Part shown: positions 1 through 64,000 of the stretch, piece after piece | Layout: each line of letters begins with the position of its first letter | Position numbering within the stretch: the first letter of the stretch is position 1 | Source of the DNA: a virus | Virus record (IMG/VR): IMGVR_UViG_3300022074_000012 | Coordinates: 1 to 64,000 of that record | DNA: 64,000 nt | Direction: 5' to 3' (one strand) | Made by a program: the position numbers and the translations under genes | The notes under the pieces: generated by a model | The model's database searches: none | What the model was told of the DNA's origin: nothing | What the model saw: the letters and a program-made list of their open reading frames with translations, nothing else

Positions 1-410
1 TGACTAAAAAAATTGACTTTGATAAGTATGCTATATTCGTGGATGGTGTCACATCCGATTCCAGTAAGGATTATCAATGCTTTATTGAGAGTATTAGTTC
101 CCTTGACGGAAAGGGTGCCAATATTCACAGGCTCCTTACTGCTGCTGTTGGGATTAGTGCTGAAGGTGGTGAGTTTATGGAGATCGTTAAGAAGATGGTA
201 TTCCAAGGTAAACCTTGGGACGAGCATAATCGAAAGCATCTTATTATTGAGTTGGGTGACGTTATGTGGTATGTAATGCAAGCATGTAAAGCACTCGATG
301 TTTCAATTGAAGAAGTGGTTGCAGGTAATGTAGATAAATTAAAGAAGAGATATCCTGGTGGAGAGTTTAATGTCTACCAGTCAGAAAATCGTAAGGAGGG
401 AGACCTATGA
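1..410 (+). CDS. mazG: MazG-type nucleotide pyrophosphohydrolase (5' end one base outside window)
   Basis: All-alpha NTP pyrophosphohydrolase. Cyanophage MazG proteins are thought to hydrolyse (d)NTPs to monophosphates and feed nucleotide recycling. The metal-binding ExxE...ExxD pattern is visible: E55 and E58 in AEGGEF, then E84 and D87 in ELGDVMWY, numbering from the inferred start. The window opens with tgactaaaaaaatt, so an A just outside it would make ATG ACT AAA AAA; the frame is open from there, giving an N-terminus MTKKIDFDKYAIF. An internal GTG at 39 would remove the first 13 residues and is less likely. The 3' end overlaps the next gene by 4 bp (ATGA). Family assignment is secure; substrate is inferred. 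Confidence 0.88.
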   Translation, partial: TKKIDFDKYAIFVDGVTSDSSKDYQCFIESISSLDGKGANIHRLLTAAVGISAEGGEFMEIVKKMVFQGKPWDEHNRKHLIIELGDVMWYVMQACKALDVSIEEVVAGNVDKLKKRYPGGEFNVYQSENRKEGDL

Positions 411-610
411 GGGAACAACTAATTAAAGCATTATTAGCACACGCACAAGGTGATATTGCTAAACACAAAGCAAATATTGAAGTGTATCTTGCAAATCCTG
501 TGGGTATTGGAGAACATTCAAATATTGTAGAAGCAATCGAAGGAGAATTGAATATGATTGCTAAGTATCAAGACCAGATAGACATAATAAATAAATACTT
601 CAAAAAGTAA
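407..610 (+). CDS. small conserved hypothetical protein (67 aa)
   Basis: Translationally coupled to mazG through an ATGA overlap and preceded by a good ribosome site (aaggagggagacct). It is soluble and predicted helical, with an acidic middle (VEAIEGELNMI), and ends in a basic KYFKK. There is no catalytic motif and no membrane segment. I do not recognise a characterised family. Its position with mazG suggests a joint small operon, but no role can be assigned. Confidence 0.7.
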   Translation: MREQLIKALLAHAQGDIAKHKANIEVYLANPVGIGEHSNIVEAIEGELNMIAKYQDQIDIINKYFKK

Positions 611-612
611 AG

Positions 613-1941
613 ATGGCTAACCTAGTCACTGCTCAAGAAATATTACCTTTAATAGAACCAACTCTATCTACTGCGAATATTATCAACATCAAAGATACTC
701 CTAAAATTTTAGAGTATCGAGTTGAAAGTGATGATAGATCTGTAGACAGAGATAAGGTAGAACAAATTTTAGATAAGAATAATATTACCTATGGCGAATT
801 GACCAGAGATGTTGGTGGATTTGGTGGGTCTGAGATTGTTACTTTCGACATGAAGAGAGTCAGAATAATCTACAAACTTAAAGGTAGTAGAGGTTCTGGT
901 GGTGGTGCAGAGGCAACTACATTAACAGAATCAGCACAGTGTTTATATGCTGCAATTGCATTTGGATTGGGAAGAGAAATAACAAGTAATGATATAACAC
1001 AAAATAATGTTAAAAAATATTCAAAACTTTTTGATATAAATGAAACCAACGAAAGAATTTTAAATGAGTTACCTGACGAATGGGTTGAATCATCTTTACT
1101 TGGTGCAAATAAATTATATCAAACATTTAAAGGTAAAGGTAAATATGTTTTTCACAGAGGTTCAAAAGAAGTTGATAAGATAGAAGCAGCTTTTAAACGA
1201 GTATCCAAAAACGAAAACGTAAGAATTAATATAAACAAATGGAATCCTTCTGATATATGGATGATTAGTGATGACTTTTCTTTTAGTTTTTTTGATAAAG
1301 AGAATACAATATTAGGACTTAATCAAGTTATACAAGAAAAGTTAGAAGAGAATATTTTGATTGGTGTATCTCTTAAAAAAATTATTGGAAATGTAAGAAT
1401 TTCTGTCAAAAATATATTCAGAGATATGAAAACTTGTAAGTATTATGATGGATATGAATATAGTAAAAAGTCAATTGATGGTTATGTATTACTTACAGGT
1501 GGAACAAAAATACAGTATAGATCTTTTGGTGCAGGTGATGGATTGACTGGATGGCAAGGTGAGGTAAAAGGTGCAAATGCAAACCAAGGTAAAATATCTT
1601 TAGGTCCTACGAACCTTATACTTAAAAATCATGGTCAAAAAACAATACCTACAGATGCTGCCAAGAGAGTTAGAGATGAACCTGATAAAGTATTCGCAGA
1701 AATATCAAAAGGACTTACAAAATATGCGAGGATGACAAAAGCAGAAATAAACAAATTAGAGAATGATCCAAAAATTTATACACTCAAATTTTTATATTCA
1801 AAATTACAAGTGACACAATTACTTGATATATTAGAGAATAAGTTATTAAAGAAAGACAAAAGAGATCAAATAGTCGAAGATCTATATCTTTATGCATCTA
1901 GTCAATCTAAATATTCATCAGCATATTATAAATTAGAATGA
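613..1941 (+). CDS. hypothetical protein, possibly nuclease-fold (442 aa)
   Basis: Large soluble protein starting 2 bp after the previous stop. Visible features are a Gly-rich loop GSRGSGGGAE followed by TLTESAQCLYAA (about residues 97-118), a central WNPSDIW motif (about 215), and a strand-like IGVSLKK about 40 residues later. An Asp after WNP followed downstream by a hydrophobic-S-L-K-K strand is reminiscent of the D...xxK core of PD-(D/E)XK nuclease-like proteins, but this is only pattern similarity. The C-terminus is Lys-rich and helical. It sits upstream of the capsid-internal block, so a virion or packaging role is also possible. Function unknown. Confidence 0.7.
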   Translation: MANLVTAQEILPLIEPTLSTANIINIKDTPKILEYRVESDDRSVDRDKVEQILDKNNITYGELTRDVGGFGGSEIVTFDMKRVRIIYKLKGSRGSGGGAEATTLTESAQCLYAAIAFGLGREITSNDITQNNVKKYSKLFDINETNERILNELPDEWVESSLLGANKLYQTFKGKGKYVFHRGSKEVDKIEAAFKRVSKNENVRININKWNPSDIWMISDDFSFSFFDKENTILGLNQVIQEKLEENILIGVSLKKIIGNVRISVKNIFRDMKTCKYYDGYEYSKKSIDGYVLLTGGTKIQYRSFGAGDGLTGWQGEVKGANANQGKISLGPTNLILKNHGQKTIPTDAAKRVRDEPDKVFAEISKGLTKYARMTKAEINKLENDPKIYTLKFLYSKLQVTQLLDILENKLLKKDKRDQIVEDLYLYASSQSKYSSAYYKLE

Positions 1942-2174
1942 AACAGAACATCCCAATCAAAGACCTCATGGATTCATTTGAATCTGATGAAAAGAATAAA
2001 GGTAGGAGATATCGTGAGTTCTTATATCATTGTTTTTTAAAATTTGAAAAACAGATTAAAAAAATTAAATCTAAAAAGATAATAAATAAGTATGAAACTA
2101 TGAGAAATAATACTTTTAGTTACCTTATTCAAAACGAAAAAGAGATAACTTTAAAATTATCCCGATCTAGATGA
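1938..2174 (+). CDS. small basic hypothetical protein (78 aa)
   Basis: Overlaps its upstream and downstream neighbours by 4 bp each (ATGA at both ends), so it is certainly co-translated with them. It is a very basic helical protein with Lys-rich stretches (FEKQIKKIKSKKIINKYE) and no membrane segment. The charge would suit nucleic-acid contact or the capsid interior. No family recognised. Confidence 0.65.
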   Translation: MKQNIPIKDLMDSFESDEKNKGRRYREFLYHCFLKFEKQIKKIKSKKIINKYETMRNNTFSYLIQNEKEITLKLSRSR

Positions 2175-3388
2175 AATCTTTTTTCCAATTCCTTGAGTCC
2201 ACAGCCGTTCAACAAGCAACCCGTATGGGATTGACTAGTGATGGTCATGGAGGATGGTACGATAAAAAGGGAGAGTTTGTTGCAAAGACCGAAAAAGGAT
2301 CATTAAAATTCTTCAATAAGAAACAAAGAATAGGTCAAGATCCACCATCTACAGAGAAAGAAAAGAGTTTATCTGGTATGCAACCAGCAGGTGCACAACA
2401 ACCTGCACAAGAACCAGTTGCTAAATTACCAGAAGCACCACCAGAAGTAGAGAAAACAAAAGGAACTTTAACAGTTGCATTTGGTAGATTTAATCCTCCA
2501 ACAACAGGACATGAGAAATTATTAAATCAAGTTGCAAAATCATCTGATGAAGATGATTATATTATTGTACCTTCAAGAAGTCAGGATGCAAAGAAGAATC
2601 CATTAGATGCTGATAGTAAAGTCGGCATTATGAGACAAATGTTTCCAAAGCATAGTGAAAAAATTGTTAATGATCCTGCAAACAGAACTATCTTTGATGT
2701 ACTAAAGAAAGCACATAACGATGGATATGCAGGTGTAAGAGTTGTAGGTGGTGCAGATCGACAGAAAGAATTTGATAAGCTAGTCAACACTTATAATGGA
2801 AAGTTATATAAGTTTGATAAAGTAGAAGTTGTATCAGCAGGTGATCGTGATCCTGATGCTGACGATGTTACAGGAATGTCTGCATCAAAACAAAGAAAAG
2901 CAGCGGCAGAAGGAGATCTTAAATCTTTTATGAAAGGTATACCATCTACAATGGAGAAGAAAGCAGCTGAAGATTTATATAAGAATATTAGAAAAGCAAT
3001 GCAGATTAAAGAAGGTTGGAATCTTTGGGAGATCGCACCTAAGTTTGATTGGGAAGGATTGCGTGAAAACTATATTGATGAAAAGGTATATCAAATTGGC
3101 CAATTAGTCGAAAATTTAAATACAGGATTAGTTGGACGTATTATTCGTCGTGGAGCAAATCATCTTATTTGTGTTACTGAAAATAATTTTATGTTTAAAT
3201 CATGGATAAAAGATGTATCAGAAACAAGAAAAGAATCATATGATTTACCTACTGAGGTGTCTGGTGTACCAGCAGATCAGAGATTAATTGGAACTGATTC
3301 ACTACGTAAATACACCGAAACTATGGTGAAAGGAAGTGCCTACGGAAAACATTTCCTAAATAAATATAGGAAAAAATCAAAACAATAA
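2171..3388 (+). CDS. nucleotidyltransferase-domain protein with capsid-targeting-like N-terminus
   Basis: A cytidylyltransferase/NMNAT-like Rossmann domain starts near residue 99: TVAFGRFNPPTTGH carries the (T/H)xGH nucleotide-binding signature (TTGH, 111-114), and GMSASKQR near residue 237 matches the second (S/T)xxKxR-type motif of this superfamily. The N-terminus MKSFFQFLES resembles the MKTYQEF-type capsid-targeting peptide of T4 internal head proteins, followed by a Gly-rich segment and a Pro/Ala/Gln-rich linker (66-92). The C-terminal 120 residues are unassigned. Lying next to Lys-rich internal-protein-like genes, it could be an enzyme packaged in the head or an NAD-metabolism enzyme. 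The domain call is solid; substrate and location are inferred. Confidence 0.78.
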   Translation: MKSFFQFLESTAVQQATRMGLTSDGHGGWYDKKGEFVAKTEKGSLKFFNKKQRIGQDPPSTEKEKSLSGMQPAGAQQPAQEPVAKLPEAPPEVEKTKGTLTVAFGRFNPPTTGHEKLLNQVAKSSDEDDYIIVPSRSQDAKKNPLDADSKVGIMRQMFPKHSEKIVNDPANRTIFDVLKKAHNDGYAGVRVVGGADRQKEFDKLVNTYNGKLYKFDKVEVVSAGDRDPDADDVTGMSASKQRKAAAEGDLKSFMKGIPSTMEKKAAEDLYKNIRKAMQIKEGWNLWEIAPKFDWEGLRENYIDEKVYQIGQLVENLNTGLVGRIIRRGANHLICVTENNFMFKSWIKDVSETRKESYDLPTEVSGVPADQRLIGTDSLRKYTETMVKGSAYGKHFLNKYRKKSKQ

Positions 3389-3392
3389 ATTG

Positions 3393-5201
3393 ATGGATAA
3401 ACCAGTGGCTGCTGCTCCAACAGGAGCAAAGGAAAAAGTTGAGAAACAAGCAAGACAACTTGCTTATGATGTAAGATATAAAACAAAGCAATCACTTGCT
3501 CAAAAGAGTGGTGGAAAGATGGATCCTGCACAGGTTCAAAAGGCGTATATGACACAACTTGCTAAATCTCCTGCACCACCAGCAATAAAGTCAAGAGCAA
3601 AACAAATGTTAATGGGTGAAGATTATAAGAAAGATCTTGGTAAGTTAGTATCTGATAGTGCTGCATCTGCATTGTACAAAGTATTTGTTGAGCATCATCA
3701 GAAAGATGCTAATGGTAATGTAATTGAACATGATGGAAATCCTAGACCAGAAGAAGAGATAGCAGACGATCTTGCACCTAGTTCTGTAGAAGATATAAAC
3801 GAAGAAGAAAAATCATATAAGGTAAGAGTCACTGATAAAAAGACAAGCAATTCTTATGTTAGAATGGCAACTCGTGCTAAGATTAGTGAACTTCGTAGTA
3901 ATCCAAATATCGCATCTGTTGAAATGACAGAGTATGGATCACCTACTAAATCAGAAAAATATAAGGGTAAGCAAACTGCAAGAGCAAAGCAAGGTCTTGA
4001 TCCAGTTGGTAAAGAAGATGGTGATGTCAATAATGACGGTAAGAAAGATGGCACTGATAAGTATCTTATGAATCGTCGTAAGGCAATTGGTAAAGCAATG
4101 TCAAAAGAAGAGTATTCTTGGAGAGATGGTTTTGCTGATTTAATTGAAAAGAAACATAAAGAAGAAAATAAAATTACTGGTGAAGGTGTTAACAATAAAA
4201 AACTTATCAAGGTCTTTCCTGATGATGTAAAAGAAATGTATGGTAGTGCCGCTGGAACTGGTGCATCAATGGCACAGCCAGCACCAGCACCTGAGAAAAA
4301 ACCAGATCCTCAGATAGCATCTAAGGAAAAGAAACAGGCAATGCTTAAAAAGCAAGTGCTTATGAAGAAGTTACAGGCAGTTCGTGCAGGTGCAGGTTCT
4401 GATATCACATCTTCATATAAAACAGATAAGAAATTAACTGAAGGTGAGGACAAACCTGAAGAAGTTTCATCAGATATGGGTGACATTACTTTTGATGCAG
4501 GTGGTGCAATTCCAACAACTATCAAGGCAATTGGTGATCCAAGAGAACTTGAAACTGCAATGAAGTTAAAGAAAACACAACTTCGTGCGTCTGGTCTTAA
4601 CATGTCTCATGAACCAGAAGGTGATATGGTTGAAGCAAAAGTAGACAAAGGAATGATCTTTGGAAAAGATGCAGCAAGAAATGAGAGAAGGTTTGGTACA
4701 AAAGGTAAATTTGATCCACAAGGATCTGGACCTCGTGGGCAAGACATATCACAAAGAGCAAAACTTGCAGTTCAAAGAAAGAAAGAACATGAAGCAAAAA
4801 GAGGTGTAAAAACAAAAGGTAAGATGGGTGAAGCATATGTTGTCAATCAGGCAGATAAAACTTCAAACACTCCTGCGTATCAAGGAATGAAAGCAGATAA
4901 GAAAAATAAACTTACTGGTGAACCTTTATATAAAAAAGCAGATAATATGAAAGAAAACTTAGTTACTATTTCTAATATCAATGTAAAACCAAGTGCTTAT
5001 AAAGGTGAAAAAGATACTATTAAGAACATTTTAAACAAAGAAGTAGCACAAGAAAACTATCGGGCAATGAGAAATCCTAAAGAGGATAAACCAGAGTCAG
5101 AAATGTCTTACGATGAAAAAAGAAAGAAGAGAATGAATGATCCTAAGAAAGGAATCAACTCTCCTGCATTTAAAAAATTCATGGCAAGTCAGGGAATGTA
5201 A
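3393..5201 (+). CDS. large Lys/Ala-rich low-complexity protein with EF-hand-like loop
   Basis: ATG at 3393 is preferred over the in-frame TTG at 3390. The product (about 602 aa) is very rich in Lys, Glu and Ala, with many short helical, charged segments and no membrane span. Near residues 208-220 is a DxNxDGxxDGxD loop (GDVNNDGKKDGTDKYL) of dockerin/EF-hand type, so calcium binding is plausible. KVFPDDVKEMYG near 268 is another distinctive patch. Composition, length and location between two genes with KxFxxF N-termini suggest a head-core, scaffold-like or internal protein of T4-like cyanophages. That role is inference from composition and context. Confidence 0.75.
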   Translation: MDKPVAAAPTGAKEKVEKQARQLAYDVRYKTKQSLAQKSGGKMDPAQVQKAYMTQLAKSPAPPAIKSRAKQMLMGEDYKKDLGKLVSDSAASALYKVFVEHHQKDANGNVIEHDGNPRPEEEIADDLAPSSVEDINEEEKSYKVRVTDKKTSNSYVRMATRAKISELRSNPNIASVEMTEYGSPTKSEKYKGKQTARAKQGLDPVGKEDGDVNNDGKKDGTDKYLMNRRKAIGKAMSKEEYSWRDGFADLIEKKHKEENKITGEGVNNKKLIKVFPDDVKEMYGSAAGTGASMAQPAPAPEKKPDPQIASKEKKQAMLKKQVLMKKLQAVRAGAGSDITSSYKTDKKLTEGEDKPEEVSSDMGDITFDAGGAIPTTIKAIGDPRELETAMKLKKTQLRASGLNMSHEPEGDMVEAKVDKGMIFGKDAARNERRFGTKGKFDPQGSGPRGQDISQRAKLAVQRKKEHEAKRGVKTKGKMGEAYVVNQADKTSNTPAYQGMKADKKNKLTGEPLYKKADNMKENLVTISNINVKPSAYKGEKDTIKNILNKEVAQENYRAMRNPKEDKPESEMSYDEKRKKRMNDPKKGINSPAFKKFMASQGM

Positions 5202-5407
5202 TGAAAACCTTTAAAGAATTCATAAGTGAAGAAGGTTATGATGTTGCAAGAGATCAAGGAAGAGTAAGACCATCTAAAGATAAGAAAGATGCGACTACAA
5301 TGCCACCAAGTGCAGAAATGAGAAAGACACAGAAGGTAAACAAAGGACCTTCTGCTCTTGAACGTGTTAAAGCAAAGTATGGCAAGTCTGTCATGGATGT
5401 AAAATAA
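5201..5407 (+). CDS. small internal-protein-like peptide with MKTFKEFI N-terminus
   Basis: 68-aa protein overlapping the previous stop by one base (TAATG). The first residues MKTFKEFISEE closely match the capsid-targeting sequence of T4 internal proteins (MKTYQEFIAEA). ISE followed by E fits the (L/I)xE cleavage rule of the T4 gp21 head protease. The rest is basic and disordered-looking (DVARDQGRVRPSKDKKDA). This is the cleanest candidate in the window for a packaged and processed head protein. The T4 rule is established knowledge; its use here is inferred. Confidence 0.72.
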   Translation: MKTFKEFISEEGYDVARDQGRVRPSKDKKDATTMPPSAEMRKTQKVNKGPSALERVKAKYGKSVMDVK

Positions 5408-6228
5408 TGCCAGCAGTTTCTAAGAAACAGCAAAAGTTTTTTGGAATAGTTCGTGCAATCCAGAAAGGAGAGATGGCACCTACTACTCCTGAGACTGCAA
5501 AAGCAGCTGAAGACATGAAGAAGGGTGATGTCAAGAAGTTTGCATCAACTAAACATAAAGGTTTACCTGAGAAGAAAAAGATAGAAGAAGATAGACAGAT
5601 TAAAAAAATTATTAAACAACTTAGAAAGTCTGTTAAGTCACATGACAAACAGGCAGATACTCTTGAGAAAAAATTAAAAGAGGAATCAAATCCTCGGATA
5701 CCTAGAAAGAAAGGTCAACCTGCTAATTCTAAGAAACACTCTGACTTGTATACAGATGAAAATCCTAAAGGAACTATTCACGGACTCGGTTTTAAGGATG
5801 TGGCTACTGCTAAAGCATCTGTCTCGAAGATACGTAATTCATCAAGATCACATGCTCATAAGATTCAAGCTGCTGTTGCTATGGAGCAACGGGCAAGAGA
5901 AATGGGTAAAACCTCTGAAGCAGCAGTCTATCGAAAGTACATCAACTCGATGAAGAAAAAGACTAAGAAGATGAATGAGGCAGCAAATCCTGCACAACAG
6001 GCTGCGATTGCCATTGACATGAAGAAGAAAGGTATAAAACCAAAAAATTTAAAAGAACAAATTTCATTCCCACAAATGCAACAACGTGTTAGGGATGCGA
6101 AGGAAAGAAGAAGAGAACAACAAAAAAAATCGGAGAAACTCTACATGGACACTAAGAAAAAAGGTGTCAAATTCTACGATAAAAAAGGTGTTGGTCGGTT
6201 AAAGGACGGAAAGAAGGTATACGACTGA
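5407..6228 (+). CDS. conserved phage protein with DUF3008-like N-terminus
   Basis: Starts MPAVSKKQQKFFGIVRA, the pattern of the small DUF3008 family. A middle block (about 118-172) with NPKGTIHGLGFKD and a conserved helical SRSHAHKIQAAVAMEQRA follows, then a Lys/Glu-rich C-terminus with an LKE protease-like site near 218-222. 273 aa, very basic. It ends the block of internal-protein-like genes, one base overlapping the previous stop. No enzymatic motif. Likely structural or head-internal by context, not proven. Confidence 0.72.
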   Translation: MPAVSKKQQKFFGIVRAIQKGEMAPTTPETAKAAEDMKKGDVKKFASTKHKGLPEKKKIEEDRQIKKIIKQLRKSVKSHDKQADTLEKKLKEESNPRIPRKKGQPANSKKHSDLYTDENPKGTIHGLGFKDVATAKASVSKIRNSSRSHAHKIQAAVAMEQRAREMGKTSEAAVYRKYINSMKKKTKKMNEAANPAQQAAIAIDMKKKGIKPKNLKEQISFPQMQQRVRDAKERRREQQKKSEKLYMDTKKKGVKFYDKKGVGRLKDGKKVYD

Positions 6229-6254
6229 TATATAGTGTAGTAATACACAGAAAA

Positions 6255-6449
6255 ATGTTATCATTTCTACTCCCATTCGCATCAAAAATAGTATCCGATG
6301 CTGTGTCTAAAATTCCAGAAGACGCAGAATTAGGAGAAAAATTAATAGATCTATGTCTAGTGATCTTAAAAAAGGCAGTTAAGTTAACAAAAACTGACAT
6401 GGACGATAAGCTTCTTGAGCAAGTTGAGAAGTCACTTCAAGCACGTTAG
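6255..6449 (+). CDS. small conserved protein, hydrophobic N-terminus (64 aa)
   Basis: MLSFLLPFASKIVSDAV forms a short hydrophobic or amphipathic N-terminal helix, followed by a helical acidic/basic body (ELGEKLIDLCLVILKKAVK). No conserved catalytic residues are seen. It could be peripheral-membrane or a small helical structural protein. It begins 26 bp after the internal-protein block and is followed by a late promoter. Confidence 0.65.
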   Translation: MLSFLLPFASKIVSDAVSKIPEDAELGEKLIDLCLVILKKAVKLTKTDMDDKLLEQVEKSLQAR

Positions 6450-6460
6450 TACTGAACATT

Positions 6461-6468
6461 TATAAATA
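6461..6468 (+). promoter_or_regulatory. T4-type late promoter
   Basis: Exact TATAAATA, 31 bp before the ATG at 6500 and outside coding sequence. This matches the T4 late -10 consensus recognised by gp55-type sigma. Confidence 0.75.
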
Positions 6469-6499
6469 TTGTTAGTAAAATCTTAATTGGAAGAAAACG

Positions 6500-7096
6500 A
6501 TGTCTCTTTGGGGAAACAACGATAATGTGACTTCGGCAGGACTCATAACACAATTTGATTATGATAATAAAATAGTGCATGGGCAGAACACTCAGTTCGG
6601 TGCCACTGGTTCTGCACAAATAGGTGATGTTCTCCGAATTGGTGTTAGAGGTCCTGGCATAGCAGCCACATATTACGGTGATGTAGTAATTACATCTATC
6701 GCATCTACAATACAAGCTAGTGTTGCAAGCACTGCTTCATTAATAGGTCCAACAATTGGAAACCTTCATGTTGCTGGATTTGCAGGAACTGAGTTTACAG
6801 TATCACAGATGCCAATCTGGTGTACACAAAACTTACAAGGTGATAAGTATAGAAACGAAGCATCATCATTCGAGTCTGATTCACTTGTGTTTGGTATATC
6901 TAACGCAGTTGCACAAAATTCTGATACAACAGCTGCACAAGCACCATCAGCACAAGGTCAATTTAAAACTGAATCTGGTTGGGTTGGTATCACAACTTAC
7001 ATAGATAGTCATGGTAACTATAGGGTGAAGCAAGAAGTTCTTGTTGCAATGTCTGGAATTACTACAGGTGGTATTGGATACTACACTGAAGGATAA
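6500..7096 (+). CDS. putative virion structural protein (198 aa)
   Basis: Begins MSLWGNNDNV and is Gly/Ser/Thr/Ala-rich with alternating hydrophobics, as in beta-rich neck, tail or head-decoration proteins of cyanomyoviruses. There is no signal peptide. It has its own late promoter and a purine-rich ribosome site (ggaagaaaacg), consistent with abundant late expression. Exact virion position is unknown; the structural call rests on composition, promoter class and recollection of similar cyanophage proteins. Confidence 0.72.
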   Translation: MSLWGNNDNVTSAGLITQFDYDNKIVHGQNTQFGATGSAQIGDVLRIGVRGPGIAATYYGDVVITSIASTIQASVASTASLIGPTIGNLHVAGFAGTEFTVSQMPIWCTQNLQGDKYRNEASSFESDSLVFGISNAVAQNSDTTAAQAPSAQGQFKTESGWVGITTYIDSHGNYRVKQEVLVAMSGITTGGIGYYTEG

Positions 7097-7119
7097 TTAA
7101 CTAATCACATTTTTATAAT

Positions 7120-7491
7120 ATGAGATTTGATGAATTGAATGAAAATAACTATATGTTGTTCGCTATAAAATTTTATGACAATCCTCATGCTCTTACAAAA
7201 GAAGAGTTTGAGGATGATTTGAAGCGAATTAAATATGTCAAAAGACTTTTAAAAAGGTACAAAAACACTGGGGTATTAAAAACACACTTGATACTAAATC
7301 ATTTAACAGTTTTGTTTAATGTATTTGGAGAAGCATCAGTGCCATTACTCTTTTATAATTTAGAAGAAGATTTATGGCCAGCAATCAAAAGTTTTTTAAT
7401 TTTTTTAAATCGAATCCCAGAATATCCTAAAAGTCATATTCACGGTATACCAGAAGATCAAACCTGTATAGATGAGTTAAATTCAGTCTAA
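7120..7491 (+). CDS. conserved hypothetical protein (123 aa)
   Basis: Begins MRFDELNENNYMLFAIKFY and contains a basic helix RIKYVKRLLKRYKNTG followed by hydrophobic, aromatic helices (LNHLTVLFNVFG). No catalytic signature. It is one base-overlapped by the next gene. The pattern looks like a conserved T4-like cyanophage protein next to structural genes; function unknown. Confidence 0.7.
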   Translation: MRFDELNENNYMLFAIKFYDNPHALTKEEFEDDLKRIKYVKRLLKRYKNTGVLKTHLILNHLTVLFNVFGEASVPLLFYNLEEDLWPAIKSFLIFLNRIPEYPKSHIHGIPEDQTCIDELNSV

Positions 7492-7691
7492 TGGACATAG
7501 ACAAGATTATCAATATAGTAAAATCTCTTCGTGAGCAAGCAGTTATGGGTGCTCCTACGAATGCGGTGGGTACTGGTCAGATTGCAGGTACAAAAGAAGC
7601 AGGTGATGATCCACCTGTAAGAAAGAAAAAGAAATATATCTACGGAGGCAGAGGTTCTCGTAGAATGTGGATGCAGAAAAATGGAAGATAA
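7491..7691 (+). CDS. small basic conserved protein (66 aa)
   Basis: Short protein with a helical N-terminus, a Gly/Ala linker and a strongly basic C-terminus (VRKKKKYIYGGRGSRRMW). The arginine/lysine tail would suit nucleic-acid or virion binding. It overlaps its upstream neighbour by 1 bp and the next gene by 11 bp. No family recognised. Confidence 0.65.
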   Translation: MDIDKIINIVKSLREQAVMGAPTNAVGTGQIAGTKEAGDDPPVRKKKKYIYGGRGSRRMWMQKNGR

Positions 7692-8064
7692 TACAAACGT
7701 AAATGCAGCAATACTTGAAAGACTAGAGAAAGTAGTTCAGTCTTTACAGGAAAACTCTGTGAAGATGGGAGAACTTCTTGCAGTTCATAATGAGAAATTA
7801 GATAAGCAAGACCGTATTGATGCAGTTTTGTTTGAGAAGATAGATGGATTGCACAAAGATATGGATCGTGCGACCAATGATATTAAGAAAGGATGTGAGA
7901 GAGATATTCGTTTAGTTGATCAACGTCTTCGTATGATGGAGAAAAAGATGTGGACAATTGCAGGTGCATTAACTGTGATTAGTTTTGTAGTGTCTCCTAT
8001 TGGACAGAGATTTATGGGGTCATTGACAACACCACCACAATCAGGTATAATACAAACAAAATAG
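7681..8064 (+). CDS. coiled-coil protein with C-terminal membrane anchor (127 aa)
   Basis: Residues about 8-90 are heptad-like (LERLEKVVQSLQENS, EKIDGLHKDMDRA), then a hydrophobic segment near 93-110 (MWTIAGALTVISFVVS) and a short tail. This architecture resembles haemolysin XhlA-like or small lysis-associated membrane proteins, but many phage membrane proteins share it. The primase promoter lies inside its 3' end. A lysis role is only a possibility. Confidence 0.68.
   Translation: MEDNTNVNAAILERLEKVVQSLQENSVKMGELLAVHNEKLDKQDRIDAVLFEKIDGLHKDMDRATNDIKKGCERDIRLVDQRLRMMEKKMWTIAGALTVISFVVSPIGQRFMGSLTTPPQSGIIQTK
8023..8051 (+). promoter_or_regulatory. sigma70-type early promoter for primase/nrd
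   Basis: TTGACA (8023-8028), 17-bp spacer, TATAAT (8046-8051). It is a perfect bacterial consensus placed inside the end of the preceding gene and 23 bp before the primase ATG. Confidence 0.8.
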
Positions 8065-8074
8065 TAATATCCAT

Positions 8075-9046
8075 ATGGATATAATTGATTCCAAGTACAT
8101 AAGCTTGGTGTCTTCACGACTTCAAAAGTTTAAAAAAGTGAAGGCAGATCTATATAATTTTCGTTGCCCGATTTGTGGTGACTCTCAAAAACATAAGAAT
8201 AAAGCACGAGGATACTTGTATCCTGTCAAAGCAGATATGAACTTTAAGTGTCATAACTGTGGTGCTTCATCTACATTAAGTAATTTTATAAAGTCACTTG
8301 ATCCAGTGCTTTATAAGCAATACATATTTGAAAAGTTTAAAACAAGAAATACTGGCAAAGGATCAATCTTTGAAGAACCAAAGTTTGATTTTAAGAAACC
8401 TGTCTTCAAGAAGAGTTTAGATCTTCCAAGAGCATCAGAGATTCCTATCGCCACCAAATATCTTGAAAAGAGAAAAATAGATCCTACTCATTTTTACTTC
8501 ACAAAGGAGTTTCAAAAGTGGACAAATACACACAAACAGACCTTTCACACTATCCATAGGGATGAAAGTCGTGTTATAATACCACTGCATGATACAGAAA
8601 AAAACTTAATCGGATTTCAAGGCAGAAGTCTAGGTCCGAATTCTGTTAAATATATTACTGTGATGCTTAATGAAGATGCTCCTAAAATATACGGATTAGA
8701 TAAAATAGATGAAACAAAACCTATCTACATCACCGAAGGACCGTTCGACTCAACCTTTGTGGAAAACTCGGTTGCTATGTGCGGTTCCGATCTTGATATT
8801 GGGACGTTTGGTTGGAGCAGTTATATTTGGGTTTTTGATAACGAACCTCGTAACAGAGAAATCGTCAAACGAATATCCAACACCATTGATAAAGGAGAGC
8901 AAGTCATTATCTGGCCAAAGCAAGTAGTTGAAAAAGACATCAACGACATGGCACTGGCAGGACATGATATCATGTCAATACTAGAATCGAATACATATTC
9001 GGGATTAAAAGCAAAAGTAAAATTTAACACTTGGAAGAAGGTATGA
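8075..9046 (+). CDS. 61: DNA primase, T4 gp61 type
   Basis: Synthesises RNA primers for lagging-strand replication with the gp41-type helicase. A zinc-binding N-terminal domain has CPIC (C31, C34) and CHNC (C59, C62). A central primase core is followed by a TOPRIM-like segment ITEGPFDSTF with the catalytic Glu at 221 and later the acidic VFDNEP. The length of 323 aa is near that of T4 gp61. Driven by the consensus early promoter just upstream. The stop overlaps the nrdA ATG by 4 bp (ATGA), linking primer synthesis with dNTP supply. Confidence 0.9.
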   Translation: MDIIDSKYISLVSSRLQKFKKVKADLYNFRCPICGDSQKHKNKARGYLYPVKADMNFKCHNCGASSTLSNFIKSLDPVLYKQYIFEKFKTRNTGKGSIFEEPKFDFKKPVFKKSLDLPRASEIPIATKYLEKRKIDPTHFYFTKEFQKWTNTHKQTFHTIHRDESRVIIPLHDTEKNLIGFQGRSLGPNSVKYITVMLNEDAPKIYGLDKIDETKPIYITEGPFDSTFVENSVAMCGSDLDIGTFGWSSYIWVFDNEPRNREIVKRISNTIDKGEQVIIWPKQVVEKDINDMALAGHDIMSILESNTYSGLKAKVKFNTWKKV

Positions 9047-11358
9047 GCAACGGAACTAAAGTTGTAAAAAGAAACGGAACAATTCAACCACTCAATCTTG
9101 AGAAGATGCATGTAATGGTTGAAGAAGCATGTAATGGTCTTGCAGGAGTATCTGCAAGTCAAGTTGAGATACAATCAGGAATACAATTCTATGATGGTAT
9201 ATCTACTGGTGAGATACAAGAAATATTAATACGTTCTGCCAGTGATCTTATAGATTTAGATCATCCAAACTATCAGTATGTTGCAGCAAGATTATTATTA
9301 TACTCTGTTCGCAAACAATTATTTGGTAGGTTATTTGAACTACCAAAAGTTAAAGAACATGTTGAAAAGTGTATTGAGAAGGGTGTATATGACCCTGAGT
9401 TGACTGAATTATATTCAGATGATGAATTCATCAAACTTGAATCTTTCATTGACCATGACAGGGATTATTACTTCACATATGCTGGACTTAGACAAGTTAC
9501 TGATAAATATCTTGTACAGGACAGAAGTACAGGTGCTATTCATGAGACACCTCAGTTCATGTATCTGTTGATAGCAGCATCTATATTTTCCAAATATCCA
9601 AAAGAAATCAGGCTCGATTATGTTAAACGATACTACGACGCAATCTCAAAGCACAAAATCAACATCCCGACACCAATCATGGGGGGAGTCCGCACACCCC
9701 TTCGGCAGTATGCGTCTTGCGTTCTGGTTGATATCGACGACACCTTGGATAGTATTTTTAGTTCTGATATGGCCATTGGTAAGTATGTCGCACAAAGGGC
9801 TGGTATTGGCATCAACGCTGGCAGGATCAGGGGGATCAATGCTAAAATCAGGGGTGGAGAAGTTCAACACACAGGTGTCGTCCCGTTTCTCAAAAAGTTT
9901 GAATCAACTGTCAGATGCTGCACTCAAAATGGCATCAGAGGTGGATCAGCAACTGTCCACTTTCCAATCTGGCACCAAGAAATAAAAGATATATTAGTAT
10001 TAAAAAATAATAAAGGAACAGAAGATAATCGAGTAAGAAAGTTAGATTACTCAATTCAATTAAGTGCATTATTTTATCAGAGATTTATTGACAATGAAAA
10101 GATTACTCTTTTTTCTCCTCATGATGTGGCAGGGCTTTACGATAGTTTTGGTACAGAGTCTTTTGATGAGTTATACGTAAAGTATGAGAATGATGATTCT
10201 ATTCCTAAGACACAGGTAGATGCTCAAGAACTTATCCTAGACCTCTTGAAAGAAAGAGCAGAAACTGGTAGACTGTATATAATGAATATAGATCACTGTA
10301 ATTCTCATTCATCATTTACTGATAAAGTTGAGATGAGTAATCTATGTCAGGAGATAACACTCCCAACTAAACCTATACAACATATTGATGATGAAACTGG
10401 AGAAATTGCTCTCTGTATCCTTAGTGCTATTAATATTGGCAAAATTAGGGATGTTCAAGATCTTGAAGCTCTTTGTGATCTTAGTGTTAGGAGTCTTGAT
10501 GAACTCATTGATTTTCAAGGATACCCCGTCAAAGCAGCAGAGATCGCTACACGAGCAAGACGTTCACTTGGTGTTGGATACATTGGACTTGCACACTATC
10601 TTGCCAAGCAAGGTGTAAAATATGATGATCCGAAAGCATGGGAATTGGTACATGATTTAACAGAATCATTTCAATATTATCTAATAAAATCCACAGTAAA
10701 TCTTGCAAAAGAGAAGGGTGCATGTGAATATTCTAAAAATACTAAATATTCTCACGGTATATTGCCAATTGATACTTATAAAAAAGATGTTGATGAGATC
10801 GTTCCTAACAAATTAAAACATGATTGGGAATCTCTTAGAGCACTTGTCTTGGAACACGGAGTCAGGAACTCAACGTTGTCCGCACAGATGCCATCGGAGA
10901 GTAGTTCCGTTGTGTCAAACGCAACAAACGGAATCGAACCTCCTAGAGGATACTTGTCCATTAAAAAATCAAAGAAAGGACCTCTTAAGCAGATTGTTCC
11001 GCAGTATGGGTCTTTAAAGAATTCATACACTCTTCTTTGGGATATGGAGAACAATCGTGGATACATTAATGTAGTTGCTGTAATGCAAAAATTCTTTGAC
11101 CAAGCAATTTCTGGTAACTGGTCTTACAATCCACAACACTTTGAAGGTTCTGAAGTCCCAACAAGTGTAATGGCACAAGATCTTTTAACTACATATAAGT
11201 ACGGTTGGAAAACATCTTACTATCAGAACACCTACGATGTTAAGACAGATGAGGTTGAAAGTGATATCGAAACACCAAATACCCAATTAGACACGTTAAT
11301 CGAGGACATTATGTGCTCGGATCAGGAGGAAGAAGCTTGTGAAAGCTGTGCAATTTAA
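9043..11358 (+). CDS. nrdA: ribonucleoside-diphosphate reductase alpha subunit, class Ia
   Basis: Reduces ribonucleotides to deoxyribonucleotides together with NrdB. A short ATP-cone-like N-terminus (VVKRNGTIQPLN) is followed by the ten-stranded barrel. Active-site residues are all visible: C226 (SCVLVDIDD), N433-C435-E437 (SNLCQEI), C458 (ALCILSA), Y726-Y727 (TSYYQN), and a C-terminal redox pair CESC. ATG 9043 is chosen over the in-frame TTG 9031 because it overlaps the primase stop as ATGA. Segments near 9660-9960 and 10840-10950 use visibly more G/C-ending codons than the rest of the gene. 771 aa, full length. Confidence 0.95.
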   Translation: MSNGTKVVKRNGTIQPLNLEKMHVMVEEACNGLAGVSASQVEIQSGIQFYDGISTGEIQEILIRSASDLIDLDHPNYQYVAARLLLYSVRKQLFGRLFELPKVKEHVEKCIEKGVYDPELTELYSDDEFIKLESFIDHDRDYYFTYAGLRQVTDKYLVQDRSTGAIHETPQFMYLLIAASIFSKYPKEIRLDYVKRYYDAISKHKINIPTPIMGGVRTPLRQYASCVLVDIDDTLDSIFSSDMAIGKYVAQRAGIGINAGRIRGINAKIRGGEVQHTGVVPFLKKFESTVRCCTQNGIRGGSATVHFPIWHQEIKDILVLKNNKGTEDNRVRKLDYSIQLSALFYQRFIDNEKITLFSPHDVAGLYDSFGTESFDELYVKYENDDSIPKTQVDAQELILDLLKERAETGRLYIMNIDHCNSHSSFTDKVEMSNLCQEITLPTKPIQHIDDETGEIALCILSAINIGKIRDVQDLEALCDLSVRSLDELIDFQGYPVKAAEIATRARRSLGVGYIGLAHYLAKQGVKYDDPKAWELVHDLTESFQYYLIKSTVNLAKEKGACEYSKNTKYSHGILPIDTYKKDVDEIVPNKLKHDWESLRALVLEHGVRNSTLSAQMPSESSSVVSNATNGIEPPRGYLSIKKSKKGPLKQIVPQYGSLKNSYTLLWDMENNRGYINVVAVMQKFFDQAISGNWSYNPQHFEGSEVPTSVMAQDLLTTYKYGWKTSYYQNTYDVKTDEVESDIETPNTQLDTLIEDIMCSDQEEEACESCAI

Positions 11359-11395
11359 AACAAATTCTACAAGGAGATACAAAGTGGTTGATTCC

Positions 11396-12526
11396 ATGAC
11401 TGTATTTAATACAGAGAAAGTTGATACTAAAAAACAACCAATGTTTTTTGGAAAACCTTTAGGTGTTCAGAGATACGATTCATATAAGTATCCTGCATTT
11501 GAGAATTTAACTAAATCACAATTAGGATATTTTTGGAGACCAGAAGAGGTATCTCTACAGAAAGATCGTGGTGATTATCAATCACTTCGTCCAGAGCAGA
11601 AGCATATCTTTACATCAAACTTGAAGTATCAAGTAATGCTTGACTCTGTACAGGGTCGTGCACCTGGTATGGCATTTGCACCATATTGTTCTCTACCTGA
11701 GTTAGAGGCATGTATGAATGTATGGCAGATGATGGAAATGATTCACTCACGTTCATACACATATATCATGAAGAATGTATATTCAGATCCAAGTGAGGTA
11801 TTTGATACGATACTTGAAGATGATAGAATACTTGAACGTGCAGCAAACGTAACTGGTTCATATGATTCTTTTGTAAATTCAGCACATCAGTATGATCAAA
11901 GTAATTGGTGGAGAGAAGATTGGAAAGGTAGTTACAATTCTGATTTTGAAAGAAAAGAATTAAAAAGAAAACTTTATAGGGCAGTTGCCAATGTTAACAT
12001 ACTGGAAGGTATTCGTTTTTATGTTAGTTTCGCTTGTAGTTTTGCCTTTGGTGAACTTAAACTTATGGAAGGGTCAGCTAAGATCATATCCCTTATTGCT
12101 AGAGATGAAAACCAACACCTCGCCATCACCCAAAACATTTTAAATAATTGGAGAAAGGGTGACGATCCAGAGATGATTGACATTGTTAAAGAAGAAGAGC
12201 AATGGTTGATTCAAGCATTTAAAAACACAGTTGACGAAGAGAAGAGATGGGCAGAGTATCTGTTCAAAGATGGTTCAATGATTGGACTAAATGATAAACT
12301 ACTACAGCAATATGTTGAATGGGTAGCAAATCGTAGAATCAGAGCAATTGGATTTAAACCAATCTATGATGTACCTGCAAGAAACAATCCGTTACCTTGG
12401 ACAGAGCATTGGATTAGTTCTAAAGGATTGCAAGTGGCACCACAGGAGACAGAAGTAGAATCTTATATTGTCGGTGGTATCAAACAAGATGTAAAGAAAG
12501 ATACGTTCTCAGGTTTCAAATTATAA
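11396..12526 (+). CDS. nrdB: ribonucleoside-diphosphate reductase beta subunit
   Basis: Provides the diiron-tyrosyl radical for NrdA. Ligands are visible in order: Asp in MLDSVQG, Glu and His in MEMIHSRSY with the radical Tyr as the Y of that motif, Glu in LEGIRFYV, and Glu/His in RDENQH. The start is ATG 11396 (MTVFNTEKV). An in-frame GTG at 11384 lies 7 nt after AAGGAG (11371) and may be the real initiation codon, adding four residues. About 376 aa, typical for the family. A strong hairpin terminator follows. Confidence 0.94.
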   Translation: MTVFNTEKVDTKKQPMFFGKPLGVQRYDSYKYPAFENLTKSQLGYFWRPEEVSLQKDRGDYQSLRPEQKHIFTSNLKYQVMLDSVQGRAPGMAFAPYCSLPELEACMNVWQMMEMIHSRSYTYIMKNVYSDPSEVFDTILEDDRILERAANVTGSYDSFVNSAHQYDQSNWWREDWKGSYNSDFERKELKRKLYRAVANVNILEGIRFYVSFACSFAFGELKLMEGSAKIISLIARDENQHLAITQNILNNWRKGDDPEMIDIVKEEEQWLIQAFKNTVDEEKRWAEYLFKDGSMIGLNDKLLQQYVEWVANRRIRAIGFKPIYDVPARNNPLPWTEHWISSKGLQVAPQETEVESYIVGGIKQDVKKDTFSGFKL

Positions 12527-12529
12527 CAC

Positions 12530-12554
12530 AAGAGGGTTTTTAACCCTCTTTTTT
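12530..12554 (+). terminator. Rho-independent terminator after nrdB
   Basis: Stem AAGAGGGTT / AACCCTCTT with a TTT loop (12530-12550) followed by a T run, starting 3 bp after the nrdB stop. Confidence 0.85.
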
Positions 12555-12555
12555 A

Positions 12556-12584
12556 TTGACTACATAGAATTGTGATGTTATGAT
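12556..12584 (+). promoter_or_regulatory. sigma70-type promoter for GIY-YIG gene
   Basis: TTGACT (12556-12561), 17-bp spacer, TATGAT (12579-12584), directly after the nrdB terminator and just ahead of the ATG at 12588. The very short distance implies a leaderless or near-leaderless transcript. Confidence 0.65.
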
Positions 12585-12587
12585 TAA

Positions 12588-13043
12588 ATGACTGAGAAAC
12601 AAGTTGATTATGAAAACCCTTGGATTTACGAAGGCAATCCTTTTACCTCTGATGATATCGGGGACTATTATGGGTTCGTCTATCGCATCACAAATACCAC
12701 CAGCGGCAAGTCGTACATCGGAAGAAAGTACTTCGTGCAGAAAAGAAAACCCAAAGGAGCAAAGAGAAGAGTCACAAGTGAGTCAGACTGGAAGAAGTAC
12801 TACGGAAGCTCTGATGATCTTAAGCAAGATATTAGAAGAGATGGCAAGGATTCTTTCCGAAGAGAAATCCTCAGTCTCCACACAACCCTTGGAAAAGTAA
12901 ACTACGAAGAGACAAAACAACTATTTCTTCATAATGTGTTAATGGAGGCACTTGACGACGGGACTCCAATGTATTATAATAGCAACATACTCGGACGTTA
13001 TATGCGTAAAGATTATGGCAACTTTGAAACAGACAGTAAATGA
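12588..13043 (+). CDS. GIY-YIG endonuclease family protein
   Basis: Single-domain GIY-YIG nuclease: GFVYRI (29-34) stands for the GIY strand, SYIGRKYF (42-49) for YIG with the following Arg, and a conserved Glu lies in NYEETKQLF (about 105-113). 151 aa with a Lys/Arg-rich middle (KRKPKGAKRR). Such proteins in T4-like phages may be Seg-type homing nucleases or domesticated DNA-processing enzymes. It stands in its own transcription unit, not inside an intron. Nuclease fold confident; role open. Confidence 0.82.
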   Translation: MTEKQVDYENPWIYEGNPFTSDDIGDYYGFVYRITNTTSGKSYIGRKYFVQKRKPKGAKRRVTSESDWKKYYGSSDDLKQDIRRDGKDSFRREILSLHTTLGKVNYEETKQLFLHNVLMEALDDGTPMYYNSNILGRYMRKDYGNFETDSK

Positions 13044-13227
13044 AACATACTATTGGTCAATTGATCGAATGTGTGAACTTTGTTCTCGTGGTAATTTTGA
13101 AGAGGTTGTGAATGGTGATTCAATACGTCAAGAATTTGATGAATGGATCATGGCAAACAATAAAAATTTAGATGAGGATATCATCTCAATGGCATATATC
13201 GGAGAAGGAAGCGAGTATGATATATAA
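13015..13227 (+). CDS. small acidic hypothetical protein (70 aa)
   Basis: Starts inside the end of the GIY-YIG gene (29-bp overlap) at ATG 13015, giving MATLKQTVNETYYW; an earlier in-frame start at 12952 would overlap even more. Acidic, soluble, Trp/Tyr at the N-terminus, tail SMAYIGEGSEYDI. No family recognised. Confidence 0.6.
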   Translation: MATLKQTVNETYYWSIDRMCELCSRGNFEEVVNGDSIRQEFDEWIMANNKNLDEDIISMAYIGEGSEYDI

Positions 13228-13245
13228 TTTGTATTAATTAGAATC

Positions 13246-13521
13246 ATGTTACAGAAAATAGTAAATGGAATCGCTATTGCAAGTGGTGTTGTATCTCTCA
13301 CCGTTGTTGGTCTTGGTGGTTACGTATTCATTCGCAAGGATGCGATTATCGAAAACGTCAAAGGCAAAATAATGGAATCTGTTATGCCAGGTGGAATGAG
13401 TGGTATTCTTGGTGGTGGAGATGCTGGTGTTGGTGCACTTGAGGGTCTAGTGCCTAGTATGGCACCACCTGAAGGAACAGAACAATCAGCACCTATGTCA
13501 CCTATACCATTAGGTTTTTAA
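13246..13521 (+). CDS. small single-pass membrane protein (91 aa)
   Basis: One transmembrane helix (about 7-29, GIAIASGVVSLTVVGLGGYV) with a basic residue before and after, then a Gly/Pro/Met-rich tail. No signal-peptidase site. No known motif. One of several small membrane proteins in this region. Confidence 0.65.
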   Translation: MLQKIVNGIAIASGVVSLTVVGLGGYVFIRKDAIIENVKGKIMESVMPGGMSGILGGGDAGVGALEGLVPSMAPPEGTEQSAPMSPIPLGF

Positions 13522-13531
13522 TTCAAGATAG

Positions 13532-13564
13532 TTAACATAAAGTTAAATTTGCTATATATAAATA
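13532..13564 (+). promoter_or_regulatory. overlapping early-like and late promoter
   Basis: TTAACA (13532-13537), 17-bp spacer, TATATA (13555-13560), overlapped by an exact late TATAAATA (13557-13564). Intergenic and 18 bp before the ATG at 13583. Confidence 0.7.
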
Positions 13565-13582
13565 GTCGTCTAATTTTATGTC

Positions 13583-14005
13583 ATGGCTGAAGAAGTAAAA
13601 AAGAAGGAAGAACCTAAAAAAGTAGGTCCGTTTGGTAAATTAAAGGAACTTGCAGAGGACAAAGAGGAGCAGATGGAAATCTTCTCCACTTTTGTACGCT
13701 TGGGTATTTTGATTTGGAGTGGTGGAATCTTAACTTTAAATTATGTTTCAATTCCAAACTTTCCACAAAAAAATATAGATCCAACTTTCATAGCGAGCGT
13801 CTTCACAGGAGTCCTAGCTAGTTTTGGAATCCAAACAGCAAAGAATAAGAATGCTAATGGTGGTGGTGCAAAAGCACCTGCTCCAATATCTAAGGCAGAT
13901 ATGGAAAAATTAATTGAAAAGGCAGCAAATACTGCACCTGCTCAGACAATCAGGATTGAACAAGCACCAATGGTACTTGCTCCTACTCCTAACAAAAAAG
14001 CATAA
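13583..14005 (+). CDS. membrane protein with two hydrophobic segments (140 aa)
   Basis: Charged N-terminus (Lys/Glu-rich to about 37), hydrophobic segments near 45-65 (GILIWSGGILTLNYVS) and 74-90 (TFIASVFTGVLASFG), and an Ala/Pro-rich C-terminus with KADMEKLIEKAANTAP. Two membrane spans plus charged tails would be compatible with a class-II-like holin or a virion-associated membrane protein. No direct evidence for either. It has its own late promoter, and its stop overlaps the next start by one base. Confidence 0.65.
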   Translation: MAEEVKKKEEPKKVGPFGKLKELAEDKEEQMEIFSTFVRLGILIWSGGILTLNYVSIPNFPQKNIDPTFIASVFTGVLASFGIQTAKNKNANGGGAKAPAPISKADMEKLIEKAANTAPAQTIRIEQAPMVLAPTPNKKA

Positions 14006-14565
14006 TGGAAAAGAAAGAAGTGAAATGGTCTAGGTTATTTGCACTTGGATTGGGTGGAGTCGTTGGACTTTCACATCTTGGTATGATTGGAACTCTTATG
14101 AATCGTGAGAGTAAATTACCAAGTATCAATGTGCCAGTAGGACCTTATACAGCATACGAAGCAGAAGTCGGAAAAGAAGGATATAAAATTAAATATCGTG
14201 CAAACGATCCTTTAGTGATGCATGTGGAACGGGATAGTAACACTAAAGGTGGGTTTCTGGGATTGGCTAATAACAAAGTTAAAACCATCGAACAATACAC
14301 GATGGACGGTTCAGTTCACACAAAACCCAATAGTTCATCAACAACAATCGCAAACGGAAAATCCGAAGCATGCATCAAGGCAATCGGAGGTGCAGAAGGA
14401 ACAGGAAGACTCGTCGGTTCCAGTATTGGTGCTAGTGCTGCTCCTGCTCTGTCTAATATTCCCTTTGTTGGTTGGGTTGCTGCTGGTTGGGTGACTATGT
14501 TTTCAGGTAATCAAGGTGCAGAGATTGGTGGTCAAATGGCAGAGGATCTTAACAAAGATTGTTAG
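14005..14565 (+). CDS. membrane-anchored hypothetical protein (186 aa)
   Basis: N-terminal hydrophobic segment (about 10-30, LFALGLGGVVGLSHLGMIG) probably acts as an anchor, then a soluble beta-rich part (YEAEVGKEGYKIKYRAN) and a glycine/alanine-rich hydrophobic C-terminal stretch (GSSIGASAAPALSNIPFVGW). The latter looks like a glycine-zipper-type membrane segment. Coupled to the previous gene. Function unknown; phage lysis or envelope action possible. Confidence 0.65.
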   Translation: MEKKEVKWSRLFALGLGGVVGLSHLGMIGTLMNRESKLPSINVPVGPYTAYEAEVGKEGYKIKYRANDPLVMHVERDSNTKGGFLGLANNKVKTIEQYTMDGSVHTKPNSSSTTIANGKSEACIKAIGGAEGTGRLVGSSIGASAAPALSNIPFVGWVAAGWVTMFSGNQGAEIGGQMAEDLNKDC

Positions 14566-14584
14566 TGTGTAAACCGACATAATA

Positions 14585-14612
14585 TTGCGTAATTTTACTC
14601 AAGTGTTATAAT
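14585..14612 (+). promoter_or_regulatory. weak sigma70-like promoter
   Basis: TTGCGT (14585-14590), 16-bp spacer, TATAAT (14607-14612), in the 76-bp gap before the small-gene run that starts at 14642. The -35 match is poor. Confidence 0.4.
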
Positions 14613-14641
14613 AAATATTATTGTACTGGAGTTGAAAGATC

Positions 14642-14803
14642 ATGTCCCATTACATGTTAGGTTGGCACGACCAACAAAATAAACATTACGAAATCGGTGA
14701 ATATGCAAATGATGCATTTGAAGCTGTAAGACACGCAAGAGAGGATGTTCCGTATCTACATGAGCATCCTTTTTCTTTAGAATATATTAAAAAGGAGGAG
14801 TGA
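14642..14803 (+). CDS. small hypothetical protein (53 aa)
   Basis: ATG TCC CAT TAC at 14642, preceded by a ctggag ribosome site 10 nt upstream, and open to TGA at 14801. His-rich and acidic (MLGWHDQQNKHYEIGEYA), soluble, ending in KKEE. Overlaps the following start by one base. Confidence 0.6.
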   Translation: MSHYMLGWHDQQNKHYEIGEYANDAFEAVRHAREDVPYLHEHPFSLEYIKKEE

Positions 14804-14967
14804 TGAACGGAAGATTAGATAAAGTTGCGATGACAGACCGACTTATGAAACTTAAAAGAGAATTACACTATAAGTGTGAGATCGGAGAGAAGGGTGAATG
14901 GGAATGTAATGGAGCAAATGAATATCTAAACAAAACTTTTGCTATACTAGATGAATATTGGCAATGA
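14803..14967 (+). CDS. small hypothetical protein (54 aa)
   Basis: A strong ribosome site (aaggagg, 14791-14797) lies in the end of the previous gene, with ATG at 14803. Helical, charged, with two cysteines (HYKCEIGEKGEWECNG) that could pair or bind metal. Stop overlaps the next start by 4 bp (ATGA). Confidence 0.62.
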   Translation: MNGRLDKVAMTDRLMKLKRELHYKCEIGEKGEWECNGANEYLNKTFAILDEYWQ

Positions 14968-15128
14968 CCAATAGATTTAAAGAAATACTTCCACCTCATG
15001 TAAAGGAAGATAATTCTCATCCAGAGTTAATAGCACTGGGTATTATGTTATTAGGTATACTTATCATTGATATAATAGGATATTATCACGGTAACATGAC
15101 ATTACTTGAAACCCTAAAAAATTTGTGA
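14964..15128 (+). CDS. small single-pass membrane protein (54 aa)
   Basis: Basic N-terminus, then a hydrophobic span near 22-40 (LIALGIMLLGILIIDIIG) and a short C-terminal tail. Third member of a tightly overlapping three-gene run. Not assigned. Confidence 0.6.
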   Translation: MTNRFKEILPPHVKEDNSHPELIALGIMLLGILIIDIIGYYHGNMTLLETLKNL

Positions 15129-15155
15129 TTAAATAAAAGTAATTACAAAATTTTT

Positions 15156-15458
15156 ATGCTATCAACACAATATCGTCTACGACTAGTAGGCATATGCAAA
15201 GCAATTGCAGCAGGACAAGAAGTAAGTTTAGATGATATGATATGGGCAGAGAAACTAGCAAAGGCAAATACATCTGCAAGAGGTATGTTAGGTTCAGCAA
15301 GAAGATTAAAAACGGATGATGACTCAACTTTTCTTAAGTACTTGAATATAGGAGACTCCGATTCAAGGAAACATAGAAGGGGTTTCAGTGGAGCAGATGA
15401 TATTGCAGATTGGTTTCGTAATGATAGGAGATCAGATGACTGGAGACAACGTGACTGA
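15156..15458 (+). CDS. hypothetical protein (100 aa)
   Basis: Helical N-terminus (YRLRLVGICKAIAAGQ), then a basic/acidic C-terminus with DDIADWFRNDRRSDDWRQ. No enzyme motif. It looks like a conserved small phage protein with nucleic-acid-friendly charge, function unknown. The next gene starts within its last codons. Confidence 0.62.
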   Translation: MLSTQYRLRLVGICKAIAAGQEVSLDDMIWAEKLAKANTSARGMLGSARRLKTDDDSTFLKYLNIGDSDSRKHRRGFSGADDIADWFRNDRRSDDWRQRD

Positions 15459-15696
15459 ATATGAAAAGAGAGCACTCGATCCATGTTGGCAACACAAACA
15501 AGAATGCATTGCCATGTTCACCCTCGATTCACACAACACTAGCTACTTATATTGTAGAGAAGATGGAACATATTACTGGCAACATTGTCGAAAGGAATCG
15601 GAAGACGACATCTTCGTAGATGCAGATGGTCTACAACTTGATTTGTTAGGTGATCCTGTTCTTTCACATGAATGGATCTTGAAAGCAATTCTCTGA
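15436..15696 (+). CDS. hypothetical Cys/His-containing protein (86 aa)
   Basis: The start at ATG 15436 is supported by AGGAG (15426-15430) five bases upstream; in-frame GTG 15388 and ATG 15421 are longer alternatives. Contains CWQHKQEC, LYCREDG and YYWQHCRKE, four Cys and several His in a spacing that could bind a metal. No named family. Ends 29 bp before the PTOX start. Confidence 0.6.
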   Translation: MTGDNVTEYEKRALDPCWQHKQECIAMFTLDSHNTSYLYCREDGTYYWQHCRKESEDDIFVDADGLQLDLLGDPVLSHEWILKAIL

Positions 15697-15725
15697 GTAT
15701 ATATACTTATAGATACAAAAAAGAT

Positions 15726-16229
15726 ATGAAAAGATTTAATACATGGGTTTTAGATACCACAATCTATATCTTAGATTTTCTCTACAGGGGTAGAGATTTT
15801 CAAAGATTCTGGGTACTAGAAGTAATCGCAAGAGCACCTTACTTCTCCTTTATTAGTGTGTTACATTTTCGTGAATCTTTAGGACTTCGTGGTGAAGATC
15901 ACATATACTTAATGAAAGAACACTTTTACCAGGCACTCAATGAAACGGAACACTTGGAAGAAATGGAGCTTAGAGAAGGTAACAAGTATTGGGTTGACCG
16001 CTTCTTTGCCAAACATCTTGTTTTACTTTATTATTGGATTATGGTTGGGTACTATCTTATCAATCCTGTTAACGCTTACGACATCAACATGAAGATTGAG
16101 AAGCATGCATATGAAACTTATGTAAAGTATAGTGCATGGCATCCAGAAGATAAAAAGATTGCAGAGATTGCACAGGATGAATTAGATCATTCAAGAGAGT
16201 TAAGAAAAGCAATGTTAATGATTGCATAA
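15726..16229 (+). CDS. ptoX: plastoquinol terminal oxidase (alternative-oxidase family)
   Basis: Membrane-bound diiron oxidase passing electrons from plastoquinol to oxygen. In cyanophage infection it would act as a safety valve while PSII is kept running. Ligands are visible: E32 in LEVIARAPY, E73 and H76 in NETEH with adjacent LEEME, and E152/H155 in DELDH. INPVNAYDI and HAYETYVKY are typical of PTOX. 167 aa, shorter at the N-terminus than plastid enzymes, as usual for phage and cyanobacterial forms. ATG 15726 is preferred; ATG 15672 would add 18 residues. Followed by a 35-aa membrane peptide. Confidence 0.9.
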   Translation: MKRFNTWVLDTTIYILDFLYRGRDFQRFWVLEVIARAPYFSFISVLHFRESLGLRGEDHIYLMKEHFYQALNETEHLEEMELREGNKYWVDRFFAKHLVLLYYWIMVGYYLINPVNAYDINMKIEKHAYETYVKYSAWHPEDKKIAEIAQDELDHSRELRKAMLMIA

Positions 16230-16336
16230 TGGAAGTCGTATGGTCAATTAATATTATGGTTGCTATACTTGTGTTAGCAACCACATCTGTGATATACTAC
16301 ATAATGAGATATGACCTTTACAACCCAAATGATTAA
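16229..16336 (+). CDS. 35-aa single-helix membrane peptide after PTOX
   Basis: The ATG overlaps the PTOX stop by one base (TAATG). Almost entirely one transmembrane helix (INIMVAILVLATTSVIYYIM) with a short polar tail RYDLYNPND. The size and form are those of low-molecular-weight photosystem or cytochrome b6f subunits, but no sequence identity to a named one is evident. Overlaps the next gene by 26 bp. Could be spurious, though the coupling argues for a real gene. Confidence 0.5.
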   Translation: MEVVWSINIMVAILVLATTSVIYYIMRYDLYNPND

Positions 16337-16601
16337 ATATTTGGCAATACCACTTATACTGGTTGGATGTACCGCACCAGTTACAGACCCACCTGCTCAT
16401 GCCTTTGAATTAGAAATAGAAGAAACTCATTGGGATCATGTATACAGAGCAATCGAATATATCAAAGCAGGTGAAAGAGAGAAAAAGATGACCGACCCAT
16501 CTGACGCTATAAATAGTGCACTTGCAGAATTTAACTATGGGAGCAATGGTTCCACCGAGTCGGAAGAGTTGTTACAACTTCCGAGTAACGGAAATCAATA
16601 A
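16311..16601 (+). CDS. putative lipoprotein (96 aa)
   Basis: N-terminal signal with lipobox LVGC (C18 after IKYLAIPLILVG), so lipidation and membrane anchoring are predicted. The mature part is acidic and helical (HWDHVYRAIEYIKAGERE) with a Ser/Asn-rich tail. Phage lipoproteins include o-spanins and superinfection-exclusion proteins; no i-spanin partner was identified, so the role is open. Its 3' part overlaps the nuclease gene. Confidence 0.65.
   Translation: MTFTTQMIKYLAIPLILVGCTAPVTDPPAHAFELEIEETHWDHVYRAIEYIKAGEREKKMTDPSDAINSALAEFNYGSNGSTESEELLQLPSNGNQ
16508..16515 (+). promoter_or_regulatory. possible late promoter inside lipoprotein gene
   Basis: Exact TATAAATA within coding sequence, 21 bp before the nuclease start at 16537. 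Chance occurrence cannot be excluded. Confidence 0.4.
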
Positions 16602-17001
16602 GGTAGTCGATGGAGACACTATTGATGTAACAATCGATTTAGGATTCGATCTTTATAAAAAAGAAAGAGTCCGTATAGCGGGAGTCGATACACCTGAGAA
16701 ACGCACCCGTGACTTGGAAGAAAAGGCATTAGGACTTGATGCTACTGAGTGGATGAAAAAAAATTTAGAAGGAGCAATCGATGGAGATGACGAACTTACT
16801 ATACGAACTGAACTTAAAGGCGGGGTTGGTAAGTATGGCCGTTTGCTTGGTTGGTTATATGTTGGTGATGAAGAAATATCACTCAACGAATTGATGATCA
16901 CCGAAGGGTATGCATGGGAGTATGATGGTGGTACAAAACAAAAGAACTTTGAGGAACTACGTGAGATTCGTAGATCACTAGGTACATTAGACGAGAGTTA
17001 A
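16537..17001 (+). CDS. staphylococcal-nuclease-like (thermonuclease family) protein
   Basis: SNase fold: VVDGDTIDVTIDLGF then RVRIAGVDTPE give the classic DGDT...GVDTPE signature with metal-binding Asp and catalytic Arg, followed by GKYGRLLGWLYV. About 154 aa, a lone nuclease domain without an obvious signal peptide. It starts at ATG 16537 or 16546 and overlaps the lipoprotein gene by about 65 bp. Could degrade host nucleic acid or trim RNA. Confidence 0.83.
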   Translation: MGAMVPPSRKSCYNFRVTEINKVVDGDTIDVTIDLGFDLYKKERVRIAGVDTPEKRTRDLEEKALGLDATEWMKKNLEGAIDGDDELTIRTELKGGVGKYGRLLGWLYVGDEEISLNELMITEGYAWEYDGGTKQKNFEELREIRRSLGTLDES

Positions 17002-17002
17002 A

Positions 17003-17239
17003 ATGAAAGAATTTATCGGAACGCAAATCAGTAGATTTTTCAACTCAGGAAAATGGGCATTGAAACTAATCTTTCTTGTTGTAATAGTTGAACTAGGTAT
17101 TGTTGTAGGTGCGATTGCGACTCAAGAACTTGATGAAAATGATAGTAATAACATCAAACATATATTATCGTTAGTTGCTACAAAGTCATTCGCATTATAT
17201 GCTGCTGAGAAAGGAAACCCACAACCAAAAGCAGAATGA
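17003..17239 (+). CDS. small single-pass membrane protein (78 aa)
   Basis: Starts one base after the nuclease stop. Hydrophobic segment near 20-40 (LKLIFLVVIVELGIVVGAI), short acidic linker DENDSN, amphipathic C-terminus. Overlaps the next start by 4 bp. Unassigned; part of a run of small membrane proteins ahead of a structural-type gene. Confidence 0.62.
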   Translation: MKEFIGTQISRFFNSGKWALKLIFLVVIVELGIVVGAIATQELDENDSNNIKHILSLVATKSFALYAAEKGNPQPKAE

Positions 17240-17451
17240 AGAACATCTTTAATATTATGTCAGCAGCATCTTTTGCGGGTGTTGTATTTCTTATTGGTAT
17301 GACTGTCTATGCGAATGTAACTAGACAAGCACGTATTGATGAGAACAGAGAGTATATCAAAAGTGTCATAGAAAAACAAGTTTATCAATCAATACAACTA
17401 ACTATGCCACCAGTGACAGGTAAAGTAAATGTCGGAAATAAAACAAATTAA
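17236..17451 (+). CDS. small single-pass membrane protein (71 aa)
   Basis: Hydrophobic segment near 9-27 (SAASFAGVVFLIGMTVYA), then a helical charged part (RIDENREYIKSVIEKQVY). Overlaps the next gene by 23 bp. No recognised family. The one-membrane-span-plus-coil form is common in phage virion or lysis accessory proteins. Confidence 0.62.
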   Translation: MKNIFNIMSAASFAGVVFLIGMTVYANVTRQARIDENREYIKSVIEKQVYQSIQLTMPPVTGKVNVGNKTN

Positions 17452-18199
17452 TGTTCCAAATATTGTAATACCAAAGTTTGGTACAAATGAGGTATGGTTA
17501 AATGGTGTGCCTTTTGTTCCTAATAATGATCCACCTGTGACATTACAACTTGGGTTTCCAATTGTGGAAATACCTGGTTGCGTCAAGATGCACAAGGACA
17601 ATCAGGATAAGGTTACACGATTACCTTTTGATAAAGATCTTGTAAATCAGGATGAAAAAGGTTCTACAACCTTATGTCCACATGGTGAGTATCCAACGTA
17701 TGATGCGATGGATTATACACCAGAGCAATTAATAATTCAAAGAGAAACACCACCACCTCCTGTTTCACCACCACCAGAAATAGAACCACCAGAACTCCCT
17801 GATACAGGTGATATTGGTGGTAAAGAAGAAGTTGCTTGTCCTGGTCCTGGTCAATTAAGAGTTGGTGATATTACACAATCAGGTGATGAAAGAGTAGTCG
17901 GTCACGAACTGAGTGCAGATAGTAAAACCTGTGTAACCTTATATGAACCAACCACCGCAGTCGAAAAATTTCTTCCCTCTACAAATCAGGCAACAACAAC
18001 ACTTGCAGTCGCAGTGATTGCAACAGCAGGTGCAGCTGCAACACCATTAATATTGAGAGTGGTTAAACCGATATTTACAAAGATATGGAAAACGATACAA
18101 AAAAAATTAGGTAAGAAAGTTGATGTGCCTACCCGTGCAGAAATAAAAGCTAATGAGTATCGTGCGAAGAAGGGTCTACCACCTTTGAAGAAAAAGTAA
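17429..18199 (+). CDS. proline-rich putative virion or membrane protein (256 aa)
   Basis: N-terminal beta-rich domain, a Pro-rich linker (PPPPVSPPPEIEPP, near 112-125), a Cys-containing segment (VACPGPGQLRVG), one transmembrane-like stretch near 193-213 (TLAVAVIATAGAAATPLIL) and a basic C-terminus (KIWKTIQKKLGKK). Possibly a structural or host-envelope-interacting protein. The TAA stop directly abuts the TAA stop of the opposing minus-strand gene (TAATTA palindrome at 18197-18202). Confidence 0.65.
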   Translation: MSEIKQINVPNIVIPKFGTNEVWLNGVPFVPNNDPPVTLQLGFPIVEIPGCVKMHKDNQDKVTRLPFDKDLVNQDEKGSTTLCPHGEYPTYDAMDYTPEQLIIQRETPPPPVSPPPEIEPPELPDTGDIGGKEEVACPGPGQLRVGDITQSGDERVVGHELSADSKTCVTLYEPTTAVEKFLPSTNQATTTLAVAVIATAGAAATPLILRVVKPIFTKIWKTIQKKLGKKVDVPTRAEIKANEYRAKKGLPPLKKK

Positions 18200-18904
18200 T
18201 TAAGGATTACCGATAGATATAGATTTTAGATCACTTGCATCACCAGTTGGTAATGTAGTTGGTAGTGGTTTTTGTTCGATTACATGATTGTGCTCTGCAA
18301 CAACACCTGGTGGATTCACTAATACCACATCAGCACATACCTTATAATATGGTGACTTTGGATGGAACATAATACCAGCTTTCATTAATTCACCACAGTT
18401 CTTTAATCTTGCAATCTCAAAATCTAATCTTTTATTTGCAACTCCTTGCTCCATCAATGCAATGTTTGCTGCTGCTGCCTGTTTACATTGTTCTTGTAAT
18501 GTCTTATCTAATGGTTTCGACCAAGTAGCAGATACACCTAATGATACTGTGCTACTATCTTTCTGACCTGTGCGAACTGGTTTATAATATAATATCTCAC
18601 CTGGATTATCTGGCACATCATCATTATTTGCATCTACGTTATTATATACAGGATCTTGCCAATATTCTTCATAAGGACGTTTGACTGCAATATTACCTGT
18701 TAGAAACGGTGTAACGTTCATGGTAGGACCTTGACACTGTATGCCATTTCCATAAGTATTTGTTATATACGGACCTTGTAAAACCTGTATAGCTTGATTT
18801 GTGACGCTTCCAGAACTGTTTGCCACTGGATTTGCTGTTGCAGAAACACCACCTATGTCACTCGCAAACGTAGGTGTTGCAGTTCCTAATAAACAGATCG
18901 AAAT
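18200..18904 (-). CDS. secreted or periplasmic-type protein, no canonical start codon
   Basis: Third gene of the only minus-strand block. The mature region follows a signal-like stretch SICLLGTATPTFA/SDIGG, so export is predicted. There is no in-frame ATG, GTG or TTG between the far-upstream ATG at 19075 and this stretch. An ATT overlapping the A of the previous gene's TGA (18904) would give a neat coupled start, and CTG at 18907 is an alternative. Other visible features are an acidic segment NVDANNDDVPDNPGE and four Cys. Product about 234 aa. Family unknown; start codon uncertain. Confidence 0.6.
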   Translation of the reverse strand: MSICLLGTATPTFASDIGGVSATANPVANSSGSVTNQAIQVLQGPYITNTYGNGIQCQGPTMNVTPFLTGNIAVKRPYEEYWQDPVYNNVDANNDDVPDNPGEILYYKPVRTGQKDSSTVSLGVSATWSKPLDKTLQEQCKQAAAANIALMEQGVANKRLDFEIARLKNCGELMKAGIMFHPKSPYYKVCADVVLVNPPGVVAEHNHVIEQKPLPTTLPTGDASDLKSISIGNP

Positions 18905-19347
18905 CAGTTTGAGAAGGTGCTTGTTGTATTTGTTACGCTTTGTATAGTTGTTGTGCGATTTATGATTGTATGATTTGAAAGACCTGGTCCAGAATAACTT
19001 TCTGTAAATTGAAAGGCTTCTCCTGGTGTTGTTATTGTAAAGTTTGGTTTGTTGCTTAGATCCAAGTTCGTCCATGTTGAAGTCACTCCATTTAATGTAT
19101 TACTATTTCCTGTTGTATTCGGAGCAGAAATAGTAGTCCCATCGTGGGATATATTTGTACCAGTTATCACATATTGATAACCAGTATCATAATTCATTGA
19201 ATTAATAGTTTCAGTTACGGTAGATGTTGTCTCCGTGTTGCTGGTCATCGAGCCCTGAGTAAAATTAGGAACCACAGGAACAGCATTCGCAGTCCTCGCA
19301 CTCGCAAGGGCAGACACACCCACAACAATCGCAAGTAGTCTCCTCAT
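18904..19347 (-). CDS. secreted Thr/Ser-rich protein (147 aa)
   Basis: Clear signal peptide MRRLLAIVVGVSALASARTANA with an AxA-type cleavage near residue 22. The mature part is rich in Thr, Ser and Asn with repeated TTS/TTT motifs (NTETTSTVTETINS, INRTTTIQSVTNTT), indicating a beta-structured, possibly fibrous surface protein. It lies between two other signal-peptide genes in the same orientation. Curli-like or adhesin-like behaviour is a guess. Confidence 0.68.
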   Translation of the reverse strand: MRRLLAIVVGVSALASARTANAVPVVPNFTQGSMTSNTETTSTVTETINSMNYDTGYQYVITGTNISHDGTTISAPNTTGNSNTLNGVTSTWTNLDLSNKPNFTITTPGEAFQFTESYSGPGLSNHTIINRTTTIQSVTNTTSTFSN

Positions 19348-19353
19348 TTGTCA

Positions 19354-19842
19354 TTAGTTAATTGTCAATTCGTTTACAAACTGTCCAGTAGCCACAGTAC
19401 CTGCGCCACCTGCTGTTACAGTGATAACACCAGCACTTGTAATAGTACCAGCTAATGTATCTTTTGCACCAGAAGCAGTTGATACCTGACTTGAGAAGTT
19501 ACCGACAGCACCTACAGTTGGTGCAGATGTTGGAACTGCGTCTGCTTGAATATAAGAACTCGAAAAGCTGAAAGCTGAACCTGCTGTATCTTGAGTTGCT
19601 GCAATTGTACCTGGACTATAAACACCCGATGTGATAGTTCCTGCAGATACTGTACCTGCTGTTGTACCATCGGTTGTATCAATGTTTGAACCTGATATGG
19701 TAAATGTTGATCCAATCCTATCAACCTGAGTTGCAGCTGCGTTTACACTCAACTGAACACTACTTGATAATTTATGAGTTAGATCTGCCATCGCAGGTGA
19801 ACTAAAACCCGCTAACAATAATATAGGTAATAGTTTTTTCAT
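19354..19842 (-). CDS. secreted Ser/Thr/Gly-rich protein (162 aa)
   Basis: First gene of the minus-strand block. Signal peptide MKKLLPILLLAGFSSPAMA then DLTHKLSSS. The mature region is low-complexity and beta-prone (GTVSAGTITSGVYSPGTIA, AGGAGTVATGQF) with no cysteine, consistent with an extracellular beta-fibre or beta-helix protein. Transcribed from the sigma70-type promoter at 19894-19922. Its function during infection is unknown. Confidence 0.7.
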   Translation of the reverse strand: MKKLLPILLLAGFSSPAMADLTHKLSSSVQLSVNAAATQVDRIGSTFTISGSNIDTTDGTTAGTVSAGTITSGVYSPGTIAATQDTAGSAFSFSSSYIQADAVPTSAPTVGAVGNFSSQVSTASGAKDTLAGTITSAGVITVTAGGAGTVATGQFVNELTIN

Positions 19843-19893
19843 CTGTAAATGTACCTATTGATATAGCTTTATTTAGCGTCCAAATATTTACAT

Positions 19894-19922
19894 ATTATAA
19901 CATTAAATTAAAAGCTTGACAA
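19894..19922 (-). promoter_or_regulatory. sigma70-type promoter for minus-strand trio
   Basis: On the minus strand: TTGTCA (19917-19922), 17-bp spacer, TATAAT (19894-19899). Its -35 overlaps that of the divergent plus-strand promoter, so the two should compete for RNA polymerase. Confidence 0.75.
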
Positions 19923-19944
19923 CTGTATCAACATACACTATAGT
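19916..19944 (+). promoter_or_regulatory. sigma70-type promoter for structured RNA / talC
   Basis: TTGACA (19916-19921), 17-bp spacer, TATAGT (19939-19944). Predicted transcription start near 19951. Confidence 0.8.
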
Positions 19945-19950
19945 ATATTT

Positions 19951-20190
19951 GTTGGACGCAACATAGGGAGTGACTGAATAAACTTACTGGCAACCGCTGG
20001 TTAAGGTGATGAGACACAGGTGGTGCTGCTGCGAAAGCAGAATCGACTTACCAGTCGGGTCTCAGGCAAGAATGTATTTACTCTGTAGTAATGCCCATTC
20101 TTTGTTGGTACACAGGAACCCAACCTCCCCTCTTCTTTTTAAGACCTAAGATGCAACTCATGAGAGTCGGGCAGATGGTCTTCTTTTTTT
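19951..20190 (+). ncRNA. unclassified structured RNA or leader upstream of talC
   Basis: About 240 nt with no convincing ORF between a consensus promoter and an intrinsic terminator. Manual folding gives a closing stem GGGAG (19966-19970) / CTCCC (20125-20129) enclosing AACC/GGTT (19992-20002), TGAGAC/GTCTCA (20010-20064) with two inner hairpins CTGCT/AGCAG (20026-20040) and CGACT/AGTCG (20044-20057), AAGAATG/CATTCTT (20068-20102) containing TTACT/AGTAA, and GTTGG/CCAAC (20104-20124). Local base composition is richer in G+C than surrounding genes. It matches no riboswitch, tmRNA, RNase P or 6S consensus that I can recall. It could be a free small RNA or an attenuating leader for talC. Confidence 0.65.
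20141..20190 (+). terminator. Rho-independent terminator before talC
   Basis: AAGACC (20141-20146) pairs with GGTCTT (20177-20182), with an inner ACTC/GAGT hairpin (20156-20167), followed by C and T7 (20184-20190). It ends 14 bp before the talC ATG, so talC expression would need read-through or antitermination. Confidence 0.7.
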
Positions 20191-20203
20191 ACCTATTAAT
20201 TAA

Positions 20204-20854
20204 ATGAAAATATTTTTAGATACCGCAAACACAACTGAGATACAAGACGGATATAATACAGGACTTATAGATGGGATTACTACCAACCCAACTCTGATTA
20301 TGAAGAGTGGTAGAGATCCAGAAATTGTATATCAAGAACTCATTGACATGGGATTAACTGATGTCAGTATGGAAGTTGTAGGAAATCGAAAAGAGATGTA
20401 TGAAGAGGGTTTAAGACTCTCAGAAAAGTTTGGTAAGTATGCAACAATCAAAGTTCCTTGTACTCCTGATGGTCTTGCAGTTTGTAGAGAACTATCAAGA
20501 CAACTAATCAGAGTCAATGTAACTCTTATCTTCTCAGTTACACAAGCAATACTCTCTGCCAAGGCAGGTGCAACTTATGTGTCACCATTTGTAGGAAGAG
20601 TTGATGACAATTCATTTGGTGGTCTATGTCTGATAAAAGATATTGCAAATACCTATGCAAAACAGAACTGGAAGAGAACAGAAATACTTGCTGCATCCAT
20701 TCGTAATGTGAGAGATGTGGGTCGTGCTTTTGAATATGGTGCGAATATTTGTACGATTCCTCCATCAGTATTCAACAAGATGTATAATCATATTCTTACT
20801 GATAAAGGGTTAGAACTCTTTGAAAATGATTGGAAATCAACACAAAATGTATAG
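20204..20854 (+). CDS. talC: transaldolase, TalC/fructose-6-phosphate-aldolase type
   Basis: Pentose-phosphate pathway enzyme. In infected cyanobacteria phage TalC is thought to redirect carbon toward NADPH and ribose for nucleotide synthesis. The TIM-barrel N-terminus MKIFLDTANTTEI is typical. The Schiff-base Lys is K83 in TIKVPCTPDG, followed by VNVTLIFS and SPFVGRVDD. 216 aa, the usual size of the short TalC subfamily. It is preceded by a structured RNA and terminator, suggesting leader-controlled expression, and followed by another promoter. Confidence 0.95.
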   Translation: MKIFLDTANTTEIQDGYNTGLIDGITTNPTLIMKSGRDPEIVYQELIDMGLTDVSMEVVGNRKEMYEEGLRLSEKFGKYATIKVPCTPDGLAVCRELSRQLIRVNVTLIFSVTQAILSAKAGATYVSPFVGRVDDNSFGGLCLIKDIANTYAKQNWKRTEILAASIRNVRDVGRAFEYGANICTIPPSVFNKMYNHILTDKGLELFENDWKSTQNV

Positions 20855-20855
20855 C

Positions 20856-20884
20856 TTGACACAATTTTGATCCTATGGTACACT
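20856..20884 (+). promoter_or_regulatory. sigma70-type promoter for porin-like gene
   Basis: TTGACA (20856-20861), 17-bp spacer, TACACT (20879-20884), two bases after the talC stop. Start predicted near 20890, giving a leader of about 114 nt. Confidence 0.75.
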
Positions 20885-20889
20885 AAATA

Positions 20890-21003
20890 CCATTACATAA
20901 CGAAGGACTCGAAAGATCGTAACCCTGCGTAGAATGTAAAAATCTTGTCGAAAGATTTTCCATCCGCAGGTTTTTTAATGCCTAGCGAGATACTTTTAAA
21001 AAA
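20890..21003 (+). promoter_or_regulatory. structured 5' leader with psbA-leader-like motif
   Basis: Contains AAGGACTCGAAA (20903-20914) then ATCGTAACCCTG (20916-20927), the same two blocks found in the psbA leader at 61273-61298. It continues as a long hairpin: CCTGCG (20924-20929) / CGCAGG (20965-20970) with inner AAAATCTT/AAGATTTT (20939-20959) and T6 (20971-20976), which has the form of an attenuator. A relation to the PhotoRC-type RNA motifs described upstream of cyanobacterial and cyanophage psbA is possible but not verified. Confidence 0.65.
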
Positions 21004-21363
21004 ATGATTAAATCAACAATCGCTGCAGTAGCAGCATCTCCATTCCTATTCGCAGGTGCAGCATTTGCTGGTCCATACGTTAATTTGGAAGCAACTGGTT
21101 CATACCCTGATGGCACCTACACATCTGGTGGACTAGAAGCAGTAGTTGGATATGAAGGAGCAACAGAAGGAGGAATCGGTTGGTACGTTTCTGGTGGTCC
21201 TACAGTTACTCATACAGAATCTTCTGATGAGTTCGGTGATGTAGAATTCATTGGATACCTTGGTGGTTCTTATGATAAGTTCTACGGAGAAATCTCTGGT
21301 GTAACAACTCCTAGTGACGATATTGACTTCTCTGCTAAAGCAGGTGTTAAGTTCGTTTTCTAA
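21004..21363 (+). CDS. small outer-membrane beta-barrel (porin-like) protein
   Basis: Signal peptide MIKSTIAAVAASPFLFAGAAFA cleaved near residue 22, mature protein beginning GPYVNLEATG. The rest alternates polar and hydrophobic residues with Gly and aromatics (GIGWYVSGGPTVTH, FIGYLGGSYDKFYG) and ends in Phe (AKAGVKFVF), the C-terminal signature of outer-membrane barrels. At 119 aa it would form about eight strands. It probably alters the host outer membrane. Flanked by its own promoter, structured leader and terminator, so it is an independent unit. Confidence 0.78.
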   Translation: MIKSTIAAVAASPFLFAGAAFAGPYVNLEATGSYPDGTYTSGGLEAVVGYEGATEGGIGWYVSGGPTVTHTESSDEFGDVEFIGYLGGSYDKFYGEISGVTTPSDDIDFSAKAGVKFVF

Positions 21364-21382
21364 GTTAAAGTAACGACTTTAC

Positions 21383-21412
21383 AAAGACCTCTACATAGTA
21401 GGGGTCTTTTTT
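21383..21412 (+). terminator. Rho-independent terminator after porin-like gene
   Basis: AAGACC/GGTCTT outer stem (21384-21408) continued by CTAC/GTAG, followed by TTTT. Confidence 0.85.
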
Positions 21413-21417
21413 ATATA

Positions 21418-21561
21418 ATGAATTTACTCAAGCATCCGTTGTTTCAGATCAATATGATATTGGTTTGTGCTCTTGTGTTTATAGAGTTGCTACACGTTAA
21501 CTATCACAGAACAGCACCACCTTGTCCTGTACAGCAAATAGAAATGGAAGATGATTGGTGA
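21418..21561 (+). CDS. small single-pass membrane protein (47 aa)
   Basis: ATG at 21418 just after the terminator. One membrane helix (about 9-28, FQINMILVCALVFIELL), then a short tail with one Cys and an acidic end (EMEDDW). No clear ribosome site. Unassigned. Confidence 0.5.
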   Translation: MNLLKHPLFQINMILVCALVFIELLHVNYHRTAPPCPVQQIEMEDDW

Positions 21562-21589
21562 TATATAGTTGTGATATCATAACAATTAA

Positions 21590-21745
21590 ATGAATCGCAA
21601 AGCAAAATTATTATTAAAGATAGTAGTCCCAGTTGCCATTATGGTTCAACTGACTGCTATCATTGTTTTGTTGAGCAAGGATAAAGCATTTAATTGTAGA
21701 TTGTATGATAAAGGCGCAATAGCTTGTAGACAAATAAAATTGTAA
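21590..21745 (+). CDS. small single-pass membrane protein (51 aa)
   Basis: Basic N-terminus MNRKAKLLLK, hydrophobic helix (IVVPVAIMVQLTAIIVLL) and a tail with two Cys (FNCRLYDKGAIACRQ) that might form a disulfide. The stop overlaps the next ATG by one base, which supports translation. Unassigned. Confidence 0.55.
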   Translation: MNRKAKLLLKIVVPVAIMVQLTAIIVLLSKDKAFNCRLYDKGAIACRQIKL

Positions 21746-22002
21746 TGGAACCAATTAGAATAAGATGCCGCTCCTGTGGAAAGGAGGTAATAGGGGTATC
21801 TGGCAAATCAGTATGTTGTGGTTGCTCAAACATGACAACAGTTTATAATGATCGTATATCCGCAAAGAATATGGATAAGGTTATTATGTTGAGTAACTAT
21901 TCAAATCCTAAATCAAAGAGTCTCTTTACTGGAGATGAATTAGAATGGCAAGAGAAAAGAAACCAACGCAGAGTTCGTAAATTGGACTTTGAGGTCAGGT
22001 AG
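21745..22002 (+). CDS. zinc-ribbon-like small protein (85 aa)
   Basis: CRSCGKE then SVCCGCS form a CxxC...CCxC pattern typical of a zinc ribbon or knuckle, followed by a charged helical C-terminus (DELEWQEKRNQRRVRKLD). It may bind nucleic acid or act as a small regulator. The stop directly abuts the late promoter of the first fibre gene. Confidence 0.65.
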   Translation: MEPIRIRCRSCGKEVIGVSGKSVCCGCSNMTTVYNDRISAKNMDKVIMLSNYSNPKSKSLFTGDELEWQEKRNQRRVRKLDFEVR

Positions 22003-22010
22003 TATAAATA
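22003..22010 (+). promoter_or_regulatory. late promoter of fibre gene 22027
   Basis: Exact TATAAATA abutting the previous TAG stop (22000-22002), 16 bp before the ATG. Confidence 0.8.
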
Positions 22011-22026
22011 ATAAAAAAGTATATTA

Positions 22027-22965
22027 ATGGCTAGTAATCTTCGAGTAGATAGTATAGTTCCAGCAACTGGTGGTAGTGTTTCAATCGGAACAGCAACTGG
22101 TGATGTTACCATACCTGGTAATCTGGGGATAGCTGGTGTGTTGACATATGAAGACGTAACAAATATAGATTCAGTAGGTGTTATAACAGCAAGGGATGGA
22201 CTTCGTGTTACTGGTGTTACCACCATAACTGGTACAGGAGAATATTTACTCCAATTAAATAAATCTGATTCGAGTGCAGTTTATACTCAATTTACAAACA
22301 GCACATCAGGAACTTCAACATCTGATGGTTTTAGAATTGGTATGGATTCTAATGAAGATGGATTAGTATGGCTTAGAGAAGATGGAAATGTAAAATTTGG
22401 AACCGATAATTCAGAGAGACTTCGCATCGGAGGTAATGGTGAAATAGGAATTGGTGGTGCAAACTATGGAACATCAGGTCAAGTATTAACAAGTCAAGGT
22501 TCTGGTTCAGCAGTTCAGTGGGCATCAGCATCAAATCCGACTCTTGCTCACGCATTTGTGTTTATGGATAGTCAATATTTTACAAGTTCAACTACTTTAT
22601 TGGAATTTAATAATAGCACAACCAATGATAAATCTTCGGGAGTAACAATAACTAGAGGAGGAAGTGAAAGATTTACTCCAACAGTTGCAGGTGTATATTT
22701 AGTTCAAGGTATGTTACATTACACTCATGGTAGTGGTGGTACCTATACACCAACTCTATATCTTTACAGAAATGGTAGTTCGTACGCATATACACAAGGT
22801 ATTGTAAATTATAGTGGTGGGCATTATGATTCTTTAAATATACAAGCAATGATGACATTTAATGGAAGTAGTGATTATGTTGATATGCGAGCAAATCATA
22901 ATGCTGGAGGTAACGCCACTATGCAAACTCAATCAACATTCTCTATGTTTAGAGTAGGAGCATAA
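22027..22965 (+). CDS. tail-fibre-like protein with C1q-like C-terminal domain
   Basis: The N-terminal third carries the cyanophage fibre module with LTYEDVTNIDSVGVITARDG and short beta repeats (GNLGIAGV, GLRVTGVTTI). The middle has RLRIGGNGEIGIG-type repeats. The C-terminal ~130 residues (FTPTVAGVYLVQGMLHY, LYLYRNGSS, FSMFRVGA) match the pattern of C1q/TNF-like jelly-roll trimers. A candidate receptor-binding or distal fibre protein, 312 aa. First of the fibre series. Confidence 0.8.
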   Translation: MASNLRVDSIVPATGGSVSIGTATGDVTIPGNLGIAGVLTYEDVTNIDSVGVITARDGLRVTGVTTITGTGEYLLQLNKSDSSAVYTQFTNSTSGTSTSDGFRIGMDSNEDGLVWLREDGNVKFGTDNSERLRIGGNGEIGIGGANYGTSGQVLTSQGSGSAVQWASASNPTLAHAFVFMDSQYFTSSTTLLEFNNSTTNDKSSGVTITRGGSERFTPTVAGVYLVQGMLHYTHGSGGTYTPTLYLYRNGSSYAYTQGIVNYSGGHYDSLNIQAMMTFNGSSDYVDMRANHNAGGNATMQTQSTFSMFRVGA

Positions 22966-22968
22966 ATA
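22961..22968 (+). promoter_or_regulatory. late promoter containing upstream stop codon
   Basis: CATAAATA whose TAA is the stop of the preceding fibre gene, 10 bp before the ATG at 22979. Confidence 0.65.
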
Positions 22969-22978
22969 GTCAAAAAGA

Positions 22979-24277
22979 ATGAGTATACTGAACGTCAATA
23001 AAATTAATCCAGTCGGTGGTGGTTCTACAATAACCATTGCTGGAATTGCGAGTGTCACAAGTTCGGTCACTGCTCCGAGTTTTGTGGGTGCTGTCACTGG
23101 TAATGTCACTGGTAATGTCACTGGTAATTCTGACACTGCATCAGGTTTAAGTGGCAACCCTTCAATTAATACTACTGGTATTGTTACTGCGACTTCTTTT
23201 GTACCAACAGTAGGACAACTTTCTCATCGCAACCTTATAATCAACGGAGCGATGAACGTGGCCCAACGTGGTACGTCATCCACAACGGTTGGTTATCAAA
23301 CTGTTGATAGGTGGAGAAATCAATTTGGTGGAACTGAGGAGAATAACACTCAAGCTCAATCATCTTTATCAAGTAGTGATACACCATTTTCTTTCGGTTT
23401 TAGAAAATCATTTAAAGTAACAAATGGAAACCAAACAGGTGGTGCTGATGCGAATAATCTTGTTTACATAAGACATCATATTGAGGATCAGAATATTGCA
23501 AATAGTGGTTGGAATTATACCTCATCATCTAGTTTCATAACATTATCTTTTTGGGTTAGAGCGAGTGTCGCTCAAGACTATCATTTTCATTTGAGAACAA
23601 TGGGAAACCCAGTTCAGTTGTATCCGATGGAAATGACCCTATCAGCAAATACTTGGACAAAAATTACAAAAACAATTCCAGGCAACAGTAATATAGTATT
23701 TGATAATGATGATACTGATGGTATGCACGTTAATTTCAATCTATACTGCGGAACTGATTACACATCTTCTAGTGCCAATAATGATCAATGGCAAGCGTAT
23801 AGTGGTAGTATTTTTGGTGGAAAAGATCAAACCACAACATGGTACACAACAAATGATGCAACATTTGAACTAACAGGAGTTCAATTAGAAGTTGGTCCTG
23901 TATCGACCCCGTTCGAGCACCGCAGCTATGCAGATGAGCTTGCACGTTGCCAGAGATATTTTTATAAATGGGTTTCAAGTCAAGCTTACTCTAATATGTG
24001 TCTTGCTTATGCTGGTTCTTCAACACAAGTAGAAACTGTATTTAATTTACCAGTAGTTATGAGAGCAAGTCCTTCTTTTGCATATTCAGGTCAATTTAGA
24101 TTTGTTGGTTATAACCCACAAAATGTTACAAATTTAAGTAATTTAGTAGTTCATAGATCACACACTTTAACTCCTTATCTAAGAGGCACAGTTTCGGGGT
24201 CAGCAAGTGGACTTGTTGGTGAACTTGGAGATAGTGGTTCTAATAATGCTACTGCATCTTTTAGTGCAGAACTATAA
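22979..24277 (+). CDS. tail-fibre-like protein (432 aa)
   Basis: Starts with VNKINPVGGGSTI and a TGNVTGNVTGNS repeat, followed by TGIVTATSFVPT. The segment SHRNLIINGAMNVAQRG begins a beta-rich carbohydrate-binding-like domain widespread in phage fibres, ending with TGVQLEVGPVSTPFEHRSY. The latter block is nearly the same in the gene at 29777 at nucleotide level. Late expression and domain content support a virion adhesin. Confidence 0.8.
   Translation: MSILNVNKINPVGGGSTITIAGIASVTSSVTAPSFVGAVTGNVTGNVTGNSDTASGLSGNPSINTTGIVTATSFVPTVGQLSHRNLIINGAMNVAQRGTSSTTVGYQTVDRWRNQFGGTEENNTQAQSSLSSSDTPFSFGFRKSFKVTNGNQTGGADANNLVYIRHHIEDQNIANSGWNYTSSSSFITLSFWVRASVAQDYHFHLRTMGNPVQLYPMEMTLSANTWTKITKTIPGNSNIVFDNDDTDGMHVNFNLYCGTDYTSSSANNDQWQAYSGSIFGGKDQTTTWYTTNDATFELTGVQLEVGPVSTPFEHRSYADELARCQRYFYKWVSSQAYSNMCLAYAGSSTQVETVFNLPVVMRASPSFAYSGQFRFVGYNPQNVTNLSNLVVHRSHTLTPYLRGTVSGSASGLVGELGDSGSNNATASFSAEL
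23873..23951 (+). repeat. fibre module repeat, copy 1
   Basis: 79-bp block encoding TGVQLEVGPVSTPFEHRSY and following residues. The counterpart at 31217-31295 differs at only a few positions and is distinctly richer in G+C (gaccccgttcgagcaccgca) than its surroundings. Confidence 0.75.
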
Positions 24278-24280
24278 ATA
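24273..24280 (+). promoter_or_regulatory. late promoter containing upstream stop codon
   Basis: Exact TATAAATA; its TAA (24275-24277) is the stop of the preceding gene. Only 5 bp separate it from the ATG at 24286, so the transcript would be leaderless if T4 spacing applies. Confidence 0.7.
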
Positions 24281-24285
24281 GAACT

Positions 24286-24525
24286 ATGTCAACACTTAGA
24301 GCCAACATCATTGATTCTCACTCCACTTCAACGGAGTTTAAAGAAACCATTACAGCAAATGGTGATAATCAGTGGTTGGATACATATGGTGTAATCAAAG
24401 CAAATCGTGATACGATTGCTGAAAGTATTACAATACCTTCTGGAACGAATGGTCTTTCATCAGGACCAGTAACGATTGCAGATGGACATACGATTACAGT
24501 TAATGGTGAGTGGGCAATCGTATGA
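24286..24525 (+). CDS. short fibre-associated protein, paralogue A (79 aa)
   Basis: MSTLRANIIDSHSTSTEF then KETITANGDNQWLDTYGVIKA and TIPSGTNGLSSGPV. Beta-rich, Gly/Thr/Asn-rich, without signal peptide. Tandem paralogue of the next gene (shared ANGxxQWLDxxGxIKAN and TIPSGTNGL). Possibly a short fibre tip or connector protein. Confidence 0.68.
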   Translation: MSTLRANIIDSHSTSTEFKETITANGDNQWLDTYGVIKANRDTIAESITIPSGTNGLSSGPVTIADGHTITVNGEWAIV

Positions 24526-24767
24526 CAAAAATAGTTGTCAATACAATACGTTCACAGACAGGAGTTACTTCTGTCACTTTCCACGATACAGTCACTGCAA
24601 ATGGTAAGAAGCAATGGTTAGATCGTTTTGGAATTATCAAAGCAAACAGCACAGAAATTAATGAAAATGTTACTATCCCATCAGGAACAAACGGACTCAC
24701 TGTTGGCACTGTCAAAGTGGGTGCAGGATATTCTGTCACAGTTCAGGGTAACTGGAGGGTGGTATGA
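24522..24767 (+). CDS. short fibre-associated protein, paralogue B (81 aa)
   Basis: Starts at ATG 24522 overlapping the previous stop (ATGA). Shares TANGKKQWLDRFGIIKAN and VTIPSGTNGL with the preceding paralogue, evidence of a tandem duplication followed by divergence. The N-terminus MTKIVVNTIRSQTG resembles that of the next fibre gene. Overlaps that gene by 4 bp. Confidence 0.68.
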   Translation: MTKIVVNTIRSQTGVTSVTFHDTVTANGKKQWLDRFGIIKANSTEINENVTIPSGTNGLTVGTVKVGAGYSVTVQGNWRVV

Positions 24768-25564
24768 CAAGTAAGATAGTTGTTAATAATATTGAAGCAG
24801 ATGCTGGTATTAATACAGTTACCATATCTGGTGATGTTACTGCAACCAATGTAACGGGAATACATCATGGTGATGGTGCAAACTTAACCAGTATACCTGC
24901 TGGTAATTTGACTGGTACAGTTGCTGATGCAAGAATATCAGCACTTACTGCATCAAAATTATCAGGTGCATTACCAGCAATTAGTGCTGCAAATTTAACA
25001 AACGTACCTGCTGCAAATATTACTGGAACTTTACCAGCAATTAGTGGTGCAAACTTAACTGGTATAGGAGGGTGGACTCACGTTAATTATCTTTCATTGA
25101 GTGGTGGTAGTTACACATTTTCAAGTATACCCACTGATACTTCTCAACTTATTTTTTATTTTGGAGGTCTGTCTAGTGATACAGGAGCATCTGGAAGTGA
25201 AAGTTATCCTGCCATAAGACTAGGTACAAGTGGAGGTTTGAAAACTGATAATTATGTAACTGTCACTGGATATCTTGAAACAAGTTATCACTATGTTAGT
25301 GCATGGACTAGTAGAGCAATATTAATAAGAGAAAATTATGGTAGAGCAGCTAATGCTTTTACTGGTTTTATGACCTGTTGGAAAGCACCTAACACTAATA
25401 AATGGTATATGAATTGTGTTATGAATAGAGGAACAAGCAACGCAACAGATTTTCGTACTTCATCTTTCATAGATTTGGGTGCAAGTATTACTCAAGCTCA
25501 ACTCTTTTTAAATACAGGTTCATTTGATGCTGGTTCTGTGGCATTAAGTTATTATCAAGATTAA
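24764..25564 (+). CDS. tail-fibre-like protein with LPAISxANLT repeats (266 aa)
   Basis: N-terminal KIVVNNIEADAGINTVTI, then repeats LTSIPAGNLTG, LPAISAANLTNVPA and LPAISGANLTGIG (about 42-101) that suggest a triple beta-helix stalk. The C-terminal globular domain is rich in Tyr, Ser and Gly (LIFYFGGLSSDTGASG) and ends LSYYQD. Likely a fibre protein whose C-terminus binds receptor. Followed 1 bp later by a chaperone-like gene. Confidence 0.78.
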   Translation: MTSKIVVNNIEADAGINTVTISGDVTATNVTGIHHGDGANLTSIPAGNLTGTVADARISALTASKLSGALPAISAANLTNVPAANITGTLPAISGANLTGIGGWTHVNYLSLSGGSYTFSSIPTDTSQLIFYFGGLSSDTGASGSESYPAIRLGTSGGLKTDNYVTVTGYLETSYHYVSAWTSRAILIRENYGRAANAFTGFMTCWKAPNTNKWYMNCVMNRGTSNATDFRTSSFIDLGASITQAQLFLNTGSFDAGSVALSYYQD

Positions 25565-25565
25565 A

Positions 25566-25820
25566 ATGAAAAACATTACTTACAACGTACAAACAGGAGA
25601 AACAACAGAATCAGAGATACCTGATTCTCCAGCGACTGATGTAGAGGCACTTTCTTCTTTAAGGGCAACAAGGAATGTTCTTTTAGCTGAAACAGATCAT
25701 TATGCACTTGCTGATAATACCTTGACCGATGCGATGAAGACATATCGACAGCAGTTGAGAGATTTACCATCTAACACTGCTGATCCACATAAAGTAACTT
25801 GGCCAACAAAACCATCATAA
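25566..25820 (+). CDS. tail-fibre assembly chaperone-like protein (84 aa)
   Basis: LRATRNVLLAETDHYALADN followed by DAMKTYRQQLRDLPS and a Pro/Trp end (VTWPTKPS) is the pattern of the small phage tail-assembly-chaperone family often encoded next to fibres. Helical and soluble. Its location right after the fibre at 24764 suggests it assists that fibre's trimerisation or attachment. Confidence 0.75.
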   Translation: MKNITYNVQTGETTESEIPDSPATDVEALSSLRATRNVLLAETDHYALADNTLTDAMKTYRQQLRDLPSNTADPHKVTWPTKPS

Positions 25821-25822
25821 AT
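25815..25822 (+). promoter_or_regulatory. late promoter containing upstream stop codon
   Basis: CATAAATA with the chaperone stop TAA (25818-25820 region) inside, 6 bp before the ATG at 25829. Near-leaderless transcript predicted. Confidence 0.62.
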
Positions 25823-25828
25823 AACTAA

Positions 25829-26170
25829 ATGGCACTAACAAGAGCAACCGATAAGATAATTGCAAATGCTGATGGGAATCTAAACCTATCAGGAATTGTT
25901 ACTGCAACTAAATTTGTTGGTGATGGTTCACAACTAGCAGGTGTATCTGGTTTAGGAACTGCATTAAGTAATGTATCTACAAATCCATTAAATAAATTAT
26001 ACTATGTAAATAGTATTTTGAGTATTGATAGTAATACGATTGTTGATCCACCATCAACTGCTGTTGCTGTTTATACAAACTATTCAGAATTAAGAATCGA
26101 AGAAAGTGTTGATCTAACAATCGAATCAGGTGACTTAGTTCCTGATGTCCTCGACTTGTTTGTCTCATAA
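25829..26170 (+). CDS. short fibre-module protein (113 aa)
   Basis: N-terminal fibre module (ADGNLNLSGIVTATKFVGDG then SQLAGVSGLGT), followed by a segment NPLNKLYYVNSILSIDS that recurs as DLNKVYYVNQELSIGS in the gene at 29777. Ends in an acidic SGDLVPDVLDLFVS. It may be a connector or a partial duplicate of the larger fibre. Confidence 0.65.
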   Translation: MALTRATDKIIANADGNLNLSGIVTATKFVGDGSQLAGVSGLGTALSNVSTNPLNKLYYVNSILSIDSNTIVDPPSTAVAVYTNYSELRIEESVDLTIESGDLVPDVLDLFVS

Positions 26171-26173
26171 ATA
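26166..26173 (+). promoter_or_regulatory. late promoter containing upstream stop codon
   Basis: CATAAATA including the preceding TAA stop, 16 bp before the ATG at 26190. Confidence 0.65.
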
Positions 26174-26189
26174 ACTAAAAATATAAACC

Positions 26190-26888
26190 ATGTCAAGATT
26201 AAGGGCAAATCAAATAACAAATAAAACCGCAAACGGTGCTCCTACTGCGACTAATGGTTTTATAGTAACAGGAGTTTGTACTGCGACAAGTTTCGTAGGA
26301 AGTGGTACTGCTTTAACTGGTATTGATGCAGCTACATTAAAATTTGGTAATGCAACAAAAGCACAGGCAGTTTCAGGTGGTGTAAATATTACTGGTGATG
26401 TAAGTGTAAGTGGTGCTTTAGGTGTTGCAGGAGTATTAACATACGAAGACGTAACGAACGTTGATTCGATAGGTGTCATAACCGCAAGAGATGGATTACG
26501 TGTTACTGGTATTGCAACTGCAACCGCATTTCATGGTGATGGTTCACAACTTACAGGTATTTCAGTAGGTATTGCAACAGAAGCATCTACGGTTACAGAT
26601 GGAAATACAGTTGTATTAAATTTATCAAAAGATGATCATAAAGTTTTAGCATCAGGTGTAGTTACAATTGATGTAACAGGTGGAACAGAGGCAGATAGTC
26701 ATACAGTCAGAATTGAAAATGTGGGTGTGTCAACAGTTGGATTTAGCACAGCATTCTTATTCCCATCGGGTGGTACACCAGCATTACCAACAGCAAGTGG
26801 AGCAATAAGTATATTATCGTTTACGGTGCATAAAGCAGGAGCAGCAGGAACATCACTCCTTACAGGTGTGTCAGTAAACTTTAGTTGA
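26190..26888 (+). CDS. tail-fibre-like protein (232 aa)
   Basis: MSRLRANQITNKTANGAP start shared with the gene at 31694 (MSRIRANTITNQNANGAP). Contains LTYEDVTNVDSIGVITARDG and the GDGSQLTGIS repeat, then a compact beta domain (KVLASGVVTIDVTGG, HTVRIENVGVSTVGF). Stalk-like fibre protein without an obvious lectin domain. Late promoter immediately upstream. Confidence 0.75.
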   Translation: MSRLRANQITNKTANGAPTATNGFIVTGVCTATSFVGSGTALTGIDAATLKFGNATKAQAVSGGVNITGDVSVSGALGVAGVLTYEDVTNVDSIGVITARDGLRVTGIATATAFHGDGSQLTGISVGIATEASTVTDGNTVVLNLSKDDHKVLASGVVTIDVTGGTEADSHTVRIENVGVSTVGFSTAFLFPSGGTPALPTASGAISILSFTVHKAGAAGTSLLTGVSVNFS

Positions 26889-26897
26889 GGATAAGTA

Positions 26898-29777
26898 ATG
26901 GGAAGACCGTTTGTACCAAGTATCATTACATCTGATAAATCTGTTGGTGGAGCAACAATAGAAAAAAGTGTTTCATTAAATGATGGTGATGCTGTAAGAT
27001 TTCATAGAACAGGAACCGTTGGAGTAGATGGATGTAGAAGAATACATACCGTCAGTATGTGGTTGAAAAAAACTGTTAATGATAGTGAGAGACATTTTTT
27101 TTCAGCAAGAAATGCATCAAGCACTCCATATAATGATTTTAGATTTGAAAATAATAATAAATTAAACTGTTATTATTATAGTGGAAACTGGGGAAGTGGT
27201 TCTTGGAGATATCAGAATTCTGATGGGGAATATAGAGATTCAAATGGTTGGTATCATTTTGTACTTGCTTTTAATTCAACTCTTTCTACTGATACAGAAA
27301 GAGTTAAGATTTATCTAAATGGTCAACGAATCCCACACTCTGATTTTGGTACAGTGATTCATCCATCTCAAAACCATGAAAACTCCATATGTGGTAATGG
27401 TTATACTCACGCAATAGGTGGTTTAGGAAATGTTAGTTCACAAAACTGGGATGGTGGTTTTGCAGAGTGTATACTGGTTGATGGTGCTGAATTAGAACCA
27501 ACTGACTTTGCATTTACTGATGATTTAACAGGACACTGGAAACCTAAAAGGTTTGATCCAGTAAAATCTAATATTCCTAATAAAAAGGGTAGATTTTTTA
27601 GTAGTACTTGGACTGCATCGGGAAATGGATTTGGATCTGCACCTGTGACAAGAGCATATGATGCTCCAACTGGTAATCTTAATAGCGATTATGCAAATAA
27701 TGCTGCTGGAGGACAAATACTAACTTGGAATACTTCAACATATAATTTAAGTGGTTCTCTTAGAATATATGGATATAGTAGTAGTGGTTTGTATGATATT
27801 TACGTAAATGGACAAAAAGCAGCTGACACTCCTTCTTCTCACGGTTGGATTGAATGTGGAACTCATGGAAAAATAAATGAGATTCAATTTGCTGGAACAA
27901 GTTATAATACAAATAATGGATTAGGAGGTGCAGGTATATACTTCAATACTTTTGTAGTTGATGGAGTACGGTTGAGAGATAATACACATCCTTTTGGTCA
28001 AGAGGGTCATCACATTAATTTTTCAGATACCTCTGGATTAACAGCAACAACGATTGGAAGAGATCATTCTGGTAGTGGTAATAATTTTACACCTGCTAAT
28101 CTGCAATCTGGTATGATCAACGTCAAAGATTCTTGTTCAGGTTTTGCATATCCAGCTACTTCACCCATTTCTGCAAATTATGCTACATTTCTGGAAATGC
28201 ATCAAAATTCAGGTAATACTACTTTTGGTCATGGTCTTAGAAATGCAAATATTCCAGCATCAAATGCAACTGGAAAAGCATATGGTAATATACCAATGAA
28301 ATCTGGAAAATGGTATTTTGAAGTTTACTATGATCAAGCTGGTGGTAATGGTGCTTTTCTATATGTAGGTTTAGGTGATATGGCTAGTGGGGATAGTTTC
28401 GTTCGAGCTGTAAGAGGTCAAGATGGTGAAAAACTACCTGGTAATGCAGCAACTGAAGTTCGTTTTACAACTGGTGATTATATTAATGTTGCTGTTGATT
28501 TAGATCATGGTACATGGTTTATTGGTAGAAACGGTACTTATTGGTTTTCTGGTAATCCTGTGACTGGAGCAGGATATGTTCATAATGATTTATTGACAGG
28601 AGTATCGACTTATGGTGGATTAGTACCAAGATTTTCAAATGCAACAAGTAGTGCTGCTCAAAACTTCACAATTAATTTTGGACAAAAACCTTTCAATAAT
28701 ACAGTACCTGCAGGATATAAACTACTATCAACAAATGCAATTGATTCAACATCTATTAAACCAAAGAAACATTTTGAAACCTTACTTTATACAGGTAATG
28801 GTGGAACTCAATCAATAACTGGTTTAGAGTTTGAACCAGATTTTGTTTGGTTAAAAGTGAAAAGTCATGCTGGCGATAATCATCATCTTTATGATTCTAT
28901 AAGAGGAGCAGGAGAAACAATATTTTCTAATACAGATGGTGTTGAACAAACTGATACTGATAGACTTACATCACTTAATAGTAACGGTTTTACTTTAGGT
29001 AATAATTATAGAGTTAACGGAAGTGGTAGAACTTTCGTTGCTTGGTGTTGGAAAGCAGGTGGTGCAGCAGTCTCAAATACTGATGGAGATGTAACTTCTA
29101 CAGTATCTGTAAATGAAGAAGCTGGATTTTCAATTGTAAGTTTTACTGTTCCTGCTGGATCAGGATTTAGTATAGGACACGGATTGAGTAAAGCACCAGA
29201 AACTATTTGGATGAAAAATCGAGATCATGCGAATAATTGGGATATTTATCACCACAAAAATGGTACGAATCCAGAGCAATATCGTTTGATATTTAACAGT
29301 ACTTCTGCTAGACAAGATTACCCATATCTAGATGATACTGTTCCTAGTTCTACTGTGTTTAGAACAAGAGGTGGTGGTAACTGGTATAATACTGGTAATA
29401 AAATCATAGCTTATTGCTTCTACTCTGTACCAGGATTTTCTAAGATGGGATCCTACACAGGTAATGGTAGTAGTGATGGACCTGTTGTTTACACTGGGTT
29501 TAGACCTGCGATGATAATTATTAAACGCATTGATACAACTGAAGATTGGTGGATTCATGATTATAAAAGAAATCCAGATAATCCAATAAACGATAATCTT
29601 TATCCTAATGGATCAGAAGCTTCAGCAATAGAAACTGCCTCAGATTTTTTTTCAAATGGATTTAAATTAAAAACAAGTAATCAAAATTGGAATGATAGTG
29701 GTGATACTTATGTTTACTGGGCGTGGGCAAATACATCACAAACCTCACCATTTGGTGGACAATCGAGAGCTTATTAA
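26898..29777 (+). CDS. large fibre/adhesin with LamG-like and SPRY-like domains (959 aa)
   Basis: N-terminal concanavalin/LamG-like domain (about 40-215): VSMWLKKTVNDSERHFFSAR, NGWYHFVLAFN, VKIYLNGQRIP, AECILVDGAELEPTDF. A middle SPRY/B30.2-like domain (about 470-560): KSGKWYFEVYYDQAGGNGAF, YINVAVDLDHGTWFIGRNG. Then two C-terminal repeats with LEFEPDFVWLKVKSHAG, FVAWCWKAGG and GFRPAMIIIKRIDT. Such multi-lectin proteins are suited to binding surface glycans. No signal peptide, so it is virion-associated. Starts 9 bp after the previous stop. Confidence 0.8.
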   Translation: MGRPFVPSIITSDKSVGGATIEKSVSLNDGDAVRFHRTGTVGVDGCRRIHTVSMWLKKTVNDSERHFFSARNASSTPYNDFRFENNNKLNCYYYSGNWGSGSWRYQNSDGEYRDSNGWYHFVLAFNSTLSTDTERVKIYLNGQRIPHSDFGTVIHPSQNHENSICGNGYTHAIGGLGNVSSQNWDGGFAECILVDGAELEPTDFAFTDDLTGHWKPKRFDPVKSNIPNKKGRFFSSTWTASGNGFGSAPVTRAYDAPTGNLNSDYANNAAGGQILTWNTSTYNLSGSLRIYGYSSSGLYDIYVNGQKAADTPSSHGWIECGTHGKINEIQFAGTSYNTNNGLGGAGIYFNTFVVDGVRLRDNTHPFGQEGHHINFSDTSGLTATTIGRDHSGSGNNFTPANLQSGMINVKDSCSGFAYPATSPISANYATFLEMHQNSGNTTFGHGLRNANIPASNATGKAYGNIPMKSGKWYFEVYYDQAGGNGAFLYVGLGDMASGDSFVRAVRGQDGEKLPGNAATEVRFTTGDYINVAVDLDHGTWFIGRNGTYWFSGNPVTGAGYVHNDLLTGVSTYGGLVPRFSNATSSAAQNFTINFGQKPFNNTVPAGYKLLSTNAIDSTSIKPKKHFETLLYTGNGGTQSITGLEFEPDFVWLKVKSHAGDNHHLYDSIRGAGETIFSNTDGVEQTDTDRLTSLNSNGFTLGNNYRVNGSGRTFVAWCWKAGGAAVSNTDGDVTSTVSVNEEAGFSIVSFTVPAGSGFSIGHGLSKAPETIWMKNRDHANNWDIYHHKNGTNPEQYRLIFNSTSARQDYPYLDDTVPSSTVFRTRGGGNWYNTGNKIIAYCFYSVPGFSKMGSYTGNGSSDGPVVYTGFRPAMIIIKRIDTTEDWWIHDYKRNPDNPINDNLYPNGSEASAIETASDFFSNGFKLKTSNQNWNDSGDTYVYWAWANTSQTSPFGGQSRAY

Positions 29778-31663
29778 TGTCATTCACTAAAGTCGCACCA
29801 GCAGGAATAGGAACTTCACCAGGTAATTCAATACTGATTGGTGATTCTTTGCTGCATTCAACTGGTATTGATATTGGAAGTAATACTGGTATCGGTGTCA
29901 CAATCAGAAAACATGGTGATGCAACATTCACAGGAATCATAACTGCGTCTGCATTCTTTGGAGATGGTTCAGGTTTAGAAGGAGTATCAAGTTCAGGTAT
30001 TGGAACACCATTAAGTGATGATGATACAAGTGATTTAAATAAAGTTTACTATGTCAACCAAGAATTAAGTATTGGATCAACTGTTACTGTTAATCACCCA
30101 AGTTCGGCAGTTGCATCATATACACACTATCAAGATTTAGTTGTAACAGATGACGCAGATTTTATTGTGTCGGACGGAGATACTTTCATACCTGACGTTT
30201 TAGGTATTCGCACAAGCACTTCAACTGCAAGTGCTGCAACTGGTGGTCGTATTCGTGCAGGTACAATCACAAATGCAGGTGCAAACGGAGCAGTTAATTT
30301 TCCGAATGGGTTGGTTGGAACTTCTGCTACATTTACTGGTGTATTAACATATGAAGATGTAACAAACGTAGATTCAATCGGTGTTGTCACAGCAAGAGCA
30401 GGTGTAAATGTTGTAGGTAATGATTTAAACGTAGGGAGTAATATTAAATTAGGTAATGCGAGTGGTATTATAACAGCAACAAGTTTCCGTGGTGACGCAT
30501 CACAAATGACTGGTGCTGGATTAGGAACTGATGGAAGTGCAAACACATCTGGTATTATAACAGCAACTGCATTTGTACCAACAACAGGACAACTCTCTCA
30601 TCGCAACAAAGTCATCAACGGAGCCATGACTGTTAGCCAAAGGGGAAGCAGTTTTACTTCTGATGGATATACTTTAGATCGGTTTGAAAGACAACAAAGT
30701 AGTGATGGTGCTTTTACAATTACACCATCTACAACTTCCCCTGATGGTTTTGCTAAAAGTTTAAAAGTAGATGTAACAACTGCTGATACAAGTTTAGCTG
30801 CTGCTCAATATGCACAAATTAAGCATAAAATTGAAGCACAAGATTTACAAGATTTAGCATTTGGAACAAGTGCAGCCAAAAATATTGTTTTATCTTTCTA
30901 CGTTAGATCAAATAAAACTGGTAATTATGGTCTTTGGATTCAACAAAGTGATAACAGTTTTAAACAAGTAACTTTGCAATATACAATAAATTCTGCTGAT
31001 ACTTGGGAAAGAAAAACATTTTCGATTGCTGGGGATACTTCTGGAGTTATCAATGATGACAATGGAGATGGTTTTATTATTGCATGGGGTCTTGCTTCTG
31101 GTACAGATAAAACAAGTGGTTCATTAAGAAGTAGTTGGACTGCCCAAGCCGCAGCAGATCAATTTGCTGGACAAGGAGTAAATTTATTAGATTCAACTTC
31201 AAACGAGTGGTATTTAACAGGAGTTCAATTAGAAGTTGGTCCTGTAGCGACCCCGTTCGAGCACCGCAGTTTTGGAGATGAACTTGCACGTTGCCAACGC
31301 TATTATTATATGCATCATAACACTAGTAAGACTGGTACTGAAGGTAATTACAGAGTGTTATGTCTTGGATTTGCATCTGGCACAACCGAGGTTACTGGTC
31401 ATATTTTCTTTCCTGTTACAATGAGAGCTAATCCCTCAATAGATGCTAATTCTGGTGTTGTTGGTGGTATTGGATATTGGAGAATAGGAGGTGGTGTTCA
31501 CGGAGGTGACAAATACATAGATGGTGCTTGGGCTTTAGCTTCACCTACTACTCGGTCAACTCGTATATACGCAACACCTAGAGTCAGTCTCACTAATGGT
31601 GCAACTGGATACATAGATGGTAGAAATGATGCCTCATATATGGCATTTTCTGCAGAACTGTAG
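29777..31663 (+). CDS. large tail-fibre-like protein (628 aa)
   Basis: ATG 29777 overlaps the previous TAA by one base (TAATG). Early fibre repeats (GDATFTGIITASAFFGDG, then SGLEGVSSSGIG), LTYEDVTNVDSIGVVTARAG at about 195, and then SHRNKVINGAMTVSQRG plus a C-terminal carbohydrate-binding-like domain ending in TGVQLEVGPVATPFEHRSF. The last ~350 residues parallel the gene at 22979. Probably a distal fibre or side fibre. Confidence 0.78.
   Translation: MSFTKVAPAGIGTSPGNSILIGDSLLHSTGIDIGSNTGIGVTIRKHGDATFTGIITASAFFGDGSGLEGVSSSGIGTPLSDDDTSDLNKVYYVNQELSIGSTVTVNHPSSAVASYTHYQDLVVTDDADFIVSDGDTFIPDVLGIRTSTSTASAATGGRIRAGTITNAGANGAVNFPNGLVGTSATFTGVLTYEDVTNVDSIGVVTARAGVNVVGNDLNVGSNIKLGNASGIITATSFRGDASQMTGAGLGTDGSANTSGIITATAFVPTTGQLSHRNKVINGAMTVSQRGSSFTSDGYTLDRFERQQSSDGAFTITPSTTSPDGFAKSLKVDVTTADTSLAAAQYAQIKHKIEAQDLQDLAFGTSAAKNIVLSFYVRSNKTGNYGLWIQQSDNSFKQVTLQYTINSADTWERKTFSIAGDTSGVINDDNGDGFIIAWGLASGTDKTSGSLRSSWTAQAAADQFAGQGVNLLDSTSNEWYLTGVQLEVGPVATPFEHRSFGDELARCQRYYYMHHNTSKTGTEGNYRVLCLGFASGTTEVTGHIFFPVTMRANPSIDANSGVVGGIGYWRIGGGVHGGDKYIDGAWALASPTTRSTRIYATPRVSLTNGATGYIDGRNDASYMAFSAEL
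31217..31295 (+). repeat. fibre module repeat, copy 2
   Basis: Counterpart of 23873-23951, nearly identical over 79 bp. Suggests recombination or gene conversion between fibre genes. Confidence 0.75.
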
Positions 31664-31669
31664 GAGACA

Positions 31670-31677
31670 CATAAATA
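31670..31677 (+). promoter_or_regulatory. late promoter of fibre gene 31694
   Basis: CATAAATA seven bases after the TAG stop of the upstream gene, 16 bp before the ATG. Confidence 0.68.
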
Positions 31678-31693
31678 ATTAAAAATATAAAAA

Positions 31694-32713
31694 ATGTCGA
31701 GAATTAGAGCAAATACAATAACGAACCAGAATGCAAATGGTGCGCCTAATTTTCCTGATGGTTTAACTGTTACTGGTATAGTTACTGCAACAGTATCAAG
31801 TTCCACACTTGGTTCTCTCTCCGTGACTGGTAATGCAACAGTCGGAGGAAATCTTAGTATTGGTGGCACATTAACATATGAAGACGTAACAAATGTAGAT
31901 TCGATTGGTATAATTACAGCAAGAAGCAGTATTAATGTTAATGCTGCTAGTAGTGGTATAGGTGTAACAATAAATTCTGGTGGTATTAATGTTGCAGGTA
32001 TTGTAACTGCAACAAGTTATAGAGGTGATGGTTCACAATTATCAGGAATAAGTGTTGATCCATCAGCAGCTGCGAGTTCTTCTGGATTTTTAAAAGTTTT
32101 AAACGCATCAACTCCACAAATAAGATTAAATAATGATGCAAGTGATGGTGCCACTACAAGAGCATTTTTTGGGATTGCATCAGGTAGTAATAATTTCGTA
32201 AATGGTTCAACAGCAAATGACACAGTTTTAACTGCAAGAGCGGCTGGTGATTTATTAATTGGATGTGGTTCTACAGTAAGAATGAGAATAAGTGAAAATG
32301 GACATGTAACAAAACCAAATACTCCAATGTTTCAGGCTCGTCATTCTACTAATGGTGCTATAACTATTAACCAAGGAGTAATTCCTTTTGGTACTGTTAT
32401 AAACAATGTAGGAAGTCATTATAATAATAGTAACTACCGATTTACTGCACCTGTGGCTGGCATTTATTTATTTTATGTTGGTTGGTTTGTAATAAGTCAT
32501 AGTACTCATAGAGTATCCTTACGAGTTAACGGTGGAGATTTTTCAACCCCATATATTAATGGTTTTAACACTGGTCAAATTAGTGGTGTAGTGAATCCAG
32601 CGGGTTCTCATTTTTTATCTTTATCAGCAAATGATTATGTAGATTGTTATACAGATGGTGCGTTTACACCCTACGGAACTCATTTAGGATGGGGTGGTTG
32701 TTTATTACATTAA
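31694..32713 (+). CDS. tail-fibre-like protein with C1q-like C-terminus (339 aa)
   Basis: MSRIRANTITNQNANGAP, LTYEDVTNVDSIGIITARSS and a GDGSQLSGIS repeat make the stalk. RMRISENGHVTKPNTPMFQA leads into a C-terminal jelly-roll: ITINQGVIPFGTVINNVG, FTAPVAGIYLFYVGWFV, LRVNGGDFSTPYINGF, GTHLGWGGCLLH. This resembles C1q-like fibre tips and parallels the gene at 22027. Last gene of the fibre series. Confidence 0.8.
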   Translation: MSRIRANTITNQNANGAPNFPDGLTVTGIVTATVSSSTLGSLSVTGNATVGGNLSIGGTLTYEDVTNVDSIGIITARSSINVNAASSGIGVTINSGGINVAGIVTATSYRGDGSQLSGISVDPSAAASSSGFLKVLNASTPQIRLNNDASDGATTRAFFGIASGSNNFVNGSTANDTVLTARAAGDLLIGCGSTVRMRISENGHVTKPNTPMFQARHSTNGAITINQGVIPFGTVINNVGSHYNNSNYRFTAPVAGIYLFYVGWFVISHSTHRVSLRVNGGDFSTPYINGFNTGQISGVVNPAGSHFLSLSANDYVDCYTDGAFTPYGTHLGWGGCLLH

Positions 32714-32802
32714 GATAAAAACTTCCTAAATATAATTACCTACATCAGAACTTGCGTGGTATTTTAGCAAGGAGATAATAGGGGAAGAGTTTTTACACCA
32801 AG

Positions 32803-32955
32803 ATGGACGATATCCAAAAAGAACTTAAAGATGTGCAAAAGAAGATAGATGATATTGAAAAGAAACAAGAAATGTTAAAACGGATACAAGAATTAGACCG
32901 TTTACGTGAGGAAAAGCAAGCAAAACGACCAACTGGACATTCTTATGAAAAATGA
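32803..32955 (+). CDS. small coiled-coil protein (50 aa)
   Basis: ATG 32803 preceded by a purine-rich stretch (aaggagataataggggaagag). Nearly all charged heptads (IQKELKDVQKKIDDIEKK, MLKRIQELDRLREEKQ). Overlaps the next start by 11 bp. Could be a small dimerising structural protein or regulator; unassigned. Confidence 0.6.
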   Translation: MDDIQKELKDVQKKIDDIEKKQEMLKRIQELDRLREEKQAKRPTGHSYEK

Positions 32956-33370
32956 TATACTAGATAATAAAAAGAAATCCACCATGATAAGGCAATTAAT
33001 TACTGAGTTTCCTTTGACTGATGTTCCTGTAGAAAGATCTGTCACTGAGGAAAAAATTCGCAAGTATACTTACTCGAAAGATGAAGTAGATGTGCTAATT
33101 GCTGCTGCAGTTAAAGAAGCAGTTGACGAAGCAGTCAAGATTGATGAAGCATCAATGGCAAAGCATAATCGTGATGCAACTGTCCTAAGTATGATTCTCG
33201 GATTCACTACACTCGCATTATTTGTTGACGGTTTGTTAAGAGTGTTGGGTATTATTCCACCATTTATGGATTTAGATGTTAATATATTAGAAAGGATTGT
33301 TGATCGTGTTGAAGTCGATGTGATTGATAAAATCAAACAAGTTCCTATACAAAAATTATTCCATCGATAA
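32945..33370 (+). CDS. membrane-associated hypothetical protein (141 aa)
   Basis: ATG 32945 preferred over GTG 32906. Helical, acidic N-terminal two-thirds (KDEVDVLIAAAVKEAVDEAV), one hydrophobic segment (about 88-106, VLSMILGFTTLALFVDGLL) and a charged C-terminal helix (ILERIVDRVEVDVIDKI). One-base overlap with the next gene. Unassigned. Confidence 0.65.
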   Translation: MKNDILDNKKKSTMIRQLITEFPLTDVPVERSVTEEKIRKYTYSKDEVDVLIAAAVKEAVDEAVKIDEASMAKHNRDATVLSMILGFTTLALFVDGLLRVLGIIPPFMDLDVNILERIVDRVEVDVIDKIKQVPIQKLFHR

Positions 33371-33639
33371 TGAATGACGTTACAGTTTTAATATATTTGG
33401 CATGCTTCGTTGCATTATTCGGAGCAACCTTTGCTTTTATGTGGAGAATGATGGGATCTACATTATCAGAATTTAATAAGACACCAGTTAATTCTTATGG
33501 TGATGCAATGAAGGCATATAAAATTCCAGCACCACACCCAGAAATGGAGGGTATACAGTATGGTGAAGAGTTATTAGTTTTCAATCCAGAAGAAGAAGAT
33601 GATGATGACGATGATGGGGATATTGTAGTAAGAGCTTGA
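33370..33639 (+). CDS. small membrane protein with acidic tail (89 aa)
   Basis: N-terminal membrane helix (VLIYLACFVALFGATFAFMW), middle with YKIPAPHPEMEGIQYGEELL, and an Asp/Glu-rich C-terminus (PEEEDDDDDDGD). The form recurs in the small protein at 53999, which also has a poly-Asp tail. Unassigned. Confidence 0.65.
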   Translation: MNDVTVLIYLACFVALFGATFAFMWRMMGSTLSEFNKTPVNSYGDAMKAYKIPAPHPEMEGIQYGEELLVFNPEEEDDDDDDGDIVVRA

Positions 33640-33664
33640 CAGAAAAACGATAAAAACTTATAAT
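33636..33664 (+). promoter_or_regulatory. consensus sigma70-type early promoter
   Basis: TTGACA (33636-33641, overlapping the upstream stop), 17-bp spacer, TATAAT (33659-33664), 24 bp before the ATG at 33689. Confidence 0.82.
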
Positions 33665-33688
33665 ACAGAGGTAAACCGATATAGAGTA

Positions 33689-33898
33689 ATGACACTCACC
33701 TCTAAATTTAAAAAAGACATAAGCACTCTCCGTGCAGCAGCAAACAAAGAAATATTCTTGGATGTTAAATATCCAAAGTTATTTAAGAAAGTAAAAAGAT
33801 ATTACGAAGGATTACAATATATTGATTTAAAGGGTGAAGACCCTGACGCAGACTATAATGCTGTGATAGAATGTATTATAGAGGACTTAAACCAATGA
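33689..33898 (+). CDS. small early hypothetical protein (69 aa)
   Basis: Basic helical N-terminus (LTSKFKKDISTLRAAANK), then an acidic C-terminus (GEDPDADYNAVIECIIEDL). First gene behind a consensus early promoter, so probably a host-takeover or early accessory protein. No family recognised. Overlaps the next gene by 4 bp. Confidence 0.65.
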   Translation: MTLTSKFKKDISTLRAAANKEIFLDVKYPKLFKKVKRYYEGLQYIDLKGEDPDADYNAVIECIIEDLNQ

Positions 33899-34122
33899 TT
33901 GAAGTACTAGTACAGAATGAACCATACAGGTATGTAAAAATGCCTAATCCACTAGAGAATGGTCAACCAGACTATCGTATTCAAAAGTGGAATAATCACA
34001 ATGGATATAAAGACATGTATCTCTGTGACAACTATATGCAGTTTCAAACTGCTATAGATGACTTTGAGTATACAAAATGGTTAGATCCTGCAGGAGTGCC
34101 TTGTTATGTGTGTGATAAATAA
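33895..34122 (+). CDS. small early hypothetical protein (75 aa)
   Basis: ATG 33895 (ATGA overlap) rather than the in-frame start at 33871. Aromatic-rich soluble protein (NEPYRYVKMPNPLENGQPDY, YKDMYLCDNYMQFQ) ending in PCYVCDK with a CxxC. Unassigned. Confidence 0.65.
   Translation: MIEVLVQNEPYRYVKMPNPLENGQPDYRIQKWNNHNGYKDMYLCDNYMQFQTAIDDFEYTKWLDPAGVPCYVCDK
34114..34121 (+). promoter_or_regulatory. possible late promoter variant
   Basis: GATAAATA overlapping the upstream stop, 21 bp before the ATG at 34143. The first base differs from the T/C seen at other sites. Confidence 0.4.
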
Positions 34123-34142
34123 ATCAGAGTTTATTAATAAAC

Positions 34143-34349
34143 ATGGCATATAAAAGCACAGGAACAGCAGGTAAGTCTGCAAGTGGAGCATCAATGTCTA
34201 AGTATGATGTTGAAGTAGAAGCAAGACTTCAAGCACTTGAAGCAGTTGTACATGATCATAGTGAAGGTACTTCTGATGCAACACTTGAAGATAAGGTTGC
34301 AAAAATTACAAAGTGGTTGGAAGATAACACATCTTACTACGGACATTAA
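34143..34349 (+). CDS. small hypothetical protein (68 aa)
   Basis: Gly/Ser/Ala-rich N-terminus (STGTAGKSASGASMS) followed by an amphipathic helix (VEVEARLQALEAVVHDHS) and an acidic C-terminus. Perhaps a small oligomeric virion protein. No family recognised. Confidence 0.62.
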   Translation: MAYKSTGTAGKSASGASMSKYDVEVEARLQALEAVVHDHSEGTSDATLEDKVAKITKWLEDNTSYYGH

Positions 34350-34364
34350 TTATAATCTTTTATA

Positions 34365-34715
34365 ATGAGAAAGTTTGAATTTAGACCTTGGGGTTGGTAC
34401 ATCACTCTTGATGAAGGGATTAACTACAAGGTTAAGAAGATACATTTAAATCCAAACACAAAATTATCACTTCAATACCATCACCATCGTGATGAACATT
34501 GGACAGTGGTGGAAGGTTCTGGTAAAGCGATCGTAAATAAAAACGTTTTTATTATGAATGATGGTGATGATATGTTTATTGCAAAAAAAGCAGTGCATCG
34601 AATGGAAGCAAGTCCAGATGGTGTAACTTTTGTAGAAGTGCAGAGAGGGAAGTGTGATGAGGAAGATATTGTAAGACTACAAGATGATTATGGTAGAGTT
34701 GACAAACAAGCTTAA
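34365..34715 (+). CDS. mannose-6-phosphate isomerase-like cupin (116 aa)
   Basis: Single cupin of the type-II phosphomannose isomerase / ManC C-terminal family: RPWGWYITLDEGINYKVKKI, LSLQYHHHRDEHWTVVEGSG with the metal-binding His cluster, and DMFIAKKAVHRMEA. It would interconvert fructose-6-P and mannose-6-P, the entry to GDP-mannose, though no guanylyltransferase domain is fused. It directly precedes the GDP-mannose-epimerase-like gene. Confidence 0.82.
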   Translation: MRKFEFRPWGWYITLDEGINYKVKKIHLNPNTKLSLQYHHHRDEHWTVVEGSGKAIVNKNVFIMNDGDDMFIAKKAVHRMEASPDGVTFVEVQRGKCDEEDIVRLQDDYGRVDKQA

Positions 34716-34727
34716 TTTTCTTATACT
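34699..34727 (+). promoter_or_regulatory. sigma70-type promoter for glycan cluster
   Basis: TTGACA (34699-34704), 17-bp spacer, TATACT (34722-34727). The -35 is inside the end of the cupin gene; 30 bp to the ATG at 34758. Confidence 0.78.
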
Positions 34728-34757
34728 AAATATATTGATCGACTATTCCTATAGGAT

Positions 34758-35861
34758 ATGAGAGAGTACAAAAAAACCGCACTTGTTCTTGGTGCAGGTG
34801 GATTTATTGGCAGTCATATGGTAAAGAGACTGCGTAAAGAAGGATATTGGGTAAGAGGTGTAGACCTTAAATACCCTGAGTTTTCTAAGACAGAAGCAAA
34901 CGAATTTGTTTGTATGGATCTTAGAGATGTAGAAGTTGTCCGTAGAGTCATTCGTTTCGGAGGATATACTGGTAACTTTTATTCACAGATTGTAGATAAG
35001 TTCTTAGAACCATTTGATGAGATATATCAGTTTGCTGCTGATATGGGTGGTGCAGGATTTATATTTACAGGAGAAAATGATGCAGACATCATGCATAACT
35101 CTGCTTCAATTAATTTGAATCTGTTAGAAGAACAAAAGAAATGGAATAAAGATAAAAAAACAAATCATACAAAAATATTCTATAGTAGTTCTGCGTGTAT
35201 GTACCCAGAACACAACCAACTAGACCCTAACAATCCAGATTGTCGTGAAGAATCCGCTTACCCTGCTAACCCTGACTCCGAATATGGATGGGAAAAACTC
35301 TTCTCGGAAAGATTATATCTCACTTATAATCGTAACTATGATATACCTGTTTGTGTTGCTCGTTACCATAATATCTTCGGTCCAGAAGGAACATGGGATG
35401 GAGGCAGAGAAAAAGCTCCAGCAGCAATCTGTCGCAAAGTGGCTCAACTCTCGCCGCAAGGTGGAACCATCGAGGTGTGGGGAGATGGCTTACAAACTCG
35501 TTCCTTCCTGTTCATTGATGAATGCATCGAAGCAACTTGGAGACTAATGCAATCAGACTTTATGGGACCTGTGAATATAGGTTCTGAAGAGATGGTTACT
35601 ATTAATCAGTTGGTTGAAACAGCAGCAAAAGTTGCAAACAAGAAAGTTGAAAAGCAACACATACTCGATGCACCTCTTGGTGTTCGTGGACGTAACTCTA
35701 ACAATGATCTTGTGAGAGAAAAACTTGGTTGGGATTATTCTCAATCATTAGAAGAAGGAATACGCAAAACATATAATTGGATATGTTTGCAATTATATAG
35801 CACAACAGAAGAAAATGTGCTACAATCAGAAGAAGAACTTGAATTATTAGCCTCTGGATAA
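34758..35861 (+). CDS. GDP-mannose 3,5-epimerase-like SDR
   Basis: Extended short-chain dehydrogenase with NAD-binding GAGGFIGSH (12-20) and catalytic Y176xxxK180 (YGWEK). AADMGGAGFI and SSSACMYPE are signatures shared with GDP-mannose 3,5-epimerases, which make GDP-L-galactose/gulose. 367 aa, family length. With the upstream cupin it implies a mannose-derived sugar nucleotide. The 35210-35520 stretch is notably richer in G+C than the rest. First gene of a long chain of overlapping genes. Confidence 0.84.
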   Translation: MREYKKTALVLGAGGFIGSHMVKRLRKEGYWVRGVDLKYPEFSKTEANEFVCMDLRDVEVVRRVIRFGGYTGNFYSQIVDKFLEPFDEIYQFAADMGGAGFIFTGENDADIMHNSASINLNLLEEQKKWNKDKKTNHTKIFYSSSACMYPEHNQLDPNNPDCREESAYPANPDSEYGWEKLFSERLYLTYNRNYDIPVCVARYHNIFGPEGTWDGGREKAPAAICRKVAQLSPQGGTIEVWGDGLQTRSFLFIDECIEATWRLMQSDFMGPVNIGSEEMVTINQLVETAAKVANKKVEKQHILDAPLGVRGRNSNNDLVREKLGWDYSQSLEEGIRKTYNWICLQLYSTTEENVLQSEEELELLASG

Positions 35862-35863
35862 AA

Positions 35864-36637
35864 ATGATACGAATTGATAGTTATGAAGATCTAACAGAAA
35901 AGATTGTTAGATGGTTAAAAGATTACTACTATGAACATAGTATTGATGCATTTGTAATAGGAGTATCAGGTGGAATTGATTCTGCTGTAGTATCTTCTTT
36001 ATGTGCAAGAACAGGACTACCCACCTATGTTGTGTGTATGCCTCTTGATTCTAAATTTCAAAACTCAAAACTCTCTGATGTTCATTCAAAAACATTAGCA
36101 GAAAAGTATGATAATGTTAGAAGAATTGAAATAGAACTTTCGAGTGTATATGAAGGTTTCTTAAAGTCAGTTGAATGGTGGTCTGAAGCACAGCAATATC
36201 ATAAAAAAGAATTCACTGCAAGTCCACATGCAAATGCGAATACAAAATCACGTATTCGTATGGTAACACTGTATCAGATCGCAGGTTCAGTTGGTGGAAT
36301 TGTAGTTGGTACAGGTAACAAAGTGGAGGATTATGGAGTCGGTTTTTATACTAAGTATGGTGACGGTGGTGTTGATATCGCCCCTATTGCTGACCTTTAT
36401 AAATCGGAAGTCTGGGAATTAGGTGAATACCTTGAGGTAGATCAACGTATTGTTGATGCACAACCAACTGATGGACTTTGGGACGACTCAAGAACTGATG
36501 AAACACAACTTGGTGCATCATATCCAGAGTTAGAAGAAGCAATGGAAACAGGCACAGGACCTGGTGTTGAGGTTTTAAATAAATTCAATACATTAAACAA
36601 ACACAAAATGGAGCCAATACCTACATTTAAATTATGA
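35864..36637 (+). CDS. nadE: NAD synthetase
   Basis: ATP-pyrophosphatase-fold enzyme that amidates deamido-NAD. P-loop SGGIDS at 35-40; GTGNKVEDYGVGF and the metal-site segment GDGGVDIAPIADLYKSEVW are typical of the NH3-dependent enzyme. 257 aa, without the N-terminal nitrilase domain. Its position among NAD-dependent epimerases and dehydrogenases is unusual; it may support their NAD demand or the NAD pool of the infected cell. Overlaps the next gene by 4 bp. Confidence 0.88.
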   Translation: MIRIDSYEDLTEKIVRWLKDYYYEHSIDAFVIGVSGGIDSAVVSSLCARTGLPTYVVCMPLDSKFQNSKLSDVHSKTLAEKYDNVRRIEIELSSVYEGFLKSVEWWSEAQQYHKKEFTASPHANANTKSRIRMVTLYQIAGSVGGIVVGTGNKVEDYGVGFYTKYGDGGVDIAPIADLYKSEVWELGEYLEVDQRIVDAQPTDGLWDDSRTDETQLGASYPELEEAMETGTGPGVEVLNKFNTLNKHKMEPIPTFKL

Positions 36638-37752
36638 AAATTGGATTAATTGGAGCAGGTAGATTAGGAATCTGCCTTGCTTTGTTGATTGAAAAAGCAG
36701 GATATAATGTTCTTGCTTCTGATAATCGGGAAGATTACGTAAGAAATTTACAGAAAGGTATTATTGATACTGCTGAACCAGAAGTTCAACAGTATCTTTC
36801 TAATGCAAATAATATAGAGTTTACTACTGATAATATCAGAGTCATCGCAGAGTGTGATATTATATTTACTCTTGTTGCAACACCTTCTTTAGAAGATGGT
36901 AGTTATGATGTTAGTGCTGTATGGAAAGTTATAGATGATTTTAAAAATGTTCCTATATTATTAGATGAAAAATCACTTATAGTTGGTTGCACTACAAATC
37001 CTGGTGATTGTAATGATTTTCAAAATGCACTTAAAAATACAGGTATAGATGTATTCTATAACCCAGAGTTTATTGCACAAGGATCTATAATAACAGATTT
37101 GCAAAATTCTAATATGGTTATAATTGGTGGAAACGGTAATCATAAATCAGAGTTAGAACAGATATATGAAAAGATACAAATGGGTTTCATTAGTCCATCT
37201 GTTTATTTTATGAGCACTAAAGCAGCAGAGATAACAAAAATTGCTGTTAACTGTTATCTTACTACAAAGATAAGTTATGCAAATATGCTAGGGCAAGTTC
37301 TTACACTATCTGGTATGGAAGATGAGATTGATAATGTATTAAAATCTATTGGTTCAGATAATCGAATAGGTAAAAAATATTTAAAATATGGTTTTGGGTT
37401 TGGTGGTCCTTGTTTTCCAAGAGACAATCGTGCATTCGCATCATATGCAAGTAAGGTCGGTATAGATCATAATCTTGGTAGTATAACTGATGCCTTTAAT
37501 GAAGATCATGCAGTGTTTTTAAAAGAACATTTTCTTTTTAAAAATAAAAAGAAAATACCTTTCTTTTTTAATTATCTATCATACAAACCTAATACTGATA
37601 TTCTTACAGAGAGTCAACAATATCGTCTATGTTTAGATCTTTTAAATGAAGGATATACAGTTTACTGTGCAGATTCATCAATTCAAAATCAATGTGACTC
37701 ACGAATTCTTTTTGAAAAACCAGATGAAGAAGTTTTTGAAATTAAATTATGA
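36634..37752 (+). CDS. UDP-glucose/GDP-mannose dehydrogenase family, copy 1
   Basis: Nucleotide-sugar 6-dehydrogenase fold: GLIGAGRLG (3-11) binds NAD, VGCTTNPGD lies at the catalytic Thr region, YNPEFIAQG is the substrate loop, and C260 in FGGPCFPRD is the catalytic Cys. 372 aa, slightly short at the C-terminus. It would make a uronic-acid nucleotide sugar. A second, divergent copy lies at 46518. Confidence 0.85.
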   Translation: MKIGLIGAGRLGICLALLIEKAGYNVLASDNREDYVRNLQKGIIDTAEPEVQQYLSNANNIEFTTDNIRVIAECDIIFTLVATPSLEDGSYDVSAVWKVIDDFKNVPILLDEKSLIVGCTTNPGDCNDFQNALKNTGIDVFYNPEFIAQGSIITDLQNSNMVIIGGNGNHKSELEQIYEKIQMGFISPSVYFMSTKAAEITKIAVNCYLTTKISYANMLGQVLTLSGMEDEIDNVLKSIGSDNRIGKKYLKYGFGFGGPCFPRDNRAFASYASKVGIDHNLGSITDAFNEDHAVFLKEHFLFKNKKKIPFFFNYLSYKPNTDILTESQQYRLCLDLLNEGYTVYCADSSIQNQCDSRILFEKPDEEVFEIKL

Positions 37753-38588
37753 TTGGATCTAATACTTTAGGAACTAACGGAAGATTAGGTAATCAAATGT
37801 TTCAGTACGCCTCTTTGAGAGGTATTGCCGATAAACATGGTTATGATTTTTGTATACCACCAGAGGATCATCCTACCTATGCAGATTATGCTTTATTTTT
37901 AGCATTTAAAATGGAGGGTATTAAGACAGGATTAGTTAATGGTGACACAGTATCAGAATCTGGATATGAGTTTGATGAAAATCTTTTTAATACTTGTCCT
38001 GATAATGTAAACATTAATGGATACTATCAGACAGAAAAATATTTTAAACATGCAGAAAAAAATGTAAGAAAAGATTTTACATTTAAAGATGATATTCTAT
38101 CAGCATGTAAAGAATATATGGATCAGTATGATGATATATCTTTTTTACATATTCGTAGAGGTGATAATGTAGGTCGTGAAGATTATTATCCTATGCCAAC
38201 CCCAGAGTGGATGGGTGATATGGTTGAAAAACATTTTTCAAATAAACCAATATTAATTTGCACCGATGATTTAGATTGGGTTCAATCACAAGATGCTTTT
38301 AAAGATGATAAGTATATAATTTCAGAGACAAGATTATACTACGACACTCCTGTAATGATAGGTGGTGGTTCATATGCAAAATCTCTTATACCCTACTATG
38401 ATTTGTGTATGATGTCATTATGTAATGGTGCAATAATTGCCAACTCATCACTATCATGGTGGGGTGCATGGTTACAGGCATCACCAGATAAAAAAATTGT
38501 GGCTCAAGACCCTTGGTATGGTCCGCAACTTGCATCTAATAATACAAAAGATTTGTATCCCGAATCTTGGATTGTGGAGAAGATATGA
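37749..38588 (+). CDS. glycosyltransferase family 11 (alpha-1,2-fucosyltransferase-like), copy 1
   Basis: Starts with the GT11 N-terminal motif NGRLGNQMFQYA, has the donor-binding HIRRGD at 134-139 and the C-terminal SSLSWWGAWL. 279 aa, complete. Would transfer fucose or a related sugar from a GDP donor. One of three adjacent GT11 genes plus a fourth domain at 50970. Overlaps the next gene by 4 bp. Confidence 0.88.
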   Translation: MIGSNTLGTNGRLGNQMFQYASLRGIADKHGYDFCIPPEDHPTYADYALFLAFKMEGIKTGLVNGDTVSESGYEFDENLFNTCPDNVNINGYYQTEKYFKHAEKNVRKDFTFKDDILSACKEYMDQYDDISFLHIRRGDNVGREDYYPMPTPEWMGDMVEKHFSNKPILICTDDLDWVQSQDAFKDDKYIISETRLYYDTPVMIGGGSYAKSLIPYYDLCMMSLCNGAIIANSSLSWWGAWLQASPDKKIVAQDPWYGPQLASNNTKDLYPESWIVEKI

Positions 38589-39433
38589 GAGTTACGATAT
38601 TAGGATCAGGTGGACAAATAGGATCATATCTTACACAATATCTTTCAAATAAAGGGCATATCGTAAGAGAGTTTGATGTTCTAAATGGTGAACATCAAGA
38701 CATGACTCACATACCAAACACATATCTTCGTAATGCAATCATGGAAAGTGACTTTGTATTCTTTCTTGCCTTTGATGTTGGTGGATCTCATTACCTTAAA
38801 AAGTATCAACACACTTATAAATTTATTAATAATAATACTCGAATAATGGCAAATGTATTTGGTTACTTAGAGACTTATAAAGTGCCATTTGTATTCGCAT
38901 CATCTCAAATGAGCAGTATGAGTTACTCTCCTTATGGGGTCATGAAGAGAGTTGGAGAACTATATACTAAGTCTTTGGATGGATCTATAGTAAAGTTTTG
39001 GAATGTCTTTGGAATTGAAAAGGACATGGAAAAGGCACATGTTATTACTGATTTTATTATAAAAGGATTTGAAACTGGTGTGATTAATATGATGACAGAC
39101 GGAACAGAAGAAAGGGAGTTCTTATATGCTGAAGATTGTTGCGAAGCTTTGGAAACAATTATGGGTTGTTACGATCAATTCACTTGTGATGACGAGCTTC
39201 ATATCACTACTGGTATCTCTACAAGCATTTTGGAGATTGCACAAATTATACAAGTATTATTCAGAAATATCGGCAAGGAAGTCGAGGTTATTCCAGCATC
39301 GTCGAAAGATGAAGTACAAAAAGATGCTCGTAATATATCAGACCCATACATTGAAAGATGGTGGCAACCAAAAACTGACGTTGTAGATGGAATAAGTAAC
39401 GTATTTAATGAAATCAAATTGAATTATTTGTAA
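38585..39433 (+). CDS. NAD-dependent epimerase/dehydratase (SDR) family
   Basis: ATG 38585 overlaps the GT11 stop. LGSGGQIGSYL is the NAD-binding motif and YGVMKRVGE contains the catalytic-type YxxxK; a Ser-rich ASSQMSSMS precedes it as in sugar epimerases. 282 aa. Substrate unknown; likely modifies the sugar nucleotide used by the flanking fucosyltransferase-like enzymes. One-base overlap with the next GT11 gene. Confidence 0.8.
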   Translation: MRVTILGSGGQIGSYLTQYLSNKGHIVREFDVLNGEHQDMTHIPNTYLRNAIMESDFVFFLAFDVGGSHYLKKYQHTYKFINNNTRIMANVFGYLETYKVPFVFASSQMSSMSYSPYGVMKRVGELYTKSLDGSIVKFWNVFGIEKDMEKAHVITDFIIKGFETGVINMMTDGTEEREFLYAEDCCEALETIMGCYDQFTCDDELHITTGISTSILEIAQIIQVLFRNIGKEVEVIPASSKDEVQKDARNISDPYIERWWQPKTDVVDGISNVFNEIKLNYL

Positions 39434-40335
39434 TGACTGTTTCTTTTAATGGATTAGGTAATGAGGGTAGACTTGGAAACCAAATGTTCCAGTATGCTTT
39501 TATTCGTGGTATGTCTAAAAAACATGGATATGATTTTATGATTCCACATCAGAGTGCCGATAGATTTGATAACTATGGTTTGTTTGAATGTTTTGAATTA
39601 GAAGGATGTAAATATACAGGTGAGGGTATTTTCAAAACATTAGAATGTAGAGATACTGCATTCAATCAAAAATTTTTAGATGAGTGCACTAATAATACAA
39701 ATTACTCTGGTGTATTTCAAACAGAAAAATATTTTACAAATGCAACAGAAGAATTAAGAAAAGATTATACTTTTCATAAAGATATTTTAAATCCTTGTCA
39801 AGAATTTATTGATTCAATTGGTGGTACTGATAAATGTATTTTTCTACATCTTCGTAGAGGTAATCCAAATGTAATAGGAAAGAGAGGGGAGAAATGGTCA
39901 TATCAACTATTACAGGATTACCATCCATTATGTAAGAAAGAATATTATCTCAAAGCACTAGAAGAGTTTCCAGAAGATAAAAATGTTATAGTTTTATCTG
40001 ATTTATTAGATTGGTGTAAAAAACAAGATTGGTTGCAAGATGATAGATTTTATATGTCAGATGCATCATATGAGGTATTTGATGATGGTGCAAGTGTTCC
40101 TTATATTGATCTATGCTTGATGTCTTTGTGTAGTGGTGGTATAATAGCAAATAGTTCAATGAGCTGGTGGGGTGCTTGGTTGCAAAATGATCGAGGCAAA
40201 GTCGTTGCTCCTTATCCTTGGTATGGTGCAAAGGCATATAACTATGGTAATGCAGAACTTTGTGACGCAGACATTATTCCAGAAAGATGGACTAAAATTT
40301 ACAACGACCCAACACCGATTGATATTGTAGAATGA
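39433..40335 (+). CDS. glycosyltransferase family 11, copy 2
   Basis: GRLGNQMFQYAF at the N-terminus, HLRRGN (139-144) where most GT11 enzymes have HxRRGD, and SSMSWWGAWL near the C-terminus. 300 aa, longer than the neighbours through an insertion after HLRRGN. The Asp-to-Asn change at the motif end may affect donor binding. Paralogue of copies 1 and 3. Confidence 0.86.
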   Translation: MTVSFNGLGNEGRLGNQMFQYAFIRGMSKKHGYDFMIPHQSADRFDNYGLFECFELEGCKYTGEGIFKTLECRDTAFNQKFLDECTNNTNYSGVFQTEKYFTNATEELRKDYTFHKDILNPCQEFIDSIGGTDKCIFLHLRRGNPNVIGKRGEKWSYQLLQDYHPLCKKEYYLKALEEFPEDKNVIVLSDLLDWCKKQDWLQDDRFYMSDASYEVFDDGASVPYIDLCLMSLCSGGIIANSSMSWWGAWLQNDRGKVVAPYPWYGAKAYNYGNAELCDADIIPERWTKIYNDPTPIDIVE

Positions 40336-41141
40336 TTGGATTAAATTATCTTGGTAAAATGGGACAACTGGGAAATCAGATGTTTCAATATGCAGCACTT
40401 AGAGGTGTTGCGGATAGAAGAGGATTGGAATATACAGTTCCTAATCATAAAGAAGTTCTTGAAGATGGTTTAGGTAATAAACTTCGTATTGAATTGTATG
40501 ATGCTTTTGATATAAACCCAAAGAATCAAGGTTTATTGCCGACTAATGAATATGTTCAAGAGGCACATTTTCATTTTGATAAAGATTTATATAATGAATG
40601 TCCAGATAATTGTTCAATAGTTGGATTCTTCCAGACAGAAAAATATTTCTTGAATATTCGTGAACAGATCATAAAAGATTTTAAAGTTAAAAAAGAATAT
40701 CGAGATGATTGTAAATCAATACTTAAACAGTTTGATAAACCAATTGCCTTACATATTCGTAGAGGTGACTTTCTAATCAATTCTTTGAATCATTATAACT
40801 TGTCAATGAAATATTATGAAAATGCTTTGGATTGTTTTGATGAAGATAGACAAGTAATTATATTTTCAGATGATCCAAATTGGTGCTATAAGCAAAAACT
40901 ATTTGCAAGTGATAGGTTTATTATAACCAAGTCTGATAGTCCTTATCATGACTTATATCTTATGACTCAGTGTGATGATTTTATAATTGCCAATTCGACT
41001 TTCTCATGGTGGGGTGCATGGCTTTGTCAGAACCCATATAAAGATGTAATATATCCACATAAGTGGTTTGGTCCTAATAATACAAGTAAATCTACTGTAG
41101 ATTTATTTCCTAAAAGTTGGAGAATGATTGATGAAAACTGA
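40332..41141 (+). CDS. glycosyltransferase family 11, copy 3
   Basis: MGQLGNQMFQYAALRG, HIRRGD at 141-146 and STFSWWGAWL. 269 aa, complete. Closely spaced third GT11 gene, overlapping its upstream neighbour by 4 bp. Acceptor specificity cannot be read from sequence. Confidence 0.87.
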   Translation: MIGLNYLGKMGQLGNQMFQYAALRGVADRRGLEYTVPNHKEVLEDGLGNKLRIELYDAFDINPKNQGLLPTNEYVQEAHFHFDKDLYNECPDNCSIVGFFQTEKYFLNIREQIIKDFKVKKEYRDDCKSILKQFDKPIALHIRRGDFLINSLNHYNLSMKYYENALDCFDEDRQVIIFSDDPNWCYKQKLFASDRFIITKSDSPYHDLYLMTQCDDFIIANSTFSWWGAWLCQNPYKDVIYPHKWFGPNNTSKSTVDLFPKSWRMIDEN

Positions 41142-42009
41142 TTTAAAAAATACAACATTTATAATTCCTCTAAGAATTGATACAGGAGATCGTCTTCGTA
41201 ATGTAATCCTATCAACAGCATATCTTTTATATAATTTTGATACTACGGTTATGATAAAAGAGGTTGATTCAGAACGACGTTTTGAAACATTTGCTTTACC
41301 AATAATTGAAAGGTTGGTAGATACAAATAACCTTGTTCATATCTTTGAAGAAGAGACAAGAACTGATGATGCATTTCATCGCACAAAAGTTCTGAATGAT
41401 ATGGTCATGGAATCTACAACTGATATTGTAGTTAATTATGATACTGATTTAATTCTGCCAGTTAGTAGTTACACTGACGCAGTTAAAATGTTGAATGGTG
41501 AATATGATGTTGTTTATCCATTTCGTTATGGTAATCATGGTGAGAGAAAAGTAAATCTTGGATTCACTATTGAAACACAGGAAGATATGGATGACTTTGA
41601 AAACAGTGATTTTGTATCTAACTTTTTAAACAATGATTTTGATCATGAATGTTTTGATGATCGTTACTTTTATTATCAAAGTGATAGGGGTCAGGGTTGG
41701 GCAGAGTATGGTATGGTTCAATTCTTTAATCGTCAAGTTTATATTGATGGTTACTTAGAGAATGAAGGATTTATTGCATACGCACCAGAAGATGTTGAAA
41801 GACATCATCGTTGGAAAACACTTGGATATAATATTGGAAGAGTTGACAATCATGCATATCATTTAGAACATCAAAGAACACAGAATTCATGGTATCATAA
41901 TCCCCATATGGAAAGAAATAATAAATTGTGGGAAGATTTAAAAGTACTGAGTAAAGAAGATTTAATATCTTATTATAAAAAACAAGAGTATTATACTAAT
42001 AGATTATGA
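41131..42009 (+). CDS. glycosyltransferase, galactosyltransferase-like GT-A fold
   Basis: Begins TTFIIPLRIDTGDRLRN, has VVNYDTDLILP (a DxD-type acidic site) and a C-terminal YGMVQFFNRQVYIDGYLENE then DVERHHRW similar to the C-terminal domain of galactosyltransferase families. 292 aa from ATG 41131; TTG 41128 is one codon upstream. Overlaps both neighbours. Confidence 0.78.
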   Translation: MKTDLKNTTFIIPLRIDTGDRLRNVILSTAYLLYNFDTTVMIKEVDSERRFETFALPIIERLVDTNNLVHIFEEETRTDDAFHRTKVLNDMVMESTTDIVVNYDTDLILPVSSYTDAVKMLNGEYDVVYPFRYGNHGERKVNLGFTIETQEDMDDFENSDFVSNFLNNDFDHECFDDRYFYYQSDRGQGWAEYGMVQFFNRQVYIDGYLENEGFIAYAPEDVERHHRWKTLGYNIGRVDNHAYHLEHQRTQNSWYHNPHMERNNKLWEDLKVLSKEDLISYYKKQEYYTNRL

Positions 42010-42755
42010 GTGATGTATATTTAAAGGCTTGGCATGGTGGTCTTGGTGATGCATTACAATTTTCTACCTTACCAGAGGAGTTCTCAAAACAACAAGGAAG
42101 AAAGACATATATTGTAGCAGATGCACCTTTTAGAAATGATGGTATCTATGATTTAGTATGGGATAAAAATCCTTATGTTCATGGTAAAAAATTTGGTGAG
42201 TGGAATGCAGGTGACTTACCTTCTATTCCTTACAGAGAAGATGGTTTTCTTGAAGAGAATGGTACTAAAAATATGATTTCTAACTGGGAAAAGTTTCATG
42301 GTCTTCAACCAACTAATAAGTATCCTAAAGTTTATTATGAACCAGAAAAAGATAAGGGTGTAAAGGATCTATTCATTGTAGATTTTACATCTACCACTGT
42401 GAGTGATAGTAAAGAAGATGTGATCAAATGTTTAGACCAACTTAGGAATGATTATTCTGATCGTAAATTTGTATCAGTATCATTTGAAGATATTACGCCA
42501 ACTAAAGATTTGAGTGACGACATTAAATTTGATGGATATATAGAAGTGGAGAATATTTTTAGATACTGTGATTTAATATCATCAGTATATGGTTATGTTT
42601 CACTTCATAGTGGTGGTACTCATCTGAGTTCTGCATTAAAAGAATATTCACCAAACTTAAAAAGCATTTGCATTTTATCAAAAGAGTGGTATAATGAACA
42701 TGAGGTTCTAGATAATCATTTCCTTTTTGATAACATTGAGTATTTGAAATACTAA
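42006..42755 (+). CDS. glycosyltransferase GT9/GT-B-like protein (249 aa)
   Basis: N-terminal HGGLGDALQFSTLPEEF resembles the GDxL-type start of heptosyltransferases (GT9), and YVSLHSGGTHLSSALK resembles their C-terminal donor-site HxGGTH motif. It is shorter than typical GT9 enzymes. Sugar unknown. Confidence 0.7.
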   Translation: MSDVYLKAWHGGLGDALQFSTLPEEFSKQQGRKTYIVADAPFRNDGIYDLVWDKNPYVHGKKFGEWNAGDLPSIPYREDGFLEENGTKNMISNWEKFHGLQPTNKYPKVYYEPEKDKGVKDLFIVDFTSTTVSDSKEDVIKCLDQLRNDYSDRKFVSVSFEDITPTKDLSDDIKFDGYIEVENIFRYCDLISSVYGYVSLHSGGTHLSSALKEYSPNLKSICILSKEWYNEHEVLDNHFLFDNIEYLKY

Positions 42756-42756
42756 T

Positions 42757-43143
42757 ATGATTGACCAAATTATTACACCATTACCAGAAGTCGTAGATAG
42801 ATATACAATCTGCCAATTAAAGTTAGAGAGATTAGATCACACACAGATTGATGTTGATTCTATGAAAGAACAACTTGAGTATTATAAGAAAGGTATAGAT
42901 TTTACAAACACACAACTAATAAAATTATCTGAGGATTTATATAATATTAATGGTAGAATCTGGGATACAGAGGGATCTATCCGTGCAGGATTAGATGATG
43001 AATTAGGGTATGATGAGATTGGTAAAAGAGCAGTGCAAGTAAGAGATTTAAACAGAGTAAGAATGAGTATAAAAAATGACATCACCGAGTTAACAGGTGA
43101 AGGATTTAAAGATTGTAAAATGAATTACGCAGGAGAAGGATGA
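42757..43143 (+). CDS. conserved helical protein of capsule-type loci (DUF6165-like)
   Basis: 128-aa helical protein with LPEVVDRYTICQLKLERL and later NINGRIWDTEGSIR. The pattern of a conserved VVDkxxIxxLKLExI start and a WdxE segment resembles the uncharacterised DUF6165 family often found in bacterial surface-polysaccharide loci. Overlaps the next gene by 4 bp. Confidence 0.65.
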   Translation: MIDQIITPLPEVVDRYTICQLKLERLDHTQIDVDSMKEQLEYYKKGIDFTNTQLIKLSEDLYNINGRIWDTEGSIRAGLDDELGYDEIGKRAVQVRDLNRVRMSIKNDITELTGEGFKDCKMNYAGEG

Positions 43144-44114
43144 CAAAAAGTTTAGTCACAGGTGGCGCAGGATTTATAGGATCAAATCTTGTTGACCAAC
43201 TTATAGAAATAGGACATAAAGTAATTGTAATTGATAATGAGTATTCTGATGCTCATGAACAGTTCTATTATAATGATAAAGCAGAATATCATAACTTTGA
43301 TATTCGTGATGCTGCAACAAGATCCTTATATGATGATGTAGATTATGTGTTTCATATTGCAGCAGAAGCACGTATCGGACCTTCAATCGAAAGTCCAATC
43401 GAAGCAGTAAGTATTAACTCTGTTGGTACTTGTACTGTTTTACAATATGCAAGAGAAGCAGGTGTCAAGAGAGTTGTATACTCATCAACATCATCTGCAT
43501 ATGGTTTACAAGAACCACCTCATGTAGAGGCACTACCAGATAATTGTCTGAATCCATATTCAGTATCAAAAGTAAATGGTGAAAAATTATGTAAAATGTA
43601 TACAGATCTTTTTGGATTAGAAACTGTGATTTTTAGATACTTTAATGTATATGGAAATAGACAACCAATTAAAGGGCAGTATGCACCAGTGATTGGAATA
43701 TTTTTAAGACAACTAGAGAATGATCAAGAACTCACTATCGTTGGTGATGGTGAACAAAGAAGAGATTTTGTGAACGTCAAAGATGTAGTTCAAGCAAACA
43801 TATTAGCAGCAACTAAAAAATTAGATAAGGATGCTATTGGTCAGGTATATAATGTGGGTAGTGGTATTAATTATTCTGTAAATGAAATCGCAAGTATGAT
43901 ATCTGATTTTTCAATTAATATTGATGCACGACCAGGTGAGGCAAAAGAAACATTAGCACACATTAGTAGAATAAATGGTACACTAGGATGGGAACCAACT
44001 ATTAAAGTTGAGGATTGGATTGCAGAGCAATTAACTCCTGATGTCCCACCCGTAAATCAAAATCTAATTAGAAGAACTTTTGATAGATTTAAAAATTGGT
44101 TACATGGTGAATAG
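43140..44114 (+). CDS. UDP-sugar 4-epimerase-like SDR (324 aa)
   Basis: NAD-binding VTGGAGFIGSNLV (6-18), AAEARIGPSIESP, catalytic SSTSSAYG and YSVSK (YxxxK), and RYFNVYGNRQ. This is the pattern of GalE/WbpP-type nucleotide-sugar epimerases of bacterial polysaccharide loci. Substrate not determinable. The C-terminus is slightly extended by a basic tail (IRRTFDRFKNWLHGE). Confidence 0.86.
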   Translation: MTKSLVTGGAGFIGSNLVDQLIEIGHKVIVIDNEYSDAHEQFYYNDKAEYHNFDIRDAATRSLYDDVDYVFHIAAEARIGPSIESPIEAVSINSVGTCTVLQYAREAGVKRVVYSSTSSAYGLQEPPHVEALPDNCLNPYSVSKVNGEKLCKMYTDLFGLETVIFRYFNVYGNRQPIKGQYAPVIGIFLRQLENDQELTIVGDGEQRRDFVNVKDVVQANILAATKKLDKDAIGQVYNVGSGINYSVNEIASMISDFSINIDARPGEAKETLAHISRINGTLGWEPTIKVEDWIAEQLTPDVPPVNQNLIRRTFDRFKNWLHGE

Positions 44115-44879
44115 ATGACTTGGAATTTAATTACAGTTGCTTTTGGTGATCAAAAATATAAACAAGGGCAACAATTTTTGACAAAACAAGCAAAGGAATA
44201 TGGTGTAAATCATATAGAATATTCTGATGAAGATTTGTTTAACTCAGAACTTTATAAAGAATATCCTGAGTGGATGTCTGCTGAGAATAATTATGGTTGG
44301 TTTACATGGAAACCATACTTTATACTACAGGCTATGGAGAATTTAAAAGAAGGTGATAAAGTTCTTCTTTTAGATACTCTTGATATATTTCATCCAGACA
44401 TTTTTGACTTTGTTGATGAGGTTATGGGTGATGATGTATGTTTACTACCATTAGGAAACTTTAGAAATGGAGATCATACTAAGAAAGATTGTTTTGTTTA
44501 TATGGAATGTGATGATGAAGATTATCATGAATCAAAACAATTAGAAGCAGGTTTTACTTTCTGGAAAGTTTGTGAAGAATCAAAGAAAATTCTAAGAGAA
44601 TGGTTAGGTTGGTGTTTAGATGAGAAAGTTAATGGAGAATTAACTGCATTTTCAAATCTAAAAGAAGATGATGGATTTGAAGGTTGTCGTCATGATCAAA
44701 GTATTCTTACTAATCTAGCAGTAAGAGATGGTCTGTCTGTTGTGGGTCAAGATATAAGAAGTTTGATTGAATGTAATGCTGATTATTGGTATGAAAGATA
44801 TTTCAAAGGACAAGCACAATTGTATAGACCAATAGACACTCATATGGTAAAAATTAAAGATGAGGTAGATTACTTATGA
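44115..44879 (+). CDS. putative glycosyltransferase, nucleotide-diphosphosugar type (254 aa)
   Basis: YGWFTWKPYFILQAM followed by GDKVLLLDTLDIFHPD matches the pattern of small GT-A proteins (W-x-W-K-P then an acidic DxxD strand). QLEAGFTFWKVCEES and CRHDQSILTNLAV support a transferase role. Overlaps the next gene by 4 bp. Confidence 0.7.
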   Translation: MTWNLITVAFGDQKYKQGQQFLTKQAKEYGVNHIEYSDEDLFNSELYKEYPEWMSAENNYGWFTWKPYFILQAMENLKEGDKVLLLDTLDIFHPDIFDFVDEVMGDDVCLLPLGNFRNGDHTKKDCFVYMECDDEDYHESKQLEAGFTFWKVCEESKKILREWLGWCLDEKVNGELTAFSNLKEDDGFEGCRHDQSILTNLAVRDGLSVVGQDIRSLIECNADYWYERYFKGQAQLYRPIDTHMVKIKDEVDYL

Positions 44880-45190
44880 GCATTTATGTTGTTGATTTAG
44901 ATGGAACTCTTTGTTATACAGAACCTAATCCTGATGGTCATGGTATGAAATACTATGAAGCAACACCTTATCCAGAAAGAATTGAAAAAATTAATAAATT
45001 GTGGGAAGAGGGACATACAATTATCATAGAGACAGCAAGAGGTTGTGGAAGTAAGATAAATCATTATGAAGATACCTTTAATCAACTACGTTCTTGGGGA
45101 TTAAAATTTAACTCTTTAAGAACTGGTGTTAAATTTGGTGGAGATTTCTTTATTGATGATAAAGGTATTAATAGTGAGGATTTTTTTTAA
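44876..45190 (+). CDS. HAD-family phosphatase-like protein (104 aa)
   Basis: HAD motif I as VVDLDGTLCYTE (nucleophile Asp), motif II as IIIETARG (Ser/Thr position) and a C-terminal acidic DFFIDDKG. Small one-domain proteins of this sort occur in capsule and lipooligosaccharide loci as sugar-phosphate phosphatases. Complete gene, one-base overlap with the next. Confidence 0.78.
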   Translation: MSIYVVDLDGTLCYTEPNPDGHGMKYYEATPYPERIEKINKLWEEGHTIIIETARGCGSKINHYEDTFNQLRSWGLKFNSLRTGVKFGGDFFIDDKGINSEDFF

Positions 45191-46521
45191 TGGGTTCAGT
45201 AAATAAAATTATTAAGAAGTCACCTAATTTTGTTAAGAGTGCTTTCTATAAGTATATTCCATTCAAATATAGGTATGGAAAAGTTTATGGTGAAACTCTT
45301 GATTTTTTATTAGAATCACAACATTGGAATGAAGAAAAATTAAAAGAATATCAACTACAAGAACTTCAAAGATTATTAAAACATTGTTATACAAATGTTC
45401 CTTACTATCGAAACATTTTTATAAAGAATGGTTGGAGTCCTATGGATTTTAAATCAGTTGATGATTTAAAAGAATTTCCTGTTCTAACAAAAAGAAAAAT
45501 TATAGATCATAATCAAATGCTTATTGCAGATGATATGAGAGATAAGAAATCGTTTCCAATCACAACGAGTGGTTCTACTGGTGATAAATTAAAATTCTAT
45601 GTTGATGATGATTGTCTCAAAAAAGAAGCAGCTTTTAATATGAGAGCATACATTCAACAGGGAGCAAAGATGTATGATACTCCGAGTGTATGGTTAAGAA
45701 GATATGTACCTAAAGATAGTGAATCACCTTTATGGTATTATGATAAAGAGTTGAAGAGATTATACATGTCTGCATATCATCTTAATGATAGGACTATAGG
45801 TGATTACGTTGCCAAAATAAATGAAGGTAACTATCAAACAATGTGTACATATCCCTCTGCTGCATATATCTTTGCTTGTCTGTGTGAAGAGAATAATTTA
45901 TCTCTTACAAATATTAAAAAGATTCATACAACATCTGAAGTATTGTTAGAGAAGTGGTATAATAAAGTTCAAGAGGTTTTTGGCATTACACCTTGTGGAC
46001 ATTATGGACAAATGGAGAAAGTTTCTTTCATGAATCAGACAGAAGATTCACGGGACTTAAAACAAAATTTAGAATATGGAGTTGATCATTTCTATGATAA
46101 TGAAGATGGCACATATGGATTGATTTCAACTGGTTTTATTAATTACTACATGCCATTTATTCGATACAAGACAGAAGATACTTTTGTAATTAAAGATGGT
46201 AAAATTAAAGATGTGAATGGTAGAAGTAGTGACATACTTGTATCTAAAGATGGTTCAAGATTGCCTGGTGTAAACTTTTACAGTTGGATTGATAAGAAAA
46301 TGCCATCAATAAAACTATTTCAAATTATTCAAAAGACACATGATGATATTATCTTTAACTATGTTCAAAATCCTGATCATAATAATGATATCACAGAGGA
46401 TATATTAGGTGGTTTATCATCACGTTTAGGTAACATGAATTATTCTGTGAATAAAGTTGACGATATAAAAAGAAATCTTAAAACACAAAAGTTTAAAAAC
46501 ATAATCAACGAGGTTGTATGA
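45190..46521 (+). CDS. PaaK/CapK-like adenylate-forming enzyme (443 aa)
   Basis: Adenylate-forming fold of the phenylacetate-CoA ligase family, which includes CapK of capsule clusters. Core motif TTSGSTGDKLKF near 125-136, IHTTSEVLLEKW (TS-E element), GHYGQMEKVSF and a hinge-like GRSSDILVSKDGSRLPG. It probably activates an acyl or amino acid group for sugar decoration. No carrier protein is seen nearby. Confidence 0.82.
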   Translation: MGSVNKIIKKSPNFVKSAFYKYIPFKYRYGKVYGETLDFLLESQHWNEEKLKEYQLQELQRLLKHCYTNVPYYRNIFIKNGWSPMDFKSVDDLKEFPVLTKRKIIDHNQMLIADDMRDKKSFPITTSGSTGDKLKFYVDDDCLKKEAAFNMRAYIQQGAKMYDTPSVWLRRYVPKDSESPLWYYDKELKRLYMSAYHLNDRTIGDYVAKINEGNYQTMCTYPSAAYIFACLCEENNLSLTNIKKIHTTSEVLLEKWYNKVQEVFGITPCGHYGQMEKVSFMNQTEDSRDLKQNLEYGVDHFYDNEDGTYGLISTGFINYYMPFIRYKTEDTFVIKDGKIKDVNGRSSDILVSKDGSRLPGVNFYSWIDKKMPSIKLFQIIQKTHDDIIFNYVQNPDHNNDITEDILGGLSSRLGNMNYSVNKVDDIKRNLKTQKFKNIINEVV

Positions 46522-47750
46522 AGATAAGTTTTATTGGACTTGGAAAATTAGGACTACCTCTTGTGTGTTGTTTAGCAAGGTCAGGCAATCAAATTTTAGG
46601 TGTAGATAAGAATGAATATATTCTTGAGAAACTAAACAATAATGAATTACCTTTCTATGAGCCAGGTCTTACTGATATATTCCCACATAATAATTTGATA
46701 GGTTTTACTGACTCATATAGTAGAGCAGTCGAAGAAGCAGAAACATCTATCATATTAGTTAATACTCAACTTGGTGATAGTGGTTACTCATCAGAGTTTG
46801 TAGAGAGTGCGTTGATTGATTTATCAGTTAATCTAAAGAAAAGTAAGAAAGATTATCATCTTATTATAATATCATCAACTGTCTTGCCAGGATCAATTAG
46901 TAATCTTATACACTTAGTAGAAAAAATATCAGGACGTAAGTATGGTAAAGGTTTTGGTTTTGCATATGTTCCAGATTTTGTTAGGCTTGGAAATGTAATT
47001 TATGATTTTAAAAATCCAGAATTCTTTTTAATTGGTGCAAATAATCAAAGAGATATTAGTATGGTGCAAGAAATATGGAAAGACTTTCATGATAACGAAC
47101 CACCACTCAAGATACTCACATTAGAAGAAGCAGAAGTAGCTAAAGTATCTTTGAATGCTTTTGTTGTAAACAAGATTGCATTCGTAAACTTTTTAGGACA
47201 ACTATGTGATGGTATGGATAATGTGAACGTACATAATATTACTGATGCCATAGGATTAGATAAAAGAATATCACCATACTTTTTTAAGTTTGGAACACCT
47301 TATGGTGGCACATGTTTTCCAAGAGATTCTGCTGCATTTATTAGGTTTGCATCGAACCGAAAAAGAGATGCAAAGAATTTAAAATTTGCTGATGAAGTAA
47401 ATGCAGATTTGTATCAAAGCATACTCGATAAATGTGTTGTATATGATAAGGTTGGTATCATAGGAATATCATTCAAACCAAACTCACCTGTTGTTATAGG
47501 TTCTCCATCTTCAAAGTTGATACAGGATTTAATTGAAAAGAATATTACTGTATTTGCATATGATGAGTTTGATGAATCATTCAGTAATCTTAACGGACTT
47601 GAAGACAAAATAATTAAATGTAAAACACCTCAAGAATGTGTAGACAAATCTGATGCAATTGCTATAATGCATCCAGATAATAAATTTTCTTCACTGAATA
47701 CAAGTGATAAATTTGTAATTGATAATTGGGGAGTATTAGATGGGAATTAA
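46518..47750 (+). CDS. UDP-glucose/GDP-mannose dehydrogenase family, copy 2
   Basis: NAD motif FIGLGKLGLP, conserved YEPGL, ISSTVLPGS, substrate loop VPDFVRLG, catalytic C266 in YGGTCFPRD, and C-terminal GISFKPNSPVVIGSPS. 410 aa, full length, and closer to canonical enzymes than copy 1. Two dehydrogenases imply two different uronic acids or a duplication. Confidence 0.87.
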   Translation: MKISFIGLGKLGLPLVCCLARSGNQILGVDKNEYILEKLNNNELPFYEPGLTDIFPHNNLIGFTDSYSRAVEEAETSIILVNTQLGDSGYSSEFVESALIDLSVNLKKSKKDYHLIIISSTVLPGSISNLIHLVEKISGRKYGKGFGFAYVPDFVRLGNVIYDFKNPEFFLIGANNQRDISMVQEIWKDFHDNEPPLKILTLEEAEVAKVSLNAFVVNKIAFVNFLGQLCDGMDNVNVHNITDAIGLDKRISPYFFKFGTPYGGTCFPRDSAAFIRFASNRKRDAKNLKFADEVNADLYQSILDKCVVYDKVGIIGISFKPNSPVVIGSPSSKLIQDLIEKNITVFAYDEFDESFSNLNGLEDKIIKCKTPQECVDKSDAIAIMHPDNKFSSLNTSDKFVIDNWGVLDGN

Positions 47751-48777
47751 ATTTAGACAAAGTATAAACAATCTACAGACCTATAATGTTGGTGGACGTT
47801 CTGATCTATCATCTGATTGGGAATGTTTTGATTGGAATGAATCAGAGTTTCCTCCTACAAATAAAGTATTTGAAGTAATGAAATCTTTCTATCGTTATGA
47901 AAGATATCCTGACATCACTGCAAAATTATTAAAGAGTAAATTATCTGAATATGTTTCTCTACCAGTTGATTTTATTGAGATATATAATGGTTCTGATGAT
48001 GCACTGAAAGATATCATAACTGTGTTTGTAGATAAAGAAACTCATGTTCTATCTTATCAACCATCATATACACAAGTGAATACTTTCATCACAACAAATA
48101 CAGAGAATTACATGAAAGTAAATATCAAAAATCCACTAGGTGAGCATGAATATGATTTTGATTATTGTAAAGTTGCGAATGTAGTTTATCTTGTTAATCC
48201 AAACAATCCAACAGGAAAATTATTAGAAGTAGATGAGATAGAAAAATTATTAAAAACTTATCCAGATACTTTGTTTATTGTTGACGAAGCATACTATGAA
48301 TTTGCAAAACAATCTTGTAGTCATCTAGTTATATCACATAAAAATTTAATCGTTACCAGAACATTTTCTAAAGCATTTGGATTAGCATCTGTGCGATTGG
48401 GTTATTGTATGGGACATCCTGATACACTATCACACTTGAGAAAGATAAGAAATGGTAAGGCAGTAAACTCACTTGCACAACTATGTGGAGTAGCAGCTTT
48501 AGATGACTTAGATTATCTTGATTCACGTATTGATGAAATGAATGATGCTAAGAAGTTTTTTGTTGACAATCTTCCTCACGGATACTATGCAGTTGATAGT
48601 CAAACTAACTTTGTTCTTTTAAAAACACCTGACTCTAAAGAACTTTTAAATAAAATGAAAAATAATAAAATCCTCATAAGAGATAGAAGTTCCTTTGACA
48701 ATCTTGAAAATTGTGTTAGAATAACCATAGGGTCGAAGAAACAAATCATAAGAGTTTTGGATGTAATTAATGCATAG
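47740..48777 (+). CDS. PLP-dependent class I/II aminotransferase (HisC-like)
   Basis: Fold type I aminotransferase: YNGSDDALKDII, VNPNNPTGKLLEVDEI, VDEAYYEF, and K211 in RTFSKAFGLASVRLGY as the Schiff-base lysine. 345 aa, similar to histidinol-phosphate aminotransferase. In this context it may make a keto/amino group donor or an amino acid to be attached to a sugar; a histidine-synthesis role is unlikely. Overlaps both neighbours. Confidence 0.83.
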   Translation: MGIKFRQSINNLQTYNVGGRSDLSSDWECFDWNESEFPPTNKVFEVMKSFYRYERYPDITAKLLKSKLSEYVSLPVDFIEIYNGSDDALKDIITVFVDKETHVLSYQPSYTQVNTFITTNTENYMKVNIKNPLGEHEYDFDYCKVANVVYLVNPNNPTGKLLEVDEIEKLLKTYPDTLFIVDEAYYEFAKQSCSHLVISHKNLIVTRTFSKAFGLASVRLGYCMGHPDTLSHLRKIRNGKAVNSLAQLCGVAALDDLDYLDSRIDEMNDAKKFFVDNLPHGYYAVDSQTNFVLLKTPDSKELLNKMKNNKILIRDRSSFDNLENCVRITIGSKKQIIRVLDVINA

Positions 48778-49588
48778 TATTATTGTTACCATTCATAATG
48801 GTGCAAGAAGATTGCCAAATGGTGAGATACTTTTAGAGAAGGTATTGGATGGTATTGTCAATAATACAGTAGGAGATTATGAACTCCTTTGTATGCTTGA
48901 TGGTTGCACTGATGATTCAGATAAAGTTGTAAGTAAGTATGAAAAAGCAAGAGCAATCGTCTTGCCTGATGTATTTGAATTACTTACGAATAATGCAGCA
49001 TTTAAAGAAGCAAAAGGTGAATATGTTATTGTAGTTCAAGATGATCAAGTCATATCTGAATATGGTTGGAATCAAAGAATGCAAAAACCATTTGATGAGT
49101 TTGATGATGTCTTTGCAGTCACTGCAATGTGTGCACATAATTGGATTATAAATCCAAATACATATCATCTTTATAATCCTACAGCACCAGTTACTGGTTG
49201 GTGTGATATTCTAGAACATGTAGATCATGCATCAGCAGTTCATGGATTACCTCGAAATGTATTTGCTGTGAGAAGTAGTGCTAATCGAGGTCCTTTAATG
49301 ATTAATCTTGATGATCTTAAAAAGATAAATTATTTGGATGAAAAATTTGCTCCTTGTGATATGGATGATCATGACTTAATGTATAGAGCACATTTACAAC
49401 TAGGTAAAGTATGTGGTGCTTATGTTATTGATATGGAGTCAGATACATCTTGGAGTGGTGCTAGAGTTACTGGAGACCTACCCATATGGGCATATAAATC
49501 ACAACATAAAAACAGTAGAATCTTCTATGATAGATATAGTAGTATGTTTACTGATCGTCGTATTATTGACAATAGAGAGTTACCATGA
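48770..49588 (+). CDS. glycosyltransferase family 2-like (272 aa)
   Basis: GT-A start IIVTIHNGARRLPNGEI, YELLCMLDGCTDDSDKV and VVQDDQVIS with the DxD-like acidic site. The C-terminal part has DEKFAPCDMDDHDLMYRAH, the ED-type catalytic region of GT2 enzymes. Overlaps its neighbours by 8 and 4 bp. Confidence 0.8.
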   Translation: MHSIIVTIHNGARRLPNGEILLEKVLDGIVNNTVGDYELLCMLDGCTDDSDKVVSKYEKARAIVLPDVFELLTNNAAFKEAKGEYVIVVQDDQVISEYGWNQRMQKPFDEFDDVFAVTAMCAHNWIINPNTYHLYNPTAPVTGWCDILEHVDHASAVHGLPRNVFAVRSSANRGPLMINLDDLKKINYLDEKFAPCDMDDHDLMYRAHLQLGKVCGAYVIDMESDTSWSGARVTGDLPIWAYKSQHKNSRIFYDRYSSMFTDRRIIDNRELP

Positions 49589-50181
49589 GAATTGAATTAG
49601 AACGTTGGCAAGCTGCTCAAACAGAAGAGTTTAGTCATCATCAGGATCTTAGAATAGAAGCATACATTACTGCGACTAATGTTATTGCAAAATATTTTGG
49701 TATAGATTATAAAAAAGATTTCAAAGATAAAGTAATTGTTCAAGTTGGTGCAGGACCAAGAGGATCTATTCTCAGTACAGAGGGTAATTTTAAAAGAGGT
49801 TTGATAGTCGAACCACTTATAGATCGTTGGCCATCTAATATTAGAGAAGATTATGAGAAGGTAGGTATTGAAATTATCGCAGCACCTTATGAAGACTTAG
49901 ATATAGATGAGAAGGTAGATGAAACATGGTTCTTTAATGTAGTTCAACATGTATTTGATCCAAAGGAACAATTAGAACTTGCAAAGAAAACATCTAAAGT
50001 TGTTCGTGTATTTGAACCTATTGGAACTGGAACTGATACTGCACATCCACATTACATTACTGAAGAAACATTCACTGATGTATTAGGTAACTTCGGACAA
50101 ATCTTTAAGGGTGGAACTGAAGATGGTTTCTTTAGTTGTGATTGTTATTATGGGACTTGGTATGAATCTGATAACGTTTAG
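49585..50181 (+). CDS. SAM-dependent methyltransferase-like protein (198 aa)
   Basis: VIVQVGAGPRGSIL is a methyltransferase motif I variant (VxVGxGxxG). VDETWFFNVVQHVFDPKEQ is the motif IV-like NVvxHv segment of class I enzymes. Small, one domain. It could methylate a sugar. The next gene starts 20 bp before its end. Confidence 0.72.
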   Translation: MRIELERWQAAQTEEFSHHQDLRIEAYITATNVIAKYFGIDYKKDFKDKVIVQVGAGPRGSILSTEGNFKRGLIVEPLIDRWPSNIREDYEKVGIEIIAAPYEDLDIDEKVDETWFFNVVQHVFDPKEQLELAKKTSKVVRVFEPIGTGTDTAHPHYITEETFTDVLGNFGQIFKGGTEDGFFSCDCYYGTWYESDNV

Positions 50182-50977
50182 TTTATTTGGAGATAATCCA
50201 CTTTATTGTCAAGGTGCAGTAGAGAATGCAAACACTGCAAGAGTCATCTACCCTGAGTGGACTGCAAGATTTTATGTCGCTCAAGATGTACCAGAACATT
50301 ATATTGAAGAGATAGAAGATTATGGTGCAGAAGTTGTAAGATGTGAAAAGAAAAATTCTTATGATGGACTGAACTGGAGATTCAGACCTCTTCATGACCC
50401 TGACGTAGAATATTGGATAAGTCGTGATGCAGATAGTCGATTAAGTTGGAGAGAAAGAAATGCAGTAGATGAGTGGATGGAGTCAGATAAAGCAGCACAT
50501 CTACTTCGTGATTGTCATAATCATGGTTATACAATCATGGCAGGTATGTTTGGTATTAATAATAAATTATTTCATAAAAGATATGGAATGATTAACTTAG
50601 ACAATATTAATGCAAATTACAGAGAGGCAGATCAAACTGTCTTAGAACAACATCTTTGGCCACTAATTAAAGATGATCATGTTTGTCATGATCATTGGAG
50701 GAACTCTGAGATTGTCGGTGAACCAACTTACCAATTAGGAGATCATGTTCATTACAACAAAGCATATGGTGTTGGATTAAAATATTATTTAAAAGAACAT
50801 GTATATAAAGTTTTGAGTAACATATATCCAGAGGGTCAAGATAGTCGTCCGTTCCCTGATCATTTACCTATGGAACATGGTATATTTGTTGGACAGGTTA
50901 TAGAAGTTGATGGTAAACCTAGAATGAATATGGATGTTCGTTGGGAATATGAACTAAGAGGTTTATCTTATGAGTAG
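50162..50977 (+). CDS. putative glycosyltransferase (271 aa)
   Basis: ATG 50162 gives MNLITFSLFGDNPLYCQG, followed by YPEWTARFYVAQDVP and a central YWISRDADSRLSWRER with a DAD acidic motif like the DxD of GT-A enzymes. Such proteins occur in lipopolysaccharide loci. Overlaps its upstream neighbour by 20 bp and the next gene by 8 bp. Confidence 0.7.
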   Translation: MNLITFSLFGDNPLYCQGAVENANTARVIYPEWTARFYVAQDVPEHYIEEIEDYGAEVVRCEKKNSYDGLNWRFRPLHDPDVEYWISRDADSRLSWRERNAVDEWMESDKAAHLLRDCHNHGYTIMAGMFGINNKLFHKRYGMINLDNINANYREADQTVLEQHLWPLIKDDHVCHDHWRNSEIVGEPTYQLGDHVHYNKAYGVGLKYYLKEHVYKVLSNIYPEGQDSRPFPDHLPMEHGIFVGQVIEVDGKPRMNMDVRWEYELRGLSYE

Positions 50978-52343
50978 TTTCCATATTATTGGAACAGGTG
51001 CTTGTGGTTTTCTGAGAGCATATCAAACTCTTAAGAATCATATACCATTAAAGTATAAAGGAGGTAGAGGTAAATATCAAAACAGTTTTCAAAACTGGAA
51101 TGATAATGGATTGATATGGAATATTGAATCATTATCAAAAGAAGAAAGAGTAAGAAGAGTTAGTCAACATAATACTACAACTAATATCACTCATTCATAT
51201 TTAAAATATGTTCCAGAGTTTGTAGGATTAGATCCTAACTTAAAATTTTTATGTTTGAAGGGAGATAAACATCATTCTATTTTTAACTTAGCAGTTTCTT
51301 GGGGTTATCGTAATCCTTGTTTTGTGAAAGAAAGGAGAATAGGTGCAGGTTTTAATCGTTATACTGTAGATGAGTTTCCAAATCATAGTGATTGTGATAA
51401 TGAGTTTGATGCAACAGAAAAATATTGGGAAGAGTATTATCAGATTGCAGATATCATGCAAGACAATTATCCGTTTAACTTTTTTATAGTTGATGCAATA
51501 AAATTTTTTAGTGATATAGAATATAGAACTGATGTACTATCAAAGGTAGATGTTAATATTGGAGATGAACCACTTCTTCCTGTTAATATCAATAACTTGA
51601 GTATAAGCACTACATTACATGGTGGCATAGGTAATAACTTACTTCAGATGGGAGAGGTAATATCATTTTGTAAAAAACATAATCTTACTGAACCATTCTT
51701 TGGAACTTGGGATCTATGGGATGGTGGTGGTAAGTATCCTCCACCATATAATGCAGATAGATTTCTTGGAGGACATGAGGGTGATCATAATACAATTAGA
51801 AAAACATTTCCAAATTTAAATTGGAAGGGAGATCTGTCCGCTGACTACGACACTACATTTATTATAAATGATATGTTTAGATTCAGTGATTGTGATGAAC
51901 TTGATTATGTAAGAAAGAAATTATCTATTACAGATAAGACAATGCCAAACACTGTTTCCTTGCATTTGAGATATTGTACTCAACCTGTTGATGATCATGT
52001 CAATGGATATGTTGATGATACATTTTACATTGAATGCTTTAAACACATACCAGAAGAAGTACATGTCTATATCTTTTCTGATGATATTTCAAAATCAAGA
52101 GGTAAATTACATTGGTTCCAAAAAAATTTCCCCCAAAAATTTTCATGTGTAGAGTCGGACTCTTTTCAATCTCTTCAAATGATGGTAGAATGTGAGTATC
52201 ACATACTTCATGTATCTACGTTTAGTTTTTGGTCTGCATTTCTAGACATAAATCAACCGAATAGTAAAGTATTTTATCCTAAGTCCTTTACAGATACACA
52301 TAGTTCGTTTATGATACCTTATAAAGAATGGCAAATGATTTAA
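50970..52343 (+). CDS. two-domain protein: unknown/sulfotransferase-like N-terminus plus GT11-like C-terminus
   Basis: The N-terminal ~200 residues start FHIIGTGACGFLRAYQTL and contain FLCLKGDKHHSIFNLAVSW, reminiscent of nucleotide-binding sulfotransferase-type or P-loop folds but not secure. From about residue 210, TTLHGGIGNNLLQMGEVISF, VSLHLRYCTQPVDD and VSTFSFWSAFLDI follow the GT11 order (GxGNxxxQ, HxR, SxFSxW). The RRGD of canonical enzymes is RYCT here. 457 aa. Probably a bifunctional sugar-modifying enzyme. Confidence 0.7.
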   Translation: MSSFHIIGTGACGFLRAYQTLKNHIPLKYKGGRGKYQNSFQNWNDNGLIWNIESLSKEERVRRVSQHNTTTNITHSYLKYVPEFVGLDPNLKFLCLKGDKHHSIFNLAVSWGYRNPCFVKERRIGAGFNRYTVDEFPNHSDCDNEFDATEKYWEEYYQIADIMQDNYPFNFFIVDAIKFFSDIEYRTDVLSKVDVNIGDEPLLPVNINNLSISTTLHGGIGNNLLQMGEVISFCKKHNLTEPFFGTWDLWDGGGKYPPPYNADRFLGGHEGDHNTIRKTFPNLNWKGDLSADYDTTFIINDMFRFSDCDELDYVRKKLSITDKTMPNTVSLHLRYCTQPVDDHVNGYVDDTFYIECFKHIPEEVHVYIFSDDISKSRGKLHWFQKNFPQKFSCVESDSFQSLQMMVECEYHILHVSTFSFWSAFLDINQPNSKVFYPKSFTDTHSSFMIPYKEWQMI

Positions 52344-53134
52344 TGGATAAGAATAAATCTGCATTTAAATTAAAAAATATAGGACCGATATATTATATTA
52401 ATCTGGATGGTCAACCAGAGAGAAAGGAATATATGGAGGGTCTCTTTAAGTATTGGGAGATCGAAAACTATGAGAGAGTGTCAGGATATGATGGTCGTGA
52501 TGATGATCTAAGTGATATATTAAAAGGTAGATACCCAGAACAGATGACATCAGGTGAAGTTGGTTGTACTACATCTCATCTGAAAGCAATCAAGCATTGG
52601 TATGAAACATCTGATACACCTTACGCTGTAATTATGGAAGATGACATCGACTTAGATGTTGTCAGGTGTTGGAATTTTACTTGGAGTAATTTTATAGCAA
52701 AGATGCCATACGATTGGGATGTGATTCAACTTGCTATCATATGCACTGGTGGACTTCATGTGACATTACATAAAAGATTTGTGAATGATTTTTCAACTGC
52801 TTGTTATATTATTAATCGTCATCATGCAGAGAAACTAATAAAATTACATTGTAGAGGAGATAAGTATAAACTTGATAATGGTGTGAAACCAAGAGCAGTG
52901 GCAGATGATTTAATATACAACTCAGGAAATACCTATGCAGTTCCGATATTTTTATACCGAGTTCAATTAGGATCATCCATACACCCAGAGCATGTAGATG
53001 CAATACACAAGGCAAGTTATAATGCATTAACCAACTGGTGGACACAATCAGGTATAGATGTAGACATTGATAAGTTAATGAATTACGACCCATACCTTGG
53101 TCGTGTGACAGAACCTGTACAGAATCAGCAATAA
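52343..53134 (+). CDS. glycosyltransferase family 25 (263 aa)
   Basis: GPIYYINLDGQPERKEYM, TSGEVGCTTSHLKAIKHWY and YAVIMEDDIDLD are the GT25 (LOS galactosyltransferase-like) hallmarks including the EDDI acidic site. ATG 52343 overlaps the previous stop as TAATG; the in-frame ATG at 52328 would overlap 16 bp. Last gene of the glycan cluster; 54 bp downstream is the hli promoter. Confidence 0.87.
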   Translation: MDKNKSAFKLKNIGPIYYINLDGQPERKEYMEGLFKYWEIENYERVSGYDGRDDDLSDILKGRYPEQMTSGEVGCTTSHLKAIKHWYETSDTPYAVIMEDDIDLDVVRCWNFTWSNFIAKMPYDWDVIQLAIICTGGLHVTLHKRFVNDFSTACYIINRHHAEKLIKLHCRGDKYKLDNGVKPRAVADDLIYNSGNTYAVPIFLYRVQLGSSIHPEHVDAIHKASYNALTNWWTQSGIDVDIDKLMNYDPYLGRVTEPVQNQQ

Positions 53135-53188
53135 TTACCCATATTTTACAAAATATCTGTGAGTCCAGACATAGTTTTGTAAAGAAAT

Positions 53189-53217
53189 TTGACAAAATTT
53201 AATAATTACTATATAAT
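53189..53217 (+). promoter_or_regulatory. consensus sigma70-type early promoter for hli chain
   Basis: TTGACA (53189-53194), 17-bp spacer, TATAAT (53212-53217), 27 bp before the first hli ATG. Part of the 110-bp gap 53135-53244. Confidence 0.85.
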
Positions 53218-53244
53218 TATGTTACGTTTCTTAATAAAACTTAA

Positions 53245-53442
53245 ATGACTGTTACAACTGAATCAGGTGGAAGACAAAATGCTTTTCCAAATGAAACAAG
53301 ACCTTATATTGACGAAAGTGCGTCTTATGAGGGATACCCTCAGAACGCTGAGAAAGTTAATGGTCGTTGGGCTATGATCGGTTTCGTTGCACTTATTGGT
53401 GCTTATGCAACTACAGGACAAATTATTCCTGGTATATTCTAA
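53245..53442 (+). CDS. hli: high-light-inducible protein, copy 1 (65 aa)
   Basis: Single-helix chlorophyll-binding family. AEKVNGRWAMIGFVALIGAY then TTGQIIPGIF carries the ExxNGRxAM pigment-binding motif and the standard C-terminus. The N-terminal extension is soluble (FPNETRPYIDESASYEGYPQ). It would protect PSII assembly and repair with the phage D1/D2. The stop overlaps the next start by one base. Confidence 0.92.
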   Translation: MTVTTESGGRQNAFPNETRPYIDESASYEGYPQNAEKVNGRWAMIGFVALIGAYATTGQIIPGIF

Positions 53443-53579
53443 TGACATCATCAAAGAAATCAGTTCCAAATTATTGGAAAGAAGCAGAGCAAATCAATGG
53501 TCGTCTTGCCATGATGGGATTCTTTGCACTCGTAGTTAACTACGGATTTACTGGATGGATCATTCCAGGCATTTTTTAA
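53442..53579 (+). CDS. hli: high-light-inducible protein, copy 2 (45 aa)
   Basis: ATG 53442 (TAATG overlap). EAEQINGRLAMMGFFALVVN then GFTGWIIPGIF is a full Hli helix with a variant C-terminus (TGWIIPGIF). Short N-terminus, no signal. Confidence 0.9.
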   Translation: MTSSKKSVPNYWKEAEQINGRLAMMGFFALVVNYGFTGWIIPGIF

Positions 53580-53581
53580 AA

Positions 53582-53734
53582 ATGAAACTTAGGACACAAT
53601 TCACAATTCAAAAAAGGTACAAACTCATGACACCAGAAGCAGAAAGATTTAACGGTTGGGCAGCTATGCTTGGCTTCGTTGCAGCAGTAGGAGCATATGC
53701 AACAACAGGAAATATCATTCCAGGTATTTTCTAA
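53582..53734 (+). CDS. hli: high-light-inducible protein, copy 3, NGW variant (50 aa)
   Basis: AERFNGWAAMLGFVAAVGAY then TTGNIIPGIF. The Arg of the usual ExxNGR motif is Trp here, while the Glu and Asn remain. ATG 53582 adds a basic N-terminus; the ATG at 53627 would give a 35-residue core only. The next gene starts immediately after the stop. Confidence 0.85.
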   Translation: MKLRTQFTIQKRYKLMTPEAERFNGWAAMLGFVAAVGAYATTGNIIPGIF

Positions 53735-53863
53735 ATGAAAAAAGAAATTGAAAAAGAAAAGTTAGTTGCTGAGAAACTTAACGGAAGATTAGCAATGCTT
53801 GGTATCATCGCAGGTTTAGGTGCTTACCTAACCACAGGTCAAATTATACCAGGTTTCGTATAA
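53735..53863 (+). CDS. hli: high-light-inducible protein, copy 4 (42 aa)
   Basis: AEKLNGRLAMLGIIAGLGAY then LTTGQIIPGFV, a minimal Hli with Lys/Glu-rich start MKKEIEKEKL. Starts directly after the previous stop and overlaps the next ATG by one base. Confidence 0.88.
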   Translation: MKKEIEKEKLVAEKLNGRLAMLGIIAGLGAYLTTGQIIPGFV

Positions 53864-53952
53864 TGAAAAGACATCCTGTACCATTTAAAGTAGTGCCATA
53901 CATTTTTATGTTGGCACTAGGTACAAGCACTTTTACTAGTGTTTTTGCCTAA
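53863..53952 (+). CDS. 29-aa membrane peptide
   Basis: MKRHPVPFKVVPYIFMLAL then GTSTFTSVFA: basic start followed by one hydrophobic helix. Coupled to the preceding hli by TAATG. Could be a small photosystem-associated peptide or a cleavable leader ending in VFA. Unassigned. Confidence 0.5.
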   Translation: MKRHPVPFKVVPYIFMLALGTSTFTSVFA

Positions 53953-53998
53953 AACTTTACAAAACTAAATAATATTACCAATTGTAACAATTAACTTA

Positions 53999-54172
53999 AT
54001 GATCGATTATCAACTAGCAACAGATTCTTTTCCAATATGGAAAGCAATACTATGGTGTTTCTATCCAATGGGTGCTCTCGTTGCTATCGAAATGTTTTTT
54101 CGTGTAGCTGATGACGATGATGACGATGATGAAGGTGGTGGTGTTATGACTCCTGTATACCAAGGAGCATAA
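53999..54172 (+). CDS. 57-aa membrane protein with poly-Asp stretch
   Basis: Hydrophobic helix WKAILWCFYPMGALVAIEMF followed by DDDDDDDE and a Gly-rich tail ending YQGA. I recall similar proteins beside hli genes in other cyanomyoviruses, but no function is known. ATG at 53999 with a weak ribosome site, one-base overlap with the next gene. Confidence 0.62.
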   Translation: MIDYQLATDSFPIWKAILWCFYPMGALVAIEMFFRVADDDDDDDEGGGVMTPVYQGA

Positions 54173-54270
54173 TGGATTGGTCACATTCGTATTGGAAATA
54201 CGCAGAACTTATTAACGGACGCTTAGCAATGATAGGTGTCACCATACTTTTAATCAAATGCCTCAACTAA
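54172..54270 (+). CDS. hli: truncated Hli-like protein, copy 5 (32 aa)
   Basis: WKYAELINGRLAMIGVTILL retains ExxNGRxAM, but the protein stops after the helix and lacks the TGQIIPG end. TAATG coupling to the previous gene. A genuine mini-Hli or a decayed copy. Confidence 0.72.
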   Translation: MDWSHSYWKYAELINGRLAMIGVTILLIKCLN

Positions 54271-54332
54271 CTTTTATCCTCACTATAGTTGCCTACGTTG
54301 CATTTAACGCAGGTCAATTTGTATACTCATGA
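54258..54332 (+). CDS. 24-aa membrane microprotein
   Basis: MPQLTFILTIVAYVAFNAGQ then FVYS: a single short hydrophobic helix. Overlaps both neighbours. The chain of overlaps and the lack of stops suggest translation, but at this size it could be chance. Confidence 0.4.
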   Translation: MPQLTFILTIVAYVAFNAGQFVYS

Positions 54333-54445
54333 ATGTTTTACAAACTATACTAACTAATATACCACCAGGAACCAGAGATCTAATAGAATTTGGGTTCTTT
54401 TTGTCTGTGGGTGTAACCGCAGGATCACTAGGACTATTATCATGA
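54329..54445 (+). CDS. 38-aa membrane microprotein
   Basis: MNVLQTILTNIPPGTRDLIE then FGFFLSVGVTAGSLGLLS: amphipathic start and one glycine-rich hydrophobic helix, the size class of small cytochrome b6f/PSII subunits. Overlaps its neighbours by 4 bp each (ATGA). No named homologue recognised. Confidence 0.5.
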   Translation: MNVLQTILTNIPPGTRDLIEFGFFLSVGVTAGSLGLLS

Positions 54446-54747
54446 CACAAAGAATTTTAGCGTGGGTGATAACCTTCGCATTCCTATTTGGAATCAGTAC
54501 AACAGCATATGCTATGGATAAGGAACCTGTCATCTGGGTTCAAGTACCACAATGGACAGATGATTGGGCGGTATGTGCAGTAGATATTCCAGATGCAGCA
54601 TGTCATTGGTATGTTGCAGAGGCAGATAATACATTCGGAGAAGGATTTGACTGGGAGACAGCACCTTGGTTCGATGCAAATGGTTTAAATGACGTAGCAC
54701 CAATACAAAAACTAACAGTCGCACAGAAATTACAAGAGGTAGGATGA
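54442..54747 (+). CDS. exported hypothetical protein (101 aa)
   Basis: Signal peptide MTQRILAWVITFAFLFGIST ending in AYA near residue 24. The mature part is Trp- and Asp-rich (VPQWTDDWAVCAVDIPDAAC, CHWYVAEADNTFGEG) with two or three Cys. Probably thylakoid-lumen or periplasm directed, possibly photosynthesis-related given its position. Unassigned. Confidence 0.65.
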   Translation: MTQRILAWVITFAFLFGISTTAYAMDKEPVIWVQVPQWTDDWAVCAVDIPDAACHWYVAEADNTFGEGFDWETAPWFDANGLNDVAPIQKLTVAQKLQEVG

Positions 54748-54848
54748 ATCTACCTCAAATGTTTCAAACGTTCCTTCTCTTCTTTTCGGGAACGATAATA
54801 ATGACAGGTGTTGTCTTTGTCATGATGTCTGCTATAATGGAAACATAA
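54744..54848 (+). CDS. 34-aa membrane microprotein
   Basis: MNLPQMFQTFLLFFSGTIIM then TGVVFVMMSAIMET, a Met/Phe-rich hydrophobic helix. ATGA overlap with the upstream gene; its TAA is inside the late promoter of the next gene. Confidence 0.48.
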   Translation: MNLPQMFQTFLLFFSGTIIMTGVVFVMMSAIMET

Positions 54849-54851
54849 ATA
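54844..54851 (+). promoter_or_regulatory. late promoter containing upstream stop codon
   Basis: CATAAATA including the TAA at 54846-54848, 18 bp before the ATG at 54870. Confidence 0.68.
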
Positions 54852-54869
54852 CTTAAAAGTATTTTTGCA

Positions 54870-57800
54870 ATGGGAAAGTTTTCCAAAATATTTCATCATA
54901 TAGAATCAAAAGACCTTAGAAATAAGCACGAGCAGAAGAAGGTCGCTAAGATACAGGAAGAAAAAAAGAAGAAAGAATTTAAGAAATACCTTGTTTCCAC
55001 AATGGAAACTAAAAAGTATAATTGGCGGGAGGGGATGACCACCTCTGATGTATCAACTATTAGTGTAGAAAAATTACCTGGTGATGGTGATGTAATATCT
55101 GTTGATACAATTGATAGTGCAAGTTATGAAGGTACAACTGGTATTATTAGTGATGGTGATAATTTAGGTGCAAATGTAGGTACGGAAATAAGAGATAGTG
55201 GAACTGGTAATGGAAGTGATGGTGGTTTCAATGTTGGTGGTCAATATCTTGCATTTCAAGGAACAGGAACTGGAGATAATAATTCAAGATTTGCATCTTT
55301 AAGTCCAATTGATACCTCTCAAGTAGATACTCTCACAATCACTGCGATAGTTGGTAATGACGTTAATGGTGGAGAAGATCCTGACTTAGCATCAGAATGT
55401 TTGTTTGTAATGTATAAAACACCTGCGATGGCAAACGCACAATTTTTACTGTTAAAACCTGATGGTAGTGCTGGAGAAGGTAGTGGTATCATAATTACTA
55501 CACCTTTAAGTCACAATGGTGGTTTAAATAATTACTCTATATCAGTTCCAGAGTATGCAAGAGCAGAAGGAACTCAATTTGTCTTGCTGCAAAATTTTAA
55601 TAGTGGTGTAGGATTTGATCATTTTGGTGTAACTAAAATTAATTTTCAAAGAAAAGCACCAATGAATGTGGTTGTTCCTCTTGATAATCCAGAGGCATCA
55701 TCATTTATTCGTTCAGCACCACCAAAGTCAACATCAACTCCAAAGAAAAGAAAGAAAGCTGTTGATGATAAACTACAAGCATCTGATGATTACACTGGTT
55801 CAAGATTTGGAGATGAGTTTCCAGGTAGAGAAGTTAGAGTTGGTGGAGAAGATCCATTTGCATCTGCAAAGATTGGAGATGACGTTGAACCATCACCACA
55901 AAGTAAAGATGATGTTAAAAAAACATTTGCTGCTTCAAGATTGAAGTCTGCACTTGGTAAACCTGAATCAAAACCAACAACAAGTCCAGAAGAGAAACTA
56001 GCGGATATACTTAAAACAACAATACTTAAACCAAATCAACCTAAGTCAGGAAAAGATTTATCTACATTTAAGTCTGACGGTGAGAATAAGAAAACAGAAG
56101 TGGCAGTTTCAACAGAAGCAAGAAATTCAGTTAAAAATTCTCCAGAAATCAGTGAGATGATAAAAGGAATGACTGCTGAACAAAAAAAAGCAGCCATTGA
56201 AAAAATGTATCCAGAGAAAGCACAGGAAATTCTTGATACTGCTGATAATAATGTGATTAAATCAGCACTCGAACAGGGAATATCTGCTACTGTCGTTGAT
56301 GGTATTGCTGAAATTACACAACCTCTTATAGGTGCAAAAACATCTGCGAATGCTTTTAATGAATATAATGATTTTCTTGGAAAAGTTGCTAAAGATCCAA
56401 ACACACCTGGTGCAACTTATGAAAATCCTGTAAATATGTCAAATCAAATTGAAAAGGCTGATATGAATGATCTTACCACCACAATTAATTCTGGTAATTA
56501 TCAAAGTATCGTTAATTCAATAAGAGCTACTAACGATGAAAATGCTCAGAAAGAATTAAAAAAACAACTTGAATCAATGATCAGTGATACTATAGGTAAT
56601 AACTTTGGATTAGATAATTTTATGCATAATAATGTAAAAGTAAATCTACCTCATCTTCTTGAAACTGGAAAAACAAAACTTACTAAAGGATATAAGTTTA
56701 CAACAGGTGGAAGTATTGAGGGGATTGAAACTGCAACATCATGGGATGATGGATGGTTTTATGGAGCTAAGTTAATCTCTGATGCTCTTGGATTAGAATA
56801 TGATACTTTAGGAACAGGTAAAGTTCCTTTCCCACAAACTTTTAATGTGGGTGGTATTGATTTTGCACCTGGAAATATAATTAATATTCCTGTTTGGACA
56901 GCAACAACTTTTGGTCCTGCAATAATCGCAAAACTTGGTCTAACAAATACGAAAAATTTTGATAATTCATCTTATAAATCTCCTATGATGTTTTATGAAG
57001 TTGATGTGCCAGGTAAATATTCTGTTGATTCAAAAGGAAACACAATACAAAGTGCAAAACCATCAGCAGCTGAACAGATTAAAAAAACTGTAAGTAATGT
57101 TCTCAATCAAGGAAAAGAAGTTGTATCTAACTTATTTTCGTTTGGTGCTGAAGATGAGAATGCACCACAAAGAGAAGATTTTCCAATGGGAAGATCTGGT
57201 GCTAAAAAATACAGTGATGCCATGAAATTATATAATGCAGCCAAATCTGTTAGTGATTCATCCGAAGCATCTGGTATTGATAGTACAGAATATGGTATGG
57301 ACCCTGCTAGATATTGGGAGACATTACCATTTCCACCTCTTTCAGATGAAAACGCAGCACTCATAGCTGCTGCAAAGTCAGGTGGTGATGCAGAAATGGA
57401 TGCATTGGCAAAAGCACATGCAGAAATGATGAAACAGGAAATCATAGCAATGCAAAAAGCTGAGGCAGGAGGAGCATCCCCTGAATCTTTGATGGCTTTG
57501 TCTGTAAAGCAGTATGAAAAAAGAAAACCTTTAGAAGATGCATTGGAGATAGATTCACCAGTTCCTCCTATGCCTAGTGAACCAATAGAACCTGACAGAG
57601 ATGATTTTCCAAATACAATCTCTGGTGATAAACAATATCAAGATGCAAAGAAAGCATTTGATGCAAAACAAGCAAGTAAAGAGATATCTGAATTAAGTAA
57701 TGAGGATGCACAAAATAGAGTGTTTGAAATTTATGATGAAGATTCTGATTTATTCAATCAATTATATGATCCATTATATGAAAATGATCCTATTTACAAA

Positions 57801-60800
57801 GAATACATGGGCATATATGATCAGATGGAAAAAAATGCAACACCAGAGGGTCAAGAACTTTTGAAACAACAATATGAAGCACTTGAGTTTACTCTTCAAG
57901 GTTATGCTTCTAAATTTGTTGATACTGTTCTAGTACAACCAGGTGGAATAAATCCCTTTGGTTATGAAAATACATCAAATCAAGCAGTAACTTATGCAGG
58001 TAAAAAAGATGCACCTGCAGGAGTTTACTTTTGGGGTATGACAGATAGAGAACAATTTGAAATGGCTGGTGTTGATTTAGCAAAGTATGATGAAGCAGAA
58101 GCATTCGTAGAACCATATGAAATTGGAAATCTGTTTGGGTTTGTTGAGTCACAACCTGATTACATAGAGGCACAAGCAGAAGATGATAGAACAATGGCAA
58201 TTTATCAAGCTTCTAGTAATATATCAAATTCCGCTTGGGCATCATATGAAGCTCACGCAGACAAATATGCTGGAAGAGAATTTATTTTACCTCTTGAACA
58301 GGCAGAATATGATCGTGTGACAAAACGTGCAGAGGAACTTTATAAAACATATGAAGAGGCAGAGAATAAATCATATGATGATATGATGACAATGTTAGAT
58401 GCAAGTAGAAAGAGATCTGATATCTTTACCAAATATACAAATAAGATAGATGATTCATTCGACATCTTGAATGGTGCAAAAGAAAAAAGAAATGAATATT
58501 GGGATAATTACGAACAAGAATTAAAATCAAAAATGGATGTGATTTTATCAAAAATTAATGGTGATTATGATTATAATGAAGATTTAAGAGCTCTCGATCC
58601 ACAAATTGAGGAACTGTTTAATCGTATTAATAAGCAATTCTTAAATCTTTATAATAATCTTGATGATATCTTAGCAGAACCAGAAGAAGGTCCTGAATTT
58701 GATCCATTTAAAGATGAACTCAAACCTGGTTTGGGTGCAGAGGATGGTGACGAACTTGCTTTGTTTGGTAAAAAACCACCTAATCCAGGTGAGAAACAAG
58801 GTCGTGCTACACATATTAATATCATCAATTGGTGGCAGAGTGGTGGAATGATGGGTAAGAAACCTGAAGGTTGGTCAGATCAGGATATTCAGAATTACAT
58901 AAACAAATTTTATTTAAATAAATCATCATCAAAACCACAAGCATCATCAGATCCAAGAGCTGCATTTGCAGGAACTGGTGATGACGCAGCTACTTTTGCC
59001 TTTGATGGTACAGAACTTGCAAGTACATTTGATTTAATGAAGAGTGGTCAAGTTCCATATATGACAAAAGATCAAATTGATAAAATATTAGTAAATCCAA
59101 AATTTCAAAAACTTCTTCAAGATGATCCAGATTTATTACCCATATTACAAAGAATGAGAGCAGGTAGATCAAGTAATGTTCAAGTTGCTCACTTTGTTCC
59201 AAGAGGTGATAACTTATCTGAAGTAATGTTGGTAAAGAAAACTAAGTTACAAAGACCAAAACAATTTTTCAAAGAACCAAATCAATTCTTTAATGTAAAT
59301 GACATTAAACCTGAGTTCCCAGAGAACCCACCACCTAAGTTAGATCCGAATACAGGTATGCATCCTGAGTATGGTAAGAAGGCAAAACGTTATGGTAAAT
59401 TAGATCCAATCAGTGCTAACTCCATGCCTCCTACTGGTGATCCAGAGATAGATGCAGTGGTCAAAAAGCAGAAGACAAATGAATCTAAATTGTTTGAAAA
59501 ACTTAAAAATAAATCTTTCTTTAATCAAGATGATATTAAACCAGAGTTTCCAGAGAACCCACCACCAAAATTAGATTCTAAAACTGGTATGCATCCTCAG
59601 TATGGTAAGAAAGCAAATCGTTTTACAAAACTTGATCCAATTAGTGCTGATTCAATGCCACTAACTGGTGATCCAGAGACAGACGCAATTGTAAAGAAAC
59701 AAAAAAATAAAAAGAATTTTAAAGAGTGGTCACAACAACTTGATAGTATGTGGAAATCTGATTGGAAAAATGAACTTAAAGAACAAATGACCACTTCTGA
59801 TACTTTTATAACGATAATACCAGGTCAAGGTGATGTTGATTTAAACACTACTGGATTAGGTTACACTGAAGACGGTATTCATCAACTTCAAAATATTGAG
59901 CCGATGACTAACGTTGATGATCCAACTAATGCTGGTAAAAAATTTGGAAGAACTCATGGTTATGGTGGTAACACATATGGTGCTATAAACCAGTATGATA
60001 CTCAAGCTAAAGCAGATGCAGGAATAGAGGGAACATATTGGGATCAAGCTGTTATTGGAGATTTACTCGATGATAATAGTAATGTTCGATTATCTGACTA
60101 TGTTTGGCCTTTTGATCGTGGTGCAACTCAGGCAGAATCTGATGCTGCTAGAGCTGCTTCAAAAGTTAGAGGACAGAATGATTGTTTCAGAGCAGTCTAT
60201 CCAACAAATACTTTTGGAAATAGGCATAAAGCAACTCCAGTAATAACAAATACAACTGTCGGCACTGATGATGATTATAATACGGCAGGTTTAAGTATTC
60301 AATTTGGCGCTGGAGCAGATACTAGAGCTCCCAAATTTTTTGTTCCAAACCCTGTGAATACATCAGAGATTGATACGGTACAGATTTTGGCATCCTTACC
60401 AGATTCAGACAGTATTACTTCAGCAGGAAGTCAATTGCAATTGTTTTACTGGTCAGGTGATAAACCAGGTTTCCAATCATTATATCCAGAAACCAGTGGT
60501 GGTTATCCATTTACAAAAAATCAAAACGATGGTTGGAGACCAATCGCCATGAAACCAAATGGTGAGACAGATAGTTCTGTAAGTAGTAATCTTATTGATA
60601 TAATAAAACCTGCAGACTACTTGGGTCATGGAGTGATAAATAAATTTTCTATCAAAATTCCTGAGTGGTGTAGAACAACAAGCACACGATTTATGTATGT
60701 TCAGTTAAACGGGAGTGGGAGTCGTGATAGATTACGAATATATTCAATAGGATATCAAAGAAGAAATGGAATTACAATTAATACAACTTTAGAGGATGAT

Positions 60801-61193
60801 ATATCATCAGCATATGTAAGGGCGGGTATTAACAGTAATCTTACCTCAGCGGAAAGGAAGAAAAAATTGGAGGAAAGATTGAGAGCCTCTAGAGAATATA
60901 TGCTTAAATCATTAGGTTTCGCAGATCTATTTAATGATGAAATAAAGATCTCTGATGTTGTAAGTAATACTTTTGACTACGAAGCAGTGATGCAGGGTTC
61001 AGGAAAATTTGGTAACTCAAGATTTAATGATCTTGTAAGTTTAGAAAAAAGACAGAAAGCAGCTGGAATAAGAAAACCACAACAAACTAAAAGGAGAGGT
61101 AAATTTAGAGGATACCAAAGAACAGGTAGAGATTCAAAGGGAATGACCACACGAGCAAGAGTAAATCCAAATGATATTATTGGTTCAATCTAG
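54870..61193 (+). CDS. giant virion-like protein (2107 aa)
   Basis: Begins with a basic coiled N-terminus. The ~280-residue N-terminal beta domain (from NWREGMTTSDVSTISV to INFQRKAPMNVVVPL) recurs in the C-terminal ~430 residues (NELKEQMTTSDTFITII, PVNTSEIDTVQILASLP, IYSIGYQRRNGITINTTL). The middle is low-complexity, Ala/Asp/Glu/Lys-rich, with two REDFP/RDDFP segments (about 770 and 910) and a tandem 77-residue repeat (about 1473-1610). A PQQTKRRGKFRGYQR-like basic tail ends it. Late promoter and size point to a tail or baseplate-associated virion protein; no enzyme domain was recognised. Confidence 0.78.
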   Translation: MGKFSKIFHHIESKDLRNKHEQKKVAKIQEEKKKKEFKKYLVSTMETKKYNWREGMTTSDVSTISVEKLPGDGDVISVDTIDSASYEGTTGIISDGDNLGANVGTEIRDSGTGNGSDGGFNVGGQYLAFQGTGTGDNNSRFASLSPIDTSQVDTLTITAIVGNDVNGGEDPDLASECLFVMYKTPAMANAQFLLLKPDGSAGEGSGIIITTPLSHNGGLNNYSISVPEYARAEGTQFVLLQNFNSGVGFDHFGVTKINFQRKAPMNVVVPLDNPEASSFIRSAPPKSTSTPKKRKKAVDDKLQASDDYTGSRFGDEFPGREVRVGGEDPFASAKIGDDVEPSPQSKDDVKKTFAASRLKSALGKPESKPTTSPEEKLADILKTTILKPNQPKSGKDLSTFKSDGENKKTEVAVSTEARNSVKNSPEISEMIKGMTAEQKKAAIEKMYPEKAQEILDTADNNVIKSALEQGISATVVDGIAEITQPLIGAKTSANAFNEYNDFLGKVAKDPNTPGATYENPVNMSNQIEKADMNDLTTTINSGNYQSIVNSIRATNDENAQKELKKQLESMISDTIGNNFGLDNFMHNNVKVNLPHLLETGKTKLTKGYKFTTGGSIEGIETATSWDDGWFYGAKLISDALGLEYDTLGTGKVPFPQTFNVGGIDFAPGNIINIPVWTATTFGPAIIAKLGLTNTKNFDNSSYKSPMMFYEVDVPGKYSVDSKGNTIQSAKPSAAEQIKKTVSNVLNQGKEVVSNLFSFGAEDENAPQREDFPMGRSGAKKYSDAMKLYNAAKSVSDSSEASGIDSTEYGMDPARYWETLPFPPLSDENAALIAAAKSGGDAEMDALAKAHAEMMKQEIIAMQKAEAGGASPESLMALSVKQYEKRKPLEDALEIDSPVPPMPSEPIEPDRDDFPNTISGDKQYQDAKKAFDAKQASKEISELSNEDAQNRVFEIYDEDSDLFNQLYDPLYENDPIYKEYMGIYDQMEKNATPEGQELLKQQYEALEFTLQGYASKFVDTVLVQPGGINPFGYENTSNQAVTYAGKKDAPAGVYFWGMTDREQFEMAGVDLAKYDEAEAFVEPYEIGNLFGFVESQPDYIEAQAEDDRTMAIYQASSNISNSAWASYEAHADKYAGREFILPLEQAEYDRVTKRAEELYKTYEEAENKSYDDMMTMLDASRKRSDIFTKYTNKIDDSFDILNGAKEKRNEYWDNYEQELKSKMDVILSKINGDYDYNEDLRALDPQIEELFNRINKQFLNLYNNLDDILAEPEEGPEFDPFKDELKPGLGAEDGDELALFGKKPPNPGEKQGRATHINIINWWQSGGMMGKKPEGWSDQDIQNYINKFYLNKSSSKPQASSDPRAAFAGTGDDAATFAFDGTELASTFDLMKSGQVPYMTKDQIDKILVNPKFQKLLQDDPDLLPILQRMRAGRSSNVQVAHFVPRGDNLSEVMLVKKTKLQRPKQFFKEPNQFFNVNDIKPEFPENPPPKLDPNTGMHPEYGKKAKRYGKLDPISANSMPPTGDPEIDAVVKKQKTNESKLFEKLKNKSFFNQDDIKPEFPENPPPKLDSKTGMHPQYGKKANRFTKLDPISADSMPLTGDPETDAIVKKQKNKKNFKEWSQQLDSMWKSDWKNELKEQMTTSDTFITIIPGQGDVDLNTTGLGYTEDGIHQLQNIEPMTNVDDPTNAGKKFGRTHGYGGNTYGAINQYDTQAKADAGIEGTYWDQAVIGDLLDDNSNVRLSDYVWPFDRGATQAESDAARAASKVRGQNDCFRAVYPTNTFGNRHKATPVITNTTVGTDDDYNTAGLSIQFGAGADTRAPKFFVPNPVNTSEIDTVQILASLPDSDSITSAGSQLQLFYWSGDKPGFQSLYPETSGGYPFTKNQNDGWRPIAMKPNGETDSSVSSNLIDIIKPADYLGHGVINKFSIKIPEWCRTTSTRFMYVQLNGSGSRDRLRIYSIGYQRRNGITINTTLEDDISSAYVRAGINSNLTSAERKKKLEERLRASREYMLKSLGFADLFNDEIKISDVVSNTFDYEAVMQGSGKFGNSRFNDLVSLEKRQKAAGIRKPQQTKRRGKFRGYQRTGRDSKGMTTRARVNPNDIIGSI
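59287..59700 (+). repeat. tandem repeat within the giant protein gene
   Basis: Two units 231 bp apart, each encoding DIKPEFPENPPPKLD, TGMHPxYGKKA, KLDPISAxSMP and TGDPExDAxVKKQK. Spacing is measured from gacattaaacc (59301) to gatattaaacc (59532). Confidence 0.85.
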
Positions 61194-61210
61194 ATAAGTA
61201 GTTATACTTA

Positions 61211-61244
61211 TTGACATCTGTGTAAAGTTTTGTTAATATAAATA
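61211..61244 (+). promoter_or_regulatory. overlapping early and late promoter of psbA
   Basis: TTGACA (61211-61216), 17-bp spacer, TAATAT (61234-61239), overlapped by an exact late TATAAATA (61237-61244). Both would start near 61246-61250, so psbA can be transcribed throughout infection. Confidence 0.82.
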
Positions 61245-61249
61245 CAACA

Positions 61250-61426
61250 GTGAGGGTTTCCTCACCATTAGAAAGGACTCGAAATTATCGTAACCCTGAC
61301 TACACAACTGCTCCCAACCAAGACCTCTGTAGGCAGTATAATACCTCGTCTTTCATATCCAGTAGTGAGGGATTACTGGAAATAAATATCGCATCTTCCC
61401 TGATGCCCTATTTAAACGTCTTACTA
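61250..61426 (+). promoter_or_regulatory. long structured 5' leader of psbA
   Basis: 177 nt between the predicted start and the psbA ATG. A perfect hairpin GTGAGG-GTTT-CCTCAC (61250-61265) sits at the 5' end. AAGGACTCGAAA (61273-61284) and ATCGTAACCCTG (61287-61298) match the leader at 20903-20927. TCCAGTA/TACTGGA (61358-61380) forms a later hairpin. The frame happens to be open through this leader, but the D1 N-terminus begins at 61427, so it is read as RNA structure. Related PhotoRC-type motifs are known upstream of marine psbA; identity not checked. Confidence 0.7.
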
Positions 61427-62515
61427 ATGACAACTCTTTCAAAACAAGGCAGACAACAAGGTCTGTTAGCAGGCTGGCCACAGTTCTGCGAATGGGTAAC
61501 ATCAACAAACAACAGAATTTACGTTGGTTGGTTTGGTGTCCTAATGATTCCATGCTTACTCGCAGCAGCAGCATGTTTCATCGTTGCTTTCATAGCAGCA
61601 CCTCCAGTCGATATCGACGGAATCAGAGAACCAGTAGCGGGTTCTTTCTTGTATGGTAACAACATCATCTCTGGTGCAGTTGTTCCTTCATCAAACGCTA
61701 TAGGTCTACACTTCTACCCAATCTGGGAAGCAGCAACAGTAGACGAATGGTTATATAACGGTGGTCCTTACCAGTTAGTTATTTTCCACTTCCTAATCGG
61801 AATCTCTGCTTACATGGGCAGACAGTGGGAACTATCATACAGATTAGGTATGAGACCTTGGATATGTGTAGCATATTCAGCACCTGTATCTGCAGCATTT
61901 GCAGTATTCTTAGTATACCCATTCGGTCAGGGATCTTTCTCAGACGGAATGCCACTAGGTATCTCAGGAACCTTTAACTTCATGTTCGTATTCCAAGCAG
62001 AGCACAACATCCTAATGCACCCTTTCCATATGGCAGGAGTAGCAGGAATGTTCGGAGGATCTTTATTCTCAGCAATGCACGGTTCTTTAGTTACATCTTC
62101 TCTAATCAGAGAGACAACTGAGCAAGAGTCTCAGAACTATGGTTACAAGTTCGGACAAGAAGAAGAAACATACAACATCGTAGCAGCACACGGTTACTTT
62201 GGTCGTCTTATCTTCCAGTATGCTTCATTCAACAACTCAAGAAGTTTACACTTCTTCCTAGCAGTATTCCCTGTAGTCTGTGTATGGTTAACCTCTATGG
62301 GTATCTGTACAATGGCATTCAACCTTAACGGTTTCAACTTCAACCAGTCTGTAGTAGACGCAAATGGTAAGATTGTACCAACATGGGGAGATGTTCTTAA
62401 CAGAGCAAACTTAGGAATGGAAGTAATGCATGAGAGAAATGCACACAACTTCCCACTTGACCTTGCTTCAGCAGAGTCAACAACAGTTGCTTTAACAGCA
62501 CCTGCAATCGGTTAA
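61427..62515 (+). CDS. psbA: photosystem II reaction-centre protein D1
   Basis: Replaces photodamaged host D1 during infection. Starts [13 protein letters not shown]; the five-helix core is intact, with [32 protein letters not shown] (Gln at the position equivalent to 130, i.e. the low-light D1 type), the D-E loop [15 protein letters not shown], and C-terminal manganese ligands in [13 protein letters not shown] followed by the cleavable extension. 362 aa, two more than usual, from the N-terminus. No intron. Base composition is richer in G+C than neighbouring genes, consistent with host origin. Confidence 0.97.
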
Positions 62516-62538
62516 TTTCTTAACTGATATTCAATCTA

Positions 62539-62559
62539 GGCACCTTCGGGTGCCTTTTT
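62539..62559 (+). terminator. Rho-independent terminator between psbA and psbD
   Basis: GGCACC-TTCG-GGTGCC hairpin (62539-62554) followed by T5, 15 bp before the psbD ATG. Partial read-through would set the D1:D2 ratio. Confidence 0.88.
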
Positions 62560-62573
62560 CATAGGAAAAATTA

Positions 62574-63650
62574 ATGGTAGCATCTACTTTACAAGCACCT
62601 ACAAGGGGTTGGTTTGATGTTCTTGATGACTGGTTAAAGAGAGATCGTTTCGTATTCATCGGATGGTCTGGTCTTATACTTTTACCTTGTGCTTACCTTT
62701 CTATCGGAGGTTGGTTCGTTGGAACTACTTTCGTAACAAGTTGGTATACACATGGTATTGCATCTTCATATCTTGAAGGAGCAAACTTCTTAACAGCAGC
62801 AGTGTCAACACCTGGCGATGCAATGGGTCATAGTCTTATGTTCCTCTGGGGACCTGAAGCACAAGGTTCATTCGTTCGTTGGTTACAACTCGGTGGACTC
62901 TGGAACTTCGTAGCACTTCACGGTGTGTTCGGACTCATAGGTTTTATGTTAAGGCAGTTTGAAATTGCAGGTCTTGTTGGGATTCGTCCTTACAATGCAC
63001 TTGCATTCTCAGCAGTTATCGCAGTCTTCACTAGCATCTTTTTAATCTACCCACTAGGGCAGCATAGTTGGTTCTTCGCACCTTCATTTGGTGTCGCAGC
63101 AATCTTTAGATATATCTTATTCATTCAAGGTTTCCACAATATAACTCTTAACCCATTTCATATGATGGGTGTAGCAGGTATATTAGGAGGAGCACTACTC
63201 TGTGCAATACATGGAGCAACTGTTCAGAATACTTTGTATGAAGACACATCAATCTATACTGATGGTAAGGTTCAGAGTTCTACATTCAGAGCATTTGATC
63301 CTACACAGGAAGAGGAAACTTATAGTATGATTACAGCAAACAGATTCTGGTCACAGATATTTGGTGTTGCTTTTTCAAACAAAAGATTCTTACACTTCCT
63401 TATGTTGTTCGTACCTGTGATGGGTATGTGGACATCATCAATCGGTATCGTAGGTCTAGCACTTAACTTAAGAGCATACGATTTCGTATCTCAAGAGATA
63501 AGAGCAGCAGAAGACCCAGAGTTCGAGACTTTCTATACAAAGAACATTCTTTTAAACGAAGGTATGAGAGCATGGATGTCTTCAGTTGACCAACCTCACG
63601 AGAACTTTGTGTTCCCAGAGGAAGTATTACCTCGTGGTAATGCACTCTAA
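62574..63650 (+). CDS. psbD: photosystem II reaction-centre protein D2
   Basis: Partner of D1. [55 protein letters not shown] and [17 protein letters not shown] are D2 signatures. 358 aa against the usual 352. The extra residues include an insertion in the D-E loop ([17 protein letters not shown]) compared with typical cyanobacterial D2. No promoter of its own was recognised, so transcription probably continues from psbA. A terminator follows. Confidence 0.97.
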
Positions 63651-63676
63651 ACCAAAAACCACTTTTAATTTACATT

Positions 63677-63707
63677 TACCTCGGAAAAAATTTCGGGGTA
63701 TTTTTTT
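63677..63707 (+). terminator. Rho-independent terminator after psbD
   Basis: TACCTCG (63677-63683) pairs with CGGGGTA (63694-63700, one T-G wobble), followed by T7. Confidence 0.8.
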
Positions 63708-63735
63708 GTCTATTAGACTTTTTTATAGATAAAAT

Positions 63736-63993
63736 ATGATCTTAGAAGAAGCCTGTCATTCTCTTAAACTTGAATGTGCCCTTAGAGATTTGGGGTTTGT
63801 GGATATTGGGTGGAAATGTGTAGCACATGCAGGAATATTTTTCGTTCAACCAATCGGAATACCCGATGATCCAGAGGGAGACTTACTAGGATTCTCTTTA
63901 ACATTACCTAATACACATGATATGCGGAGAGTTCGTTTGATGCGAACTGCAAAGCAAGCATTAGATTATGCAGAAGGAAAAAATGGATATTGA
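63736..63993 (+). CDS. small conserved hypothetical protein (85 aa)
   Basis: ATG at 63736 after an A/T-rich gap. Soluble alpha/beta look (HSLKLECALRDLGFVDIGWK, FFVQPIGIPDDPEGDL) with a basic C-terminal helix (RRVRLMRTAKQALDYAEG). No family recognised. The next gene's ATG lies inside its end. Confidence 0.62.
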   Translation: MILEEACHSLKLECALRDLGFVDIGWKCVAHAGIFFVQPIGIPDDPEGDLLGFSLTLPNTHDMRRVRLMRTAKQALDYAEGKNGY

Positions 63994-64000
63994 CTTTGAA
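63983..64000 (+). CDS. start of a further gene, cut by window end
   Basis: ATG GAT ATT GAC TTT GAA (63983-64000) is preceded by a purine-rich gaaggaaaaa and overlaps the previous gene by 11 bp, the usual layout here. Too little is visible to identify it. Confidence 0.35.

Follow-up and report, generated by a model that had tools for sequence, protein, structure and literature searches.

Weinberg et al. introduced manA RNA as a riboswitch candidate in 2010 (PMC2864571), and it has remained an orphan since; Rfam types it as Cis-reg and corrected its structure in release 14.3 (PMC7779021). According to a 2023 paper its regulatory role remains to be verified (PMC9964418), no functional study was found in the literature searched, and the main text of the transcriptome of P-HM2 infecting Prochlorococcus MED4 (PMC5082946) does not mention it.

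A copy of this RNA was analysed here in 64,000 nt of viral DNA (positions 1 to 64,000 of IMG/VR record IMGVR_UViG_3300022074_000012, hereafter the window), where it lies directly before the transaldolase gene talC. Structure, promoter, the presence of one copy per genome and the changing genomic position were established by comparison, while transcription and action in trans are what we infer. On this comparative basis we favour, with moderate confidence, the reading that manA RNA is a single-copy, autonomous phage RNA gene and not a riboswitch of talC. Such a gene would probably act in trans, and the accepted label of the family, a cis-regulatory leader, is probably wrong.

Identity and fold of the RNA

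The structured RNA upstream of talC is a full-length manA RNA, a member of a known family without an explained function: RF01745 matched at 19950–20134 with 183.1 bits (E = 2e-49, gathering threshold 55.2), covering model positions 1–192 of 192. A previous sequence-only reading of the region had considered the RNA unclassified and fitting no RNA class, a view overturned by this Rfam match. Features of the locus are as follows.

19894–19922, minus strand: divergent promoter-like site TTGTCA-17-TATAAT, overlapping the plus-strand promoter (consensus match only)
19916–19944, plus strand: sigma-70-type promoter of the RNA, TTGACA-17-TATAGT, 11 of 12 consensus matches
19950–20134, plus strand: manA RNA (RF01745), by covariance-model score and covariation; predicted +1 at the first base of helix P1
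19950–19963, plus strand: P1 hairpin UGUUG-GACG-CAACA at the 5′ end, from the mapped Rfam structure; length very variable among relatives
19966–19970, plus strand: pseudoknot 5′ strand GGGAG, pairing with 20125–20129
20010–20064, plus strand: multi-branch domain with closing helix 20010–20015/20059–20064 and three hairpins, one with a GNRA-type loop (GAAA here)
20068–20102, plus strand: long covarying hairpin of 7 bp plus 4 bp, six of the seven outer pairs changed on both sides
20104–20124, plus strand: last hairpin GUUGG...CCAAC, adjoining the pseudoknot; 100% of cells paired, both-side changes in three of five pairs
20125–20129, plus strand: pseudoknot 3′ strand CUCCC, pairing with 19966–19970
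20141–20182, plus strand: element B, conserved 3′ hairpin AAGACCUAAGAUGCAACUC...GAGUCGGGCAGAUGGUCUU, an optional 3′ module of manA RNAs absent from Rfam
20184–20190, plus strand: T tract, seven T after a C, which makes element B a likely intrinsic terminator in the window copy
20204–20854, plus strand: talC (transaldolase), the neighbour, without a Shine-Dalgarno (SD) sequence

The Rfam fold of the window copy comprises 11 helices and 52 pairs, including a 5-bp pseudoknot around nearly everything, and all 52 mapped pairs are standard pairs. Across 65 diverse relatives, 93% of cells pair and compensatory change was seen in 31 of the 52 pairs (a count that is too low for P1, a variable-length helix that is misaligned); this level of covariation was reached by none of 500 shuffles, and all slid controls were also beaten. 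In the same 65 relatives five of the six pairs of the multi-branch closing helix covary, and the pseudoknot GGGAG/CUCCC is paired in 99.7% of cells, with one compensatory change from A-U to U-A. The minimum free energy of the region (−65 kcal/mol) was no better than that of shuffles (z = 0.19), and thermodynamic stability was rejected as evidence for structure. The closed multi-helix structure proposed from the sequence is thereby confirmed as a real RNA structure by comparison among relatives, not by energy. The same reading had seen no believable open reading frame (ORF), which holds: the longest in the region is 47 aa with a GTG start and has no support.

Promoter and 5′ end

Both divergent promoters that had been proposed, including TTGACA-17-TATAGT, were recovered, at 19916–19944 on the plus strand and 19922–19894 on the minus strand; the latter may serve the minus-strand ORF 19354–19842. 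In the window, manA RNA begins 5–6 nt downstream of the TTGACA-17-TATAGT promoter. A near-consensus sigma-70 promoter (at least 10 of 12 matches) is in place in 167 of 171 distinct copies, compared to ~3% of random 75-mers from the same loci, and puts the predicted +1 at the first helix, i.e. the 5′ end of the RNA, in 167 of 171 copies (by consensus match only). Exceptions are L095 and L039, in which the RNA directly follows a tRNA or tRNA-like sequence.

The −35 box sits in the loop of an upstream terminator hairpin in 60 of the 171 distinct copies, as in GAGGG-TTGACA-CCCTC-TTTTTTT. With this placement, upstream reading would stop where the RNA's own transcription begins, leaving the unit insulated. 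The arrangement is compact in that the T-tract falls in the promoter spacer and the −35 box itself forms the hairpin loop.

An optional 3′ hairpin

The region had been read as one element of about 240 nt. Its start near 19950 stands; its end does not, since the Rfam model stops at 20134 and the last 50 nt form a separate module, element B. This 42-nt AAGACC...GGTCTT hairpin (−13.4 kcal/mol, z = −2.1) has the consensus GACCUAAGAUGCAACU-n-AGUNGGGCAGANGGUC and gave no Rfam match up to E = 1. The intrinsic terminator predicted 14 bp before talC corresponds to a likely one, the hairpin at 20141–20182 followed by a C and seven T, 13 nt before the ATG at 20204.

Exact search patterns, by which more divergent elements could be missed, placed element B directly after the manA 3′ end in 135 of 137 copies, the remaining two being cut by contig ends; an independent widespread motif was rejected on the same counts. 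The cultured phage collection gave no match. Almost no variation was seen in the loop nucleotides; the outer pair is A-U instead of G-C in 21 copies, and the inner pair U-A instead of C-G in two. A T-tract follows in 47 of 86 copies, the window included. Element B was found ahead of gp32, talC, tRNA genes and many others; with following genes so varied, its association is with the RNA, not with the neighbouring gene. It is optional, since L109 has an upstream sequence near-identical to that of the window and the same downstream gene, yet lacks it. As an unreported 3′ hairpin of manA RNA, element B appears to be new as far as the literature found goes.

The 11-nt GAAA tetraloop receptor has the form CCUAAG...UAUGG. 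Element B contains the similar CCUAAG...GAUGG, differing in that the wobble U is G and the third base of the 3′ strand varies (CCUAAG...GANGG). A role as receptor for the manA P4 loop was rejected because this loop is GCAA, GAGA, GCGA, GGAA, GCAG or GAAA in copies with element B.

Genes of tRNA-Gly or tRNA-Asn type lie directly 3′ of the RNA in 15 of 170 copies, with a gap of 3–4 nt in S-SSM7 and L095. In S-SSM7, with the tRNA 3–4 nt downstream, RNase P would set the 3′ end of the RNA. A terminator-like hairpin or a tRNA directly downstream occurs in only part of the manA copies.

A conserved tRNA-Gly(UCC)-like gene not called by ARAGORN was also observed directly after manA RNA, mostly after element B (L013, L040, L074, L095, L107, L138, L144, L182, L190, L206 and L213). 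Its D-loop lacks GG and its T-loop is TGCAATA (U55 to G), yet compensatory changes are seen in the T-stem when variants are compared; at the corresponding position, the tRNA-Gly(UCC) of S-SSM7 and L148 is normal.

Copy number and genomic position

Searches of whole records with RF01745 gave 43 positive records, every one with exactly one manA copy (the window's 94.9-kb record + 24 + 2 + 16); among them are 16 complete named cyanophages, four viral contigs of 163–236 kb and one Prochlorococcus single-cell assembly. Double copies were never seen; under a truncated Poisson distribution with a mean of 3, the probability of 13 single copies in 13 genomes is < 1e-10, a figure that ignores shared ancestry and serves as a guide only. 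Near-universal presence without double copies is hard to square with independent gains at many genes. The rule of one copy per genome, whatever the neighbour, also appears to be new with respect to the literature found.

The position of this single copy changes between genomes. It follows gp23 in P-HM1, MED4-213, P-RSM4, MbCM1 and S-SSM5, precedes gp32 in P-HM2, has pstS on one side and small ORFs on the other, about 1 kb upstream of talC, in P-SSM3, P-SSM4 and P-RSM3, and stands directly before talC in P-RSM6, P-TIM40 and the window. In P-SSM2 it precedes a gene annotated purL that is purS-like by sequence, in P-SSM7 it follows ferredoxin and in S-SSM7 it comes before tRNA-Gly.

Among close pairs, relocation was clear only for P-HM1 and P-HM2, whose capsid proteins gp23 are 92.7% identical. 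In P-HM1 the RNA forms a unit, with promoter and terminator of its own, in the spacer that separates gp23 from the T4-GC 432 gene; the corresponding spacer of P-HM2 is 93 nt long and holds just a terminator. P-HM2 carries the RNA (4771–4969 of GU075905) between a bilin gene and gp32 (5013–5888), where P-HM1 has a 48-nt spacer that keeps a TTGTCA-17-TATAAT promoter; the RNA can thus leave gp32 without the gp32 promoter.

Upstream of the RNA, the sequences of L067, L088, L109 and the window are almost alike, but the downstream genes differ or element B is missing, as if recombination junctions lay within or just after the RNA.

Several annotated 'hypothetical proteins' (PHM2_011, PHM2_012, PHM1_121, SSSM5_127 and PSSM4_169.1) overlap manA RNA, the ORF coordinates being GU075905.1 4849–5023, GU071101.1 112705–112881, GU071097.1 116417–116623 and AY940168.2 164884–165057. 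These ORFs are probably spurious, and expression values published for them may really report the RNA.

Distribution among phages and hosts

manA RNA was present in all 14 Prochlorococcus T4-like phages identified (P-SSM5 by similarity only), with copy number checked in the 13 other than P-SSM5; 12 of the 14 had been found via their carrying the RNA, and P-TIM40 and P-RSM1, chosen blind, were both positive. Among eight Synechococcus myophages picked by accession, seven lacked it and S-SSM7 was positive. Other positive Synechococcus phages were S-SSM5, S-TIM4, S-SSM4, S-SSM6a and S-SSM6b, and S-CREM1 carries the RNA according to the literature. Presence in all identified Prochlorococcus T4-like phages, with absence from seven of the eight Synechococcus phages picked, would again be new relative to the literature found. 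A pattern scan of GTDB contigs matched only one Prochlorococcus single-cell assembly, whose contig was taken as phage, and 150 other genomes of its genus lacked the RNA; host-encoded copies were rejected on this ground. manA RNA is encoded by phages and associated with those of Prochlorococcus.

Downstream genes and alternative explanations

The 168 distinct copies with enough flank precede about 30 gene families plus tRNA genes, the neighbours including talC, gp32, gp23, purS and tRNA genes. With such a range, and with the relocation between P-HM1 and P-HM2, a constant link to one functional class of downstream gene was not found. An SD sequence precedes the next ORF in 27 of the 168 copies (talC 0 of 18, gp32 10 of 52), and SD masking by the CCUCCC strand, given how few starts have one, was not accepted as a general platform. 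The next gene is nearly always close, often at 10–150 nt, and is on the same strand in 127 of 135 copies (94%) compared to 85% of adjacent pairs in the same loci, some of the eight exceptions being dubious ORFs; closeness and shared strand would make co-transcription the rule. P-TIM68 was dropped as a case of a convergent downstream gene, as a plus-strand zinc-ribbon ORF common to L056 and L078 starts there.

About 60% of copies are without a recognisable terminator before the next gene, and roughly 40% have a terminator-like hairpin. Terminators, where present, vary between copies and start downstream of the RNA without overlapping it. Neither a conserved switching element between RNA and gene nor a common expression platform (SD masking, terminator/antiterminator) was found.

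Two other RNA elements were observed elsewhere in the window. A PhotoRC-II RNA (RF01717, 61.8 bits), a known cyanophage element, lies upstream of psbA at 61297–61393. Between talC and the next ORF (20856–20976), a promoter-like TTGACA-17-TACACT is followed after ~85 nt by a long hairpin, CCTGCG...CGCAGG, and TTTTTT; these may mark a second small RNA or leader.

According to the published view, manA RNA is a cis-acting leader or riboswitch, a sensor of a metabolite or of the state of infection through which transcription or translation of the next gene is controlled. Its status as a riboswitch candidate (PMC2864571) and the Cis-reg label speak for it, as do the close next gene, co-directional in 94% of copies, the aptamer-like conserved internal-loop sequences and the terminator-like hairpins in roughly 40%. 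We nevertheless consider it unlikely. Each genome has one copy though many of the other possible target genes are present in it, even close relatives differ in the partner gene, most starts have no upstream SD, and tRNA genes, for which translation cannot be the target, follow some copies; element B and other terminators begin past the 3′ strand of the pseudoknot, and no conserved antiterminator was found. The sequence-only reading had offered a metabolite-sensing leader for carbon rerouting, which loses support as talC is one of about 30 downstream genes, has no SD in any of its 18 cases and is reached through no conserved switching element. Its other suggestion, a free phage small RNA, gains support from the single copy per genome, the predicted promoter of its own, the changing neighbours and the tRNA-linked copies.

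A leader that modifies the polymerase, as HK022 put RNA does, would have the nascent RNA bind its own RNA polymerase and allow read-through of terminators such as element B with its U-tract. This fits an RNA whose 5′ end coincides with the predicted +1 of a strong promoter, which tolerates any downstream gene, tRNA genes included, and which often lies just upstream of a terminator. One copy per genome is ill-suited to a general antitermination signal and many copies have no nearby terminator, making this alternative improbable. Least credible is a non-regulatory 5′ stabiliser or insulator, with the 5′-terminal hairpin and pseudoknot guarding phage transcripts from RNases: the P1 hairpin does stand at +1 in almost all copies, but simple protection needs neither dozens of invariant loop nucleotides nor a single copy per genome.

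A probable autonomous RNA gene

As an autonomous gene, manA RNA would have a strong sigma-70 promoter from which host RNA polymerase, on entry of the phage DNA, would make a pseudoknotted RNA of ~185 nt starting at +1, here with the conserved 3′ hairpin and U-tract. A stable RNA would be released by hairpin termination, tRNA processing or cleavage from a longer transcript, and would act in trans. It would bind some factor, of the host or of the phage, that infection of Prochlorococcus requires: a protein, or a ligand or RNA complexed with a protein. The downstream gene, talC in the window, would be a passenger that may also come to be transcribed from the RNA's promoter. Core size and conservation, which resemble those of a riboswitch aptamer, count against this reading, as does the fact that a single close pair shows clear relocation, and our confidence in it is held at a moderate level by the close co-directional next gene and by the ~60% of copies without a recognisable terminator.

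More tentatively, the RNA could be a single-copy, host-linked, trans-acting gene that changes genomic sites, in effect universal in Prochlorococcus T4-like phages, with element B as a second binding site in uncultured lineages; this fuller version we consider possible, at somewhat less than even confidence. If true, a general RNA effector of cyanophage infection would have been wrongly listed, as a riboswitch candidate, for 16 years. For an independent RNA gene, the search for a ligand controlling mannose or fructose genes would be the wrong experiment, and the single-copy rule together with the P-HM1/P-HM2 pair makes autonomy testable in cultured phages.

Comparison with known systems

HK022 put RNA, as outlined in PMC9378689, is likewise a phage RNA that begins a transcript and could act regardless of the sequence that follows, an analogy of working only. 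manA RNA differs in occurring once per genome and in having many more conserved nucleotides, and the two are likened by function and not by homology. GOLLD and ROOL, as they are portrayed in PMC12286853, are free-standing structured phage RNAs without a known target, and some manA copies similarly adjoin tRNA genes; manA RNA differs in being ~185 nt long and classed as a leader, the likeness being one of description with no sequence relation claimed. The closest system remains RF01745 itself (PMC2864571), with which the window copy shares its helices, pseudoknot, T4-like cyanophage habitat and position 5′ of a sugar-metabolism gene, and to which it adds, together with over 130 other copies, a conserved 3′ hairpin that the model lacks.
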